Assembly: GCA_015057115.1 (NCBI GenBank) | Contig: SVEZ01000010.1 | Span: 1 to 64,000, forward strand | Direction of reading: 5' to 3' | Source: Lachnospiraceae bacterium | GTDB lineage: Bacteria > Bacillota > Clostridia > Lachnospirales > Lachnospiraceae | DNA length: 64,000 nt | In this document: piece by piece, positions 1-64,000 of the stretch | Position numbering within the stretch: the stretch's first letter is position 1 | Layout of the letters: each line of letters opens with the position of its first letter | Program-made: the position numbers and the translations under genes | Notes under the pieces: generated by a model | What the model was told of the DNA's origin: nothing | The model's database searches: none | The model's input: only the letters and a program-made list of their open reading frames with translations

Positions 1-99
1 TTAAAAATTTTCTCTTAGAATCTTTTCAAGGTTGTCTCACTGTTCAATTATCAAGGTTCTGTGCTGACTTTCGAAGCATTCCACTTCCGTGTCGCAACT

Positions 100-235
100 T
101 CTATATGTTACCATATCTTAGTCGCTTTGTCAACAACTTTTTTATTTTATTTTTTGTCGTTATCTGAAACATTCTGTAACGCTGTTTCAGCGACGTGTTA
201 TATATTACCACGATAACACGCCGCTGTCAACAGAT
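100..235 (-). promoter_or_regulatory. Tandem sigma-A promoters with leader reading out of the window to the left, probably an rRNA operon P1/P2
   Basis: Minus strand: TTGACA-17-TAATAT (225-230 / 202-207) and TTGACA-17-TAACAT (128-133 / 105-110). They are followed by a leader containing 'aaccttgataattgaacagtgag', typical of the 16S upstream leader in Clostridia. Confidence 0.7.
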
Positions 236-264
236 TTTTTTAATATTTTTAAGGGGTTTTTGAC

Positions 265-1998
265 TTAACTTTGTTTAGCTACTTTGTCCTTTTTCGGCTT
301 AACCATGGTATTAACGCCTTCAACTGCCAATACCAGTGACAGAATCATGAGAAGGATTCCGAAGATAACCTGTACCCATGGTCCCCAGTCAGCCTGACCT
401 GCTGTAATAACAGCAATCTGATCCTTTGTATTCAGTGCTAAAGATGCAATTGTTACAAACAGCATGAATACCATCGGAATCAACACCATCTTGTTGTTCT
501 TACCAACATTTGCTAACCAAGCTGCTACTGCTAACAAACCGATAGCGGCTAACAACTGGTTTGCGGAACCGAAGAGTGCCCAGATTTTTACGTAACCGTT
601 TACACCAAGTGCAACACCCGGAATAACGGTAATCAGAGTTGCTACATATGGATTACATAAGAATTTCTTGTATCCTGCTACGTTCTCCATAGTCTCACCC
701 TTAGTAGAATCAATCCAGAACTCCTGGAACATAAATCTTGCAAGTCTGGTTGCTGTATCCAGAGATGTAAGACAGAATGCGGAATATGTCAATACTAATA
801 AAGTATATAAAATACTATATGTACCCGGAATTGCATCATCAATCATGTGTGCAATACCACCGCCAAAGATAGCGGTTGCACCGGTTAATGCGGTATCCGG
901 ATGTGCTGCATTATAAGAATATGCATAAGCAATTGCACAAATGGTCATGATTGCAAGTACACACTCTAAAAGCATTCCACCGTAAGCAATCGGTTTTGCA
1001 TCTTTTTCTTTATTTAACTGTTTACTTGTAGTTCCGGAAGATACCAGTGAATGGAATCCGGAAATCGCTCCACAGGCAATTGTTGTAAACAATACCGGGA
1101 ATACATAGGATGTAGAATCCTTAGACTGAATCAGCGCAAGACTGTCCAGTGATGGATGGGATACTACAACTGCAATAAATGCCAGCGCCAACATTGCATA
1201 TAATAAGAAGCTGGACAGATAATCACGAGGCTGTAATAAAATCCATACCGGTGTTACGGAAGCTATTGTAATATAAATACCAACGATTACCATCCAGGTT
1301 GTCTGTGAAAAATAGATTGGATGGAAGTTGATTCCAACTGCAATGATTGCTGCAATTGCTACTACACCAATAAAGGAAGAAAGAAGCATTGGTGCATTTT
1401 TTCTGTATACGCAGAATCCAAATACAATAGCGATTAAAATAAACAGGAAAGAAACCATTGCTACCTGTGCATTTGCTTCGGAAGCTGCCTTATCCAATAC
1501 ACCGTCTACATAGGTTGCACCAAAGGTAGTTGCAACGATAGATGAGAAAGCAGCAACTACAAGAATCAGTGTCAGATAAGCGAAAATGATAAATAATTTC
1601 TTTGCTCTGCTAGACATATTTACGGCAATGATTTCTCCAATGGATTTTCCATCATGTCGTACGGATGCGATTAACGCTCCAAAATCATGCACACCACCAA
1701 AGAAAATTCCACCGATGAGAATCCATAAAGTACATGCCAGCCAGCCGAAGCCCATTGCCGCAGCACTGATAGGTCCTGTAATCGGACCGGCTCCTGCGAT
1801 GGAGGAAAAGTGATGTCCCATTAAGACCGGAGCCTTTGCAGGAACATAGTCCACGCCATCTTCCATGGTATGTGCCGGTGTTGCTTTATCACCTACTCCG
1901 ACACCCCACTGGTCGCAAAGCCACTTGCCGTAGAACAGGTAGCCTGCCAGAAGAACGGCACACCCAATAATTAGTAATACTAATCCATTCATAAACAT
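265..1998 (-). CDS. cstA: Carbon starvation protein CstA family transporter
   Basis: 577 aa polytopic protein; CstA motifs such as GHHFSSIAGAGPITGP and GAISGFHSLVSSGTTSKQ. Confidence 0.95.
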   Translation of the reverse strand: MFMNGLVLLIIGCAVLLAGYLFYGKWLCDQWGVGVGDKATPAHTMEDGVDYVPAKAPVLMGHHFSSIAGAGPITGPISAAAMGFGWLACTLWILIGGIFFGGVHDFGALIASVRHDGKSIGEIIAVNMSSRAKKLFIIFAYLTLILVVAAFSSIVATTFGATYVDGVLDKAASEANAQVAMVSFLFILIAIVFGFCVYRKNAPMLLSSFIGVVAIAAIIAVGINFHPIYFSQTTWMVIVGIYITIASVTPVWILLQPRDYLSSFLLYAMLALAFIAVVVSHPSLDSLALIQSKDSTSYVFPVLFTTIACGAISGFHSLVSSGTTSKQLNKEKDAKPIAYGGMLLECVLAIMTICAIAYAYSYNAAHPDTALTGATAIFGGGIAHMIDDAIPGTYSILYTLLVLTYSAFCLTSLDTATRLARFMFQEFWIDSTKGETMENVAGYKKFLCNPYVATLITVIPGVALGVNGYVKIWALFGSANQLLAAIGLLAVAAWLANVGKNNKMVLIPMVFMLFVTIASLALNTKDQIAVITAGQADWGPWVQVIFGILLMILSLVLAVEGVNTMVKPKKDKVAKQS

Positions 1999-2013
1999 TC
2001 TCCTTACCGCCTT

Positions 2014-2574
2014 TTAGGCTAATTTTATATTCGCTCTTCGCTTTATATGAGAAATGAGCTCCTTTATAAATTTCACCGTTGCTCTGGAATACCGGTTTCC
2101 TGTGACCTTTTCTTCCTGCAAGTTCACCGTCACGGTATGCATTTCCATCCAGCCCTTCAGTGAAAAATTAAAGTTCTTGTAAACCCTACACTTCTTAAAG
2201 CATTTCTCTGCCTCTTTACTTACATTCTCTGACAACACAACTGCCACCAAACGGGTGCACATATGCTGACGCTTCATATTCACCCTATCCAATTCAATAA
2301 GCGGCAATCCCACTTCCTGAGTATAGCGAATAATCTTCTCCGCCATCTCCTTTGTAAACTGGTGAGCATGAAAAATAAAAACATATTCATCCGATTCTGC
2401 CGTCCACATGCTGAACTCTTTGAAAACAACACATTGTGACTCCATCAGATGAAAATGGGCTTTTGCCACCAACGGCAAATCGCCGCCTTCTTCCGGGCTC
2501 TCCACCCTCTCAATGTCATAACAATTCTGATATCCCTTCAACAAATCATCCAAAAACTCTCTATACGCTAACAT
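2014..2574 (-). CDS. Conserved protein of unknown function upstream of cstA
   Basis: ORF 2014..2634; likely start MLAYREF at 2574 after a GAGGGTG-like RBS; no family recognised. Confidence 0.75.
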   Translation of the reverse strand: MLAYREFLDDLLKGYQNCYDIERVESPEEGGDLPLVAKAHFHLMESQCVVFKEFSMWTAESDEYVFIFHAHQFTKEMAEKIIRYTQEVGLPLIELDRVNMKRQHMCTRLVAVVLSENVSKEAEKCFKKCRVYKNFNFSLKGWMEMHTVTVNLQEEKVTGNRYSRATVKFIKELISHIKRRANIKLA

Positions 2575-2585
2575 AGCACCCTCAC

Positions 2586-2645
2586 TTGTCCGACATATAA
2601 CACTTGTCATACAACTACGATACCAAAAATACACACTACTGTCAA
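2586..2645 (-). promoter_or_regulatory. Promoter of the cstA operon with candidate FadR/GntR-type operator TTGTCCGACAT
   Basis: Minus TTGACA (2640-2645) - 17 - TATCGT (2617-2622); palindromic TGTCCGACA at 2586-2596 between promoter and start codon. Confidence 0.55.
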
Positions 2646-2682
2646 CATTTATTCATATTTTTCTGACAATTTGTGGAAACTG

Positions 2683-2716
2683 CAAAAAAACTCCCAATTA
2701 TTTTTGGGAGTTTTTG
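2683..2716 (-). terminator. Intrinsic terminator after the GntR gene
   Basis: aaactccca-attattt-tgggagttttt hairpin with flanking T/A tracts. Confidence 0.75.
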
Positions 2717-2725
2717 TTTTGTCAT

Positions 2726-3415
2726 TTATTTTTTGATAGATGACCTATTTAAAGATAACGCGTTCATACCATGTCGCAAATGGATACTCATGGCATGCTT
2801 GGCACCCACAGCATCCCGTTTACAAATAAAGTCCAGAATAATACGATGGTCATGTATACTGTAATAATCCAAGTCTGCCACCCTGTCATATACGTGCATG
2901 GCCTCTTCAATGGCATCATCTATCACAGGTAAAAGTTGGAGTAAAAATTCATTATGAGCCGCCATAACTATGGCATGATGAAATAACTGCGCCAATTCAA
3001 TATGTTCTTCTCCATTTTCAATAGCTGCATCCAGCAGCTTCTGAATCCGAACAATCTCCTGAATCTCCTTTTCCGTGGCACGTTCACAGGCAAACGCCGC
3101 CATTTCCGGTTCAAAAATCAAACGCGCTTCATACAGATCCTTTAACTCTTTTTCCACTTCCGCAAGTTGCACAAACTCATAAGCGTTCACCGGAACCTCG
3201 CTGGCCACAAAAGTGCCTTTTCCGCGGCTTACTTTTAAAAACCCTTGCCCTTCCAGCACTTTAATTGCCTCTCGAAGAGTGGATCTGCTAACTCCTAATA
3301 TTTCCGACAAGGAATTTTCCCCGGGAAGGCGCTGCCCTTCTTTCATCTTTTTTTCTTTGAAAACATAATCGCGAATCTTTTCTACTGTATTGCCCGTTAC
3401 ATTTTCTTTCCTCAT
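2726..3415 (-). CDS. FadR/GntR family transcriptional regulator
   Basis: N-terminal wHTH (GENSLSEILGVSRSTLREAIKVLEGQGFLKVSRGKGTFV) plus FCD-like C-terminus; start at MRKENV rather than the longer ORF. Confidence 0.92.
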   Translation of the reverse strand: MRKENVTGNTVEKIRDYVFKEKKMKEGQRLPGENSLSEILGVSRSTLREAIKVLEGQGFLKVSRGKGTFVASEVPVNAYEFVQLAEVEKELKDLYEARLIFEPEMAAFACERATEKEIQEIVRIQKLLDAAIENGEEHIELAQLFHHAIVMAAHNEFLLQLLPVIDDAIEEAMHVYDRVADLDYYSIHDHRIILDFICKRDAVGAKHAMSIHLRHGMNALSLNRSSIKK

Positions 3416-3437
3416 AATACTCCTCCTGGCAAAACTG

Positions 3438-4775
3438 CTATTTCTTCTCCTGCTCTTTTTCTTTTGCCTCTTCTGCTTCCTTAAATTCTTTCTTGTAGAA
3501 ATACTTATCAATCTTTTCTACCATGTTATCCGGCATGGTTTTTGGCACTGGAAATACCGCCGCATTTACCATTTCCTTTGCAAAATCCAATACATGCATG
3601 GTAGTTTTTAAAAGCGCCTCCGATGACATAAAAGTCATATGGTCATTCTTGCTATGGTAATAACCGGCTCCCGGCGCTGCAAATCTGGCAAAGCTAATAG
3701 CCGGAACCTTTTTATCCGCAAAGGGCATATTATCCGAAGAGTAAGTATCCTGTTTAACCTCCACGGCATAACCTTTCGCCTTCATAAAATACTCGGTAAA
3801 AATTCGCAAACTGTCATCTGCAGTTACCATGGCAATTTCACGTCCAAGGACTGTTCCTGCCATATCCACATTAATCATCAATACGTGTTTTTCCAAATCC
3901 TCTTCATGGGCTTTAACATAATACTTACTGCCCTCCAATCCAATTTCTTCGGAGCCGTACCACTGGAACCGCAGGGTTCTCTTTGGCGGATTCTCCTTGA
4001 AATAGCGAAGCATTTCCATTAAAATCACAGCACCGGATCCGTTATCATAAACGCCCTTACTAAATTCCACCGAATCATAATGGGCACCGAAAGATACAAT
4101 TTCCTCCGGAAAATCCGTTCCCTTAATCTCAGCATAAATATTTCTGGATTTTCTGGTTTCATTTTCGTTCTGCACGCAGATGTGAATTTCAGATGCATTT
4201 TTCTCCACCATTTCCATGGCATCTTTTACACGAATATGCGCTGCCGTGGTAATGCCATGCACTGTCATGGTTTTTCTTAATTTACGGGTTACAATTCCGG
4301 TATTCTTGGGATTATCGTAGTAATCTCCTCCCATAGTAACAAAGCCCGCAACTCCCGCTTTTAAAAGTCTGCGGTACTTTTCCACCGTTAACGGCATCTG
4401 AACCAGTACAAAGGCATCCTTCGCTCCTACCAGATTCGCATCCAATATGCTTTCCGCATAAACAAGGCGGGCAGTTATTCCCTCCTTCGGTGTACTCTTA
4501 CAGCACTTATACCCCGTTACTTCGTAGGTTTTCTCGTAAGGTGCTGTTACCTTCAAAGTTGCAACAGGCTGTTTTGCATCTTCAATATCAAATTCCTCAA
4601 TTTCCGGCTCTAAGCCAATTTCTTTGACTGCAGCTGCTAAGATACCTGCAGCCCTTTCCTCCTCCGGTGTACCTGCCATTCTGGTAAAAGCAAGCTGTTT
4701 CAATAAATTGTACTCCCTAGTTCCTGATAATCTCATGTCCCTTCTCCTTTTCCTTATAAAAAATCCTATTTTCAA
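3438..4775 (-). CDS. M28 family metallopeptidase
   Basis: GAHYDSVEFSKGVYDNGSGAVILMEMLRYF, WYGSEEIGLEGSKYYV, YYHSKNDHM motifs. Confidence 0.9.
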   Translation of the reverse strand: MKIGFFIRKRRRDMRLSGTREYNLLKQLAFTRMAGTPEEERAAGILAAAVKEIGLEPEIEEFDIEDAKQPVATLKVTAPYEKTYEVTGYKCCKSTPKEGITARLVYAESILDANLVGAKDAFVLVQMPLTVEKYRRLLKAGVAGFVTMGGDYYDNPKNTGIVTRKLRKTMTVHGITTAAHIRVKDAMEMVEKNASEIHICVQNENETRKSRNIYAEIKGTDFPEEIVSFGAHYDSVEFSKGVYDNGSGAVILMEMLRYFKENPPKRTLRFQWYGSEEIGLEGSKYYVKAHEEDLEKHVLMINVDMAGTVLGREIAMVTADDSLRIFTEYFMKAKGYAVEVKQDTYSSDNMPFADKKVPAISFARFAAPGAGYYHSKNDHMTFMSSEALLKTTMHVLDFAKEMVNAAVFPVPKTMPDNMVEKIDKYFYKKEFKEAEEAKEKEQEKK

Positions 4776-6133
4776 GCCTTACAAAGGCTCAAAATCTCTG
4801 TTACCGAGGAAATCCCCACAATCTCAATTCCCTCAATTTCCGGCAACCCCTTTCGGTTACTCTCCGGCAATACGCAGCGTAAAAAGCCTAGTTTCTTAGC
4901 CTCTCTCACCCGCTGTTCCGCCATGGAAACCGCTCGAACTTCTCCGCTTAAGCCGATTTCTCCGAACAATATGGTTCCCGGTGGCATAATACGCTCTTTG
5001 TAACTACTGATAATCGCTGCTGCAATGGCAAGGTCAATGGCCGGCTCCACCATACGAATTCCTCCTGCGATATTCACGTAGGCATCGCAGGATCCCAGAT
5101 GAAAGCCCCCTCTTTTTTCCAAAACAGCCATTAACTGGTTAACACGATTCAATTCTGCGCCTACAGTCGTCCTTCTGGGAATTCCCAGATTGCTCTGACA
5201 TACAAGGGCCTGCACTTCCAATAAAATCGGTCGGCTTCCTTCCATAGAACAAGCCACTACAGAACCGGAAGCATCTTTTGGTCGACCTTCCAACATAAAT
5301 TCCGACGGATTCTCCACCTCCCGGAGTCCCGTCTGCTGCATTTCAAAAACTCCGATTTCGTTGGTTGAACCAAAACGATTCTTGACGCCTCGCAGTATCC
5401 TATAGGAAGCGTGTCGGTCTCCTTCAAAATATAAAACCGTATCCACCATATGCTCCAAAACTCTCGGTCCTGCTACTACTCCTTCTTTTGTAACATGTCC
5501 CACCAAAAAGATTGTTATGCCCTTCCCCTTGGCAATTTGCATAAAGGTGTTCGTAGCTTCCCGAACCTGGGAAACACTTCCCGGTGCACTGGATACATCC
5601 TCTCCGTACATAGTCTGCACAGAATCAATAACCACCACTTCCGGCTTCTCCCCGTCAATCACTTCCTCAATCAGTGTCAGGGATGTTTCGCAAAAAAGTG
5701 ACAGGGAATTTCCGAAGGTTCCGATCCGGTCTGCCCGCATTTTAATCTGCTCCATGGATTCTTCGCCGGAAATATACAACACCTTTCTTCCCTGTTCCGA
5801 CAGGTTCTTGCAAACCTGCAAAAGAATGGTGGATTTTCCGATTCCGGGATCGCCTCCCACCAGAATCAGGGAGCCCTTTACCAAACCGCCCCCTAAAACA
5901 CGGTCTAATTCCTGAAATCCCACACTGATTCGTTCACATTCGTTAATACTTACCTCTGTGATAGGCGTAACCTTCGCCTCCATACGGCGCGCCCTGGTAT
6001 TCGGCGATGCTTTTACCACCTTTTCCTCAACAAAGCTGTTCCATTCTTTACATGCCGGACACTGTCCCATCCATTTGGATGATTCATATCCGCAATTTTG
6101 GCAAAAAAATACTGTTCCCTTTCCTTTCGCCAT
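4772..6133 (-). CDS. radA: DNA repair protein RadA
   Basis: C4 zinc motif CQNCGYESSKWMGQCPAC, Walker A GGDPGIGKST, KNRFGSTNEIGVF motif; overlaps the M28 start by ATGA. Confidence 0.97.
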   Translation of the reverse strand: MAKGKGTVFFCQNCGYESSKWMGQCPACKEWNSFVEEKVVKASPNTRARRMEAKVTPITEVSINECERISVGFQELDRVLGGGLVKGSLILVGGDPGIGKSTILLQVCKNLSEQGRKVLYISGEESMEQIKMRADRIGTFGNSLSLFCETSLTLIEEVIDGEKPEVVVIDSVQTMYGEDVSSAPGSVSQVREATNTFMQIAKGKGITIFLVGHVTKEGVVAGPRVLEHMVDTVLYFEGDRHASYRILRGVKNRFGSTNEIGVFEMQQTGLREVENPSEFMLEGRPKDASGSVVACSMEGSRPILLEVQALVCQSNLGIPRRTTVGAELNRVNQLMAVLEKRGGFHLGSCDAYVNIAGGIRMVEPAIDLAIAAAIISSYKERIMPPGTILFGEIGLSGEVRAVSMAEQRVREAKKLGFLRCVLPESNRKGLPEIEGIEIVGISSVTEILSLCKA

Positions 6134-6208
6134 TCTTCCTCCTTAACTGTCTCATGTATGAAACGAAATCCGGTCAGCCGACCGGATTTCTCTGTGTTTG
6201 CATTCTTA

Positions 6209-6622
6209 TTATTTCTTTGTCACAATGACGGAAGACTGCTCACCTTCACTTAATTCTACACCGATGGTAACCTTGCCACCAAGTCCGGTTTTCATAACGC
6301 CGGCATCTTCGCCATTGATATTGATGGAATACTCAGCCTCATCCATCAGCTCTAATGTAATCTGGGCATCTGTATTTCCTTCTACCGTAAACTTTACTCC
6401 CTCTGCAGTTTCACAAAGTCCGGTAACGGTAGTTCCCGGAACAGACTCATAAATGAACAATCCGTTCTTTTCTAATTTGGTAATCTCCTTGCAAGTCTTA
6501 ACCTTATAAATGTCTCCGCCAAATTTGAAATCGTCCAGTTTCGCCTTGGTTTCCAATTCATAATTTCCAAAACTGATTTCACCGGTCTTTTCGGCACGGA
6601 TTAATTCTTTCACTACTGCCAT
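6209..6622 (-). CDS. Conserved small protein (often auto-annotated 'endosialidase' in Lachnospiraceae), function unknown
   Basis: About 137 aa ORF starting MAVVKELIRAEKTGEISFGNYEL, between clpC and radA. Confidence 0.75.
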   Translation of the reverse strand: MAVVKELIRAEKTGEISFGNYELETKAKLDDFKFGGDIYKVKTCKEITKLEKNGLFIYESVPGTTVTGLCETAEGVKFTVEGNTDAQITLELMDEAEYSININGEDAGVMKTGLGGKVTIGVELSEGEQSSVIVTKK

Positions 6623-6733
6623 TTTTATCCTCCTTGTAGTCATAAGACTCTCTAAACGTGTATCTTAATTATAAACTACCCTTCCGAGAAATTCCAGCAC
6701 TTTAGACTTTTTTAAGAATTTCCTCACAGGTTA

Positions 6734-9175
6734 TTATTTTTTCACCCGGAAGGTGATTTTTTCCTTGCTAAGTCCAATGACTACTGCATCTCCGGCCTTC
6801 ACTTTTCCGGTTAAAATTTCCTCTGACAATGCATCCTCCAGCTTAGACTGAATCATACGTTTTAGCGGACGGGCACCGTACTTCTGATCGTAAGCCGTTT
6901 TAACGATATGTTCCTTTACCGCAGTGGAGATACTTAATGAAAGGTTCATATTCTGTTTGCAGCGTTTAACTAAAGTTGCTGTCTGAATGGTTACAATCTG
7001 CTTCATCTGCTCCATATTCAGGGCATGGAAGACTATTGTTTCATCTATACGATTTAAAAACTCCGGCTTAAAGATTCGTTTCACTTCCTCCATTACGCCG
7101 TTTTTCATGGTTTCATAGTCCCTCTTCTCATCCCGTACCGATGCAAATCCCAAATTCTTTGGTGCAATAATCGCCTGTGCCCCCGCATTACTGGTCATAA
7201 TGATAATGGTGTTTTTAAAATCCACCTTATGCCCCTGGGCATCGGTAATATGGCCGTCATCCAGTACCTGCAGCAAAATATTAAATACATCCGGATGAGC
7301 CTTTTCAATCTCGTCAAACAGAATTACCGCATAGGGATTCCGCCGTACCTTCTCGGATAACTGACCTCCTTCGTCATAACCCACATATCCCGGCGGGGAA
7401 CCAATCATCTTAGATACACTGTGTTTCTCCATGTACTCTGACATATCGACACGAATCAGCGACTTCTCATCACCGAAAACAGCCTCTGCCAACGCTTTAC
7501 TTAACTCGGTTTTACCTACACCGGTAGGTCCCAAAAACAGGAAGGAACCAATCGGGCGATTGGGGTCCTTTAATCCCACGCGACCACGTTTCACTGCACG
7601 TACTACAGCGCTAACCGCTTCTTCCTGACCAACCACACGTTTATGAAGCACAGCATCCAATTTCTCCAGACGTGCACTTTCTTTTTCTTCCAAACGCTTC
7701 AACGGCACCTTGGTCCATTCGGAAACCATAGCTGCCACTTCCTCTTCCGTTACAACCGCTTTCGGAGATTTCTTCCGGCTGGCAAGACGCTTATCAAGCC
7801 TTGCCAATTCCTCTTCCTTCTGAATCCGCTGTGCCTTAACTAAGGATGCCTCTTCAAAATGGCGATACATCAAGGATTCCTCGAAATCTTCCTGTAACCG
7901 CTCGATTTCTTTTTCCAAATCGTTTCGATTCTCCGGCACCTTTACCTGCAAAAGTTTCACTTTGCTGGCCGCCTCATCAATAATGTCAATGGCTTTGTCC
8001 GGCAAGTTCCGGTCATTGATATAACGGGCAGAAAGCTTAACTGCCGCTTCCACCGCCTCTTTGGTAATGGTAACCTTATGATGCTCTTCGTACTTGTGCT
8101 TCACACCATTTAAAATATCAATGGCAAGTTCTAATGACGGCTCTTCTACAATAATCGGCTGGAAACGACGCTCCAAGGCCGCATCCTTCTCAATATACTT
8201 CCGATATTCTTCCATGGTGGTGGCACCAATCAGCTGAATCTCACCTCGTGCCAAAGATGGTTTTAAAATATTGGAAGCATCAATGGCTCCCTCTGCACCG
8301 CCGGCGCCGATAATGGTATGAATTTCATCTACAAACAGGATGACATCTCCATCATCCTTAACTTCTTTCAGAATACGTTTAATTCGCTCCTCAAACTCAC
8401 CACGATACTTGGTTCCTGCCACAATACCGGAAAGATCCAGATTCAATAAGCGCTTTCCACGTACAGTATCCGGCACCATACCGTTAATAATCATGGTGGC
8501 AAGTCCCTCTACAATGGCGGTTTTTCCAACACCCGGCTCACCGATAAGACACGGATTGTTCTTTCCTCTACGGCTTAAGATTTGAATTGCACGCTGAATT
8601 TCATCCCGGCGTCCGATTACCGGATCCAGTTCCCCATCTTTTGCCATCTGAGTAAGGTCACGGGAATACTGCTCTAAAATTCCGGGCTCTTTGCTTCTTG
8701 CACCTCGTCCGGCATATTCCTCTCTAAAAAGGTTTCCCTCAATTCCCATGGCAGTCAAGATCTCTGTGTAAATTCGTTGATTATTGATGCCCATAGTATT
8801 AAGCAGACGGGCTGCAGCGCACTCCGGCTCTTTTACAATAGCCAAAAGCAGATGTTCCGTTCCAATCTGTTCATCCTGAAAACGGTTGGCCTCGTCCTCT
8901 GCCGCCTCAATAATCTTCACCGCACTGGGAGAATATCCTTCCCGCTCTTTTAATGCCACGGATGAACCCGGAATAATCAGCTCCTCCATTAAATGTGCAA
9001 GCTGCTTCGCATCCAGATTCTGAGCACGCAACACATTGGCTGCCACACCTTTCCCCTCCTGTAAAAGGCCGAGCAGAATGTGCTCTGTACCGACAAAAAG
9101 ATGTTTCATTTCCTTTGATGCCTGTTCTGCGCATTTTAACGCTTTGATGGCACTTTTGGTATACGCTTTCTTCAT
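6734..9175 (-). CDS. clpC: ATP-dependent Clp protease ATP-binding subunit ClpC
   Basis: 813 aa; Clp N-repeats, two AAA+ Walker A motifs ([31 protein letters not shown]), UVR-like linker. Confidence 0.96.
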
Positions 9176-9200
9176 TTAAGTTTCCTCCACGCATTTTAGG

Positions 9201-9228
9201 AAAAAGACTTGTAGTTACCTACAAGTCC
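9201..9228 (-). terminator. Intrinsic terminator overlapping the stop codon of the upstream gene
   Basis: Minus GACTTGTAG-gtaa-CTACAAGTC followed by TTTTT; the stem includes the TAG stop of the 9219 ORF. Confidence 0.8.
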
Positions 9229-10358
9229 TTAAAATCTATAAATTCCAGGCTATCGCCCTCATCATCCTCTTCTTCTTCCTTCGCCTGTTCTACCTTCACC
9301 TTGGCTTTCAGATACTCGCCCTGCTTTTCAATGGCGCGCTTCTCATCGTAGTCGTCTTCCTCATAATCCTCATCATCATAGTCTTCTTCCAATTCTTCTC
9401 TACGATTGATTCCACGGAAAATAAAGATGTTGATAATAATCAACGCCAACACTACCACGCCAATAATCATGCCAAGCATCATTCTACGGTTTCCCTGTTT
9501 CAGACTATCGTAGCGTCCTTTTAATTTGGCATATTCTTCCTCAGATACACCACCTTCATTATCGCCTTTTCCGTCTCCCTGATTTCCAACTCCATAGGAA
9601 AGATATGGGCAGATATCCCCTGTCTTCTGATCATACAAATAATACCCGTTATTGGCATCATTTCCTTCCTCCACCAAAAACAGCACTGTCCAATCAGAAT
9701 TAGGATATTTCAATCCACGTACAGTCGTCTCCTGCACCGTAAGATCCACCGGTTCAAAACCTTTATTTACCAGCTCATTGTCAAAATCTTCGGACACCTC
9801 GTAAATAACTCCGTCAATCTGGAATGCTGGTTTGGCGCCCTTTGTAGACTCTGTAGTCTCCGGTTCTTCTTCCTCTTCTTCCGCCTGGTCATCCCCTGTC
9901 TTTGGCTCTTCGGTCTGAGGCTCTTCGGTAGTCCCCTCTGCTTCTGTGGCAGGAATCCGCACACCTCCGGCCGTCAATTCACCGGCACTGCTTGTTCCGT
10001 TTGCAACCACACGACATTCACCGGCTGCAATCGCTTTAAAGGTGACACTGATACTACTACCATTTGCAGTAATAGTATCTCCGGAATTCTGAGCACTCCC
10101 CGCATTACTGCTTGCATACTCAAACACGGATGTGTTAAATGTTATCTTCATATCCGCCGTTACCGATGCACCTGCTGCATCCTTGGCAGAAATATATACG
10201 GTAATCTTATCCCCTACTTCCACGGAATTCGCACTTAAGCCAAGTACCATTCTTCCGGCGGACGCATAGGTCTGTAAGGAAAGGCAGGGTGCCCAAAAAA
10301 GCGCTGTTGCAAGCAAGATCGCCAAAATTCGCCCTGTCTGTCTCTGTAACTTCTTCAT
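9219..10358 (-). CDS. Secreted membrane-anchored protein with cohesin-like domain and acidic C-terminal tail
   Basis: Signal peptide, cohesin-like NSVEVGDKITVYISAKD...ITFNTSVFEY, C-terminal TM and poly-Asp/Glu tail. Confidence 0.8.
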   Translation of the reverse strand: MKKLQRQTGRILAILLATALFWAPCLSLQTYASAGRMVLGLSANSVEVGDKITVYISAKDAAGASVTADMKITFNTSVFEYASSNAGSAQNSGDTITANGSSISVTFKAIAAGECRVVANGTSSAGELTAGGVRIPATEAEGTTEEPQTEEPKTGDDQAEEEEEEPETTESTKGAKPAFQIDGVIYEVSEDFDNELVNKGFEPVDLTVQETTVRGLKYPNSDWTVLFLVEEGNDANNGYYLYDQKTGDICPYLSYGVGNQGDGKGDNEGGVSEEEYAKLKGRYDSLKQGNRRMMLGMIIGVVVLALIIINIFIFRGINRREELEEDYDDEDYEEDDYDEKRAIEKQGEYLKAKVKVEQAKEEEEDDEGDSLEFIDFKDL

Positions 10359-10425
10359 CCTCTTCCTCCATAAGACTTTTTTCTTTCCTCTGCTATTATA
10401 CTCATTTTTCACAGCTTAATCAACC

Positions 10426-12723
10426 TTAATTCATTTCCAGCTTATGAATTTCATTTAACCAGCTGTAATTTGCCGTTGTGTTCGGAGTCAGGGTCGAAGT
10501 ATTAATTCTTTCCGTGGAAAACAGTGTACAATTCTGTCTCTGGTACACCGGTAATTCCACTCCCCAGTCTCTCACAATGTCCATACATTCCTTGTAAATC
10601 ATCTTGCGGTATCCCTGATCCTCAGATTTACGTGCTGACATAATCAGCTTATCCAAGCTGTTATCCCGGATATGATAAAAATTCCCACTGGAACGGGTTC
10701 TGTCAATATTCTTACTGTGGTATTTCTGATACATATCCGGATCCATGGCACTTTGCCATGCCGCGCACCAAATCTCAAGTTTTCCTTCATCCAGCTTCTT
10801 CCACATCACATTTTCATCTTCTTCATCATGAATGATGAGTTCGATTCCCAAGGATGCCAATGCCTTTTGCACATTCCGAAGAATCTCGTAGCTGGGATGT
10901 TCTCCCTTTCCTTCTGCCGGAATATACGTGGTATAAGACAGGCTCGCACCGTAAGGTGCCGCACTAAACTTTCCGGAGGCTTCATCATATTCGTAACCCG
11001 CTTCGATAAAATACTCCTTAGCTGCTTCCAAAGCCGCTTTGTATCGTTTATCCGCATTCATATAGTCCGAATACAGTGCATGTCCACTCTCATCAACGGA
11101 AAATGCCGGCATATATCCCTTCTCATTTTCCTTGGGGGATGCCCAGGAGCTGGTCTCAATGGGATATTCCAAAACAGTGGCCGCATCTCCGTAATACTCA
11201 TCAATAGAGGTCTTGCGGTATACGGCAAAAAGTGTCATCAGCGCTTTTCTTAATGCCTTGGACTTATTGGACCCCGGCTTACCGTTTACGTTTACTTTAT
11301 CTGCATTGATTCCAATGTAACCATACAGCATATAATCCACCACGTAAGATGTAATGATATCCCCGGATAACTCCCGATTCTTGTTGGCATTCCGCACTTC
11401 ATCAAAGCTTGCAACAGATCCCGAAATTTCTCCGATATCCATTTTTCCATCCTTCAACATGGTAATCATATCCTGCTCAGATGCCTGACTTACCACCAGT
11501 TTCTTAATCTTCGGTTCGCCCAAATAATAATATGGATTCGCCTCCATAGTTACCTGACCATCTTTGAATTCCTTGAAAATATAAGGTCCTGCTCCCATGG
11601 GCTTACGCTCTTTTTCCACAACCTTGCGAAGCTTTCCTCGCCGAAATCCAAAACAATGCTTTTCGTAATTGTATTGTTCCACATCGCCGTAGTAATGCAG
11701 CGGCAAAACCGGAATTCCTAAAATGGAATAAATTGCCGATGCTTCAAACCCCTTGGTCTGAATCTGTACCGTATAATCATCCTTCTTTACAATTCCTTCA
11801 ATGTGGTCCACCCGCTGTCCATCTGTCTTCTTTACTTCTTCCGCATACAATTCTTCGTAAGCAATTTTTTCAATTTGCTCGTCAAAATAGCTTTCTGAGC
11901 CATTATAATGGATTGCCAAACTATGGTAGTCCACGTCGTACTGTTCTGCCACATCTTCTACAACAGAATCCTCTGTTGTCTTTACATTTTTCTTGAGGCT
12001 GTAATACTCAAGGAACATTTCCTGTGCTGATTCATATCGTTTCTCTTTGTAGGTCTCCTTGCACCAGCTGTATTCCTCCTCCAGTATTTCCCGGATAAAA
12101 GTGCGGATTCCACTTTTCAGACCCTTGGACGGATTTGCCAAACGCTCTTTTACCGCATAAGGTTCGATTTCAATCCCTTCTGCCGCTGTGGAATTCATTC
12201 TGTAATTCTCAAGACCCACTATATGAAAAGAATTCAAAAGCCGCGTTCCCGTATAAGACGGATCCAAGTGCACATAGTAGGAAAAAATGACGTCGTCTGC
12301 CGTCACCGGTGTCCCATCGCTGAATTTCAAATCCTCTCGCAGCTTCACGGTATAGGTGGTTATCTTGTCCCCCTCGTCGTAATTCCAGGAAATATCCGCC
12401 GGACCGTAATAGGTATATCCTTTACCGTCATACTCGGCCTTCTCTCCCTTAATTCCTTTCTTAATTAAGTTTCCTTCTCTATCTGCCGTTAAAAGGTAGA
12501 GCTGTGTAAGCTGGACTACCCCTTCATTGTTTCTGGCATCATCGGTAAATGGCGTGAACTTATCTCCAAAAGATTCACAGCCGATAATCAGTGGTCGTTC
12601 TTCCTTCTCAGTCACTTTTTCCCCATTTGACTGAGTGCATCCCACCATGCCGGTAGCAAGTGTTACTGCCAAAAAAGCCGCCACTCCTTTTTTCCATATC
12701 CTTTTCAAAATTATTACCTCCAA
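10426..12723 (-). CDS. Extracellular peptide-binding lipoprotein (SBP family 5, OppA/DppA-like)
   Basis: Lipobox VGCTQS; YTVKLREDLKFSDGTPVTADDVIFSY; 765 aa. Confidence 0.9.
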   Translation of the reverse strand: MEVIILKRIWKKGVAAFLAVTLATGMVGCTQSNGEKVTEKEERPLIIGCESFGDKFTPFTDDARNNEGVVQLTQLYLLTADREGNLIKKGIKGEKAEYDGKGYTYYGPADISWNYDEGDKITTYTVKLREDLKFSDGTPVTADDVIFSYYVHLDPSYTGTRLLNSFHIVGLENYRMNSTAAEGIEIEPYAVKERLANPSKGLKSGIRTFIREILEEEYSWCKETYKEKRYESAQEMFLEYYSLKKNVKTTEDSVVEDVAEQYDVDYHSLAIHYNGSESYFDEQIEKIAYEELYAEEVKKTDGQRVDHIEGIVKKDDYTVQIQTKGFEASAIYSILGIPVLPLHYYGDVEQYNYEKHCFGFRRGKLRKVVEKERKPMGAGPYIFKEFKDGQVTMEANPYYYLGEPKIKKLVVSQASEQDMITMLKDGKMDIGEISGSVASFDEVRNANKNRELSGDIITSYVVDYMLYGYIGINADKVNVNGKPGSNKSKALRKALMTLFAVYRKTSIDEYYGDAATVLEYPIETSSWASPKENEKGYMPAFSVDESGHALYSDYMNADKRYKAALEAAKEYFIEAGYEYDEASGKFSAAPYGASLSYTTYIPAEGKGEHPSYEILRNVQKALASLGIELIIHDEEDENVMWKKLDEGKLEIWCAAWQSAMDPDMYQKYHSKNIDRTRSSGNFYHIRDNSLDKLIMSARKSEDQGYRKMIYKECMDIVRDWGVELPVYQRQNCTLFSTERINTSTLTPNTTANYSWLNEIHKLEMN

Positions 12724-12830
12724 CTAGTAACTGTCTATGTGGAATTATAGCACATTCTGACAGGCTCTTCCACCCTTGTTATTCATAAAACATGGCATAT
12801 TATTTCATCACAAATTCTTCAAACTTTTTC

Positions 12831-12905
12831 TTGACATTGAAAAACCAGTGGGATATAATAGTCAAAATGCCTGAGGGAAATCCCAAAATTCCCCTGCATT
12901 TTTGT
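12831..12905 (+). promoter_or_regulatory. pyrBI promoter and short terminator-type leader (candidate attenuator)
   Basis: TTGACA (12831) - 17 - TATAAT (12854); leader AAAATGC..GAGGGA..TCCC..GCATTTTT hairpin followed by a U-tract. Confidence 0.6.
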
Positions 12906-12934
12906 GAGAAAACTTTATATTTAGGAGGAACAAT

Positions 12935-13852
12935 ATGCGACACTTAATGAGCCCTATGGATTTTTCCGTGGAAGAACTCGATAAGCTGCTTTCACTGGCA
13001 GATGATATCGAAAAGAATCCAGCCAAATATGCCCATGCATGTGACGGTAAGATTTTAGCAACCTGTTTTTATGAACCCAGTACAAGAACAAGACTTAGTT
13101 TTGAATCCGCTATGTTACGTCTAGGCGGACAGGTATTAGGTTTTTCCGAAGCCGGAAGCAGTTCAGCAGCCAAAGGCGAAAGTGTTTCCGATACAATCCG
13201 TGTTATTTCTTGTTACGCTGACATTTGTGCCATCCGTCATCCTAAGGAAGGCGCTCCACTTGTTGGTTCCCAAAAATCTTTAATTCCAGTTATTAACGCC
13301 GGTGACGGTGGTCATCAGCATCCAACTCAAACCCTTACCGATTTACTTACAATTAAACAAAAGAAAGGTCGTTTAGACAACCTTACCATCGGTTTGTGCG
13401 GAGACTTAAAATTCGGACGTACCGTTCACTCTTTGATTGAGGCGTTGGTTCGTTACGAGAATGTTTCCTTTGTGCTGATTTCTCCGGAAGAACTGCGTGT
13501 ACCAAGCTACATCCGCGAGGAGGTTTTGGAAGGCAACAACATTCCATACAAAGAGGTGGAACGTCTGGAAGATGCTATGGCGGATTTGGATATTCTCTAT
13601 ATGACACGTATTCAGAAAGAACGTTTCTTCAACGAAGAGGATTACCTGCGTATGAAGGGCTTCTACATCCTGGATCCCAAGAAGATGGAACTTGCAAAAC
13701 AGGATATGATTGTTATGCATCCCCTTCCACGTGTTAATGAAATTTCCGTAGAAGTTGATAAAGATGAACGTGCCAACTACTTTGAGCAGGCACAATATGG
13801 TGTCTATGTCCGTATGGCTTTGATTCTTACATTATTGGAGGTGCAGGTATGA
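12935..13852 (+). CDS. pyrB: Aspartate carbamoyltransferase catalytic subunit
   Basis: [33 protein letters not shown] motifs. Confidence 0.98.
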
Positions 13853-14298
13853 TTAACGTAGGAGCAATTAAAGAGGGATATGTTTTAGACCACATTCAGG
13901 CAGGAATGGCATTACAGATTTACAGTGACTTAAACTTGAAAGCTATGAAGGACTGTACCATTGCAATTATCACCAACGCTTCCAGCCAGACCATGGGCAA
14001 GAAAGATATTTTGAAGGTAGAATGTCCGGTAGGCGCTATCGATTTGGATGTTTTAGGATTTTTGGATCACAACATCACAGTAAATGTAATTAAGAACGAA
14101 CAGATTGTTGAGAAGAAGAAGTTAAAACTTCCAAAGCAGATTGTCAACGTTATTAAATGTAAGAACCCACGTTGCATCACCTCTATCGAACAGGAACTTG
14201 ATCAGATTTTCTTCCTGACAGATGAAGACAAAGAAATTTATCGTTGCAAGTATTGTGAAGAGAAATATCGTTCTCATAAGCGCAATAAATTAAACTAA
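13849..14298 (+). CDS. pyrI: Aspartate carbamoyltransferase regulatory subunit
   Basis: C-terminal Zn site CKNPRCITS...[12 protein letters not shown] overlap with pyrB. Confidence 0.97.
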
Positions 14299-14319
14299 TC
14301 TCGGATTAAAATTACATAT

Positions 14320-14357
14320 TGAGGGCATCTATCACTTAAGATAGGTGCCCTCATTTT
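14320..14357 (+). terminator. Intrinsic terminator after pyrI
   Basis: TGAGGGCATCTATC-acttaa-GATAGGTGCCCTCA-TTTTT. Confidence 0.9.
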
Positions 14358-14376
14358 TCGCATCATGTATTTTTCT

Positions 14377-15033
14377 CTACGCAAGTTCTTCCTTCAATCC
14401 TAAAGAATCCAGCCAATCCTTCAACTCATCAAAAATCTGAGGCGGAACTGCCACTTTCCCCTTTTCCAATACCTTTCTTCGTCTATTGCTTTTCAGACAC
14501 TTCCAGGACCATTTCCAACGCCATTTTGACGGAAAAAGCATAAGCGTATCAAATAACCATAGAACTTCTGCCGCAAGCACAAAAATCAAAATCCCCATCA
14601 AATTCGGATTCGGTGCTCCGATGATAAAACTTCCCGCACCTATTGCGGCAGGAATCAATAAAGCCTTCCATCGCAAATAATACCGTCTGGAAAAGCCAAT
14701 GCCGGCATGCAAAAATTCCACATACTCTTCCGTACTTTTTTCTTTACTCTCAATCTTGTCTTCTATAATCGGATATCCAAATACCTTGTTATATCCCAAA
14801 CCCAGAAACAAGGGTTCTTGAAGTACATAGATTGGAATGCCCTCTTTCGATATTTCCAAATGGCTTTCCTTACGATATCCATTCACAATCACCAGAACTT
14901 CTCTCCCCTGCTTCTTTCCAAGCTTAGCGTAAGCTAACGGCCTTCCCACCATATGTTTGTGCGTATAAAAATATCCGCAGAAAAATATCTGGGTAAGTAT
15001 TACTGTCGCTATAATCGTAAATTTTAATCCCAT
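14377..15033 (-). CDS. Membrane protein of unknown function
   Basis: 218 aa ORF with three hydrophobic segments, RBS-proximal start. Confidence 0.65.
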   Translation of the reverse strand: MGLKFTIIATVILTQIFFCGYFYTHKHMVGRPLAYAKLGKKQGREVLVIVNGYRKESHLEISKEGIPIYVLQEPLFLGLGYNKVFGYPIIEDKIESKEKSTEEYVEFLHAGIGFSRRYYLRWKALLIPAAIGAGSFIIGAPNPNLMGILIFVLAAEVLWLFDTLMLFPSKWRWKWSWKCLKSNRRRKVLEKGKVAVPPQIFDELKDWLDSLGLKEELA

Positions 15034-15063
15034 ACATATCCTTTCCTATCTTTTCTGTCTTAA

Positions 15064-16044
15064 CTAAAATGTCTCTATATGAGGTTTCTTTGGCATATCC
15101 TGTCTATTGAGCATTTGCTGATATTCTTGGAATTTTTCCTTCGGAACCTCAAACACCACGTCCGGATTAATATTCGTAAATGCCTTAGTCGATACATGTT
15201 TTAACTTGGTTGATTCGATTCGGATGCGCTTAATTGACTGATTGTTCTTTAATATTCTGCTTCCGATCTTTTCCACATTTTTCGGAATACAAAGATAGGT
15301 TAGGCCGGCTGCCGGATATTCATAATAAGCGCTAAAAGCCTCATCTTCTATGGTTTTCACACTATCCGGTATGGTCACCGTCTTCAACTGAATGCATGCC
15401 TCAAACATCCGGTTGGGTATCACATTCATCCCCTTGGATATTGTAACCTCTTTAAGATCCGTGCAGTAAAAAGTTCTTCCACCTATGAATTCCACCGTAT
15501 CCGGCATATCAATCTTTTTTAATGGTGTCATGGAAAAAGCTTCCATTCCAATATGCGAAAGTCCTTCATTTAGTTGAACGGTTTGCAATCCGCTTTCGCA
15601 AAAAGCCTCTACCTGTATGCTTTTTAAATTGGGTGGACATTGAAATTTCCGTAGCCTTTTGCATCCAAAAAATGCTCGCTCACCGATTTTTTCCACCTCA
15701 TCGGTCATCTGCACTTCTTTAAGAAATCCAAAATCAGCACAGGCTTCATAGCCAATATAATGGATGCCTTTTCCAAAAATAACTTTTCTGCAAAAAGTAC
15801 GATACTTCCACCAGGGCGACTTCCAATCCTCCTCCTGCTCTTCACAGCTCATCTGCTCATAGTCATACATGATTCCGTCGCTTCCTTCTTCTGCTTCAAA
15901 GCGGAGGGTTAAGGTTAAAATATTGTATTCCCATCGAATTCCCGCCTGATCCACACCGCCATAGGTTTTCGGGATAAAAATCACGAGAGCGGCAATTGCC
16001 GCTCCCATAATCCATTTTCGATATTTTTTCAGTTTCTCAATCAT
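15064..16044 (-). CDS. BspA-like (LRR_5) leucine-rich repeat protein with N-terminal TM
   Basis: Repeats such as VTIPDSVKTIEDEAF, IDMPDTVEFIGGRTF. Confidence 0.88.
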   Translation of the reverse strand: MIEKLKKYRKWIMGAAIAALVIFIPKTYGGVDQAGIRWEYNILTLTLRFEAEEGSDGIMYDYEQMSCEEQEEDWKSPWWKYRTFCRKVIFGKGIHYIGYEACADFGFLKEVQMTDEVEKIGERAFFGCKRLRKFQCPPNLKSIQVEAFCESGLQTVQLNEGLSHIGMEAFSMTPLKKIDMPDTVEFIGGRTFYCTDLKEVTISKGMNVIPNRMFEACIQLKTVTIPDSVKTIEDEAFSAYYEYPAAGLTYLCIPKNVEKIGSRILKNNQSIKRIRIESTKLKHVSTKAFTNINPDVVFEVPKEKFQEYQQMLNRQDMPKKPHIETF

Positions 16045-16045
16045 A

Positions 16046-16651
16046 TTATAAGCCTAACAGCTCTTTTTCACGACGAATTGCATTTTCTTCAATGGATTCG
16101 ATTTCTGCGCTCATTTTCGCTACAAACTCTTCATCCTTAATGGACTCTAAGTTAATCTTTACATTGTAGCCTGCTGCAAGAACAGCAGTACGAGCCATCA
16201 TCATAGCGGTCTTTCCATCGGTAACTGCATTTGGGTTACCTTTTTTAACTGCAAGTTCTGCGTAATCCATTGCTTCATAAGCAAGTTTGGCATTTTCAAG
16301 AGGAACTACTGCAGCTGCCTTTAAGCCTTCCTGCATTGCTTCTCTTCTTGCTGCCTTTTCTTCATCCGTTCCCTTTGGAAGCTTTAATGCGTCCATATAC
16401 TGGTTGAAGGACTCGGAATCTTTTAAAATACCGTCTAAAAGCTCTTTTGCAAGAGCAGATGCGGATGCTTCCATAACCTTCATCTCATCTTCTACGTCTG
16501 CATATTTCTCACGTCCGATGGTTAAGTTGGCAACCATTCCCGCAAGGGATGCTGCTAATGCGCCTGCTAATGCTGCAACACTTCCGCCGCCCGGTGCCGG
16601 TTCATTGGATTCGGTTAAGGCACAAAATGCCTCTACTGTCATATCTTTCAT
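16046..16651 (-). CDS. fchA: Cyclodeaminase/cyclohydrolase family protein (formimidoyl-THF cyclodeaminase-like)
   Basis: EPAPGGGSVAALAGALAASLAGMVANLTIG motif. Confidence 0.9.
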   Translation of the reverse strand: MKDMTVEAFCALTESNEPAPGGGSVAALAGALAASLAGMVANLTIGREKYADVEDEMKVMEASASALAKELLDGILKDSESFNQYMDALKLPKGTDEEKAARREAMQEGLKAAAVVPLENAKLAYEAMDYAELAVKKGNPNAVTDGKTAMMMARTAVLAAGYNVKINLESIKDEEFVAKMSAEIESIEENAIRREKELLGL

Positions 16652-16668
16652 GTTAGTCTCCTTTTAAT

Positions 16669-17565
16669 TTAGAACAATCTGGTTTCCAATACCTGATTCA
16701 TATCAAAGTTCTCAATCTGCAAATAATACTCTGCAGCATCGATTAACGCTGCCATTGGAACGAGTCCGATAACTTCACTTCCAATAACGTTTACACCATA
16801 TCTTCTTGCTTCGAATTTTACGGTTTCGAATACACGATATACGGCAGATTTCTCATAGTTGGTAAGGTTCATGGATACCTGTGCCACGTTACGATCCTCT
16901 AACATAACGCCCATAGCTTTCACGTAACGATATCCGCCACCAATATGACGAATCTTCTTTGCAATAGCACTTGCAATCTCTACATCGCTGGTATCTAAGT
17001 TAATGTTAAATGCTACAAGCGGCATTCTTGCTCCGATTGCTGTTACACCACCGGTTGGATGAATGGTATCCGGTCCAAAATCCGGTTTCCACATATCCTG
17101 ATCCTTCATTTTCTCTGCCATTCCCTCGAACTGTCCCTTACGAATGGAGGCAAGATTCTCACGATGTGGTGCAGTTGCAGATTTCTCATATAAGAAGAAT
17201 GGCTGTCCGAATTTCTCGGAAGCTTCTTTTGCTACTGCCTTTGCAGCCTCGTCTGCATCTTCTACAGTTGTGTTGCGGATTGGAATGAATGGAATTACAT
17301 CTACACAACCCATTCTCGGATGCTGTCCTTCATGCTTGGTCATATCGATAAGTTCAATTGCCTTTCCGATTGACTCAATAACCGCTGCTTTTAATGCTTC
17401 CGGCTCACCGATAACAGTTACTACGGAACGGTTATGGCTCTCATCAGAGCTGTAATCAAGAAGTTTAACGCCTTCTTTTCCGCGGAAGCAATCCACAATC
17501 TTCTCAACCTTCTGTAAATCTCTACCTTCACTGTAATTTGGTACACATTCCAGTATTCTATCCAT
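16669..17565 (-). CDS. ftcD: Glutamate formimidoyltransferase
   Basis: ILECVPNYSEGRD, GQHPRMGCVDVIPFIP motifs. Confidence 0.95.
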   Translation of the reverse strand: MDRILECVPNYSEGRDLQKVEKIVDCFRGKEGVKLLDYSSDESHNRSVVTVIGEPEALKAAVIESIGKAIELIDMTKHEGQHPRMGCVDVIPFIPIRNTTVEDADEAAKAVAKEASEKFGQPFFLYEKSATAPHRENLASIRKGQFEGMAEKMKDQDMWKPDFGPDTIHPTGGVTAIGARMPLVAFNINLDTSDVEIASAIAKKIRHIGGGYRYVKAMGVMLEDRNVAQVSMNLTNYEKSAVYRVFETVKFEARRYGVNVIGSEVIGLVPMAALIDAAEYYLQIENFDMNQVLETRLF

Positions 17566-17626
17566 TTTCCCCAATGTGCGACTAACGTCGCTTCTCCTTT
17601 CTGAAGTTGAATTATGTATTATTCCC

Positions 17627-17809
17627 AAAATACGAAAGGCAAAAGGTTCACAGTATGAAATACTGTGAACTCATTGCACAATAAATCGAGCTGACAAGCT
17701 AGCTTGTCATATCGATTTTTGTGCAATTGGTCTATATCGGCTTCGCCGATATGACTTTTGCCTCAGCACAGCATGATAAATCCCACCCACGCCGGTGCTT
17801 TCGTATTTT
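17627..17809. repeat. 183-bp nested palindromic intergenic element (multi-hairpin, cloverleaf-like)
   Basis: Outer 12-bp IR AAAATACGAAAG/CTTTCGTATTTT; inner 8-bp IR GGCAAAAG/CTTTTGCC enclosing three perfect hairpins (GTTCACAGTAT/ATACTGTGAAC; ATTGCACAA..TGACAAGCT/AGCTTGTCA..TTGTGCAAT; ATATCGGC/GCCGATAT). Confidence 0.85.
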
Positions 17810-17822
17810 TTTCACCTACGCA

Positions 17823-17855
17823 CAAAGGGGCTTCTAACTCGAAGCCCCTTTTGTA
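17823..17855. terminator. Terminator-like hairpin between the DUF1015 gene and the palindromic element
   Basis: aaaGGGGCTTC-taactc-GAAGCCCCtttt. Confidence 0.7.
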
Positions 17856-17863
17856 ATACAAAA

Positions 17864-19162
17864 TTATTTTACAATCTTACGAGCTTCCATATAGAATCTC
17901 TTCTCCTGAGCTTCACCCATAGAGAAAGTCTTACGTGGCAATACACCATCGATAATAACTCCTCTGAAAAGATCTGCCTTTGCCGGATCCGGTAAATAGA
18001 ATCCCATATTGCCATCCTGTTCAGACAGCTGTGCAAGAGAATCAAGTCCATGGATATAGTCAATCTTAATGTTCTTTCTGGTGCTCAAGTAGTCATCTAA
18101 GAAATTCTGCAAGGTTGCAACTTCCATAGCCCACTTGGAGTTCATAACGGTGAATGCACCCTTCTTATTTCCTGCAGTCCACTTAAATACCTGTCCTCCG
18201 GCAACTTCTCCTTCTTCTACGCTTCCGCCGTTCTTTCCGAAGAAATCCTTTGCAGCAGCGATTACATCGCTTGGATCTGCGCCGAACAATACACGGTAGA
18301 TTGCTTCAATCTCTAAGCTCTCATCATGAATATTTACCACCTCAGCAAGTACAAAACGTGCCGGATGTGTTTTCTTCTCTTCCTCAGATAATCCTTCTTT
18401 AATACGCTCCCAGTTAGCCTTTGCGGTAGCCATAGAATGGTTGCCGTCACCGGTTGCATAATGAACGATTGGATAATCCTTGTCCAGATTATATTTCTTG
18501 TTGAAGGTTTCTCTATCTGCTAATTTATCTAATGCAGCCTGGATTTTGTCGGTTACTTCTCCTTCCGGAATAAACCATCCGGTTAAGTGACCACCTTTCT
18601 GCATTAATTCTACATCATAAACCTTCTTGAAATCATTTCTCTTCTCATAAATCGGTTCGATAACTGTTCTATCCGGATCGTCAATAAGAAGCATGATATG
18701 AGGCAATTCCATAGATGCATTCTTACGAACCGCAAGTCTCGGTGGAATTCTCTCCTCTACAGTCTTCTCTGTCGGACGGATTAAGGAAGTTGATCCCAAA
18801 TGATAATCATACTCCTCAAGGTCAAAAGCCATCATGAGACCTTTTCTTCCGCAAACACGACCGGTTTCACGATCTAAGAGGATCATACCGCTTGGTAACT
18901 CCTCTAAAATGCCTTCCTTCTCATAACGAATCATTTCGGCATTGATTTTCTCGGTTCTTTCTGCAACATCGTCACCCTCTAAGTAAATCTCCGGCAAGGT
19001 GATACGCACGGTTGATGGTGCATCCCCAACAAATTCATTTACTTCTTTCCAGTATTCCGGTTCGGATGTATACTGGTCACAGGCAACAACTGCCCATTTT
19101 GCCATGTCAACGCCTTCTTTTGGAAGCATCATTTTACATGGTTTTGTACTTCTTACTGCCAT
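17864..19162 (-). CDS. DUF1015 family protein
   Basis: 432 aa; DGNHSMATAKANWE, AVVACDQYTSEPEYW motifs; located with serA/serC. Confidence 0.9.
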   Translation of the reverse strand: MAVRSTKPCKMMLPKEGVDMAKWAVVACDQYTSEPEYWKEVNEFVGDAPSTVRITLPEIYLEGDDVAERTEKINAEMIRYEKEGILEELPSGMILLDRETGRVCGRKGLMMAFDLEEYDYHLGSTSLIRPTEKTVEERIPPRLAVRKNASMELPHIMLLIDDPDRTVIEPIYEKRNDFKKVYDVELMQKGGHLTGWFIPEGEVTDKIQAALDKLADRETFNKKYNLDKDYPIVHYATGDGNHSMATAKANWERIKEGLSEEEKKTHPARFVLAEVVNIHDESLEIEAIYRVLFGADPSDVIAAAKDFFGKNGGSVEEGEVAGGQVFKWTAGNKKGAFTVMNSKWAMEVATLQNFLDDYLSTRKNIKIDYIHGLDSLAQLSEQDGNMGFYLPDPAKADLFRGVIIDGVLPRKTFSMGEAQEKRFYMEARKIVK

Positions 19163-19171
19163 AGGTTCCTC

Positions 19172-20095
19172 CTAGCCTTCAAAGGTAGATTTGATAACGT
19201 CAATTAACTCTAAGCCGATTCTTGCCTGGCACTCTTTAGTACCTGCACCGATATGCGGTGTACAGGAAACTGCCGGATGTCCTGCAAGCTCCCAGTTAGG
19301 ATCTTTTTCACTTAACCATACGTCAAGACCTGCTGCCTTAACTTTTCCGCTGTTAAGTCCGTCAAGTAATGCTTTCTCGTCGATGTTTGCACCACGGGAT
19401 ACGTTGATGATAACAACACCGTCTTTCATCTTCTTAAGGCCTTCAGCGTCTACGATTGGCTTCTCTCCGGATGGAGCACACATGGTAATGATGTCTGCCT
19501 GTGCAAATGCTTCATCCTGAGAAACGAATTTCATTCCGATTTCGCCTTCTAAGTTCTTCATCTTATCAGCGAATGGATCGTAAGCAATGATGTTCATTCC
19601 AAGAGCAACACCTTTTCTACCAACCTGCTGTCCGATTCTTCCGAATCCGAATACTGCCATGGTCTTTCCTGCAAGCTCAAATCCCTTGGAGTAAGCTTTC
19701 TTCTCCCATTTGCCTTCTCTCATTGTATGACCTGCAATAGAGATGTTACGTGCGCAAGAGAACAGATGAGCAAAAGCGAGTTCGGAAACTGCATTTGCGG
19801 AAGACTGTGGTGTGTTGCGAACAGTAATTCCTGCTTCTTCAGCATATTTCACTGCGATGTTATCAACACCAACACCTGCTCGAACGATGAGTTTTAACTT
19901 GCTTCCCTTAGCTGCATCGATCTGTGGCTCTTTAATCTTGGTTGCGGAACGGATGATTACTGCATCAAAATCGCGTAATGCTGTTCCCAACTCATCCGGC
20001 TCGTAGAATTTCTCTACGATTTCATATCCGTCATTTCTTAATTTCTCGATAGCTCCTGCATCCATTCCATCAGTAACTAAAATACGTGCGATCAT
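19172..20095 (-). CDS. serA: D-3-phosphoglycerate dehydrogenase family protein
   Basis: FGFGRIGQQVGRKGVALGM NAD-binding motif, adjacent to serC. Confidence 0.93.
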   Translation of the reverse strand: MIARILVTDGMDAGAIEKLRNDGYEIVEKFYEPDELGTALRDFDAVIIRSATKIKEPQIDAAKGSKLKLIVRAGVGVDNIAVKYAEEAGITVRNTPQSSANAVSELAFAHLFSCARNISIAGHTMREGKWEKKAYSKGFELAGKTMAVFGFGRIGQQVGRKGVALGMNIIAYDPFADKMKNLEGEIGMKFVSQDEAFAQADIITMCAPSGEKPIVDAEGLKKMKDGVVIINVSRGANIDEKALLDGLNSGKVKAAGLDVWLSEKDPNWELAGHPAVSCTPHIGAGTKECQARIGLELIDVIKSTFEG

Positions 20096-20129
20096 TTTCT
20101 TTTCCTCCCAAAATAAATTTCTTATCGAA

Positions 20130-20168
20130 AAAAACGACCGCCCGCCGGGGAATCCCCCCCGGCGAGCT
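20130..20168 (-). terminator. GC-rich intrinsic terminator between serC and serA
   Basis: Minus gctcgccgggg-gggatt-ccccggcgggc...gtcgttttttt. Confidence 0.75.
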
Positions 20169-20188
20169 AAGTCAAAATTATTATCTTC

Positions 20189-21283
20189 TTATGCGTTCTT
20201 TGCTTCGTAATCCTTTAAGAAGTTAACGAGTGCTTCTACGCCTTCCTTCGGCATTGCATTGTAGATAGATGCACGAAGTCCACCAACACTCTTGTGTCCC
20301 TTTAAGTTGTTGAAGCCAGCTTCTGTAGAAGCCTTAACTACATCAGCGTCCTTGTCAGCATCGCCTGTTACGAATGGTACGTTCATTAAAGAACGATCCT
20401 CTTTGCGAACAGAACCTTTGAACAACTTGGAAGAATCAAGGAAGTCATAAAGAACTTTTGCCTTGTCCTGATTCATCTTCTCAATTGCTTCAAGTCCGCC
20501 TAAGTTTAATAAGTATTTGAATACCTTACCGCAGCAGTAAATTGCCCAGCAGTTTGGTGTGTTGTATAAAGAATCTGCATCTGCATGAGTCTTGTAGCTC
20601 ATGTAGATTGGAGTCTTCGGATCAAGTTCTGCAGTATCGCGAATTAAATCTTCACGAACAATAACAACTGCCATACCTGCAGGTCCTACATTCTTCTGAA
20701 CACCTGCCCAGATTAATCCGTAATCTTCTACGTTACATGGACGGCTTAAGAACATGGAGGACTGGTCAGATACCAATACCTTGCCCTTGGTGTTCGGTAA
20801 TTTATTAAAGGTTGTACCATTGATTGTCTCATTCTCACAGATATATACATAATCTGCATTGTCCGGAATATCAAGGTCGGAGCAATCCGGAATGTAAGAG
20901 AAGTTCTCATCCTTAGAAGATGCAACGATCTTAACCTCTCCGTATTTCTTTGCTTCTGCAATAGCCTTCTTAGACCAGGATCCGGTCTCAACGTAACAAG
21001 CTACTCCATTCTTCATTAAGTTCATTGGAACCATTGCGAACTGTAAGGTTCCACCACCCTGAACAAACAGTACCTTATAGTTGTCCGGAATTCCCATCAA
21101 CTTTCTTAAATCAGCTTCAGCCTCATCGCGAATCTGCTGGAAAACCTTAGATCTGTGGGACATCTCCATAACGGACATTCCACTTCCGCGGTAGTTTAAT
21201 ACTTCCTCTTTGATTTCTTCCAATACCGGTTCTGGCATCATAGCCGGACCTGCGGAAAAGTTAAAGGTACGATCGTACTTCAT
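20189..21283 (-). CDS. serC: Phosphoserine aminotransferase
   Basis: FNFSAGPAMMPEPVLEEI, GAQ-like WAGVQKNVGPAGM motif. Confidence 0.97.
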   Translation of the reverse strand: MKYDRTFNFSAGPAMMPEPVLEEIKEEVLNYRGSGMSVMEMSHRSKVFQQIRDEAEADLRKLMGIPDNYKVLFVQGGGTLQFAMVPMNLMKNGVACYVETGSWSKKAIAEAKKYGEVKIVASSKDENFSYIPDCSDLDIPDNADYVYICENETINGTTFNKLPNTKGKVLVSDQSSMFLSRPCNVEDYGLIWAGVQKNVGPAGMAVVIVREDLIRDTAELDPKTPIYMSYKTHADADSLYNTPNCWAIYCCGKVFKYLLNLGGLEAIEKMNQDKAKVLYDFLDSSKLFKGSVRKEDRSLMNVPFVTGDADKDADVVKASTEAGFNNLKGHKSVGGLRASIYNAMPKEGVEALVNFLKDYEAKNA

Positions 21284-21403
21284 AATGTGTAAACTCCTTT
21301 CACTACATTTAAATAATAAGAAGATCCCTTTGTGTATTTCTTCTTAGTTTGTGTCTATTCTTTGTATTGGCACTAGCCACAATAGTAATTATAAATAGAA
21401 CTG

Positions 21404-21473
21404 ACATAAAAAACAACCCCATTTTTCAAGACTTTGCATAAGATTTCTTAGATTTTCTTAAAGGGGTTGTTTA
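21404..21473 (-). terminator. Terminator of the CDF transporter gene
   Basis: Minus AACAACCCC..GGGGTTGTTTTTTA with a long loop. Confidence 0.65.
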
Positions 21474-21490
21474 ATATTTTAAAAAATTGT

Positions 21491-22609
21491 TTATTCCTCG
21501 GCAAAATCCGTATCCATAGCCATCTGAACAGTGTAATCCGGATACATTTCCTGCACACCCTCTTCCAGTTTTCGGAAAATCTCCTCCCGATTCTTCGCAT
21601 CAAGGCTCATAACCAGATCAAACCGCAGTACTTTTTTCTTCTCATTCACATAAAAGGCATGCATCTGTAAAACACTTTTCTCCCGGCGCACATATTCACT
21701 GACCTTCTCCCGCATGGAATTGGCCAGCGGATTCTTGGTATTAATGGTATATACACCTATGGCGGTCAATAAAATGTTCTGTTCCCGCAAAATCTTTATT
21801 GTGATGTTCCTTAATAATTCATCCAAATCATCCAGCGGCAGGGTATCCAATACCTCAATATGTAAGGAACCGTGAAACGTATCAGGTCCGTAATTATGAA
21901 GCACCAAATCATACACGCCCCGTACTTCTTCAAACTGCAGAACCGATGCTTTTAACTTCTTGGCCAGTTCCGCATCTGCCCGCTCTCCCAAAATTGTGGA
22001 GATGGCATCCCTTATCATATCAAATCCCGCTTTTACAATGACCAGCGAAATAAAAGCACCAAGATATGCTTCCACGGAAATATGAAACAGTATATAAATT
22101 CCAGCAGCCACCAATGTGGTTACGGATATTACCGCATCATGGGTAGCATCTTCTCCGGAGTTTACTAAGGAGTCAGATTTTAACGCCTCGCCTCTTTTCT
22201 TGGTAAAAAGTCCTAACACCACTTTTACCACTACGGCCGCTGCCACAATAATCAAAGCCACCGCAGAATAATCCGGTGTCTCCGGATGAAGAATTTTCTT
22301 CACGGATTCCACCAAAGATGTAATTCCTGCATAAAGTACGATTACAGAAATAACCAAAGCACTTAAATACTCAATTCTCCCATAGCCAAAGGGATGTTTC
22401 TTATCCGCATCCCGTCCAGCCAGTTTCGTTCCTATTATGGTAATCAGGGATGATGCCGCATCTGACAGGTTATTGAGTGCATCCATAACGATGGCAATGG
22501 AATGAGCACTTAACCCGATAACCGCCTTAAAAGCAGCCAATAAAATATTGGCAATAATTCCAATGATACTGACTTTAATAATTTCCTGCTCCCGCTTCTT
22601 GGTTTCCAT
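21491..22609 (-). CDS. Cation diffusion facilitator family transporter
   Basis: SIAIVMDALNNLSDAASSLITIIGTKLAGRDADKKHPFGYGRIEYLSAL. Confidence 0.95.
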   Translation of the reverse strand: METKKREQEIIKVSIIGIIANILLAAFKAVIGLSAHSIAIVMDALNNLSDAASSLITIIGTKLAGRDADKKHPFGYGRIEYLSALVISVIVLYAGITSLVESVKKILHPETPDYSAVALIIVAAAVVVKVVLGLFTKKRGEALKSDSLVNSGEDATHDAVISVTTLVAAGIYILFHISVEAYLGAFISLVIVKAGFDMIRDAISTILGERADAELAKKLKASVLQFEEVRGVYDLVLHNYGPDTFHGSLHIEVLDTLPLDDLDELLRNITIKILREQNILLTAIGVYTINTKNPLANSMREKVSEYVRREKSVLQMHAFYVNEKKKVLRFDLVMSLDAKNREEIFRKLEEGVQEMYPDYTVQMAMDTDFAEE

Positions 22610-22859
22610 AGGCTTCCTCCTTGGTATATAGTATTCTCTATATTATTAAAGTTCCTGCAAGTTCCACCTCGAGATAGATATTCCTTTTAAAGTGGAAAAA
22701 AACGTCCCCTACTAGCTTTATGATAGCACAAACAGACCAAAAATCATAGTGACGATTCCTTCCTCATTCTCATTTAAATTCTGAATTCATCCATAGAAGA
22801 TTATGGACCAGAGCAGGTTTCCCTACATAGATTTTGTTATTCTATAGTTTTACTAACGC

Positions 22860-23220
22860 CAGCAACCGAATCGGCGACACCGCTGTCTAAACTGTGTCCT
22901 ACGCCGATTTTCTTTTGCAGCTTCGGCGAAAAGTGTGTCCTACACTCATGCCGCGGCGAGAATTTCTTTCATGCTCGTCGATATTTGTGTCAATTCTGTT
23001 TCACCTGGCGAGTGTTCATGGATAGCGTCGGCGGTTTTCTTTTTTTCATCACATTTCGCGCCGTTTTCTCGAAAAAAATCGCCGTAAGGGCTATTCTTTT
23101 CACACGTTCCACCGACTCGCCTTAGGTATCGTTCTGGATTTCCCAGCTAAATCGCCACCAGAGACGCTCTTTTCATACTTTCCGCCGACCTACCTTGGTA
23201 GTCCCCCTCCATCATATACC
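22860..23220. other. Unexplained repeat- and hairpin-rich non-coding region
   Basis: AATCGGCG/CGCCGATT IR (22869/22902), CGGCGGTTTTC../..AAAATCGCCG (23029-23084), 22-nt direct repeat 19/22 identical (23095-23116 and 23168-23189), two GTGTCCTAC copies; no plausible long CDS. Confidence 0.6.
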
Positions 23221-23241
23221 TCAGATCCATGCTACCATTCT

Positions 23242-24738
23242 CTACATGGCATTACTGCTATTGCCCTCATCATCAGAAGATTCCTTTGACGAATCGTGGT
23301 CCGTTTTCTCCGGTTGCGTTCCTTTTCCGTCACCGTCTGGCTTCTCCGGCGGCGTTCCTTTTCCGTCACCGTCTGGCTTCTCCGGTGGCGTTTTCTTGTC
23401 ATCGCCGGATGGCTTCTCCGGTGGTGTTTTCTTGTCATCACCGGATGGCTTGCCGTCGCCATTGGCAGATGCATTTTTCTTTTTTTCCACTGCCTTTCCT
23501 GTAGTTTCGGTTCCGGTCTTATAGGCTTTGCCGTTAACATAAAGAGTATGACCATTTAAGTCAATGGCATCCGCATTGCAGGTCAGGGATGTAATATAGG
23601 AATCCCCGGTCAGTTTCCAGGTCGCACCGTCTTTTAACTCCACGTATACACTACCACCCTCTTTTTCACTGTTAATGGCACCGGTATAGCTGCTTCCTTC
23701 CCCCAGGTACATATTTAATGAAGAAAGGTCATCTACCAGAATGTCTCCGGACAAGGACTGGTTCTTTGCATTTAAGGTTACCTGACCGCCATTTGATCCT
23801 TCCGTTCCCCAGCCTGCTGCCGCTGCCCGAAGAAGTTTTCCCTCACCATTATTGGTAATGGCAACATTTTCCAGATTGATAACAGCTGAAGTATTGTTTA
23901 CAAAAAATACATCTCCGTTTTCGTTTGTCAGGGAACCGTCCTTCATGGTAAAAGAGGCTTCCCCTTCATCCGCATCCCCGGACATAGACTGGTAAATCAT
24001 TACCGCTTTATAGTTGTTTGCTTTGTCGCTGTTATGTTCTGTATTGTTTGCTGTCAGACTCACATTATTTAAGGTTACGGAATTCTTTCCTTCCACAATC
24101 ACACCTTCGGATTTGGTAGATGTTAACGTAGCGTCGGAAACGGTAATATTTGCCGTAGAATATATGGCAGGGGAGCCCTCACCGTCTGTGGTATAGGTTC
24201 CTTCTGAAACAGTAACGGTTCCGCCGCCCCGGTCAGAACGGATTGCCGCAGAAGAATTTCCTGTAGTATGAATGGTCAGGTTCTTTGCATTCATAGTTCC
24301 TCCACCGGTGGTCATAAGTCCGCCGGAACAATTTCCGGTAGTTTCAATGGTAGAATCTTCCACATTGACAGTGGTTCCTTCCCCATAGGAAAAAATACCA
24401 TTAGCATGTTTTCCATTGGTGGCAAGGGTAATGTCTGATAAACTCAAGGTTGCCTTATTGGTAGCAAAAATGGCAGAATTTTCACCATAAAAATCCGCCT
24501 CGTCTCCTTCGCTGTCTCCACTTTTTTTCACATTCACGTTTGAGTAGGATACCAGCTCCCCGTCTGCTTCAATAACATGTTCCCCATCCTTGGTATTTTC
24601 CATGGTCTCGGTAATTTCTCCGGCTTCTTCCGTCACCTTGACATCGCCGGAAGCCGAAGTACTTGTATTATTGTTGCAGGCAACTAAAGCCAATGCCAAT
24701 ACTATGCTTAATGATAATGTATAATACTTTTTCTTCAT
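23242..24738 (-). CDS. Beta-helix, adhesin-like lipoprotein with C-terminal Pro/Asp/Lys repeats
   Basis: Lipobox LALVACNNN; repetitive T/S/N-rich beta-helix-like sequence; start taken as ATG MKKKYY at 24738. Confidence 0.8.
   Translation of the reverse strand: MKKKYYTLSLSIVLALALVACNNNTSTSASGDVKVTEEAGEITETMENTKDGEHVIEADGELVSYSNVNVKKSGDSEGDEADFYGENSAIFATNKATLSLSDITLATNGKHANGIFSYGEGTTVNVEDSTIETTGNCSGGLMTTGGGTMNAKNLTIHTTGNSSAAIRSDRGGGTVTVSEGTYTTDGEGSPAIYSTANITVSDATLTSTKSEGVIVEGKNSVTLNNVSLTANNTEHNSDKANNYKAVMIYQSMSGDADEGEASFTMKDGSLTNENGDVFFVNNTSAVINLENVAITNNGEGKLLRAAAAGWGTEGSNGGQVTLNAKNQSLSGDILVDDLSSLNMYLGEGSSYTGAINSEKEGGSVYVELKDGATWKLTGDSYITSLTCNADAIDLNGHTLYVNGKAYKTGTETTGKAVEKKKNASANGDGKPSGDDKKTPPEKPSGDDKKTPPEKPDGDGKGTPPEKPDGDGKGTQPEKTDHDSSKESSDDEGNSSNAM
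23305..23448 (-). repeat. Four tandem 36-bp (12-aa) coding repeats
   Basis: PSGDDKKTPPEK x2 then PDGDGKGTPPEK and PDGDGKGTQPEK. Confidence 0.92.
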
Positions 24739-24744
24739 AAAAAT

Positions 24745-24824
24745 CAACCTCCTTTTCTCAACTGATTGACTATCATAGTGTAACGGGGCTGTCTGATAAT
24801 CAGGTGATGAGAAAAAGGAGGTTG
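24745..24824 (-). promoter_or_regulatory. Leader hairpin sequestering the Shine-Dalgarno of the lipoprotein gene
   Basis: Minus CAACCTCCTTTTTCTCA ... TGAGAAAAGGAGGTTG-attttt-ATG; inner CTGATT/AATCAG extends the stem. Confidence 0.7.
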
Positions 24825-24837
24825 CCTGATGGTGGTC

Positions 24838-26643
24838 TTAATCTTTTGTTAACTCTTCCATTTCATCAATCAGTTCTCCGAACAACGCAAGTGCCTGATT
24901 AATAGGCTCCGCAGTGGTCATGTCCACGCCTGCATCCTTCAATATACTGATAGGATCCTTACTGCATCCGGCACTTAAAAATTGCAGATATTTCTCAACT
25001 GCCGGCTGTCCTTCTTTTAAAATCTTCTGAGAAAGGGCAATAGCCGCTGAAAATCCCGTTGCATACTGGAACACGTAGTAATTGTAGTAAAAATGCGGAA
25101 TTCTGCACCACTCATAGCGAATTTCATCATCTACCACAATACCGTCTCCAAAATACAAACGATTCAGGTCTTCATATTCCTTATTCAACACTTCTGCAGT
25201 CAAGGTCACTCCCTGCTCTGCCAGCTGATTCATCTTTAATTCAAATTCAGCAAACATGGTCTGACGATATACCGTTCCCTTAAACTGCTCCAGGAAATGA
25301 TTAATTAAAATTGCCCGCTCCTTCTTGTCTGTGGTCTGTTTTAACAGATATTGCATTAAAAGAGCTTCATTACAGGTGGATGCAATCTCTGCCACAAAAA
25401 TCTTGTAATGTGCATAGGTTCTTCTCTGAGTCTTGTTGGAAAGATAGGAGTGCATGGCATGTCCCATCTCGTGAGCCAAGGTAAACTCGGAGTCCAGGTC
25501 ATCCGCATAATTCATTAATACAAAAGGATGTACAATGGCTCCGGAAGAATATGCTCCGCTTCTCTTACCCTTGTTTTCATATTTATCAACCCAACGATTT
25601 TCAAAACCGCCCTTTAATACCTTGCCGTACTCTTCACCCAAAGGCTTTACTGCTTCCAAAACATTTTTTACTGCTTCCTCGTAAGGAATTTCCTTGGAAG
25701 AAGCTTCTGTAATCGGCGCATATACATCGTAAAAATGCAATTCATCCAGCTTCATCAACTTCTTACGAAGTGCCACGTACTTGTACATCTTATCCATATT
25801 GGCATGTACCGCATCAATCAGATTGTGATAAACACTTACCGGCACATTGGTCTCATCCAGAGCTGCTGCCAAGGTGTTCTCATATTTTCTGGCTTTTGCA
25901 AAAAACTGCAAACTCTTTACCTGCGCAGATAAAATCGCCGCATGGGTATTGGCATACTGCTTATAGGTGTGATATACCTGTTCAAAAGCAGATTTCCGCA
26001 ACACTCGATCCTTCTTCGTCAAGGCTGGGATAAAACTTCCGTGAGTTACCGGATAGGCTTTTCCCTCTCCATCAGTGGCATCCGGGAATTTCATATCCGC
26101 ATAGTCCATCATTCCAAAGATATGATCCGGCTGATTCGCCATATCCTGAGCATCGGCCAAAAGAGCCTCCATCTCAGCAGATAAAATATGTTCCTTCTTC
26201 CTTCGAATGTCTTCAATTGCCGTCTTAAACTCTAACAGCTCCGGCGTTTCCTTGTAAAAGCGCTCCATGTCCTCTTCGGAGATAGAAAGTATCTCCGGTG
26301 TTACATAGGCTGTTGCCGCATCATATTTCACATAAGCATTGGATACCTTTGCAGCATAATCCTGATAAAAGCTGTTTGCTGTATCTTCGTCGGCTTTCCG
26401 ATGTGCATAACCGGATAAACGGTCATAAAACACATCCACATCCTCATCCATCAGATAGTAAGCAAGCAGGTCCTTGCCGCTTTTACTGATTTTTCCTTTA
26501 AAGGATGCCGCCCTTTTCAGATATTCCTCCAGTTTGGCATAATCCTCTTCCCAGGCTTTATCACTTTCATACAAGTCCTCGGTAGCCCAGGTATCCTCTT
26601 TTTTCACATCTTCTCTTTTTGTTAAACCTCTTACTTCGCTCAT
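24838..26643 (-). CDS. pepF: Oligoendopeptidase F
   Basis: HEMGHAMHSYLS zinc motif, M3B architecture. Confidence 0.96.
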   Translation of the reverse strand: MSEVRGLTKREDVKKEDTWATEDLYESDKAWEEDYAKLEEYLKRAASFKGKISKSGKDLLAYYLMDEDVDVFYDRLSGYAHRKADEDTANSFYQDYAAKVSNAYVKYDAATAYVTPEILSISEEDMERFYKETPELLEFKTAIEDIRRKKEHILSAEMEALLADAQDMANQPDHIFGMMDYADMKFPDATDGEGKAYPVTHGSFIPALTKKDRVLRKSAFEQVYHTYKQYANTHAAILSAQVKSLQFFAKARKYENTLAAALDETNVPVSVYHNLIDAVHANMDKMYKYVALRKKLMKLDELHFYDVYAPITEASSKEIPYEEAVKNVLEAVKPLGEEYGKVLKGGFENRWVDKYENKGKRSGAYSSGAIVHPFVLMNYADDLDSEFTLAHEMGHAMHSYLSNKTQRRTYAHYKIFVAEIASTCNEALLMQYLLKQTTDKKERAILINHFLEQFKGTVYRQTMFAEFELKMNQLAEQGVTLTAEVLNKEYEDLNRLYFGDGIVVDDEIRYEWCRIPHFYYNYYVFQYATGFSAAIALSQKILKEGQPAVEKYLQFLSAGCSKDPISILKDAGVDMTTAEPINQALALFGELIDEMEELTKD

Positions 26644-26663
26644 ACGCTCCTCCAATTACATTT

Positions 26664-28694
26664 TTATTCTTCTTGGGCAGCCAACTGCAATTCATACAGT
26701 TTGTAATAGATGCCCTTTTTCTTTAAAAGCTCCTGATGGGTTCCGCTTTCCATGATTTTTCCCTTATCCATAACCATAATCTTATCTGCATGCTGAATGG
26801 TAGATAACCGGTGCGCCACCATAATAGTGGTTCTTCCCTCCATCAGTCGCTGTAAAGCCTGAGTAATGAGACTTTCTGTCTCTGTATCAATATTGGCCGT
26901 TGCTTCATCCAGTACCAAAATACTTGGATTGTAAGCCAGAGTTCTTGCAAAGCTTAAAAGCTGTCGCTGTCCTGCCGAGAAGGTTGCTCCCCTCTCAGAT
27001 ACCGGTTCTTCGTAGCCCCCCGGAAGTTTGGATATAAAGCCGTCGGCATTTACATATTTTGCCGCATCCTTCATTTTCTCATCCGTGATCTCCGGATTAT
27101 TCAGGGTAATATTGCTCTTAATATCACCGGTAAAAATAAATACATCCTGCTGAACCTGTCCGATATTTCCCCGAAGGGCATTGGTGCTGTATTCACGAAT
27201 ATCTTTTCCATCAATGGAAATGCTTCCCTTCTGAATATCGTAATACCGTCCAATCAAGTTCAAAATGGAAGTCTTGCCTGCACCGGTGGCTCCCACAAAG
27301 GCCACCCGCTCTCCCGGCTTAATGGAAAAGCTGATGTCTTTTAGTACATACTCATCCTTCTCATAGGCGAACCATACATGATCAAAGGTAATCTCTCCCT
27401 TTAATCGACCGGGATTTAATACCGTTTCGTTATTTACGATGGACGGCTTCTCATCCAGGATTGTAAAAATCTTCTCCGCCGATGCTAATGATGACTGTAA
27501 GGTTCCGAACTGCTCCGCCAATTCCTGAATCGGCTCAAAAAATCTCCGGATATAGTTAATAAACAAGTATAAAGTTCCCAGGCTCAAAGTTCCCTGCAGC
27601 GTGTATTTTCCGCCAAAGCCCATGATGATTACAAGGGACACTACCGACAGCATATAAATACTCGGTCGGAAAATCGCAAAGGTCATCTGTTCTCTGAAAT
27701 ATGCCTTATACAAAGTCTTATTCTTAAACAGGAACTCCTGGAATTTCTCTTTTTCCCTGGTAAAAATCTGAATCAGTCGCATACCTGACAGATTCTCGGA
27801 GAGGAAGGTATTCATATCCGTTAAAGCCGCCCGGACCATCCGATATGCCTTTCTGGACAAATACCGGAAAAAGAAGGTCAACGCAGCAACCAACGGCAAC
27901 ATCATAAACGCCAACCCCGTCATCTTCACGTTTCTGGAAAGCATTACCACTGCAAAACCGATAATCTTTACAATGTTTCTAAAAAGCTTCACCAGTACCT
28001 GGGAGAATAGCTCGTTAACCGATTCCGTATCATTAGTAACACGGGTCACCAGCTTACCTACCGGCTCTTTATTAAAGAACTGAGTATCTAAGGTCAGCAA
28101 ATGGGAAAACACTTCGTTACGCATTTCATAAACAATATCCTGCCCCATTTTCTGCATAACCCAGATGCTTAAGCTGTCACAAATCAAGTAGGCCAAAAGA
28201 GAAATCAGATACAGGATTGCAGCCTCTTTAATACCGCTTAAATCCCGCTTACGAAGGATTTTGATTTCTTTCTCCGTCATTTTCTTTCCTTCGTAGGTCT
28301 GGCCCTTCACCTTCAAGGTAATGGTTTGTCCCTGAAGGGTTGCCTTATCCGCACGCTGAAACTCTTTTGCTAAAGATCCGTCTTCATAATGGAAAAGATA
28401 ATAGTTATCCTTCCACAAATAAACCTGATAAAATTCGTGGGTGGTTGACTCATCATACTGTTTGGACAAAGGAATTCCTTCGTATACCACATCTGCCTTA
28501 TCCTCAGAAACCACCCCATAGGGTTCATAATATGCGTTGATATAATCATCAATGGCATCCGCTATAATCATAGGGCGATAAAGTTCCAGTGCAATCAACA
28601 CCAGCACAATAATCAGCGAAAACCCTGCTGCCAGCTTATGAGGTTTTAAATAGGTCATTAATCTTCTCATCCTACGCTTCCTCCTTTGCTGCAT
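26664..28694 (-). CDS. ABC exporter half-transporter with large extracytoplasmic insertion
   Basis: Walker A GATGAGKTS, signature TFSAGQRQLLSF; about 100-aa insertion between TM1 and TM2. Confidence 0.94.
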   Translation of the reverse strand: MQQRRKRRMRRLMTYLKPHKLAAGFSLIIVLVLIALELYRPMIIADAIDDYINAYYEPYGVVSEDKADVVYEGIPLSKQYDESTTHEFYQVYLWKDNYYLFHYEDGSLAKEFQRADKATLQGQTITLKVKGQTYEGKKMTEKEIKILRKRDLSGIKEAAILYLISLLAYLICDSLSIWVMQKMGQDIVYEMRNEVFSHLLTLDTQFFNKEPVGKLVTRVTNDTESVNELFSQVLVKLFRNIVKIIGFAVVMLSRNVKMTGLAFMMLPLVAALTFFFRYLSRKAYRMVRAALTDMNTFLSENLSGMRLIQIFTREKEKFQEFLFKNKTLYKAYFREQMTFAIFRPSIYMLSVVSLVIIMGFGGKYTLQGTLSLGTLYLFINYIRRFFEPIQELAEQFGTLQSSLASAEKIFTILDEKPSIVNNETVLNPGRLKGEITFDHVWFAYEKDEYVLKDISFSIKPGERVAFVGATGAGKTSILNLIGRYYDIQKGSISIDGKDIREYSTNALRGNIGQVQQDVFIFTGDIKSNITLNNPEITDEKMKDAAKYVNADGFISKLPGGYEEPVSERGATFSAGQRQLLSFARTLAYNPSILVLDEATANIDTETESLITQALQRLMEGRTTIMVAHRLSTIQHADKIMVMDKGKIMESGTHQELLKKKGIYYKLYELQLAAQEE

Positions 28695-30450
28695 TCTTCA
28701 TGGCTTCCAGCTGCTGTTTTTCAAACATACTGCGGTAAATGCCGTTTAATTCCATCAATTTACTGTGATTTCCGCATTCCTTCATTTCCCCGTCTTCCAA
28801 TACCATGATTACATCCGCATTCTGGATGGTGGTAATACGATGGGCAATCAAAATGGTAGTCTTGCCGGCGCGAAGCTCTTTCAAATTCTCCAGAATATGC
28901 TCTTCCGTATCCGTATCAACTGCAGAAAGGGAATCATCCATAATTAAAATGGGAGCATCTTTAATAAGGGCTCTGGCAATGGAACTTCTCTGCTTCTGTC
29001 CTCCGGAAAGGGTGACTCCACGTTCACCTACAATCGTTTCATAACGATTTGGAAATTCCATAATGTTATCGTGGATACAGGCCGCTCTTGCAGCAGACTG
29101 AATATCTTCCTTATCCACCTTTTCCAAATCCACACCGAAAGCAATATTATGCTCCAGAGTATCAGAAAACAGGAAATTATCCTGAGGTACATAGGCAATG
29201 TTTCCCCTTAATTCTTTTAACGGAATATCCCGAATATCCTTATCATCCAAATAAATCATGCCCTTATTCACCTGATAAAGGTGCAAAAGCAAATTCACCA
29301 AAGTAGACTTACCGGTACCGGTTTTACCGATAATTGCAAGGGTTGTTCCCGGTTCTACCTTCAGGTTAATATCCTTCAGCGTAGGCTCCAAATGCCCTTT
29401 ATGGATAAACGTCAGATTTTTAAACTCCAGCTTTCCGTCGAAAACAGCCATATCTCCATTTTCCGGGAGCGCCGGGGTTTCCTGCAAAATCTCACTTTTA
29501 GCTTCAAAAATATCGTTCAAACGGGAAATGGACGCAGTACCTCTGGAAAACATGTTGATGGCTTCTCCCGCCGCCAACATTGGCCAGATTAGCATCGTTA
29601 TGTACTGGGTAAAAGCCACAAAGTCTCCCAGAGAAATCTGTCCCAATATGGCCATTCTTCCTCCGATTAAGAGATTAAATAAACTACTCAAGCCGATTAA
29701 AAAGCCTACTCCCGGCTCCTCAATGGCAATCCATTTCATAAAATGCAAATTCTTCCGCTTGGTCTCTTTGTTCTTTTCGTCAAAGCCCTTTTTCTGCTCT
29801 TCTTCCTGTACAAAGGCTTTAATAACACGGATACCGGAAATCCCCTCCTGTACAAAGTCACTAAGGTCTTCGAAAGCCTGTTGCATACGCTTGTACACCC
29901 GATGAATCCATTTTCCGAACCAGAGTTCTCCAAACATAATCACAAACATAGGAATTACCGTAATGGAGGTAAGTCGAATGTCTACAGCCCGCACCATCTG
30001 GAAGATAACCATCAGCGCCATAACCGTTGCATCAAATGCTGAAATAACCGCCGGTCCCAAAGCCATACGGACAGCATTCAAATCGTTGGTAAAGTGAGCC
30101 ATCAATCCACCGGTCTTATGCTCATGGAAATATTCCACATCCATGGTCTCCAGATGCGCAAAAAGCTCATTTCGGATATCAAACTCAACTTTCCTGGCAG
30201 TTACAAATAAAAAATAACGCCATAAAAAACGACCGACAGCCATTGTCAAACCACACAAAATGACCAGGAGCACCAAATGTCTTACTCCCGCAAGGTCAAG
30301 TACATGATTTGTCAAGCCGTCGGTTAATTCCCCGGTATACGCCGGAATAAACAAGCTGACATAGTCCACCACAGCCAGCACAATAATTCCGATAATGTAG
30401 CGTATCAAGTGGGGTTTCACAAAATGCCACAAAAACTTTACGTTTCTCAC
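28672..30450 (-). CDS. ABC exporter half-transporter
   Basis: Walker A GKTGTGKST, signature TLSGGQKQRSSIARAL; GTG start; overlaps partner gene. Confidence 0.95.
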   Translation of the reverse strand: MRNVKFLWHFVKPHLIRYIIGIIVLAVVDYVSLFIPAYTGELTDGLTNHVLDLAGVRHLVLLVILCGLTMAVGRFLWRYFLFVTARKVEFDIRNELFAHLETMDVEYFHEHKTGGLMAHFTNDLNAVRMALGPAVISAFDATVMALMVIFQMVRAVDIRLTSITVIPMFVIMFGELWFGKWIHRVYKRMQQAFEDLSDFVQEGISGIRVIKAFVQEEEQKKGFDEKNKETKRKNLHFMKWIAIEEPGVGFLIGLSSLFNLLIGGRMAILGQISLGDFVAFTQYITMLIWPMLAAGEAINMFSRGTASISRLNDIFEAKSEILQETPALPENGDMAVFDGKLEFKNLTFIHKGHLEPTLKDINLKVEPGTTLAIIGKTGTGKSTLVNLLLHLYQVNKGMIYLDDKDIRDIPLKELRGNIAYVPQDNFLFSDTLEHNIAFGVDLEKVDKEDIQSAARAACIHDNIMEFPNRYETIVGERGVTLSGGQKQRSSIARALIKDAPILIMDDSLSAVDTDTEEHILENLKELRAGKTTILIAHRITTIQNADVIMVLEDGEMKECGNHSKLMELNGIYRSMFEKQQLEAMKNAAKEEA

Positions 30451-30552
30451 TGTTCCTTCTCCTTCTTCTAAATTTTCTCACTTATTATTGTACCAAACTG
30501 AAAAAAAATAGCAATACAAGTTTTTTGACGATTCTTTGTTCAAATAGAACAA

Positions 30553-30583
30553 AACAGGCAGAAACACTGGGTTCCCGCCTGTT
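30553..30583 (-). terminator. Terminator of chemoreceptor gene
   Basis: AACAGGC..GCCTGTT with T-rich flank on minus. Confidence 0.75.
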
Positions 30584-30607
30584 ATATGTATTCTTATCTC
30601 ATCCTGC

Positions 30608-32791
30608 CTACATGTTGTCAAAATCATCCGGTTCTTTCGACTCCTCATATGTATCATCGCCGCTTAAAGGTGTCTCATAGGAAGTATCCTCATAAGAAGC
30701 ATCCTCATAAGAAACATCTTCATAGGAAGCCTCTTCTCCGGCGTTCTGATATTCATCATCTGTAAATTCGCCTTCATAAAGATCCAACTCTTCTGTCAGC
30801 TTGAACTTACCAATCTGAGCCTTCAGTCCATCCGCAACATCATACATATCCTTACTGGTGGATGCAATCTCCTGAACGGATGCTGTCTGCTGTTCGGTAG
30901 AAGCACTAATCATGCTGGTGCTGTCCACGATATTGTTTGCAATACCTTCAACCTGCTCGATTGCTTCCTTCACCCGCTCACCGGCACTCATACTCTCTTC
31001 GGAAATCGCTACAGATTCCTGAATTCTTCCGGATAAGGTACTGATTTCCTTGGCAATCTCGCTAAAGGTCCTGGCTGCATCTTCTACAATCTCCGCACTC
31101 TCTGCGGTCTGCTCGGTTCCCACACTCATGGAACGGGTTGCTGCAATGGTTCTCTGCTGGATTTCATTTACGATTCCAGCGATTTCGGAAACCGCATCCT
31201 TACTCTCAATAGCAAGGGATCCTACCTCTGTTGCTACAACCGCAAATCCTCTACCGGCCTCACCCGCACGAGCCGCCTCAATAGATGCATTCAAGGATAA
31301 CAGGTTGGTCTGCTCGGAAATATTGCTAATGGTTTCCACAATGCTTCCAATCTTCTTAGAATGCTCTGCCAATTCCCGAATCACTTCATCCGTATGTTCA
31401 ATGGATTCTTTCAATTCGTTCATACGGTTAACCGCATCTTCCAGCTTCTGCTGTCCTTCTGCCGCATCATCACTTACTTTATTGGATGCATCCATGACGG
31501 AAATAGAGTTTTCCTTAACCTCACGGATACTGTTCACCATACTGTCTACCATGCTGGATGCTTCCACAACCGCAGTCTTCTGATCGGCAGCACCGCTTGC
31601 CAGAGTTGTTGCACCTTCCGCAATGCTCTGTAATGCATCTGCGGACTGTTCGGACACTGCACTAAACTGCTGGGTAGAGTTTGCAACCAAGCCTGCAGAA
31701 TTTTGCGCATCTTCCAAAACTTCCGCTATATTATTCTTCATGGTGTTAAATGCCGTTGCTAAGGAACCAACCTCGTTTCTGGTCTTTACCTTCACATCTT
31801 TAATAGTAAAATCGCCTTCTGCCATGGTGCTGGCTGCAACGGAAATCTTCTTAATAGGACTTGCTAAACGACTTGCATAGATGGTCACTATTATGATAGC
31901 TACTACAAATTCCGCCAGGCCGAGTCCTCCCTGGGCAAATGCGGTGTTCCAGGTGGATTTCAGTGCTACGGAACGAAGTCTGCAGCAGGCAACAACCCAG
32001 CCGGTTTTCTCTTCTTTTCTCCAGGAAATCATCCATTTCTTATTCTTCCATACAGTGGAGTAACAACCATTGGTCTTATCGCCCCTGGAATCCGTATAGA
32101 ACTGATTCATGGACTGGTCTTCCGGATTTTCCGGATCAATCTCATGAGAAGAATGAGCAAGTACAGAACCGGTACGGTCTACAATAACGATCTCCATCTT
32201 TTCCTCATTCAACTCTTTCTTGAGGAGTTCATGGAATATATTCAAGTTACAGTTACGCTGTACCACACCAATAACATTCTCTTCATCCATGTCCCAGATT
32301 GGAACGGCAAAAGTAGCAATTCGCTCTCCACTGGACTTGGATACCTGAATATCTGATACGTATACTTCACCGCCCATGGCAATCTTAAAATATTCGCGAT
32401 CAGCTACATTTACCTTATCTCCCTTTGTCTTACACAACTGATCACCATTCGTATCCGTGATAGCTATAACATTATCATCGTTAAAGGCATCATTTACCTT
32501 ATACATCTGGGACTCCACCTGCCCCTTTTTGGTCTCATCTCCAGATAGATATTCAATCGTTGTCTGCGCTGATGCGAAGGTCTTTAGCACGTTGATGTTT
32601 TCATTCAACATTGCCTTAATATCCTGTTCAATCAAATTGACCTGGGCAGTATTCATCTTGTCCACATTCTTAATCCCCTGATTCATGGTGCTTATGGAAC
32701 TAAGCACAATGGCAATGGCAAGAGGAATAGCTACAACCAGCGCTGTTACAAGGATTAACTGAGCCTTAATACTCTTTGTTATCTTCCCCAT
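30608..32791 (-). CDS. Methyl-accepting chemotaxis protein
   Basis: dCache-like sensor, HAMP, signalling hairpin [30 protein letters not shown]; repetitive [19 protein letters not shown] tail. Confidence 0.95.
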
Positions 32792-32874
32792 AGTGGAAAC
32801 CTCCTTAAACTATTTTGTCACTTAGTCCTATTGTACCATATTTTCCAAAATAATCTATAATTTTTTTATGTTTT

Positions 32875-34221
32875 CTAAAATTGAGTTCGAAGTCCCTTTG
32901 GATAGTGATTTTTCAAAATTCCTCCTGTATTTTTCCCCCAGCCTGTACCATAATTCTCAACGAAGACCAAACGAAAGCCATTCTCCCCCTCTACCGGAAA
33001 AGTTTCCCCATGAAGGTATGCTTTTACCCTTAAATCATCCATCTCAAAAAAGCAACCGGTTTCCGGTAAAAGTTCCTCTTTTGTCAATGCATGACTCAGC
33101 GCATGGGCCGGCTCTATCCTTCCCTTCTTAAGTGTGGCAAGATGCAGTCCCGGACGCAATACTTTTAATCCCTTCAATTCCGGGCAATCCTTCGGCGCCA
33201 CATACAATTCGTCTCCAAACCGCAAGAAGGTTCCTTCCATTTTCACCGCCAGGCTTTTTTTCTCCCAAGCCCGGTAGTCTGCAATCTCTTTTTCCGAAAG
33301 GGATTTCATGCTTTTTATTCCAATCTCCTCCGGAATCTTCCCTCTTTTTCTCAATACGCATACAAAATGGCCCTCTCCGGAAAGCTTATGAGGAAACAGC
33401 CGAATGGCACCTTGATGATTACCGTATCCCTTTACCATCCCCTCACACAACTGCACATCCTCTTCTTCAAATTCCGGATATTCCTTCAAAAACCATTCTA
33501 TAACCTGTTCATTTTCCTCCGGTGCAAAGGTGCAGGTGGAGTATACCAAGCGTCCCCCGGGTAAAAGCATCTCTTGAGCACAGCTTAAAATTTCCTTTTG
33601 TCTGGCAGCGCAAAGAGCCACATTTTCCTCGCTCCAATTTTCTGTTGCAGTCTCGTTTTTCCGAAACATTCCTTCTCCGGAACAGGGCGCATCCACCATA
33701 ATCCGATGAAAAAATTCCGGAAAGTTCTTTGCCAGCTTTACCGGTGTCTCATTGGTCACTAAGCAGTTTCGGATTCCCATACGCTCCACATTCTCAGATA
33801 AAATCTTCGCTCTTGTAGGATGTATCTCATTGGATATTAAAAGTCCCATCCCCTTCATCGCAGCTGCAATCTGGGTGGTTTTTCCGCCCGGTGCCGCACA
33901 AAGATCTAACACCCGCTCACCGGGCTTTGCCTCAAGATAATGTCCCGGCGCCATGGCTGATGGTTCCTGAATATAATACGCCCCTGCCTCATGAAGAGGA
34001 TGTTTCCCCATGGGAAGTTCCGCCCCGTAATACATACCTGTTTCTTCCCAAAGTACCGGATTGACAAGTTCCGGAAACAAGGTGCGGATTCCCGCAACAC
34101 TTCCCCGAAGAGTATTTATTCGCAATGCATGATGCCTTGGTTCTTCTATACTTTCCAAATAATTCGGGTACTCCTCCCCTAAAAGAGTTTCCATTCGTTT
34201 CAAAAAATTCTCTGGTAACAT
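32875..34221 (-). CDS. RsmB/RsmF (NOL1/NOP2/Sun) family RNA cytosine methyltransferase
   Basis: DLCAAPGGKTTQIAAAM, VDAPCSGEGMFRK motifs. Confidence 0.94.
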   Translation of the reverse strand: MLPENFLKRMETLLGEEYPNYLESIEEPRHHALRINTLRGSVAGIRTLFPELVNPVLWEETGMYYGAELPMGKHPLHEAGAYYIQEPSAMAPGHYLEAKPGERVLDLCAAPGGKTTQIAAAMKGMGLLISNEIHPTRAKILSENVERMGIRNCLVTNETPVKLAKNFPEFFHRIMVDAPCSGEGMFRKNETATENWSEENVALCAARQKEILSCAQEMLLPGGRLVYSTCTFAPEENEQVIEWFLKEYPEFEEEDVQLCEGMVKGYGNHQGAIRLFPHKLSGEGHFVCVLRKRGKIPEEIGIKSMKSLSEKEIADYRAWEKKSLAVKMEGTFLRFGDELYVAPKDCPELKGLKVLRPGLHLATLKKGRIEPAHALSHALTKEELLPETGCFFEMDDLRVKAYLHGETFPVEGENGFRLVFVENYGTGWGKNTGGILKNHYPKGLRTQF

Positions 34222-34265
34222 TTTTCTCTCCTGCTTTGATGTAAATAAAAGAAAAGACTGACCCA

Positions 34266-34949
34266 TTAGGCCAGTACTCTTCGTTCTACCTCTTTCATTC
34301 CAATCCGTTCAATAATCTCTTCCCAGCCCTCTGCCGGTCGTTTTTCCACTCGGTAAAGGAAAAACAGTCGATCCAAAACGGAGAAAAGCGCTTCATCCGA
34401 AGTAAATACCCGGGACATTTTCTCACCCTTTTTGATGTGATGTCCCCGACTTCCTCCAAGGTAAATCCGGTAGCCATCCATGGTAATCTGAATACCGATA
34501 TCACACTGATAGGATCCTCGGCATCCCTGCAGACATCCGTCCACAATAATTTCCACACTTCCAATCAGCTTCCCTGCCATACGGTTCAAAAACAACCGTT
34601 GCAACTTATCTCCCAATTCTTCCGCGCTTCCATTACTGAAATCACAGTTACAGTCCATACAGCTGGCCACAGGCCGCAAACCTTCTTCTGTTCCTCCCGT
34701 CTGGATTTCATACTCACGAAGGATTCGGATGACATGTTCCACGGCTTTTTCCTCCACATGACGGATTTCAATGCATCCGTCCCTGGAAAAAGCCAATTCG
34801 CCACTGCCAAACTCCTTTGCTATCAACACAATGGCTTCCATTCTCATGGCATCCATACAGCCGCTGTCTGTAAGTATTTTTATTGTATAATCGCCGGATT
34901 CTTCCGACCACAAAACTCCCCTTTTCCTCAAATTATTCTCAATCCTCAC
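34266..34949 (-). CDS. Single-module nitrite/sulfite reductase-like Fe-S protein
   Basis: 227 aa; ferredoxin-like half-domain plus Cys pattern CMDCNC...GCLQGCRGSYQCDIG. Confidence 0.75.
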   Translation of the reverse strand: MRIENNLRKRGVLWSEESGDYTIKILTDSGCMDAMRMEAIVLIAKEFGSGELAFSRDGCIEIRHVEEKAVEHVIRILREYEIQTGGTEEGLRPVASCMDCNCDFSNGSAEELGDKLQRLFLNRMAGKLIGSVEIIVDGCLQGCRGSYQCDIGIQITMDGYRIYLGGSRGHHIKKGEKMSRVFTSDEALFSVLDRLFFLYRVEKRPAEGWEEIIERIGMKEVERRVLA

Positions 34950-34966
34950 TTTACCAATACCCGTTA

Positions 34967-36616
34967 CTACTGATGCATTGTTGCCATAAGCTGTGGTACC
35001 AGCTGTTTCTTACGGGATACAATACCCGGCAACACCACGCTGTCTTCTCCTGTATTCTCATGGAATGCTTCGTCCACAATGTCACGGGTTCCGTTTCCTT
35101 TAAACAATAACTCTGTACTCTCCTTTACAATGTTGGTCATCATAAAATAAATGCCCTCGGAGTCGCCCCGTTCTATCAGTTCCTGCATGTGGTTCAACAC
35201 ACGCTCTTTTAATCCTTCCACATCCGCATCGGATAAAAAGCTAATCTGACCAATTTCAAATTTCCTATCACCCATACTGAATTTCTTCAAATCCTGCTTG
35301 AAGATATCCTCTACCGGGCGTTTCTCATAATTGGTAGCAGCATGGAACATCTCTGCTGCAAAACTTTCTAAATCAATGCCCGCAATCTTTGCCAATGCTT
35401 CTGCTGCAGTCCGATCCGCCTGAGTACAGGTTGGAGAACGGAACATCAAGGTGTCAGACAAGATTGCACTACACATCATTCCCGCCATATCCTTGGGAAT
35501 CTCCACCTGATTCTCCAGATACATGGAGTAAACAATGGTAGAAGTACAGCCTACCGGCTGGTTCCGGAAAAATACGGGCTGCATAGTTTCCAGACTTCCC
35601 AGACGATGGTGATCAATAATCTCTAAAATTTCCGCTTCTTCAATACCGTCCAAAGCCTGGGTCTTTTCATTATGGTCAACCAAAATTACTGCCTTGGGAA
35701 CCATATCCAAAAGATTACGTTTGGAAAGCATTCCAAGGAACTTTCCATCCTTATCCACAATAGGGAAATACCGATGGCGCAATTTCGCCATGGTCTCTTT
35801 CACATGATCCATGGTATCATCCGGTCGGAAGGTATCTAACGGTTCTCCAATCATGAAATGCTCAATCGGCATACTCTGATTTAACAGACGGGATGCAGTA
35901 AAGGTATCGTATTTTGTAACGATAATGGAACATCCCCGTTCTGTCGCCAACTTCTGAATGGTTTTGGATACCGGTGCTCCCTGGGTAACCACAATACATT
36001 CTGCCTCCATCTCAATGGCACATAACTGTGCTTCATAACGATTTCCCAGAATAACCATATCATGCGGTTCGATGAATTTCTCCATCTCATCGGGATTGGC
36101 AGCTCCCACCAAAACCTTTCCTTTTTCAAAACGGGCGGTAATATCACCAACAATCATTTCACCGTCCAATGTTTCAACAATATTCTTATAATAGGTCTTT
36201 GCCGCGGACAGAATCCAGCTGTCTGCAACCTCCATGTAAGCCGTTGCAATATCGCCGATGGTAATCAGTCCTTCCAGATGATCGCCTTCTCCGATGGGAA
36301 GTGTCATAACGCTTAACTCACGCATCATACTCCAAGCACGCATCAAGGAAATATCCTTGGATACCAGCTTCATCTCACGATATGCAATATCCTGCACCTG
36401 AGTCTGTACATTGGTTACAAACCGTGGTGTCTTTACATGAAAGTGCTCTAATACAAAATGGGTTTCTTCATTTCTGTGTCCTGCCCGCACCGGAATATAG
36501 TTATAATCCGGATGAATCTGATTTTTCAGATGTGCATACGCAATAGCGGAGCAGATGGAATCGGTATCCGGGTTCTTATGTCCCGTTACCCAAACTGTCC
36601 TTTTTTTCCGTCTCAT
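34967..36616 (-). CDS. ppaC: Putative manganese-dependent inorganic pyrophosphatase with CBS/DRTGG regulatory domains
   Basis: GHKNPDTDSICSAIAYA, DHH-type EIIDHHRLG, CBS-like insert. Confidence 0.93.
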   Translation of the reverse strand: MRRKKRTVWVTGHKNPDTDSICSAIAYAHLKNQIHPDYNYIPVRAGHRNEETHFVLEHFHVKTPRFVTNVQTQVQDIAYREMKLVSKDISLMRAWSMMRELSVMTLPIGEGDHLEGLITIGDIATAYMEVADSWILSAAKTYYKNIVETLDGEMIVGDITARFEKGKVLVGAANPDEMEKFIEPHDMVILGNRYEAQLCAIEMEAECIVVTQGAPVSKTIQKLATERGCSIIVTKYDTFTASRLLNQSMPIEHFMIGEPLDTFRPDDTMDHVKETMAKLRHRYFPIVDKDGKFLGMLSKRNLLDMVPKAVILVDHNEKTQALDGIEEAEILEIIDHHRLGSLETMQPVFFRNQPVGCTSTIVYSMYLENQVEIPKDMAGMMCSAILSDTLMFRSPTCTQADRTAAEALAKIAGIDLESFAAEMFHAATNYEKRPVEDIFKQDLKKFSMGDRKFEIGQISFLSDADVEGLKERVLNHMQELIERGDSEGIYFMMTNIVKESTELLFKGNGTRDIVDEAFHENTGEDSVVLPGIVSRKKQLVPQLMATMHQ

Positions 36617-36644
36617 AAATACCTCTTTCTCTCGCTAGTCTCCC

Positions 36645-37133
36645 CTATACCTCGGCATCTACCTTCTGTCCGGCTAGCATCTTACTATCCACCAGTTTTC
36701 TGGCATCATCATAAGGTGTATCATTATATACCGGTTTGCTTTTCTTAATCACAGTGGTGGTCTCACCCCCGGCAGTGTACATTCTTCCGCATTCCGGGCA
36801 CCGCTCTACTTTCAAGGTTACACTGGCAGATACCAGTTCCTGCCCTTCCTTAGCGCCCTCCGCTCTGGCATTGGCCACATGCATCTGCTCGTGAGCCATC
36901 ACCTTGCCATAGCTTGCCTCCGGTGAGATATGTCCCGGTGCCTTAAACGAAACATCCATCTCATTGGAACCATCCACATACTTTCGGTTCTTACAGGTCT
37001 GACATTCCCCCTCAGGTGCTCCCGGCTTTCCGGTTACACCCTCCACCTGTCCGGCTGCGTTCAGTTTTCCGGTTGCGTCGTAGGGATTCATTCCATATCC
37101 CGTCATGCTTCCCGAAATATTCATTCCTGCCAT
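36645..37133 (-). CDS. Small SprA-related putative metalloprotease
   Basis: HEQMHV (HExxH-like) plus two CxxC motifs. Confidence 0.7.
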   Translation of the reverse strand: MAGMNISGSMTGYGMNPYDATGKLNAAGQVEGVTGKPGAPEGECQTCKNRKYVDGSNEMDVSFKAPGHISPEASYGKVMAHEQMHVANARAEGAKEGQELVSASVTLKVERCPECGRMYTAGGETTTVIKKSKPVYNDTPYDDARKLVDSKMLAGQKVDAEV

Positions 37134-37158
37134 AAGCTACACCTCCCTGTGTATAGAA

Positions 37159-38343
37159 CTATTCTTCCTCCTGAAGACGAAGGGCTTCTTTGTATTTCCT
37201 CTTTGCCTTCAGCCACTCTATCAGATAAGGTTTATAAAATTTTACAAAATCAATTCCCATGCTCTTTTCCATACCGGTAAAAGATTCCAACAATGTGCCG
37301 TATTCTAGGGACTCAAACTGTTTGCCCTCATAACGAATCTTCGCCATAACCACCATTTCCTGGTAGGTCTTGGCCAAGCGGGAAGATAACTTCTCCGCCA
37401 CATTTAAATACACACTGCCAATGGTCTTTTCTCCCAGCTTCTCATAAGCCAGCGCAAGCTTTAAGTTGATGAGGAAGGCAGATTTGTCTTCCTGCTCCTG
37501 CTTCAACGCAGAAAGCAAATACGGAATGGCTTCCTTATGCCGTCTGTTATCTATATAGACGGTTGCAATATTGTAATCAATGGAAGCCGCTATACGCTTA
37601 TCACCTCTGGAAAGTTCCTTGGTTCTCTTATAAGCCCGAAGCATGCTTTCAATATCTCCCTGATTACCGTAACAAACGCCTTCCAAGAAGCTAATCTGCT
37701 TTGCCACCAGTAAGAATCCCTCCTGCATGGCTCTCTCATAACCAATACGACAATCGGTCAAAGCTTCCTGATACTCACCTTCGTTAAAAGCCTCATACAT
37801 CAGTGCTTCATACACCAACGCGCAGTCCCTAACCTGTCTTGCCTTCTGGTAAGCGCGGGTACGTTCTTTGACGCCGACTCCGTACATTCCCTTGGCCATA
37901 TAGTACAAAAACAGGGCTTCTTCTGTCATATAATCCCGATACTGCTCTACGGTTTTCAAAAGTTTCTCTGCGACTCTTCTGTCGTCCAGTCCCGTATTAT
38001 AGATGCAAAAAAGCTGATATTCAATGGCAATCTCGCTGTTCTCCATCTTCTTACGGTTCTTGTAAATGCGCTCTTCAAATTCCACCGTGGGTTCATGGTG
38101 AAAATACGCGTCAAAATATTGAAACAGAAGTTCTTTAAACTCCTTGATTTCTTCTTCGTTGTCCGTATATCGAATACTCAGTCTTGAAAAAAGCTGTTTT
38201 AAAATCTCTTCATTGGGTTCTGCAATACCTGCTTCAATCTTGCTTAAATAGGATACTGCACAAATCCCCTTACAAAGCTGATCCTGAGACATCTTTTCCT
38301 TAAGTCTGTTTGAACGGATCAAATAACCTACCATCTGATTCAT
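37159..38343 (-). CDS. XRE-family HTH regulator with TPR-like C-terminus (Rgg/PlcR-like architecture)
   Basis: N-terminal HTH LKEKMSQDQLCKGICAVSYLSKIEAGIAEP followed by helical repeats. Confidence 0.85.
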   Translation of the reverse strand: MNQMVGYLIRSNRLKEKMSQDQLCKGICAVSYLSKIEAGIAEPNEEILKQLFSRLSIRYTDNEEEIKEFKELLFQYFDAYFHHEPTVEFEERIYKNRKKMENSEIAIEYQLFCIYNTGLDDRRVAEKLLKTVEQYRDYMTEEALFLYYMAKGMYGVGVKERTRAYQKARQVRDCALVYEALMYEAFNEGEYQEALTDCRIGYERAMQEGFLLVAKQISFLEGVCYGNQGDIESMLRAYKRTKELSRGDKRIAASIDYNIATVYIDNRRHKEAIPYLLSALKQEQEDKSAFLINLKLALAYEKLGEKTIGSVYLNVAEKLSSRLAKTYQEMVVMAKIRYEGKQFESLEYGTLLESFTGMEKSMGIDFVKFYKPYLIEWLKAKRKYKEALRLQEEE

Positions 38344-38467
38344 GGTGTGCCCCCTTGTTTTTACGTCATTGGTTACATTTTAGTACAAATCCGCTCTTAA
38401 ATCAATGTTTTTCTTCTATTCTAAGAAAACTTTTCTTAAAGTGCCTTGGATTTTTTCAGATATCCTG

Positions 38468-39346
38468 TTACTCATTGTAAAAGTCCGGTATAAAACTTTC
38501 TTTACAGGTCTCTCCTTCCTGAATAAAGCCCTGTTCCACACCAATAGCAATGGCAAAATCCACCACTTCGTCGTATTCCTCTTCCGTCAATGTGCGATTT
38601 AATTCCGGATATTCCTTCAGCTGCTTCATGGGAGTATACTGGTTCATAATGCTGATGTAAATAGCATCCCCGTAGGTCTCGTGAAGATATCGCAAAACCT
38701 CTTTACTCTCCTTTACATATCCCGGCAGCACCAAGTGTCGCACCAACACTCCCTTAGTCATCAAATCCTCTTTAAAAACCGGTCTGGGCTGTTGTCTTAC
38801 CATCTCTTCCAGGGCTTTTTTTGCAATTTCAGGATAATTTTCCGCATAAGAATACCTTTTTGCCAATCGCGGATTTAAATATTTAAAATCCGGCAAATAA
38901 ACATCCACCAGTCCCTCCAGCTTACGTAGGGCTTCCACTTTCTCATAAGAAGAAGTATTATATACCACCGGAAGATGCAATCCTTCCGCCTTGGCTTTTG
39001 GCAAAAATTCTGCCAACCGGTGGGCATAGTGACTGGGTGTCACCAAATTCAGATTGTGACAACCTTCCTCCTGCAATCTTAAGCATTCCCGCAAAAGTTC
39101 TTCATCCGTGTAGTTCCTTCCTGCTTTTCCATGAGATAACACCTCATTCTGGCAATATACGCATCCCATATTGCAGCCTGCAAAAAATACTGCTCCCGAG
39201 CCCTTTTCTCCGCTGATTACCGGTTCTTCCCAATAGTGAGGAGCGATTCTGCCGATTCGGAATTCCTGCGGTGCATTACAATACCCTTTTCCCCCGGCTT
39301 CTCTGTCTGCATTGCAGTTTCTGGGGCAAATCATGCACTTACTCAT
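38468..39346 (-). CDS. Radical SAM protein (PflA/YgkA-like)
   Basis: CNMGCVYCQN (CxxxCxxC) motif and N-terminal CMICPRNC. Confidence 0.93.
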   Translation of the reverse strand: MSKCMICPRNCNADREAGGKGYCNAPQEFRIGRIAPHYWEEPVISGEKGSGAVFFAGCNMGCVYCQNEVLSHGKAGRNYTDEELLRECLRLQEEGCHNLNLVTPSHYAHRLAEFLPKAKAEGLHLPVVYNTSSYEKVEALRKLEGLVDVYLPDFKYLNPRLAKRYSYAENYPEIAKKALEEMVRQQPRPVFKEDLMTKGVLVRHLVLPGYVKESKEVLRYLHETYGDAIYISIMNQYTPMKQLKEYPELNRTLTEEEYDEVVDFAIAIGVEQGFIQEGETCKESFIPDFYNE

Positions 39347-40074
39347 AGCGTCTTTCCTGCACTTTCCTTGTGTCCACCCACTTCATTTTCAGCAGAACGT
39401 CCCTTTACAACTTCATAAACCTTAAGGACACCGTCGTTTACCTTGAAATGAATATCATATCCTGCAAAAAACACACCATAGGATCGTTCTCCATCCTCCT
39501 GGTACGCCGGTCTGGGGTCCTGGGATAAAAGCTTCACCGCCGCCTTCTGATGTTCTTCATCATAAAGGGCTAAAAGAGATTCCGGAAATTCCACCTGCAA
39601 GGCGTAATCCTTCACTTCCTCCGCAAATCCCCCCTTTGCCTCCGGATGGCTGTCCGTATAGGGAATATAGGGCTTCACATCATATACGGGAGTCCCGTTT
39701 AACATATCCACACCGCCTACGGTAAGGACAGGACCTTTTTCTTCATCAAAAGTTAAATCCAGCAATTTCACACAGGATAATCCCAAATTATTCGGATGAT
39801 AGGGTGACCGGGTGGCAAATACTCCCATGCGCTTATTTCCCCCAAGCCTCGGAGGTTTTACCGTGGCATTAAAGGGGCGTTTTCTGTTTTCGGAAAATCC
39901 CCAGAATATCCATAGGTACTCATATTCCAGAAGTCCTCGGAAAGCTTCCGGACTGTGATACTCCGGTTCAAAAACAATTTCTCCCTTTAATTCTTCAATC
40001 AATCCACTCTGCCTGGGAATGCCAAACTTTTCTTCAAAATCCGTCTTAATATATCCTATCGGTCTAATTTCCAT
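39343..40074 (-). CDS. trmO: tRNA (N6-threonylcarbamoyladenosine(37)-N6)-methyltransferase TrmO
   Basis: IGYIKTDFEEKFGIPRQSGL, FATRSPYHPNNLGLSCVKLL motifs. Confidence 0.94.
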   Translation of the reverse strand: MEIRPIGYIKTDFEEKFGIPRQSGLIEELKGEIVFEPEYHSPEAFRGLLEYEYLWIFWGFSENRKRPFNATVKPPRLGGNKRMGVFATRSPYHPNNLGLSCVKLLDLTFDEEKGPVLTVGGVDMLNGTPVYDVKPYIPYTDSHPEAKGGFAEEVKDYALQVEFPESLLALYDEEHQKAAVKLLSQDPRPAYQEDGERSYGVFFAGYDIHFKVNDGVLKVYEVVKGRSAENEVGGHKESAGKTL

Positions 40075-40163
40075 GTTGCTCCTTCAAGACTAAGTAAGCC
40101 ACGACAGATTTCTCCATCGTGGCGCAACTCGTCTTCCCTCTAATATTGTACGAAATCCGTTCT

Positions 40164-40280
40164 CTACACGTTCTCGTTATCCTCTCTTGCCTCTACTGCA
40201 GCGGCAATGGATGAAACAGTAGCCGCAACGACCACAACAACCGCGATAACAGCAATTCCAATGATTCCAACTAACAGCAT
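40164..40280 (-). CDS. 38-aa single-TM microprotein (not in ORF track)
   Basis: Minus gagggatgag-ATG: MLLVGIIGIAVIAVVVVVAATVSSIAAAVEAREDNENV*; good RBS, hydrophobic helix plus acidic tail. Confidence 0.55.
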   Translation of the reverse strand: MLLVGIIGIAVIAVVVVVAATVSSIAAAVEAREDNENV

Positions 40281-40458
40281 CTCATCCCTCTTTTCTATAT
40301 TTTTTGGATATATAGATTATAGCACTTTTGTCTCAAAAAGGAAACTCCCCACTTTCAATTCACACATTCTTCGCAGTCCTGCTATTTTTTTACCACATAT
40401 TTTAGCTATACTAAGGTCACCTTCATCTAACCTAAGCGTTATAGCTAGGAGGAATTAC

Positions 40459-40494
40459 AAAAAGAGTCGGCACCGTAGCCGACTCTTTTTTGTG
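40459..40494 (-). terminator. Bidirectional intrinsic terminator after the feo operon
   Basis: AAAAAGAGTCGG-caccgtag-CCGACTCTTTTTT. Confidence 0.9.
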
Positions 40495-40528
40495 TGGATT
40501 GAAGATATTTGGGCAAATCTATTACTGT

Positions 40529-40657
40529 CTAATGGCAACCTTTGCAACTGCCGCAATCTCCGCAGCAGCCTTTGCCATTTTTCTTATCTTTTACCATTTT
40601 CCAGATGATGAGTCCTACCGCAATTACAAGAATTGCGCCTACAATGAATGTTCCCAT
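40529..40657 (-). CDS. FeoB-associated Cys-rich membrane protein (42 aa, not in ORF track)
   Basis: MGTFIVGAILVIAVGLIIWKMVKDKKNGKGCCGDCGSCKGCH*, immediately downstream of feoB. Confidence 0.9.
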   Translation of the reverse strand: MGTFIVGAILVIAVGLIIWKMVKDKKNGKGCCGDCGSCKGCH

Positions 40658-40703
40658 TCTGTCACTCTCCTTTCCAAAAACAGTCTACCCCTTTTTTCGC
40701 TTC

Positions 40704-42899
40704 TTATACCGTCTGAATACTGCGCAGACTTTCTTTTTTTGCCGGACGGAATAACAGATATCCAAAAGCAACAACAATAAGCAATGCTACTGCCGTTCCG
40801 ATACCGAATCCTCCTCCGGTAAAGAAAGTTCCCAACTGGTAAATGCACAAGGACACTGCATAAGCTAAAATACACTGATATCCGATAGCAAACCAGAACC
40901 ATTTTGCATTATTCATTTCTCTCTTGATGGCTCCCATAGCTGCAAAGCATGGAGCACATAATAAGTTAAATACCAGGAATCCGTATCCGGCAATCGGTGT
41001 CATAACTGCTGCCAGGCTACCCCAGTACTCGTCACCGGCCTCTGCCACTTCACTGCCAAAGCCAAAGAGCATACCAAAGGTTGCCACTACATTTTCTTTT
41101 GCAACAAGACCGGTAAAAGCGGCTGCCGCCATCTTCCAGCCTTCTCCACCCTGGGTCCATCCAAGAGGTGCAAAAATAACTGCCACAGCGCTTCCCACTT
41201 TTGCAAGAATTGAGCTGTTCAACTGTGTTTCCTGATCAATCATGCCAAAGCTTCCGTCTACCCATCCAAAGCTCATTAAGAACCATACCACGATGGTAGA
41301 AAGTAAAATTACGGTTCCCGCCTTTTTAATGAAGGACCATGCGCGTTCCCACATACTGCGAAGCACATTGGTTACTGTCGGCATATGGTAAGCCGGAAGC
41401 TCCATAACGAAGGGAGCCGGATCGCCAATAAACATTTTTGTCTTTTTCAAAATGATACCGGAACAAATAATAGCCGCTACGCCTACGAAATAGGCACTTG
41501 TAGATACCCAGCCTGCATTTCCGAAAAATGCTCCGGCAATCAAACCGATAATCGGTAATTTTGCTCCACAAGGAACAAAGGTGGTAGTCATAATGGTCAT
41601 TTTCCGGTCGCGGTCACTTTCGATGGTACGGGATGCCATAATTCCCGGAATACCACATCCGCTTCCGATTAACATCGGAATGAAGGATTTACCGGACAAT
41701 CCAAAGCGGCGGAAAATCCGGTCCATAATGAAGGCAACCCTCGCCATATATCCACAGGCTTCCAAAAAGCCAAGGAAGATAAACAGCACCAGCATCTGTG
41801 GAACGAATCCAAGTACAGCTCCCACACCGGCTACGATACCATCATTAATCAGTCCTGTCAACCAGTCTGCACAGTGAATGCTTTCCAGGAAATCCCCTAC
41901 TACAGCATGCAATCCCGGAATGAAGGGACCGTAATGGAATAAATGCCAACCATCGTCTCCCAACAGCTGGTCATTCGCCCAATCTGTTGCCAGGGTTCCT
42001 ACCGTGGTAACAGACACATAGTATACAATATACATTACCAATGCAAAAATCGGTAATGCCAGAACACGATGGGTAAGAATTTTGTCCAGCTTATCGGAAA
42101 TAGTCAGGGTATTCGCACTGTTCTTTGTTATGCAATCCTTAATAATTCCGGATATGTAGGTATACCGCTCGTTGGTAATGATACTTTCCGTATCATCGTC
42201 AAAGGCATCCTCCAATTCCTTGATTTCTGCCTCAACATCCGGTGCGGAATACCGCATCTGCTCCTGAATTTTTTCGTCTCTTTCCAATAACTTAATTGCA
42301 AAAAAGCGCTTCTGTTCTTCATCACAGACACCATTTAACTTATTTTCTACTTTAGCAATGACATCTTCCGCTTTTTCACTAAACTGATGAATTGCAGGGG
42401 TCTTTGCTTTATTCTGAGCAAGAGCCACCGCCTTCTCAGCCGCTTTTTCAATACCGGTACCCTTTAATGCAGAGATTTCCACAACCTCGCAGCCCATGGC
42501 CTTCTTTAACTTGTCTAAATAAATCTTGTCCCCATTTTTATTAACCAGATCCATCATGTTAACGGCCATAATTACCGGAATACCCAGTTCCATAATTTGA
42601 GTGGTCAGGTATAAGTTTCTCTCAATATTGGTACCATCAACAATATTTAAGATTGCATCCGGTTTTTCATTGATAAGATAGTTACGGGCAACCACTTCTT
42701 CCAAAGTATAGGGAGATAAAGAATAGATACCCGGAAGGTCCATAATAATAACATCCTTATGACCTTTTAACTTTCCTTCTTTTTTCTCCACCGTAACTCC
42801 CGGCCAGTTTCCTACAAACTGGTTGGAACCCGTCAAAGCGTTAAAAAGCGTTGTTTTACCACTGTTCGGGTTTCCTGCCAAAGCTATTTTTAATGACAT
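40704..42899 (-). CDS. feoB: Ferrous iron transport protein B
   Basis: GNPNSGKTTLFNALTG, DLPGIYSLSPYTLEE G-domain plus gate helices. Confidence 0.98.
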   Translation of the reverse strand: MSLKIALAGNPNSGKTTLFNALTGSNQFVGNWPGVTVEKKEGKLKGHKDVIIMDLPGIYSLSPYTLEEVVARNYLINEKPDAILNIVDGTNIERNLYLTTQIMELGIPVIMAVNMMDLVNKNGDKIYLDKLKKAMGCEVVEISALKGTGIEKAAEKAVALAQNKAKTPAIHQFSEKAEDVIAKVENKLNGVCDEEQKRFFAIKLLERDEKIQEQMRYSAPDVEAEIKELEDAFDDDTESIITNERYTYISGIIKDCITKNSANTLTISDKLDKILTHRVLALPIFALVMYIVYYVSVTTVGTLATDWANDQLLGDDGWHLFHYGPFIPGLHAVVGDFLESIHCADWLTGLINDGIVAGVGAVLGFVPQMLVLFIFLGFLEACGYMARVAFIMDRIFRRFGLSGKSFIPMLIGSGCGIPGIMASRTIESDRDRKMTIMTTTFVPCGAKLPIIGLIAGAFFGNAGWVSTSAYFVGVAAIICSGIILKKTKMFIGDPAPFVMELPAYHMPTVTNVLRSMWERAWSFIKKAGTVILLSTIVVWFLMSFGWVDGSFGMIDQETQLNSSILAKVGSAVAVIFAPLGWTQGGEGWKMAAAAFTGLVAKENVVATFGMLFGFGSEVAEAGDEYWGSLAAVMTPIAGYGFLVFNLLCAPCFAAMGAIKREMNNAKWFWFAIGYQCILAYAVSLCIYQLGTFFTGGGFGIGTAVALLIVVAFGYLLFRPAKKESLRSIQTV

Positions 42900-42927
42900 C
42901 TCTCATTCTCCTTTTTCTATAACTTTC

Positions 42928-42943
42928 GTTAGCTTTCACTAAC
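42928..42943. promoter_or_regulatory. GTTAG-N6-CTAAC operator (box 1)
   Basis: GTTAGctttcaCTAAC between feoA and feoB. Confidence 0.75.
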
Positions 42944-42960
42944 CTGCATTCAAAAAAAAT

Positions 42961-43182
42961 TTACTCTACTTCAATCATTTCGGCATCCGCCTTACGCAGG
43001 GACAATTCATATCCACGAACAGTAACTTCTACCGGATCTCCTAAAGGAGCCAGCTTACGGATATATACTTCCACTCCCTTCGTGATTCCCATGTCCATAA
43101 TTCTGCGTTTCACTGCGCCTTCCCCATGAAGTCTTTTTACCTTCACAGTGCTCCCTACCGGGACGTTTCGTAATGTGTTCAT
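42961..43182 (-). CDS. feoA: FeoA family protein
   Basis: SH3-like FeoA sequence VKRRIMDMGITKGVEVYIRKLAPLGDPVEVTVRGYELSLR. Confidence 0.93.
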   Translation of the reverse strand: MNTLRNVPVGSTVKVKRLHGEGAVKRRIMDMGITKGVEVYIRKLAPLGDPVEVTVRGYELSLRKADAEMIEVE

Positions 43183-43220
43183 TCTCTTCCTTCCTCCTAG
43201 AAAAACCTCTGTCAGGTCAT

Positions 43221-43433
43221 TTAGACCATAATCTTATTGGCCATATCCTTACCGATGGCAACGCGAGAGTCCTTGATGTTCACAATCATATTGCCTCCGT
43301 TTTCGGACACAACGCTGACAGTGCTTCCTACCACAAACCCTAAGCTTTCAAGGAATCTGCGGATTTCTTCTTTTCCTCCCACCTTTTTGATGGTACTTAC
43401 CTCACCCGGTTTACTCATTGTTAATGGCATACT
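43221..43433 (-). CDS. Second FeoA family protein
   Basis: FLESLGFVVGSTVSVVSENGGNMIVNIKDSRVAIGKDMANKI. Confidence 0.9.
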   Translation of the reverse strand, partial: SMPLTMSKPGEVSTIKKVGGKEEIRRFLESLGFVVGSTVSVVSENGGNMIVNIKDSRVAIGKDMANKIMV

Positions 43434-43486
43434 CATCACCTCTCACTTCCCTCTTGACTATCCAGAGATATATTTATCTTACTACC

Positions 43487-43518
43487 GTTAGTATACCCTA
43501 ACATTTGTAAGTTGTCAA
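43487..43518 (-). promoter_or_regulatory. feo operon promoter with overlapping GTTAG-N6-CTAAC operator (box 2)
   Basis: Minus TTGACA (43513-43518) - 17 - TATACT (43490-43495); box GTTAGtataccCTAAC at 43487-43502. Confidence 0.85.
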
Positions 43519-43549
43519 TACTTATCCGTTCACAATTGCAGATATGATT

Positions 43550-43583
43550 AAAAAAAATCCAACCTTGACGGGCTGGATTTTTA
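43550..43583 (-). terminator. Terminator after the VanZ-like gene
   Basis: AAATCCA-gcccgtcaaggt-TGGATTTTTTT on minus. Confidence 0.75.
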
Positions 43584-43595
43584 CTTAATTCATAT

Positions 43596-44219
43596 TTATC
43601 TTGTAATAATTTTACATTCCTGCTCCGTAACCCTCTGTGTACCCACTGGTCTGTCAAATGCGGACATTTTCGGTATGAAATGTTCTTCTGCCACCCGCAT
43701 CACCATATATCCAATGAGGGTACCGAGTACGTTTAGCATAAGATCATCTACATCGAAGAGTCTGTATGAACCTTTGAATAAGAAATATAATCCTGTAAGC
43801 TGTCCAACCTCAATAAATGCTGTAAATCCGAAACCTGCCAATGCAGTTTCTTTCAGATTAAATCCAACACCATACTGTAAAAACATTCCCAAAGGAATGG
43901 TCATAACAATATTGAACAATACCTGACACATAACACGAACAACGGAATCCTCCATCAGGTCTGCTATAAAATGAAACGGGATAATCTGATACTGAATACT
44001 AAGTGCAGCCGCCTGCTCCATCGTCGGAAGTGGAAAAAATACCAGTTCCACTACACAGCAGAGATACATTACAAACATCTGCCAAGCTGCAATTTCTACA
44101 AAATTGACCTTCTTTGAAACCATCGTCTTAATCCCCATGATTACGAATGTAGCAACCATACCATACTCGCCATAAATTCTTAATCCTTCAATGATGCTAT
44201 CCATCCATGCTGTATTCAT
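43596..44219 (-). CDS. VanZ-like family membrane protein
   Basis: TIPLGMFLQYGVGFNLKETALAGFGFTAFIEVGQLTGLYFLFKGSYRLFDVDDLMLNVLGTLIGY. Confidence 0.9.
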   Translation of the reverse strand: MNTAWMDSIIEGLRIYGEYGMVATFVIMGIKTMVSKKVNFVEIAAWQMFVMYLCCVVELVFFPLPTMEQAAALSIQYQIIPFHFIADLMEDSVVRVMCQVLFNIVMTIPLGMFLQYGVGFNLKETALAGFGFTAFIEVGQLTGLYFLFKGSYRLFDVDDLMLNVLGTLIGYMVMRVAEEHFIPKMSAFDRPVGTQRVTEQECKIITR

Positions 44220-44266
44220 AATAAAACCTCCTTATCTTCGGTAACGCTTTACATCTTTCATGATTA

Positions 44267-44371
44267 AAGTATAAGGGGTTTTACTTTTTTTCTAAATCGA
44301 ATCCTCTTACATTAAGGGGGACACTTCTTACATTCGTGTAATATATTCCATTGGCACAAAATTGGCACAAA
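44267..44371 (-). promoter_or_regulatory. vanZ promoter region with direct repeats
   Basis: -10 TATACT at 44268-44273; cttacatt repeated with 21-bp spacing (44306, 44327); tandem 11-bp ATTGGCACAAA x2 (44350-44371). Confidence 0.5.
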
Positions 44372-44383
44372 CCGTTTCTCCCA

Positions 44384-44521
44384 AAACAAAAAGCTTATGT
44401 CGCCAGTGACATAAGCTCTTTGTGGATAAAAGATATGGGAAATTTTAGGTTATTACTAATCTTCTATATGAAGATAAGGAGGGTTCAGTAAGTCTACTTT
44501 GGGTTAGTTATGACTTACTGT
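44384..44521 (-). ncRNA. Candidate small regulatory RNA (about 138 nt) with C-rich anti-Shine-Dalgarno seed
   Basis: Minus promoter TTGACA (44550-44555) - 16 - TATACT (44528-44533); operator-like GTTAGttatgaCTTAC 44503-44518; terminator AGCTTATGTC/GACATAAGCT + TTTTTGTTTT; no ORF. Confidence 0.55.
44503..44518. promoter_or_regulatory. Near-match operator (box 3) at candidate sRNA start
   Basis: GTTAGttatgaCTTAC, one mismatch to GTTAG-N6-CTAAC. Confidence 0.5.
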
Positions 44522-44575
44522 AATTAAAGTATACCATATTACTGGGAATTGTCAACTACTATTTTCATTTTTTTA

Positions 44576-44995
44576 CTATTTTGCAAGTGTTGCTCCCAAT
44601 ACTTTACACTCCTCTAATACAGAATCATCCGGTGCGCTGTTAGCCATCACGATTCCAAGAATCTGTGCCCCTGTTCCGGAAGTTCTCGCTTCCCATTCAC
44701 GCATCCACTGTCCGTCTCCCCAACCATAAGAGCCAAACAGTGCCACTTTTTTCCCCGAAAGAGAATTCTCTACCGCTGAAAACATTGGTTCAAACTCACT
44801 CTCCTCCAAGACTTCTGCTCCCATGGCAGGGCAACCAAAAGCGATCGCATCAAATTCTGCCACATTCCCGGCTGCAAATTCACACCCAAATATGGTCACA
44901 TCAGCACCTGCTCCTACTGCCCCTTCTTTCACGGCATTTGCCATTATCTCCGTGTTTCCTGTACCACTCCAAAACACTACTGCTACTTTACTCAT
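44576..44995 (-). CDS. Flavodoxin
   Basis: VAVVFWSGTGNTEIMANAV FMN-phosphate loop; FGSYGWGDGQWM. Confidence 0.95.
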   Translation of the reverse strand: MSKVAVVFWSGTGNTEIMANAVKEGAVGAGADVTIFGCEFAAGNVAEFDAIAFGCPAMGAEVLEESEFEPMFSAVENSLSGKKVALFGSYGWGDGQWMREWEARTSGTGAQILGIVMANSAPDDSVLEECKVLGATLAK

Positions 44996-45023
44996 TTTCT
45001 TTTCCTCCTGATTTTTTATTTAT

Positions 45024-45040
45024 GTTAGTTTCATTCTAAC
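45024..45040. promoter_or_regulatory. Variant operator GTTAG-N7-CTAAC (box 4) upstream of flavodoxin
   Basis: GTTAGtttcattCTAAC. Confidence 0.5.
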
Positions 45041-45044
45041 CGTA

Positions 45045-45296
45045 TCAAAATATTCCTAGAAACTTCTTCGTATAAGCCTCCGTTTTCATGGATTGTACGG
45101 TATAACCGGTTGCCGCTATTGCCGACATAATATCATCCGCATTCGGCTCCACATCTGATAGAAAGGAACATTCCCCCTTTGTGTGAGAACTTCTTACCTT
45201 TCTCGCTTCCGGTACCACTTTTCTAATTACATCATTTATATGTGCTTCACACATACCGCACATCATACCATCAATTTTCAATGCTGTTTTAACCAT
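45045..45296 (-). CDS. Heavy-metal-associated (HMA) domain protein
   Basis: KIDGMMCGMCEAHINDVI metal-binding motif. Confidence 0.88.
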   Translation of the reverse strand: MVKTALKIDGMMCGMCEAHINDVIRKVVPEARKVRSSHTKGECSFLSDVEPNADDIMSAIAATGYTVQSMKTEAYTKKFLGIF

Positions 45297-45361
45297 GTTT
45301 CCTCCATTTTACCCCTGTTCGGCCACTACACCGTCTTTTAACACTACATTGAGTATAACTC

Positions 45362-45377
45362 GTTAGTTGCGACTAAC
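45362..45377. promoter_or_regulatory. GTTAG-N6-CTAAC operator (box 5)
   Basis: GTTAGttgcgaCTAAC. Confidence 0.8.
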
Positions 45378-45385
45378 TACCTATC

Positions 45386-45401
45386 GTTAGTCTACACTAA
45401 C
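45386..45401. promoter_or_regulatory. GTTAG-N6-CTAAC operator (box 6), overlapping a predicted -10 for the HMA gene
   Basis: GTTAGtctacaCTAAC; minus TTGACT-17-TAGACT. Confidence 0.8.
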
Positions 45402-45493
45402 CAAAATCAAAAGTCAACCCCTTTTCCAACATCAGAATGCTTGCCTGCCTCCTTTCTTTGTGTTATACTATAAGAACTACAGGGAAAAGGGGG

Positions 45494-45865
45494 ATGGTCA
45501 TGAGAACTTTTGTAAATGAATCTTCAGAAGATTACTTGGAAACCATTCTTATTTTAAGTAAGAAACTCCCGGTTGTGCGAGCAGTGGACATCGCCAACGA
45601 AATGGGCTTTAAGAAATCCAGCGTCAGCGTAGCTATGAAGAATCTACGGGAACGCAACCATATAACCACCACCGAGGCGGGCTTTATCTATTTAACAGAT
45701 GAAGGAATGCAGATTGCCGAGCGGGTTTTGGAGCGTCACGAGTTTTTGACTCAGTGGCTTACTTCCATGGGCGTTCCGGAGGAGATTGCAGCAGAAGATG
45801 CCTGCAAGTTGGAACATGTGTTGAGTCACGAAAGCTACGATGCTATTAAGAAGACAACCAAATAA
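45494..45865 (+). CDS. DtxR/MntR family metal-dependent transcriptional regulator
   Basis: SSEDYLETILILSKKLPVVRAVDIANEMGFKKSSVSVAMKNLRERNHI; DxxR-type N-terminus and metal-binding C-terminal helices. Confidence 0.93.
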   Translation: MVMRTFVNESSEDYLETILILSKKLPVVRAVDIANEMGFKKSSVSVAMKNLRERNHITTTEAGFIYLTDEGMQIAERVLERHEFLTQWLTSMGVPEEIAAEDACKLEHVLSHESYDAIKKTTK

Positions 45866-45872
45866 CGCACAT

Positions 45873-45905
45873 AAGGAGTTCCCTTCGGAACTCCTTACTT
45901 TTTAT
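45873..45905. terminator. Convergent intrinsic terminator
   Basis: AAGGAGTTCCcttcGGAACTCCTTacttttt. Confidence 0.9.
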
Positions 45906-48226
45906 TCTACGTTTTTCAGTGCCAAATCCATTGGCACTTTTTTAATCTTTGAAAGTTCGATAATGGCAACTACCCCATAGGCAACAATTCCTAAGATAAG
46001 CATTTTTACAAAAACACCTGTATCCAACCATACCGGCAACCAGCCCTTCATCTTCTGACGCAACATGGTATGCCAGATAACCGTAATGGCTTCTGTATTG
46101 ATGGGTAATGCCACCAACATGGACAAAAGCACCATTATACTGGTTGGTAAAATGTAAAGTCTTGCTATCTCGGTGCCACTGTATCCCAAAATCTTTGCCA
46201 TGGAAATAGACTGAGCATTTTTCTCAATAATGGTTTTACTTAAAAGATAAATCATTACCACAAAGATTAACATGGCAAAACCGTCAACCAAATACATCAA
46301 TTCTCCCATGGACACCTTTAGCTGACGACAAATCTTGCTTAAGGCATCTTCATCCAAAATACTGCCAATATATTTTTCATTCAAATCCGTAAGCTTTTCA
46401 TCGGAAAAGTACCCACCAAACATATCACTTCCCAAATCAAAGGTTTGATTCAGGTGCTTTCTTGTCATAAAAACATACAGCCCCGTATCATAATCCCAGA
46501 TTCCCGTGACCTTGAATTTATAGACGGTATCTTCATATTTTTCCTTTAATCGAATGGTATCTCCTATTTCCAATTCAAATTTTTCCGCATAAGCACTGGA
46601 TACGTACACGTCCTCATCCGTAAGCTTTAGGGGCACATACTTACTGTCCGGTTCAATTCCGTAGAATAGAATTTCTTCCTTCATGGCATCGGTTTTATAC
46701 GTCTCCAACGTATATGCGCTGAATTTTTCCGCAGAGGAATTATCCGTTTCCACTCCTTCGGAAAATCGCATGTACTTCAGCAGTTTATCCACGGAAAAAT
46801 CCTCTCCGGATAAGCTGGGTGGCATTTTCAACAGATACTGGTATTTGCAAAACATATTTTCATGAATCTGATTCTGATAATGATCCATAATGGAAGGTAA
46901 CATCATTCCAAATAAAAGTAACATATAGGAAATCAAAATTCCCAGAAACAGCACTGCGTAATGGAACCGGTTTTGCAAAAGCACTCTTAGGCGAAATCTT
47001 GAAAAGAAGGGAATCCCCGGTGAAAGGGATACAGCTTTTTTCTTTTTGCTTCTGCTTAGTTCCCTACGCAAAAACTGTAACGGGCTCAACCTCATTTTCC
47101 GACTCAGGATTATCAGGTTAATCAGAATCATAAGCAAAATCGGCACCAACGTGGTTAATATAAAGGCTTCTCCGTTCCATATAGTCACATAGGTAGGTAG
47201 AGAATAACTACCGTAATACATGTCTACACACACTTCTTTTAGCAGGGTATATCCTAATATGTTACCAATCAGGGCACTAATAAGAGTCACCAAAATCGGT
47301 GCCACCAGATAGTGTCCGATAAGCTCTGCATTGGTAAAACCGCTGGCTTTCAGGGTTCCGATTACTCCTGCTTCCTTTTCAATGGTGTTACTGGTGGTTA
47401 ACGCAAATACAAATGCCATGATTACCATGATAATGTAAAAGAGTACCGTCATCATGGCCCGATCATTTCCCAAATCTTCTCCGGTAAACTGAATGGCCTG
47501 ATTCTGCTGTCTTGGAACAAAATCAGAAAGCTCTGTCTGGTCATTAATCACCTTCATCAAGTCTTCAGCTCTCTTATTTTCTTCTTTCTCGTTTGCTGAC
47601 GCCTTCTCCCAGCACCAGCTGTAACAATATACTTTGTTCTTTTTTGTCAGGGTCTTAAAGGTCTTCTCGTCCACCACCCCAACTCCGAACTTAATAGCGT
47701 CAAACATGGAATCATTACTGTTTTCAAAAAGTGCACTATAATCCGACAACGCCACGTACCCGCTGATACGATAGTTTTTTCCATCAAGCTTTATGCTGTC
47801 TCCTACTTCTAAATGATTATTATCCGCAAACATTCTGTCAATTGCAATTTCGTCCGCATTTTGAGGAAAATTTCCATTCATAAGACAGGCTCTATTCACT
47901 TTATCCCTCATGGCAAAAATACGAACCTTAAAGTTATTTCCGGACTTTTTTTCCACATAAGGCAGATTGTAAAGGGTTACTCCCTCTTTTTCAATCCGCT
48001 TTCTTGCACTTTTTTCCAATGGTTCTTCCGTGATGAAGTGCCCATCTTCCACATTGTATTTGGTAAAGCTTTCATTATAAGCTGCAATCATACTGCCATC
48101 TGCCACCAGATATCCGGAAATAAAAGAAATGGTGGCTATCATCAGGATAAAGATTACCAGATACTTACCTTTATCTCCGGATATTTCCCGAAGGATTCGT
48201 TTTCTCAATGGATTTTTCTTCTTCAT
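45902..48226 (-). CDS. ABC transporter permease with two FtsX-like regions
   Basis: FtsX/MacB-type TM segments; ITTSNTIEKEAGVIGTLKASGFTNAELIGHYL; start taken at MKKKNPLRKRIL. Confidence 0.9.
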   Translation of the reverse strand: MKKKNPLRKRILREISGDKGKYLVIFILMIATISFISGYLVADGSMIAAYNESFTKYNVEDGHFITEEPLEKSARKRIEKEGVTLYNLPYVEKKSGNNFKVRIFAMRDKVNRACLMNGNFPQNADEIAIDRMFADNNHLEVGDSIKLDGKNYRISGYVALSDYSALFENSNDSMFDAIKFGVGVVDEKTFKTLTKKNKVYCYSWCWEKASANEKEENKRAEDLMKVINDQTELSDFVPRQQNQAIQFTGEDLGNDRAMMTVLFYIIMVIMAFVFALTTSNTIEKEAGVIGTLKASGFTNAELIGHYLVAPILVTLISALIGNILGYTLLKEVCVDMYYGSYSLPTYVTIWNGEAFILTTLVPILLMILINLIILSRKMRLSPLQFLRRELSRSKKKKAVSLSPGIPFFSRFRLRVLLQNRFHYAVLFLGILISYMLLLFGMMLPSIMDHYQNQIHENMFCKYQYLLKMPPSLSGEDFSVDKLLKYMRFSEGVETDNSSAEKFSAYTLETYKTDAMKEEILFYGIEPDSKYVPLKLTDEDVYVSSAYAEKFELEIGDTIRLKEKYEDTVYKFKVTGIWDYDTGLYVFMTRKHLNQTFDLGSDMFGGYFSDEKLTDLNEKYIGSILDEDALSKICRQLKVSMGELMYLVDGFAMLIFVVMIYLLSKTIIEKNAQSISMAKILGYSGTEIARLYILPTSIMVLLSMLVALPINTEAITVIWHTMLRQKMKGWLPVWLDTGVFVKMLILGIVAYGVVAIIELSKIKKVPMDLALKNVE

Positions 48227-48227
48227 A

Positions 48228-48926
48228 CTACCACTCCAGTTCTTCCGCTGTAATCTTTGCTGTGTTACGCACATCCTCACGAATCATGCCGTCACGCAAA
48301 CGCAACATCCTGTCTGCCATGAGCCGAATGGCATCATTGTGGGTTACCATCAATACGGTATTGCCGTATTTCTGATTCACGGTTTCGATTAGTTTTAAAA
48401 TCTCCTTGGAGGTTTTGTAATCCAAAGCACCTGTCGGCTCGTCGCATAGTAAAATATCCGGATTTTTCACAATGGCCCGGCCAATTGCACATCGCTGCTG
48501 CTGTCCTCCCGACAGCTGATTAGGTAGCTTTTTCCGATGTTCATAAAGTCCCAGGGTTTTCATCAAGTCTTCCAATGGTAAGGGCTTATCGCTTAAATAG
48601 GCACCCACTTCAATGTTTTCCTGTACCGTCAGATTGGGGATTAGATTATACATCTGAAAAACATATCCGAGATGATTTCTTCGATACTGGGTAAGTTGTT
48701 TGTCATTCATTTGCTCCGTTCTCTCTCCGGCAATTAAAATGCTTCCTTCGCTGGCCCGATCAATTCCTCCCACAATATTTAAAAGTGTGGATTTTCCGGA
48801 GCCGGATGGCCCCAGCATAACGCAGAATTCACCTTTTTCCAATTTCAAGTCTATTCCGTTTAACACATCCACTCGACTGTCTCCTTCGCCGAAGTGCTTT
48901 TTTATCTGCTGTAATTCCAAAAACAT
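48228..48926 (-). CDS. ABC transporter ATP-binding protein (LolD/MacB type)
   Basis: GPSGSGKSTLLNIVGG, LSGGQQQRCAIGRA. Confidence 0.95.
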   Translation of the reverse strand: MFLELQQIKKHFGEGDSRVDVLNGIDLKLEKGEFCVMLGPSGSGKSTLLNIVGGIDRASEGSILIAGERTEQMNDKQLTQYRRNHLGYVFQMYNLIPNLTVQENIEVGAYLSDKPLPLEDLMKTLGLYEHRKKLPNQLSGGQQQRCAIGRAIVKNPDILLCDEPTGALDYKTSKEILKLIETVNQKYGNTVLMVTHNDAIRLMADRMLRLRDGMIREDVRNTAKITAEELEW

Positions 48927-48963
48927 ATACTCATCTCCTCTATCGTTTTACCCATTAAAATAG

Positions 48964-48979
48964 GTTAGCATTATCTAAC
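48964..48979. promoter_or_regulatory. GTTAG-N6-CTAAC operator (box 7)
   Basis: GTTAGcattatCTAAC. Confidence 0.8.
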
Positions 48980-48987
48980 TTACTTTC

Positions 48988-49016
48988 AGTATAGTTAGAT
49001 ATCGCTAACCTGTCAA
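48988..49016 (-). promoter_or_regulatory. ABC exporter promoter with operator (box 8) filling the -35/-10 spacer
   Basis: Minus TTGACA-ggttagcgatatctaac(17)-TATACT; box GTTAGatatcgCTAAC at 48994-49009. Confidence 0.85.
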
Positions 49017-49041
49017 TAGTATCATTAAAATTTCAAGATTT

Positions 49042-49980
49042 TTATGCCAGTTGTGCCAAAATCAGCTTTTCCATCTTCTCCATTACCGGAACTTCTAATC
49101 CAAGGCTCTTTGCTTCCCGAATCAAATAACCGCAGAAAGTATCCACCTCACTCTGACGATGGTTTTCCACGTCTCGCTGTAAAGAGCTGGTATCTCCGTC
49201 GGAAAGTTCCTCATAAAAGCGGTGGGTCAGCCAGGTAATATCTTCTTCCCGCATGGCAATACCTTTTGCCACAGCTACGTTATAGGCTTCTCTGGTCAAT
49301 GCCTCATATTCCTTCGCTTTTATCGGATCATCCCGAAGTTGTCCGATGGTATTGGCATACGCCGCCGTCTCCACATTATAAGCGCAGTTCATGATATACT
49401 TTTTCCAAATCTGCCGGTTAATGTCCTCCGCAATGCGGCTCTCAATTTCCGCCGCCTGAAGCAGGGCATCTGTTTCCTTTAACATTGCCTGCTGTTTCTC
49501 ATCCGCTCCATCTATTCCAAGCCACACGATAGTATACATTCCCTGCTGGGTAATGGAATAGTCCGGGTTGGCAAAAGTAATAATATAGATTAAGGAATCC
49601 ACAATCTGTCCCTTTGTCAAAAGCCCTCGTGCACGCTCTCCCGTATCCGCTCCGTTCATCACTGGAATTACCACTGTATGCTCACCTACCGCACCTTCAA
49701 TGCTCTTTAAGGCTTCTTCCAAGGAATAGGTCTTTACACAAACAAAAATATAATCCTGTACCTCTAAGTCTTCTCCTCTGGCCACAACCTTTTCCGGATG
49801 GCAGATTCGCTCCCCCCGATACTCACTGTGAAGCACCAGACCGTTTTTACGGATAGCCTCTCCTCTGGCTCCTCTTGCCACAAAGGTTACATGCTCATAA
49901 TGGTCTGCCAAAAGCGCTCCCAAATAGCCACCAACGCCCCCCAGACCAACCACTGCAATCTTCTTTTCTTTCAAATCCAT
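49042..49980 (-). CDS. panE: Ketopantoate reductase family protein (2-dehydropantoate 2-reductase)
   Basis: KIAVVGLGGVGGYLGALLA; PanE/ApbA architecture. Confidence 0.9.
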   Translation of the reverse strand: MDLKEKKIAVVGLGGVGGYLGALLADHYEHVTFVARGARGEAIRKNGLVLHSEYRGERICHPEKVVARGEDLEVQDYIFVCVKTYSLEEALKSIEGAVGEHTVVIPVMNGADTGERARGLLTKGQIVDSLIYIITFANPDYSITQQGMYTIVWLGIDGADEKQQAMLKETDALLQAAEIESRIAEDINRQIWKKYIMNCAYNVETAAYANTIGQLRDDPIKAKEYEALTREAYNVAVAKGIAMREEDITWLTHRFYEELSDGDTSSLQRDVENHRQSEVDTFCGYLIREAKSLGLEVPVMEKMEKLILAQLA

Positions 49981-50008
49981 CTGTCTTTTCCTTTCCCGCT
50001 TTCTAAAC

Positions 50009-50707
50009 TCATTCTATAATCAACGCCGGCTTAAACCGCAGATAATCTGCGGACACCAAGCTATATTCCACACCATTGACTTCTCCCAAAAAACTGTCCT
50101 GAAAATGCCGTTCCCCATGACAGTGGGAGTAAATCACTTTCTCTACACCATACTCTTCTGCCAACTGTGTAAAGGGACTTTCCTGTTCCCCCACACTGGT
50201 AGGCGGATAATGCAAAAACATAAGAAACTTGTGATACCCCGCCGCCTTTGCCGCTTCAAAGCAAGGACGCAGTCGATCTATTTCCCGCTGCCTTATCATC
50301 AAAAAATGATCGTAGGTATCCTTCCCTTCATAGCAGACACCTTTTGAACCCACCAAAGCATAATCCTCATAGGTTGTAAAATTATTTTGCAAAAAGAACA
50401 ATCTGTCCTCATACCGGGCATTCAGCAAGTGGGTTTTCTCTGCTTTCCAAAATAAATCGTGGTTCCCGCGCAAAAGGATTTTCCGTCCGGGCAGATTTTC
50501 GATAAATTCCAAATCTTTCGTTACGTTGTTCATCCTGCCACCCATGCTGTGATCGCCGGTTATAACTACTGTATCTTCCACCAAAACCCTTTTGTTCCAA
50601 TATTTTTCTATTTTCTTTACATGATTTTTCCAGATCGGATCATATTTCTCCATACTTTTATCTACCATAAGATTCAGGTGGAGATCTCCGATGGCATATA
50701 AGCTCAT
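50009..50707 (-). CDS. Metallophosphoesterase
   Basis: YAIGDLHLN, VVITGDHSMGG, LLRGNHD motifs. Confidence 0.9.
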   Translation of the reverse strand: MSLYAIGDLHLNLMVDKSMEKYDPIWKNHVKKIEKYWNKRVLVEDTVVITGDHSMGGRMNNVTKDLEFIENLPGRKILLRGNHDLFWKAEKTHLLNARYEDRLFFLQNNFTTYEDYALVGSKGVCYEGKDTYDHFLMIRQREIDRLRPCFEAAKAAGYHKFLMFLHYPPTSVGEQESPFTQLAEEYGVEKVIYSHCHGERHFQDSFLGEVNGVEYSLVSADYLRFKPALIIE

Positions 50708-50740
50708 GCTTTTTCCTCGATTCTTTCGTTTCATTTAGAA

Positions 50741-50770
50741 AAGCCGCCGCCATACAACCGGCGACGGCTT
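50741..50770 (-). terminator. Terminator of the 50786-51892 gene
   Basis: AAGCCGTCGCCGG/GGCGGCGGCTTTTC on minus. Confidence 0.8.
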
Positions 50771-50785
50771 CAAATATCTTACAAA

Positions 50786-51892
50786 TTAGTCTTCTTTCTT
50801 AAGGCCAAGGCTCTTAGCAACGTTTACAATGAAGTCCTGTACGTTGGTAACAATACCATGTGCAGATAAGCTTCCTCTGTCAGCCAGCTTGTTAACAACG
50901 AACTCTGCGATATCTACGCAGTAGAAGTATACTTCACGAACGGTTCCGTCCGGCATTACACGGTAAGATGGAGTCATGTTACCGGTTGCAATGGTATGAA
51001 GCATAGTTGCCATACAAATTACGGTTGTTGCTCCACGAACCTCGTCACGCATACGGTTAGCGCCTTCATAAACATCTCCGTAAACCGGAGGTAACGGACC
51101 ATCATCACGAATGGAACCGCATAATACATACGGTACGTTGCACTCTTCCAATGTGGAGATGATACCGCCGTGTAAATTCTCCTGCTTGATGAATTCCTTA
51201 ATGGAACCATAGTAACGAGCACGGTTAATGGTGTCTAAGTGATTGTAGTGACCCATTGGCATGTTCTCGGTTGTGTAAATATCCTGTCCCAAAGCTGTTC
51301 CAAGATAAGCACCTTCCAAATCATGGGTTGCCAATGCATTACCTGCAAGTACTGCATGAACATATCCGTTCTTAATCAATGCGGAGAATGCAGAACGTGC
51401 ATCCTGGTCAAAAGCGAATGCAGGTCCTAAAACCCAAACAATCTTACCATTGTCTCTGTCGTGCTGTAATACATCACGAAGAATATCATAATCTTTAGAG
51501 AATGCAGTTTCTCTGGAACGTCCGGTACGGAATGCGAAGGTATCGTCATTTCCTTCCGGTTTGTCTGTTTCAAAACCGTTTGGATATACATAAATTCCTT
51601 CTTCACACTTCTCGGTTCTTCCTACAACTACCAAATCGCCTTTGTATAAGTTACGGAACTCGATTACCTGAATCTTTCCATCCTTATATACTGCTACACA
51701 GTCCATACGGCTTTCTTCAGCGAAAAGCCATTTTCCGTCAATCTTGAAATATTCCGGATAAATGCTCATTGCATGATACTGTTCCGGTGCCACACCATCG
51801 CGTGGGCAAGCCTCTAATTTACAGTTCGGTGCATTCACAAAAATCTCCTGGGTAAAATCCGGAGCGGTATATTTTGCTAATTTTAAGCTCAT
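50786..51892 (-). CDS. LOR/SDH (TIGR00300-like) ornithine cyclodeaminase family protein
   Basis: CPRDGVAPEQYHAMSIYPEYFKIDGKW and VLAGNALATHDLEGAYLGTALG regions recalled from the family. Confidence 0.8.
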   Translation of the reverse strand: MSLKLAKYTAPDFTQEIFVNAPNCKLEACPRDGVAPEQYHAMSIYPEYFKIDGKWLFAEESRMDCVAVYKDGKIQVIEFRNLYKGDLVVVGRTEKCEEGIYVYPNGFETDKPEGNDDTFAFRTGRSRETAFSKDYDILRDVLQHDRDNGKIVWVLGPAFAFDQDARSAFSALIKNGYVHAVLAGNALATHDLEGAYLGTALGQDIYTTENMPMGHYNHLDTINRARYYGSIKEFIKQENLHGGIISTLEECNVPYVLCGSIRDDGPLPPVYGDVYEGANRMRDEVRGATTVICMATMLHTIATGNMTPSYRVMPDGTVREVYFYCVDIAEFVVNKLADRGSLSAHGIVTNVQDFIVNVAKSLGLKKED

Positions 51893-52030
51893 ATTATTCC
51901 TCCCTATACTACAAAAATCATTTACTACCTTATATCCGCTATATACTATTAAAACAAAAACTTGACAATATTGCAACCCCTAACCCGTGTTTTTTTTATG
52001 TTCTTAAGGTGCAATTTAACAGGACAAAAC

Positions 52031-52057
52031 GGGTGCTTTACTTATCATAAAGCACCC
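52031..52057 (-). terminator. Terminator of chemoreceptor gene
   Basis: GGGTGCTTTA-tgataag-TAAAGCACCC followed by GTTTTG on minus. Confidence 0.85.
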
Positions 52058-52083
52058 GCAATTTCTGTCAGATTATATGCTGT

Positions 52084-54075
52084 TTATAACTGGAATCGAT
52101 CCACAACTGCATTCAAATCCTGTACCACATGTTCAAGCTGAGTCATGGCACTTCCAATATTCTCAATCTCAGCATTCTGCTGTTCCATCTTGGATGCAAT
52201 TTCCTGACTGGAAGCAGATAACTCTTCCGTCTCGCTGGAGATATCGGAGAACTTGTCTACAACCACTTCCTTGCTGCTGTTTAAGTTATTCAATGCATCA
52301 CCTACAGAACTGATATCTGCACTTACCTGAGATATCTTATCCATAATTCCTGCAAAGATTTCCTGGGTTGTATCCATAGCTTCGATACACTCGTCTGTCT
52401 TACCCTGCATCTGGCCCATCTGACCGGTTACATTTCCGATTTCAACCTGAATTTCGGAAATAATAGTGGTAATCTCGCCGGTTGCACTGGCTGTCTGCTC
52501 TGCAAGCTTTCCAATCTCTTCCGCAACTACTGCGAATCCTCTTCCGGCCTCTCCTGCACGGGCAGCCTCGATAGAAGCATTTAATGCTAACAGAGAAGTC
52601 TGCTCTGCAATGGAACTAATGGTCTGGCTGATGCCGTCGATGGAGGTAGATTTCTGTGACAAGCTCTGTACGCTGCTGCTTGCAACCTGCTGAATCTCCT
52701 GAGTTTCTCTAACCTGAGTTGCCAACTGCTGGATAGATGTTCTTCCGCTTGCAGTTGCCTTAATGGATTCTTCTGCTGCTTCACGCATACCGGAGGTCTT
52801 CTCGGAAATGTTATCCATTTCAAATGCAAAGTTGTTCAGGTTCTCATTTGCAATCTGGGTCTGCTCTGCAACTTCACTTACTGCAATACTTACCTGCTGG
52901 ATGGTATCCACTACGGAAGCATTATTATCAACAGAGTGTTCCACGGAACCATATACATTATTAAATTCGTCCGCCAAAATAGAGGTGACATTTACTAACT
53001 GTTCAATAATATCATGTAATTCTTTACTTAAGGATGCAACCGCCATCTTCATGGCACTGATTTCATCGTGTCTTCTGTCAGGCTTTACTTCTTCCACCTT
53101 AAGTTCAAGATCCTTCAGTCGCATAATCTGCTTCTGCATTGCAATAATCGGTTTGGTAATGCTTCTTCCGAACAGCGCAATGATAATTGCGGAAAGAACA
53201 CCAAGTACAATTGCAATGATAACTAATCCGCGAACGGTATTATTAACCGCCTTGGTATATACACTGGTAGGTGTTACGGTGTATATCATCCAACCGTTGG
53301 ATGGGATTTCTGCGCCCTTAATATATTTGGTCTTACCATCATAATCCTTAAAGGATCCACCGGATTTCATTGCTCCGGTATATTTGCCGCCCAATACATC
53401 ATTAATGGTATGAACGGTTTCATCTTTCATTACAAATTCATCATTTGGATGTAATACAATGGTTCCATCGTCAGTAGTCATAAACGCGTAGGTTCCATCA
53501 CTGGTATCAACCGTTTCATCCAACATGGTAAATAAAGTATCCAAAGAAAGGTCTTCACCAACTACACCATTGTTTCCCGGTCTCTGGAAAGCTCTTGCTG
53601 CGGTAATAACCATTCCGCCTGTAAGAGTATCTACATACGGTGCTGTAAATACCTTCTTATCGGGAGATGCCTGCGCATCGGTATTCCAAGGACGGGTAGT
53701 ATAATCGAAATCCGCCGGAAGCTCCGCATCAATACAAAGATGCTTGTCTGAAGAAAATCCGGTATAAATAATCTGAATATTGTCCGACCCTTTCTTCGCC
53801 TGAATACAATATTCCAAAACTTTTTCATAATCTACTTCACCTAACCCCGCCATATATGCTGCTGTATAATCTACGACGGATGTCTCCCGCTCCATCCACG
53901 CATTCACTGCGGCAGCATAATGAGATGTCCTACTCTGCTGTAACGCACTGTAGTTGGTATTGGTTGACGTTGTCATCTGCATCGCTGCAAACACAGATGC
54001 AATCACAACGGCGCCAATACAAATTCCGGAAAAGAGTACTATCAATCTGGTACGAATACTTTTCACTTTTTTCAT
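52084..54075 (-). CDS. Methyl-accepting chemotaxis protein
   Basis: dCache sensor plus [39 protein letters not shown]. Confidence 0.95.
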
Positions 54076-54202
54076 GATGTCCACCTCACACTCTCATTAG
54101 TCTGAAACTATGTTGCTAATACGCTTGTAGTCTACGGAATAATTCTACCAAGATATTGTGATTTTTTCTTGAACGTCATGTGTCAGTTCTAAATTTTTTT
54201 CG

Positions 54203-55120
54203 CTATCTCTCGTTATTTTCTGACTTCTTATCCGATTTATTGAACATGTAAATACCAAGCAGGGTTACAAGGATTCCCACCCCATGCCAAATGCTGAAGT
54301 TTTCCTTTAAAAAGATTACACCGGCAGCCACGGAAATTACCGCTGTCAGATTGGCAAAAGACGCTGTTTCCTGACTGGTCATGCCACCTGCGGCATAATT
54401 CAGACAGAAAAATGCTACCACGGAGGAAAGGATTGAGAGGTAAAACAGTGCCACCAAAAATTCCGTTTTTGCAAAAAGCGGTAAAATTAAGGTCACATCT
54501 CCATTTAACTTCGCCACACCCAATACAGCAAACACTACTGCTGCCAAAAAGAACATGGTATAGGTTCTCTCAAAAGGCGTAAAGTCCTCCGCATATTTTC
54601 TGGTCAGTACATTAAACATGGAGCCGCAGAAAACCGCTACACAAAGGCACAGCACGCCAAAAAGTGTGACGCCCCCTTCACTTCTCTCAGACAGAGAAAG
54701 AATTGATACTCCCACCACCGAAATCACTGCAAATACCAGCTTCTTCGGCACAAAAGACTCTTTATTGACAGGTATGGACAATAAATATGCCACCACCGGT
54801 ATGATACCGATCATCATACCGGAAAAAGAGGAGCTGGTACTTTTAATACCATAATTCTCCGCCAAAAAGTATACTACCGGCTGGCAAATTCCAATAGCTA
54901 AAAGGGGAAGAAGCTTCTTCCCCTTTAGGTTTAATTTACCCACTTTAAAAATTGCCAGGCAAGTCAGTATGAAAAAACTCACCATAAACCGGATGCCTAA
55001 AAACACCTCCGGTGAGGTATAGGAAAGAGCAATCTTACTGGCCATAAAACTGAAACCAAAGATTGTATTTCCCAGAATAATTGCTAAATAAGATTTCTTC
55101 CTTTTACTTAACGTTCCCAT
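54203..55120 (-). CDS. EamA/DMT family transporter
   Basis: Duplicated EamA helices; 305 aa. Confidence 0.9.
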   Translation of the reverse strand: MGTLSKRKKSYLAIILGNTIFGFSFMASKIALSYTSPEVFLGIRFMVSFFILTCLAIFKVGKLNLKGKKLLPLLAIGICQPVVYFLAENYGIKSTSSSFSGMMIGIIPVVAYLLSIPVNKESFVPKKLVFAVISVVGVSILSLSERSEGGVTLFGVLCLCVAVFCGSMFNVLTRKYAEDFTPFERTYTMFFLAAVVFAVLGVAKLNGDVTLILPLFAKTEFLVALFYLSILSSVVAFFCLNYAAGGMTSQETASFANLTAVISVAAGVIFLKENFSIWHGVGILVTLLGIYMFNKSDKKSENNER

Positions 55121-56706
55121 TTATCACATAAGGCATTGATCTGATCCGCAAATTTTCCCAGATCTTTATTAGCCATTCCTTTACATTTATGTATTACTGC
55201 CATCAGCCTCTCCCCTGCAAGTACCAGACGATCAAACACGTTATTGGTACGAAGCTTCTGTGCTTTTTTCTCTACTTTAATGTGGCTGCCTTCCGCCACC
55301 TGTGTTCCGCTTATAAGGTCAAAAGCGTCTCCACTGTATGGTGCGTAAGCCTCCAGACCAAGGTCTCTTTTCAGATGGTCCGCAAAGCCCACTGCAGTGG
55401 TTTCTTCACCATGCACCACAAAAACCTTCTGGGGCTTTTTCGTAAAAGATGCAATCCATTCGGTTAAATGATTGTAATCCGCATGACCGCTGATTCCAGG
55501 AAGATTTACAATAGGCGCTTTTACCTCTACTTCTTCTCCGAAAAGTCTTACACTCTGCACACCACCCAACAGCGCATGACCTAAGGTTCCCGGAACCTGA
55601 TAACCCACAAAGAGAATGGTGGACTCCGGTCTCCACAGATTATGCTTCAGATGGTGGCGGATACGTCCCGCCTCACACATACCGGAAGCGGAAAGAATAA
55701 CCTTTGGCTTCGGGTCATAGTTAATGGCACGGGATTCATCACTGGTTACCGCTGTCTTTAATCCCTCAAAACGGATGGGATTCACACCGGAGCTTACCAA
55801 ATGACTGGCCTCTGTATTAAAGCAATCCTCCACATTCTTATGGAAAACACCGGTTGCTTCAATGGCCATGGGGCTGTCAATCCATACTTCAAAATGCTGA
55901 TATTCCGGTAAAAGTGCCTCTGCCTTAATTCTTCGCATAAAGTAAAGAAGCTCCTGGGTTCTACCTACAGAAAATGCAGGAATTACCAGGTTACCTCCCC
56001 TGTCAAAGGTTGATTTGATAAGTTTGGCCAATTCCACCGCATAATCCGGCGGTGTATCGTGGTTACGATTACCATAAGTAGATTCCATAACCACAAAATC
56101 CGCATCTTTAATATATTCCGGATTCTTAATAAGCGGTCGGTTTCCATTTCCGATATCACCGGAAAAAACAATTTTACGGGTTGTTTTATTCTCTGTAATC
56201 CACATTTCTATGGAAGAAGATCCCAAAAGATGTCCCGCATCCACAAAACGCACGGAAAGTCCCGGGCAAACATCAATCAAATCATGATAATTGCAGGACG
56301 TAAAATGCTCTAAAACCCCGTTGGCATCATCCAAATTATACAGTGGAACAATCAAATCCTTACCGGCACGACGGCCTTTTCGGTTCTTCCACTCCGCTTC
56401 AAACATCTGGATATGGGCGGAATCTTTCAACATAATGCTACACAACTCGCATGTTGCCTTGGTTGCGAAAATCTCTCCCCTGAATCCATGGCTGTATAAC
56501 AAAGGAAGCAAACCGGAATGATCAATATGTGCATGGGTTATAAAAACATAATCAATCAATGCCGGATTCACCGGAATCTCCTGATTTACATAAAGGTCCG
56601 GTCCCTGTTCCATACCACAATCCACCAGAATGTGCTTGTCGTTAAACTTCAAATAATGACAGCTTCCCGTAACCTCACGGTCAGCGCCCAAAAATTCAAG
56701 TATCAT
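55108..56706 (-). CDS. MBL-fold RNA-specificity (CPSF/Beta-CASP) metallo-hydrolase
   Basis: THAHIDHSGLLPLL, GDIGNGNRPL, ILSASGMCEAGRIRHHLKHNL, SGHADYNHL. Confidence 0.95.
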   Translation of the reverse strand: MILEFLGADREVTGSCHYLKFNDKHILVDCGMEQGPDLYVNQEIPVNPALIDYVFITHAHIDHSGLLPLLYSHGFRGEIFATKATCELCSIMLKDSAHIQMFEAEWKNRKGRRAGKDLIVPLYNLDDANGVLEHFTSCNYHDLIDVCPGLSVRFVDAGHLLGSSSIEMWITENKTTRKIVFSGDIGNGNRPLIKNPEYIKDADFVVMESTYGNRNHDTPPDYAVELAKLIKSTFDRGGNLVIPAFSVGRTQELLYFMRRIKAEALLPEYQHFEVWIDSPMAIEATGVFHKNVEDCFNTEASHLVSSGVNPIRFEGLKTAVTSDESRAINYDPKPKVILSASGMCEAGRIRHHLKHNLWRPESTILFVGYQVPGTLGHALLGGVQSVRLFGEEVEVKAPIVNLPGISGHADYNHLTEWIASFTKKPQKVFVVHGEETTAVGFADHLKRDLGLEAYAPYSGDAFDLISGTQVAEGSHIKVEKKAQKLRTNNVFDRLVLAGERLMAVIHKCKGMANKDLGKFADQINALCDKWER

Positions 56707-56726
56707 AGGTCACACTCCTATACATA

Positions 56727-56773
56727 TTAAGATAGTTTTATCTTAACATAGATGTGGTATATTCACAAGGCAA
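56727..56773 (-). promoter_or_regulatory. Promoter with perfect 8-bp inverted repeat at the start site
   Basis: Minus TTGCCT-17-TATGTT; TTAAGATA-N4-TATCTTAA at 56727-56746. Confidence 0.55.
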
Positions 56774-56777
56774 CGCC

Positions 56778-58001
56778 CTATTTTTCATACAATAGTCTAA
56801 ATTGCTTTTTATCCACCAATGCCAGCAGGAAAACGATACCGATTGCCAGCGCGCCAACGACACCAATCATCTCCCATGCCACGGTAAATCCCTTCGTATC
56901 CACCAGTTTTCCCACTACCAGATTTCCGATGGCAGAAAAACCGCCGTTAAAAATCATAAGTATGGAATTTACACGTCCCCAATGGGTTGAGGGAATTCGC
57001 CTTGTCATATAAGGCGAACCACCCAACACATTGAAAATTTCTCCAAGAGTAAACACTGTCATAAAAAGGAAATACAAAAGAATCATCCGTCCTGCAAAGC
57101 TGCAGCTAAAAAGTCCCGCAACAATCAAGGTCTCGCCGATTACCATCTTTCGAACGTCTTTTATTCTTCCAAAAGCAGCGGTAATAAGTGGTGTTCCCAC
57201 AACCACCACAAATCCATTGATACTGGTCATCATACCAAACCAGGTTGCTCCATCCGCACCGTACAAATTCTCCATATTAAGCGGCAACAGATAGTTAAAC
57301 TGGGAGTACACCAATCCCGCAAACCCGGTTGCGATAAAATATAAGAAGAAGGTTTTTCTCTCTTTTAAAACTTCCCATAATTTTACGCCTTCTTTCTTTT
57401 CCTCGTACTCGCTGACATGCTTTTTATCCACCTGCAATCTTTTTACAAAGAGGAAAATCAACACTGTGGATGAAAAGGTTGCAAGGGAAGTAATAATAAA
57501 TGCCAGCCACAAATAGTGCTTAAACAACAATCCCCCCAATGTGGGCGCCAGCACCAATCCCAGGTTTCCGCCTAAATACTGCAAGCTGTAGGCATGTTCT
57601 CTGCTGTCACCGTCACTCAAATCCGCCACAATGGCATCATAGGACGGTCCCTCAATGGTGGCAAACACGCCCGCCACATAGAACAGCACGACACTGATAA
57701 AAGACAGCGGTATGATACCACTTATGAAAAAGCAGATAACCGTTACCATATCACAGCAAATAATGACCCACTTCCGGTTCAGGGTATCTGCCACTTTTCC
57801 GCCAAGTAAAACCGCCGGCAACTGCACAATTCCCATAACCATGGAAATTGTGGCAATGGTGGTGGCGGAATATCCTAATTTATTTTTTAATATCAGGGTC
57901 ATAATCGGCCAGATAAGAGAGCCCATGCTGGTTACGATACGACCGAAAAACAGGATATAAATTTCCCTGCTCAAGTTTTTGTATTGCTGTAAAAATCTCA
58001 T
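56778..58001 (-). CDS. MFS transporter
   Basis: 12-TM-like; GGKVADTLNRKWVIICCD. Confidence 0.92.
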   Translation of the reverse strand: MRFLQQYKNLSREIYILFFGRIVTSMGSLIWPIMTLILKNKLGYSATTIATISMVMGIVQLPAVLLGGKVADTLNRKWVIICCDMVTVICFFISGIIPLSFISVVLFYVAGVFATIEGPSYDAIVADLSDGDSREHAYSLQYLGGNLGLVLAPTLGGLLFKHYLWLAFIITSLATFSSTVLIFLFVKRLQVDKKHVSEYEEKKEGVKLWEVLKERKTFFLYFIATGFAGLVYSQFNYLLPLNMENLYGADGATWFGMMTSINGFVVVVGTPLITAAFGRIKDVRKMVIGETLIVAGLFSCSFAGRMILLYFLFMTVFTLGEIFNVLGGSPYMTRRIPSTHWGRVNSILMIFNGGFSAIGNLVVGKLVDTKGFTVAWEMIGVVGALAIGIVFLLALVDKKQFRLLYEK

Positions 58002-58111
58002 ATGTTGCTCCTTTTTATTTCTCTTTTCTTCCCCTTTACACTTTTGAGGTGTTGATTTTCAATTTCCCGTACACGAAATGCCAGCTCTTCGAATTCTTTT
58101 TCATTTTTCAC
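57998..58111 (-). CDS. 37-aa micro-ORF overlapping both neighbours by 4 nt (not in ORF track)
   Basis: GTG start overlaps GNAT stop (GTGA), TGA stop overlaps MFS start (ATGA): MKNEKEFEELAFRVREIENQHLKSVKGKKREIKRSNI*. Confidence 0.5.
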   Translation of the reverse strand: MKNEKEFEELAFRVREIENQHLKSVKGKKREIKRSNI

Positions 58112-58590
58112 CTGTTCTCATAGATTTTTTGAAACAGCAAAACCGGCGCTCCTTCCGTATTACACTCCTCTTTAACAAGTGTAAAACCATGTTTTTGAAG
58201 GATTCTTTGGGAACCGATATTCGCAGGATCTGTAATGGCATTTACTTGCTCTCCGTTTTTTAACATCTTTAGTAGCTTTCCAACTAACGCCGTACCATAG
58301 CCCTGATTCCAATACTTAGGAAGAAGCATGTATTCGATTTCGGCAACGCTATCTTCCTCGTTCCAAAGGATTGCTCCCATCCCAATATACTCTTCTTCCT
58401 CTTCTCCAACGAAAACCTTATACGTGCCAAATGGTAATTCTGACACATTTTGCCTGACTATCCATTGAAAAAGCATGTTTGCTTCCTCTGGGGTGAAAGT
58501 GCGTCCATAATTCATCTGCATTAGCTTTTCGTTAAAAACAAGCTGTGTATAAAGCTGTTTGTCACTTTCCTTATATTTTTCCAATCTCAT
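58108..58590 (-). CDS. GNAT family N-acetyltransferase
   Basis: LLPKYWNQGYGTALVGKLL, NIGSQRILQKHGFTLV. Confidence 0.9.
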   Translation of the reverse strand: MRLEKYKESDKQLYTQLVFNEKLMQMNYGRTFTPEEANMLFQWIVRQNVSELPFGTYKVFVGEEEEEYIGMGAILWNEEDSVAEIEYMLLPKYWNQGYGTALVGKLLKMLKNGEQVNAITDPANIGSQRILQKHGFTLVKEECNTEGAPVLLFQKIYENR

Positions 58591-58617
58591 CTCTCATTGT
58601 CCCTCGCCTGTGATGAG

Positions 58618-59085
58618 TCAGTCTTCTTTTTCCTTGTATACCACTTCAAATTCTTCGCAAAGCAGCTCAAGGTTCTCATCAAATGGTTTTCCGATTTCCT
58701 TTAATTCCTCCCCGAAGAATGCCACGTGTACTTTTTTCCAATACTCATAAGACCGGTCACCTTCCCCTTCTTTGTAGGCATGCTCACGGGTTACATCTTT
58801 AAATAGTGTACGATATACCTTTGTTGTTTTGGTGATGCAAACGGCATTCTCGTCTTCATCCAGAATGATGTTGTATTCGCCCACCTTCGGTATTTTTTCA
58901 CCCTCCAGCTCATACCACAAATACGCGGAACAGGTGGCCGTCTTAATACCATCCTTCACAAGCTGCGCCAATCCATTCGGATCACCTCCAAAACACCATG
59001 CCTCATACTCTCCGGTTAAACCGGATAACTCCCACATTTTTTCTGCTGTCATTTCTTTTCCTCCATCTTTCTCATCACAATTCAT
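58618..59085 (-). CDS. ASCH domain protein
   Basis: LVKDGIKTATCSAYLWYELEGEKIPKVGEYNIILDED. Confidence 0.85.
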   Translation of the reverse strand: MNCDEKDGGKEMTAEKMWELSGLTGEYEAWCFGGDPNGLAQLVKDGIKTATCSAYLWYELEGEKIPKVGEYNIILDEDENAVCITKTTKVYRTLFKDVTREHAYKEGEGDRSYEYWKKVHVAFFGEELKEIGKPFDENLELLCEEFEVVYKEKED

Positions 59086-59092
59086 TTTCTTA

Positions 59093-59311
59093 CTACTTCA
59101 GCTTCAATACTGCCACAATTTCGTCGCCATCCATTTCGCCGTTTTCCACAAAACCGAATGATTCGTACAACGCCTTTGCCACTGTATTTTCCGGCTCGTA
59201 GGAAAGTGCGCAATATTCCGCCTGTCCCTGCGGCCAGGTTTTAATGAACTCCAGCGCCAACCGTACGGCTTCCCTGCCGAAGCCCTTACCTTGAAACTTC
59301 TTGTCAATCAT
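59093..59311 (-). pseudogene. 5'-truncated GNAT acetyltransferase remnant
   Basis: Begins within the acetyl-CoA motif (LMIDKKFQGKGFGREAVRLALEFI...) directly after the M29 gene; N-terminal half absent. Confidence 0.7.
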
Positions 59312-59339
59312 CAATCGCTTTTTTCCAAATGTATCATAT

Positions 59340-60569
59340 TTACACCTCAAATGCCCACTTTCCGCTACGGAAGATCGGAACGGTCTTGCCTTCCTGTGTG
59401 ATGGCGTCAATATCCAGTCCCCCATAGCCAATCATAAAATCGTTATGCTCCATAGAATCATTGATTCCCATCTTGCGGCACTCCTTGATGGTCTTTTCCT
59501 GGTATCCGCGAATGGTATTGGTGAATCCTGCACCCAATGCCAGATGGCAGGCTGCATTTTCATCAAAAAGCGTGTTCCAGAACAGCAGGCCCGACTCCGA
59601 AATCGGGGAGTTCACCGGCACCAGTGCACACTCGCCAAGATATGCCGCACCTTTGTCCATGGAGATCATCTGCTCCAAAAGCGCCTGATTCTTCTCTGCG
59701 TGAACCTCAACTGCTTTTCCTTTTTCAAAGCGAACCCAGAAATCTTCAATCAATTCGCCGTTGTAGGAAAGTGGCTTGGTGGCATAAACAATGCCCTCCG
59801 CCTCACCGCACATCGGAGACGTGTAGCACTCCTCGCTTGGAATGTTGGCATCAAAGGGGATGCCACCGATCGTGGTTTCCTCGCCGCCAAGGAACATTCC
59901 TTCCGGAATCATGCCAACGGTCAGATCGGTACCGTTATCGCCCTTGTAATGAAGCTTCGCAATGCCAAGGTTATTCAGGTACTCACAACGGTCGTGCAGA
60001 TTCTTGTTGTGTGCCTCCCAAGCTGCAATTGGATCTTCCATCGCACGGGATGTAAAAAGAATTGCCTCCCAAAGCTTTTCCATTGCCTTTCCTTTCGGAA
60101 GATCCGGGAATACCTTCTTTGCCCAAGCCGCGCCGGGAACCGCCGCGATACACCACTGGTATTTGTTTTCCATTTTATCCCAGTATGGTTTCACGATGGG
60201 CCAGCTCTTCTGATCTGCTTTTGCAATCTTATCCTGATCAACACCCTTAAGTCCGTCGGGATCATCGGATTCGATGTAAATACGACAAGGTTGCGTATCC
60301 ATCCAATGTTTCAGTCGCTCCTTCTTCCATTTTTCAACAGTTCCCAAGGTATCCACGCTCTGGTATTTCACGTCCAGCTTATAAAGTTTCTGGTAATCAA
60401 ACTCTACTATGACCTTTCGCGCTCCTGCCTTGTAGCACTCGTCCACCAGCAACTCAATAAACTTTGGCTGGTCGAAGCCGCAATAGATCAGGACATCCTG
60501 ACCTTTTTGAATATTCACACCCTTACGGGCAATCAATCTAGCATAATTTCTTAAAACTGTCACTTTCAT
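59340..60569 (-). CDS. M29 family aminopeptidase
   Basis: NYARLIARKGVNIQKGQDVLIYCG, EECYTSPMCGEAEGIVYATKPLSYNG, HNDFMIGYGGLDIDA. Confidence 0.93.
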   Translation of the reverse strand: MKVTVLRNYARLIARKGVNIQKGQDVLIYCGFDQPKFIELLVDECYKAGARKVIVEFDYQKLYKLDVKYQSVDTLGTVEKWKKERLKHWMDTQPCRIYIESDDPDGLKGVDQDKIAKADQKSWPIVKPYWDKMENKYQWCIAAVPGAAWAKKVFPDLPKGKAMEKLWEAILFTSRAMEDPIAAWEAHNKNLHDRCEYLNNLGIAKLHYKGDNGTDLTVGMIPEGMFLGGEETTIGGIPFDANIPSEECYTSPMCGEAEGIVYATKPLSYNGELIEDFWVRFEKGKAVEVHAEKNQALLEQMISMDKGAAYLGECALVPVNSPISESGLLFWNTLFDENAACHLALGAGFTNTIRGYQEKTIKECRKMGINDSMEHNDFMIGYGGLDIDAITQEGKTVPIFRSGKWAFEV

Positions 60570-60583
60570 GTTGCTGTCCTCCT

Positions 60584-60897
60584 CTACTTCTTTGTAAACA
60601 CCAATTCTTGCTGCGCCACTGTAAATCCCAGCTTTTTGGCAACTGCAATTCCAATGGCACATCCTGCTCACCAATTCGTGAAAAGTCAATATTCCGAATC
60701 AGCCAATCCAACTCCTGTTCCTCAACTTCAGGAGAGTAAGAAATCACCGGTTCTCCTTCGCAATTCGCAGCAATAACCTTATAAAAATATTTCTTGTTCA
60801 GCGGAATATCCCGATAATGACATTTACAAAGGCGAATTCCTTCGCGCTCTGTCCCGCAGGGAATTCCAAGATACTCCTGATTAAAGTCTTTTAACAT
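60584..60897 (-). pseudogene. Decayed acetyltransferase-like gene (N-terminus fused to out-of-frame C-terminal remnant)
   Basis: N-terminal MLKDFNQEYLGIPCGTEREGIRLCKC...; another frame gives AIGIAVAKKLGFTVAQQELVFTKK* ending at 60584. Confidence 0.65.
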
Positions 60898-60924
60898 AAA
60901 AATTTCTTCACCCACTATTCGATA

Positions 60925-62715
60925 TCAAGCAATTTCCTCAAACTGAGCCATATACAGGCGATAGTATTGTCCCTTTTTTTTCAGAAGTTCCTGTGGACTT
61001 CCGCTTTCCACAATACCGCCGTCATCAATTACAAAAATGCGATCCGCATTCTGAATGGTTGATAATCGATGGGCGATGACAAAACTGGTCCGGCCCTTTA
61101 AAAGCCCCTCAATTCCCCGTTGTACCAACAATTCATTTTTTGTATCAATACTTGACGTTGCCTCATCTAAAATAAGAATCTTCGGTTTGCTGATCATGGT
61201 TCGCGCAAAAGCAATTAACTGCCTCTGTCCCACCGAAAGACCTGCTCCCCGCTCTTTCATCACCGTATCATATCCCTTTTCCAGATTCATAATAAATCCG
61301 TGGGCATTAACCGCCTTGGCTGCCTCCATCACTTCCTCCATGGTTGCATCCGCCTTTCCGTAACGAATATTATCCGCAATGGTTCCGGAAAAAATAAAAT
61401 TCTCCTGGGTCATCACACCCATTTGTTTTCTTAGGCTTTTCAGGGTTACATCCCTTACATCAAAGCCATCCACCAGCACTTTCCCATCCTGAATATCATA
61501 AAACCGGCTTAAAAGATTTACGATGGTGGTTTTCCCTGCACCGGTAGGTCCCACCAGTGCAATTCGCTCTCCGGGTTTCACCGCAAAGCTTACATCCTCC
61601 AAAACCTTTGTTTCTTCTGGCGTTCCCACATCATAGGTAAAGGATACATGCTCGAAGTTTACTGCACCGGTAATCTCCGGCAACTCTTTTGCATCCGGCT
61701 TATCACTGATATCCGCGGGCGTATCCAACACCTCAAAAATGCGCTCTGCGGAAGATAAATTTGTCACCAACTGATTATAAAAGCTGGCAATGTTCATAAC
61801 CGGTTCCCAAAACATGCCGATATACACTCCAAAGGATACCAGGGTTCCAAGGGAAACCCGCTCCATACCGATGAGCTTGGTTCCGCCCCAGTAAAGACAG
61901 ACACAGCTTACACCCCAGCAGGCATTGATAACAAAATCAAACAAATCGGAACGGATTACAGCCTGATTAAAAACCTCTTTATGCTCTTTTACCAATTCCT
62001 CAAAATTATCTTTTGCTTCAGACTCCGCTGCAAAGCTGTGCACCACAGACATACCGGATACATCCTCATGTACGTAGGCGTTTAAGTTGGATGCTTTCTT
62101 CCGAAACTGCTGCCAAAAAGGCATCTGCATCTTAAAAATCATTATACAGCCCAGAAGCATCACCGGCAAGACTGCCAGACACAACAATCCCAAGGTCACA
62201 TCCTTTATTAACATAATCACTGTAACCCCCAGAATGGTAAAAATTCCCGGAATCAATGTTGTGACTGCATTTTGCAACACTCTCTTTAACGAATTTACAT
62301 CACCGATGATACGGGCAATAATTTTTCCCGTTGGTCTTCCGTCAAAAAACGGAAAACTTAAGGTCTGAATATGCTCGTATAAATCCTGTCTTATGGTTAC
62401 CAAAATATGGTTTGACACATAGGACATGGTGTACATGCGGATTTTTAATACAATCACAAATACAATATTGATGGCCAGAGTGAAAAGTCCCAGCCGCATC
62501 AGCCCCGCCTGATCTTTTTTCGGAAGGTACACATCCACTGCTTTTCCAATCAAAAGCGGGTTCACCAGAGAAATGCCTACCGTCACCACCAGGGTAAAAA
62601 GTACCAGCAGGATTCTTGCCTTATATGCCATAAGATAGGCAAAAAGACGCTTCGCCGTCTGTCGCCTGTCTTGATTTTTTAATTCCTCGTCCTGTTTGGT
62701 TGAATTGATTGCCAC
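60925..62715 (-). CDS. ABC exporter half-transporter
   Basis: Walker A GPTGAGKTT, signature GLSVGQRQLIAFART. Confidence 0.95.
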   Translation of the reverse strand: MAINSTKQDEELKNQDRRQTAKRLFAYLMAYKARILLVLFTLVVTVGISLVNPLLIGKAVDVYLPKKDQAGLMRLGLFTLAINIVFVIVLKIRMYTMSYVSNHILVTIRQDLYEHIQTLSFPFFDGRPTGKIIARIIGDVNSLKRVLQNAVTTLIPGIFTILGVTVIMLIKDVTLGLLCLAVLPVMLLGCIMIFKMQMPFWQQFRKKASNLNAYVHEDVSGMSVVHSFAAESEAKDNFEELVKEHKEVFNQAVIRSDLFDFVINACWGVSCVCLYWGGTKLIGMERVSLGTLVSFGVYIGMFWEPVMNIASFYNQLVTNLSSAERIFEVLDTPADISDKPDAKELPEITGAVNFEHVSFTYDVGTPEETKVLEDVSFAVKPGERIALVGPTGAGKTTIVNLLSRFYDIQDGKVLVDGFDVRDVTLKSLRKQMGVMTQENFIFSGTIADNIRYGKADATMEEVMEAAKAVNAHGFIMNLEKGYDTVMKERGAGLSVGQRQLIAFARTMISKPKILILDEATSSIDTKNELLVQRGIEGLLKGRTSFVIAHRLSTIQNADRIFVIDDGGIVESGSPQELLKKKGQYYRLYMAQFEEIA

Positions 62716-62737
62716 AATTCTCCCTCCTTCCTATTCC

Positions 62738-64000
62738 TTAAGCACTTATGCTTTCTTCTCCATACTGGGAACAGTAGGTTTCATAGTACCGTCCCTTTAA
62801 TTTCAAAAGTTCTTCGTGGGTTCCCCTCTCCACAATGCTGCCTTTTTCCAACACGATAATTTCATCTGCATAGCGTACCGCTGAGATTCGGTGTCCCACA
62901 ATAATCTTTGTAATATCCGTAAGCTCCTTTAACTCCTTCTGAATCTCCCGCTCTGTTTCCATATCCAAAGCACTGGTAGCATCATCAAAAATAAGTATCG
63001 GGCATTTCCTAGTTAAAGCTCTTGCAATACTGATTCGCTGCTTTTGTCCACCGGAAAGTCCTACTCCTCGCTCACCGATAACCGTCTCGTAGTTTTTGTC
63101 CATTTCCAGAATGAAATTATGCGCTTTTGCCTGCTTGGCTGCTTTTACAACTTCTCCACGGCTAATATTTTCTTTATCACCCATACGAATATTATCCTTC
63201 ACCGTATCGGAAAAAAGAAAGACTTCCTGCATAACCGGTGCAATACTTCCCCGCACCTGTCGTAACGTCAAATCCCGAACATCCACACCGTCCAATTTCA
63301 CGCTTCCTCCGGTAACATCAAAGAGTCTTCCCATCAACCGGATAACCGAGGATTTGCCGGAACCGGTTTCTCCCATGATTCCCAGGGTCTGTCCGGCTTT
63401 CACCGTGAAGTTCACATCCTTTAATACATCATGGCCTTCTCTTTCGAAGTCCACATGGTCAAAGGTAATTTCTCCTTTTACTTCCGGCAGCACCACCGGA
63501 TCCTCTTTGTTGAAAATTGTCGGTTCCTGATCCATCACCTTATTAATCTTCTTGTAAGAAGCATGAATGGCAGAAATTTCATTTGCCAGTTCACCGATTA
63601 CCTCGCAAGGCCACACAATGTTACGGCTGTATTCCACAAAAGCCACTAAGGTTCCGATGGTCATTTCATCCTTTGCCACCAGAAAACCACCAAGAATTGC
63701 CGTCATGACCGGTAAAATCTTACCCACCAGTTCAAAATAGGGGTAGATTCGAACCAGAATTTTTGTCATTTTCATATTGAGGTCACAGTACTCTGTATTC
63801 TTTTTCCGAAATTTTTCAATCTCGTAATCCTCTCTTACAAAGGCTTTTACAGTACGGACACCGGAAATATTTTCTTCCGCCACAGTGGTCAGTTCCGCGT
63901 TTTTCTCACTGATATCCCCAAAAACCTTATCCAGTTCTCTCTCCATATAGATGGCAAGTATGGCCATAATCAGCATGACGCTAACAGGAAAAATTGTCAG
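62738..64000 (-). CDS. ABC exporter half-transporter, N-terminus beyond window
   Basis: Walker A GETGSGKSS, signature GLSGGQKQRISIARAL; reading frame open to the window edge. Confidence 0.93.
   Translation of the reverse strand: MTIFPVSVMLIMAILAIYMERELDKVFGDISEKNAELTTVAEENISGVRTVKAFVREDYEIEKFRKKNTEYCDLNMKMTKILVRIYPYFELVGKILPVMTAILGGFLVAKDEMTIGTLVAFVEYSRNIVWPCEVIGELANEISAIHASYKKINKVMDQEPTIFNKEDPVVLPEVKGEITFDHVDFEREGHDVLKDVNFTVKAGQTLGIMGETGSGKSSVIRLMGRLFDVTGGSVKLDGVDVRDLTLRQVRGSIAPVMQEVFLFSDTVKDNIRMGDKENISRGEVVKAAKQAKAHNFILEMDKNYETVIGERGVGLSGGQKQRISIARALTRKCPILIFDDATSALDMETEREIQKELKELTDITKIIVGHRISAVRYADEIIVLEKGSIVERGTHEELLKLKGRYYETYCSQYGEESISA

Follow-up and report, generated by a model that had tools for sequence, protein, structure and literature searches.

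In Bacillus subtilis, the iron-repressed sRNA FsrA carries a C-rich motif directed against Shine-Dalgarno sequences and blocks the synthesis of iron proteins (PMC9410917). The staphylococcal sRNA IsrR, conserved at the level of the genus, is built of stem-loops, exposed C-rich regions and a terminator, and targets Fe-S enzymes (PMC9410917), while the iron-sparing sRNA MrsI of Mycobacterium tuberculosis has a site for IdeR, a repressor of the DtxR family (PMC8628891). The papers that we searched describe no iron-sparing sRNA from Lachnospiraceae or from other strictly anaerobic Clostridia. The energy metabolism of these bacteria runs on ferredoxin and [FeFe]-hydrogenase.

The locus described here lies on contig C11 of a Lachnospiraceae genome, G000 (2.62 Mb, 96% complete), within the 64-kb stretch of DNA that was analysed, which we call the window. 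The candidate sRNA unit, read from the minus strand, lies between the flavodoxin gene and vanZ, and the features to which we refer below are as follows.

44528-44555, minus strand: sigma-A promoter, TTGACA-16-TATACT with an extended TG (11/12 match); TTGACAATTC...TGGTATACTT is identical in genome G006.
44503-44518, minus strand: DtxR-type operator GTAAGTCATAACTAAC, at about +4 to +19, which also gives an arm of the 5' stem; the G006 counterpart is GTAAGTTACAACTAAC.
44384-44522, minus strand: predicted non-coding sRNA of ~139 nt, with ends placed from the promoter and the terminator.
44486-44520, minus strand: 5' hairpin CAGTAAGTC/GACTTACTG of the predicted fold.
44470-44482, minus strand: C-rich segment CCUCCUUAUCUUC, the exact complement of the vanZ RBS, with CCUCC open and UCUUC in a hairpin.
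44421-44446, minus strand: conserved 26-nt element AAAAUUUCCCAUAUCUUUUAUCCACA, the proposed main seed, identical in G006.
44386-44423, minus strand: intrinsic terminator of the predicted fold, a 16-bp stem followed by TTTGTTTT.
44576-44995, minus strand: flavodoxin (Pfam PF00258), in the same regulon neighbourhood.
45503-45865, plus strand: DtxR/MntR-family regulator (Pfam Fe_dep_repress and Fe_dep_repr_C), presumed to act on the operators.
40704-43439, minus strand: feoB, feoA and a further feoA-like gene; operators lie at 43487-43502 and 42928-42943.
43596-44219, minus strand: vanZ (Pfam PF04892), the target proposed in an initial annotation of this DNA.
44268-44296, minus strand: separate vanZ promoter, TTTAGA-17-TATACT, conserved in genome G002.

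The promoter, the operator-like box, the 5' stem, the small hairpin and the terminator all lie on the minus strand where the initial annotation had placed them. The predicted fold of the sRNA has an MFE of -40.1, compared with -16.1 +/- 3.2 for shuffles (z -7.6); in it the small hairpin, AUCUUC/GAAGAU, stands between two open stretches, and the first 23 nt of the 26-nt element are ~80-100% unpaired. The terminator was missed by a terminator scan because its T-run lies partly within the stem. The sRNA holds no ORF, its sole ATG falling in the terminator stem. No Rfam family reached the gathering threshold in the 64-kb window, where permissive thresholds gave chance-level matches only, and none was found for the G006 homolog; the initial annotation had called for such a search and had claimed no homology. 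From these sequence features we take the transcription unit on the minus strand to be real.

The operator GTAAGTCATAACTAAC is the palindrome GTTAGTnnnnACTAAC with one mismatch. Allowing up to two mismatches, the window contains seven such sites against 1.58 expected (maximum of four in 100 shuffles), one each by feoB, feoA and the sRNA and two each by an HMA gene and an ABC transporter, so that all of them are close to feoAAB, flavodoxin, HMA and ABC-transporter genes. Elsewhere in G000, operators precede the genes for a ZIP transporter and for a surface protein, a second gene of the DtxR family together with a divergent operon, and a gene that we take to be DUF3793-like. The presence of feo and flavodoxin in the regulon points to iron as the metal. 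The regulator encoded at 45503-45865, which is MntR-like in NCBIfam yet below the cut-offs, presumably binds these operators, and could sense manganese instead of iron. By inference, metal control of the sRNA is well supported, and a metal-repressed sRNA is highly likely at this locus. The earlier description of a discrete, metal-regulated, C/U-rich sRNA with a layout like that of FsrA or IsrR is thus supported, the metal regulation on independent grounds, its box being the operator of a whole feo/flavodoxin/ZIP regulon next to a DtxR-family gene. Two further arrangements were observed among the operators. The site at 42928-42943 lies between feoA and feoB, within an apparent operon; and two DtxR-type operators at 48964-49009 precede the genes for an ABC ATPase (48228-48926) and an FtsX-like permease (45902-48280), a similar arrangement of operator and ABC gene occurring in G002 and G006.

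A BLAST search of 60 genomes gave one other match to the locus, in G006, which belongs to the same genus. Retained in G006 are promoter plus operator, at 77% over 64 nt, and the 26-nt 3' element, identical to that of G000; they stand in an unrelated genomic place with different neighbours. Between operator and 3' element it carries an insertion of ~375 nt that folds into hairpins with C-rich loops; in its predicted fold the operator segment again forms a 5' stem, but not the one of G000, and half of the seed is predicted to be paired. In this long form of ~460 nt (L003, positions 1540-2018 of contig C33 of G006) the hairpin loops hold CACCUCCC, GCCUCC, CCCC and CUCC. The element was not found within three mismatches in the other genus members, G001-G005, three of which are only 62-77% complete. 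Among 299 genomes of the family there were five other one-mismatch matches, all outside an operator context and most of them apparently coding. The GTDB species gave 18 matches, of which one was recognised as a homolog (taken to be the G006 locus); five of the other 17 were inspected and not recognised as homologs, the rest coming from unrelated phyla. We therefore rejected the idea that the 3' element is a widespread motif, as the matches inspected outside G006 lack operator context or recognisable homology. Conservation of the seed rests on two sequences, those of G000 and G006. The initial annotation had made conservation of seed and terminator in relatives a check on its proposal; the 3' element is conserved, in G006 only, and the CCUCC segment that it had regarded as the seed is not kept there.

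That segment had been read as a seed complementary over 13 nt to the vanZ RBS, and the complementarity is indeed exact and unique in the genome: CCTCCTTATCTTC (44470-44482) matches GAAGATAAGGAGG (44227-44239), no other perfect copy exists in the 2.62 Mb, and the match extends a generic Shine-Dalgarno core by 6 nt. With the isolated sRNA segment, vanZ ties for first among 397 genes. These results favour an sRNA that mainly silences its neighbour vanZ through CCUCCUUAUCUUC, but we consider such a role improbable, given that UCUUC, which makes up five of the 13 matching bases, is ~89% paired in the predicted sRNA fold, that vanZ ranks only 33rd of 361 when both RNAs are folded, that G006 has the sRNA with neither vanZ nor the CCUCC segment, and that G002 keeps the vanZ leader and RBS with no sRNA upstream. 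The CCUCC stretch is therefore unlikely to be the defining seed, vanZ being unremarkable after folding and the conserved accessible segment lying 25-60 nt further 3'. In our reading the sRNA is not built around vanZ, though it may act on this gene as a secondary target.

It is also conceivable that the unit, being on the same strand and ~165 bp upstream of vanZ, is a leader or attenuator of that gene, with transcription starting at the sRNA promoter and either terminating or reading through into vanZ, as the initial annotation had itself considered. We judge this to be very improbable: a promoter block of its own precedes vanZ and is conserved in G002, although the upstream gene there encodes an aldo-keto reductase, and the supposed leader recurs in G006, which has no vanZ. 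A leader role or terminator read-through was rejected on the strength of this conserved separate promoter. At the vanZ promoter (44305-44334, minus strand) AATGTAAGA occurs twice as a direct repeat, with a period of 21 bp, also conserved in G002; the repeats look like a response-regulator site, so that vanZ is probably regulated separately.

We turn now to the 26-nt element, the complement of which resembles a Shine-Dalgarno sequence followed by AUG-GGA. A pattern search of the whole genome found the start of a KorD-type ferredoxin, GGAGGAAGGATATGGGAA, in both G000 and G002. Target tests drew on pattern searches and sampled genome stretches, and compared all 24 Fer4 genes found in G000 with a background sample of ~330 G000 genes. 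The mean duplex energy was -12.2 kcal/mol for Fer4 genes versus -9.3 kcal/mol for background (MWU p=7e-4), nine of the 24, among them KorD, RnfC, IorA and hydrogenases, ranked with the top 5% relative to background (Fisher 9e-6), and 0 of 200 seeds shuffled at constant composition equalled the difference, although these p-values are somewhat optimistic in that the Fer4 class was picked after two matches had already been seen. Leaving out the two first-seen targets gave p=0.004, again with 0/200 shuffles. When a 19-nt window was slid along the sRNA (31 windows), the Fer4 signal peaked on the conserved element, the one segment with strong enrichment, so that conservation and target fit agree, and the signal persisted when both RNAs were co-folded (p=7e-4). 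No Fer4 signal was detected in G004 (p=0.43), which is 99% complete and has neither the sRNA nor this operator type. G006 shows a weak enrichment (p=0.03 for seven Fer4 genes, with 37/200 shuffles doing as well), and RnfC ranks 4/190 there. The korD duplex is -23.4 in G000 and G002, and -11 to -12 in G001, G004 and G005. Complementarity of the seed to the translation starts of Fe-protein mRNAs is thus found in G000 and is weak in G006.

Besides the KorD-like ferredoxin (-23.4), the best targets comprise a PAS-containing hydrogenase-like protein, HydG, HydE, HydA of group A6 and a monomeric FeFe hydrogenase, as well as a 4Fe-4S aldo-keto reductase and a second Fe-S aldo-keto reductase, IorA, a glutamate-synthase-like Fe-S flavoenzyme and RnfC; HydG, HydE, HydA-A6 and the monomeric FeFe hydrogenase are identified by NCBIfam. 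Radical SAM genes as a class showed no enrichment (p=0.44) and HydF, RnfB and PFOR-like genes were not among the hits, indicating that the target set is selective. The CCUCC segment was also tried as a seed for Fe-S targets and rejected, as it gave no enrichment (p 0.1-0.2). Two other matches to the seed were noted. Of the 190 G006 genes sampled, the one that fits the seed best encodes a Nif11-domain protein (L221, positions 190-480 of contig C67), with GGATAAAAGATATGGAGG at the start; and a second FeoA-FeoB-like gene of G000 (L108, contig C15, position 91282) matches the seed in its start region (AGATAAAGGATATGGGAC), which is unexpected for an iron-sparing RNA.

The Fe-S enrichment might instead be a by-product of AG-rich, AUGGGA-type starts in highly expressed genes, with a metal-regulated sRNA having its true targets elsewhere. 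Shuffled seeds do give a small positive difference (0.46 kcal/mol), the G006 signal is not seed-specific, and ATGGGA starts occur in 5/24 Fer4 genes versus 9/332 others. We nevertheless consider this explanation unlikely, since no shuffle out of 200 reached the value observed in G000, G004 has no signal, and the peak falls on the conserved element.

Our conclusion is that the locus probably encodes an iron-repressed, trans-acting sRNA of ~139 nt, the 3' element of which would block translation of Fe-S mRNAs, iron sparing through this element being the best-supported function on the sequence evidence. The sequence elements, their conservation in one relative and the target enrichment are observed, and from them we infer transcription, the identity of the repressor, the metal, pairing in the cell and repression. 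Once loaded with iron or a related metal, a DtxR-family repressor would occupy the operator (about +4 to +19) and block the sRNA. When iron is scarce, the sRNA would be produced along with FeoAB, flavodoxin and the ZIP transporter, protected by its 5' hairpin and terminator. The open 3' element UUUCCCAUAUCUUUUAUCC would then pair over the Shine-Dalgarno sequence and AUG(GGA) of mRNAs for Fe-S proteins (KorD-type ferredoxin, [FeFe]-hydrogenases, HydE/HydG, IorA, RnfC and ferredoxin-linked oxidoreductases) and stop their translation, so that iron would be spared and flavodoxin would replace ferredoxin. There is a precedent for the proposed physiology in Clostridium difficile, in which flavodoxin goes up and hydrogenase goes down at low iron (PMC6311696). 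More tentatively, and with somewhat less than even confidence, we suggest that a Lachnospiraceae genus has an sRNA family not described before, which is controlled by DtxR instead of Fur and shuts down hydrogen metabolism as a module ([FeFe]-hydrogenases and the maturases HydE and HydG), along with ferredoxin-linked oxidoreductases. The family would have two forms, one of 139 nt and a longer one of ~460 nt in which additional hairpins with C-rich loops are inserted between operator and seed. A coupling of hydrogen production to iron supply through an RNA would tie the H2 output of anaerobic communities directly to iron availability, and would mean that iron-sparing sRNA regulation was invented independently once more, under a different repressor.

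We regard the putative sRNA as analogous to FsrA, IsrR and MrsI, and do not claim homology. With FsrA it would share the Gram-positive logic of an iron-repressed sRNA, an anti-Shine-Dalgarno seed and iron sparing; however, FsrA is controlled by Fur and aided by FbpABC, whereas the sRNA here has the DtxR-type operator GTTAGTnnnnACTAAC and a U/C-rich seed that extends to the start codon, and no Rfam-level similarity was found. Stem-loops, C-rich stretches, a terminator, Fe-S targets and genus-level conservation are common to IsrR and our candidate, but IsrR has Fur boxes and three C-rich regions, and no sequence relation was found between them. MrsI, likened here by description only, is actinobacterial, with a 6-nt seed and the targets hypF and bfrA, yet it too combines a site for a DtxR-family repressor with iron sparing. 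RyhB and PrrF are proteobacterial and depend on Fur and Hfq, whereas the sRNA here is without an Rfam match, but the physiological logic would be the same.
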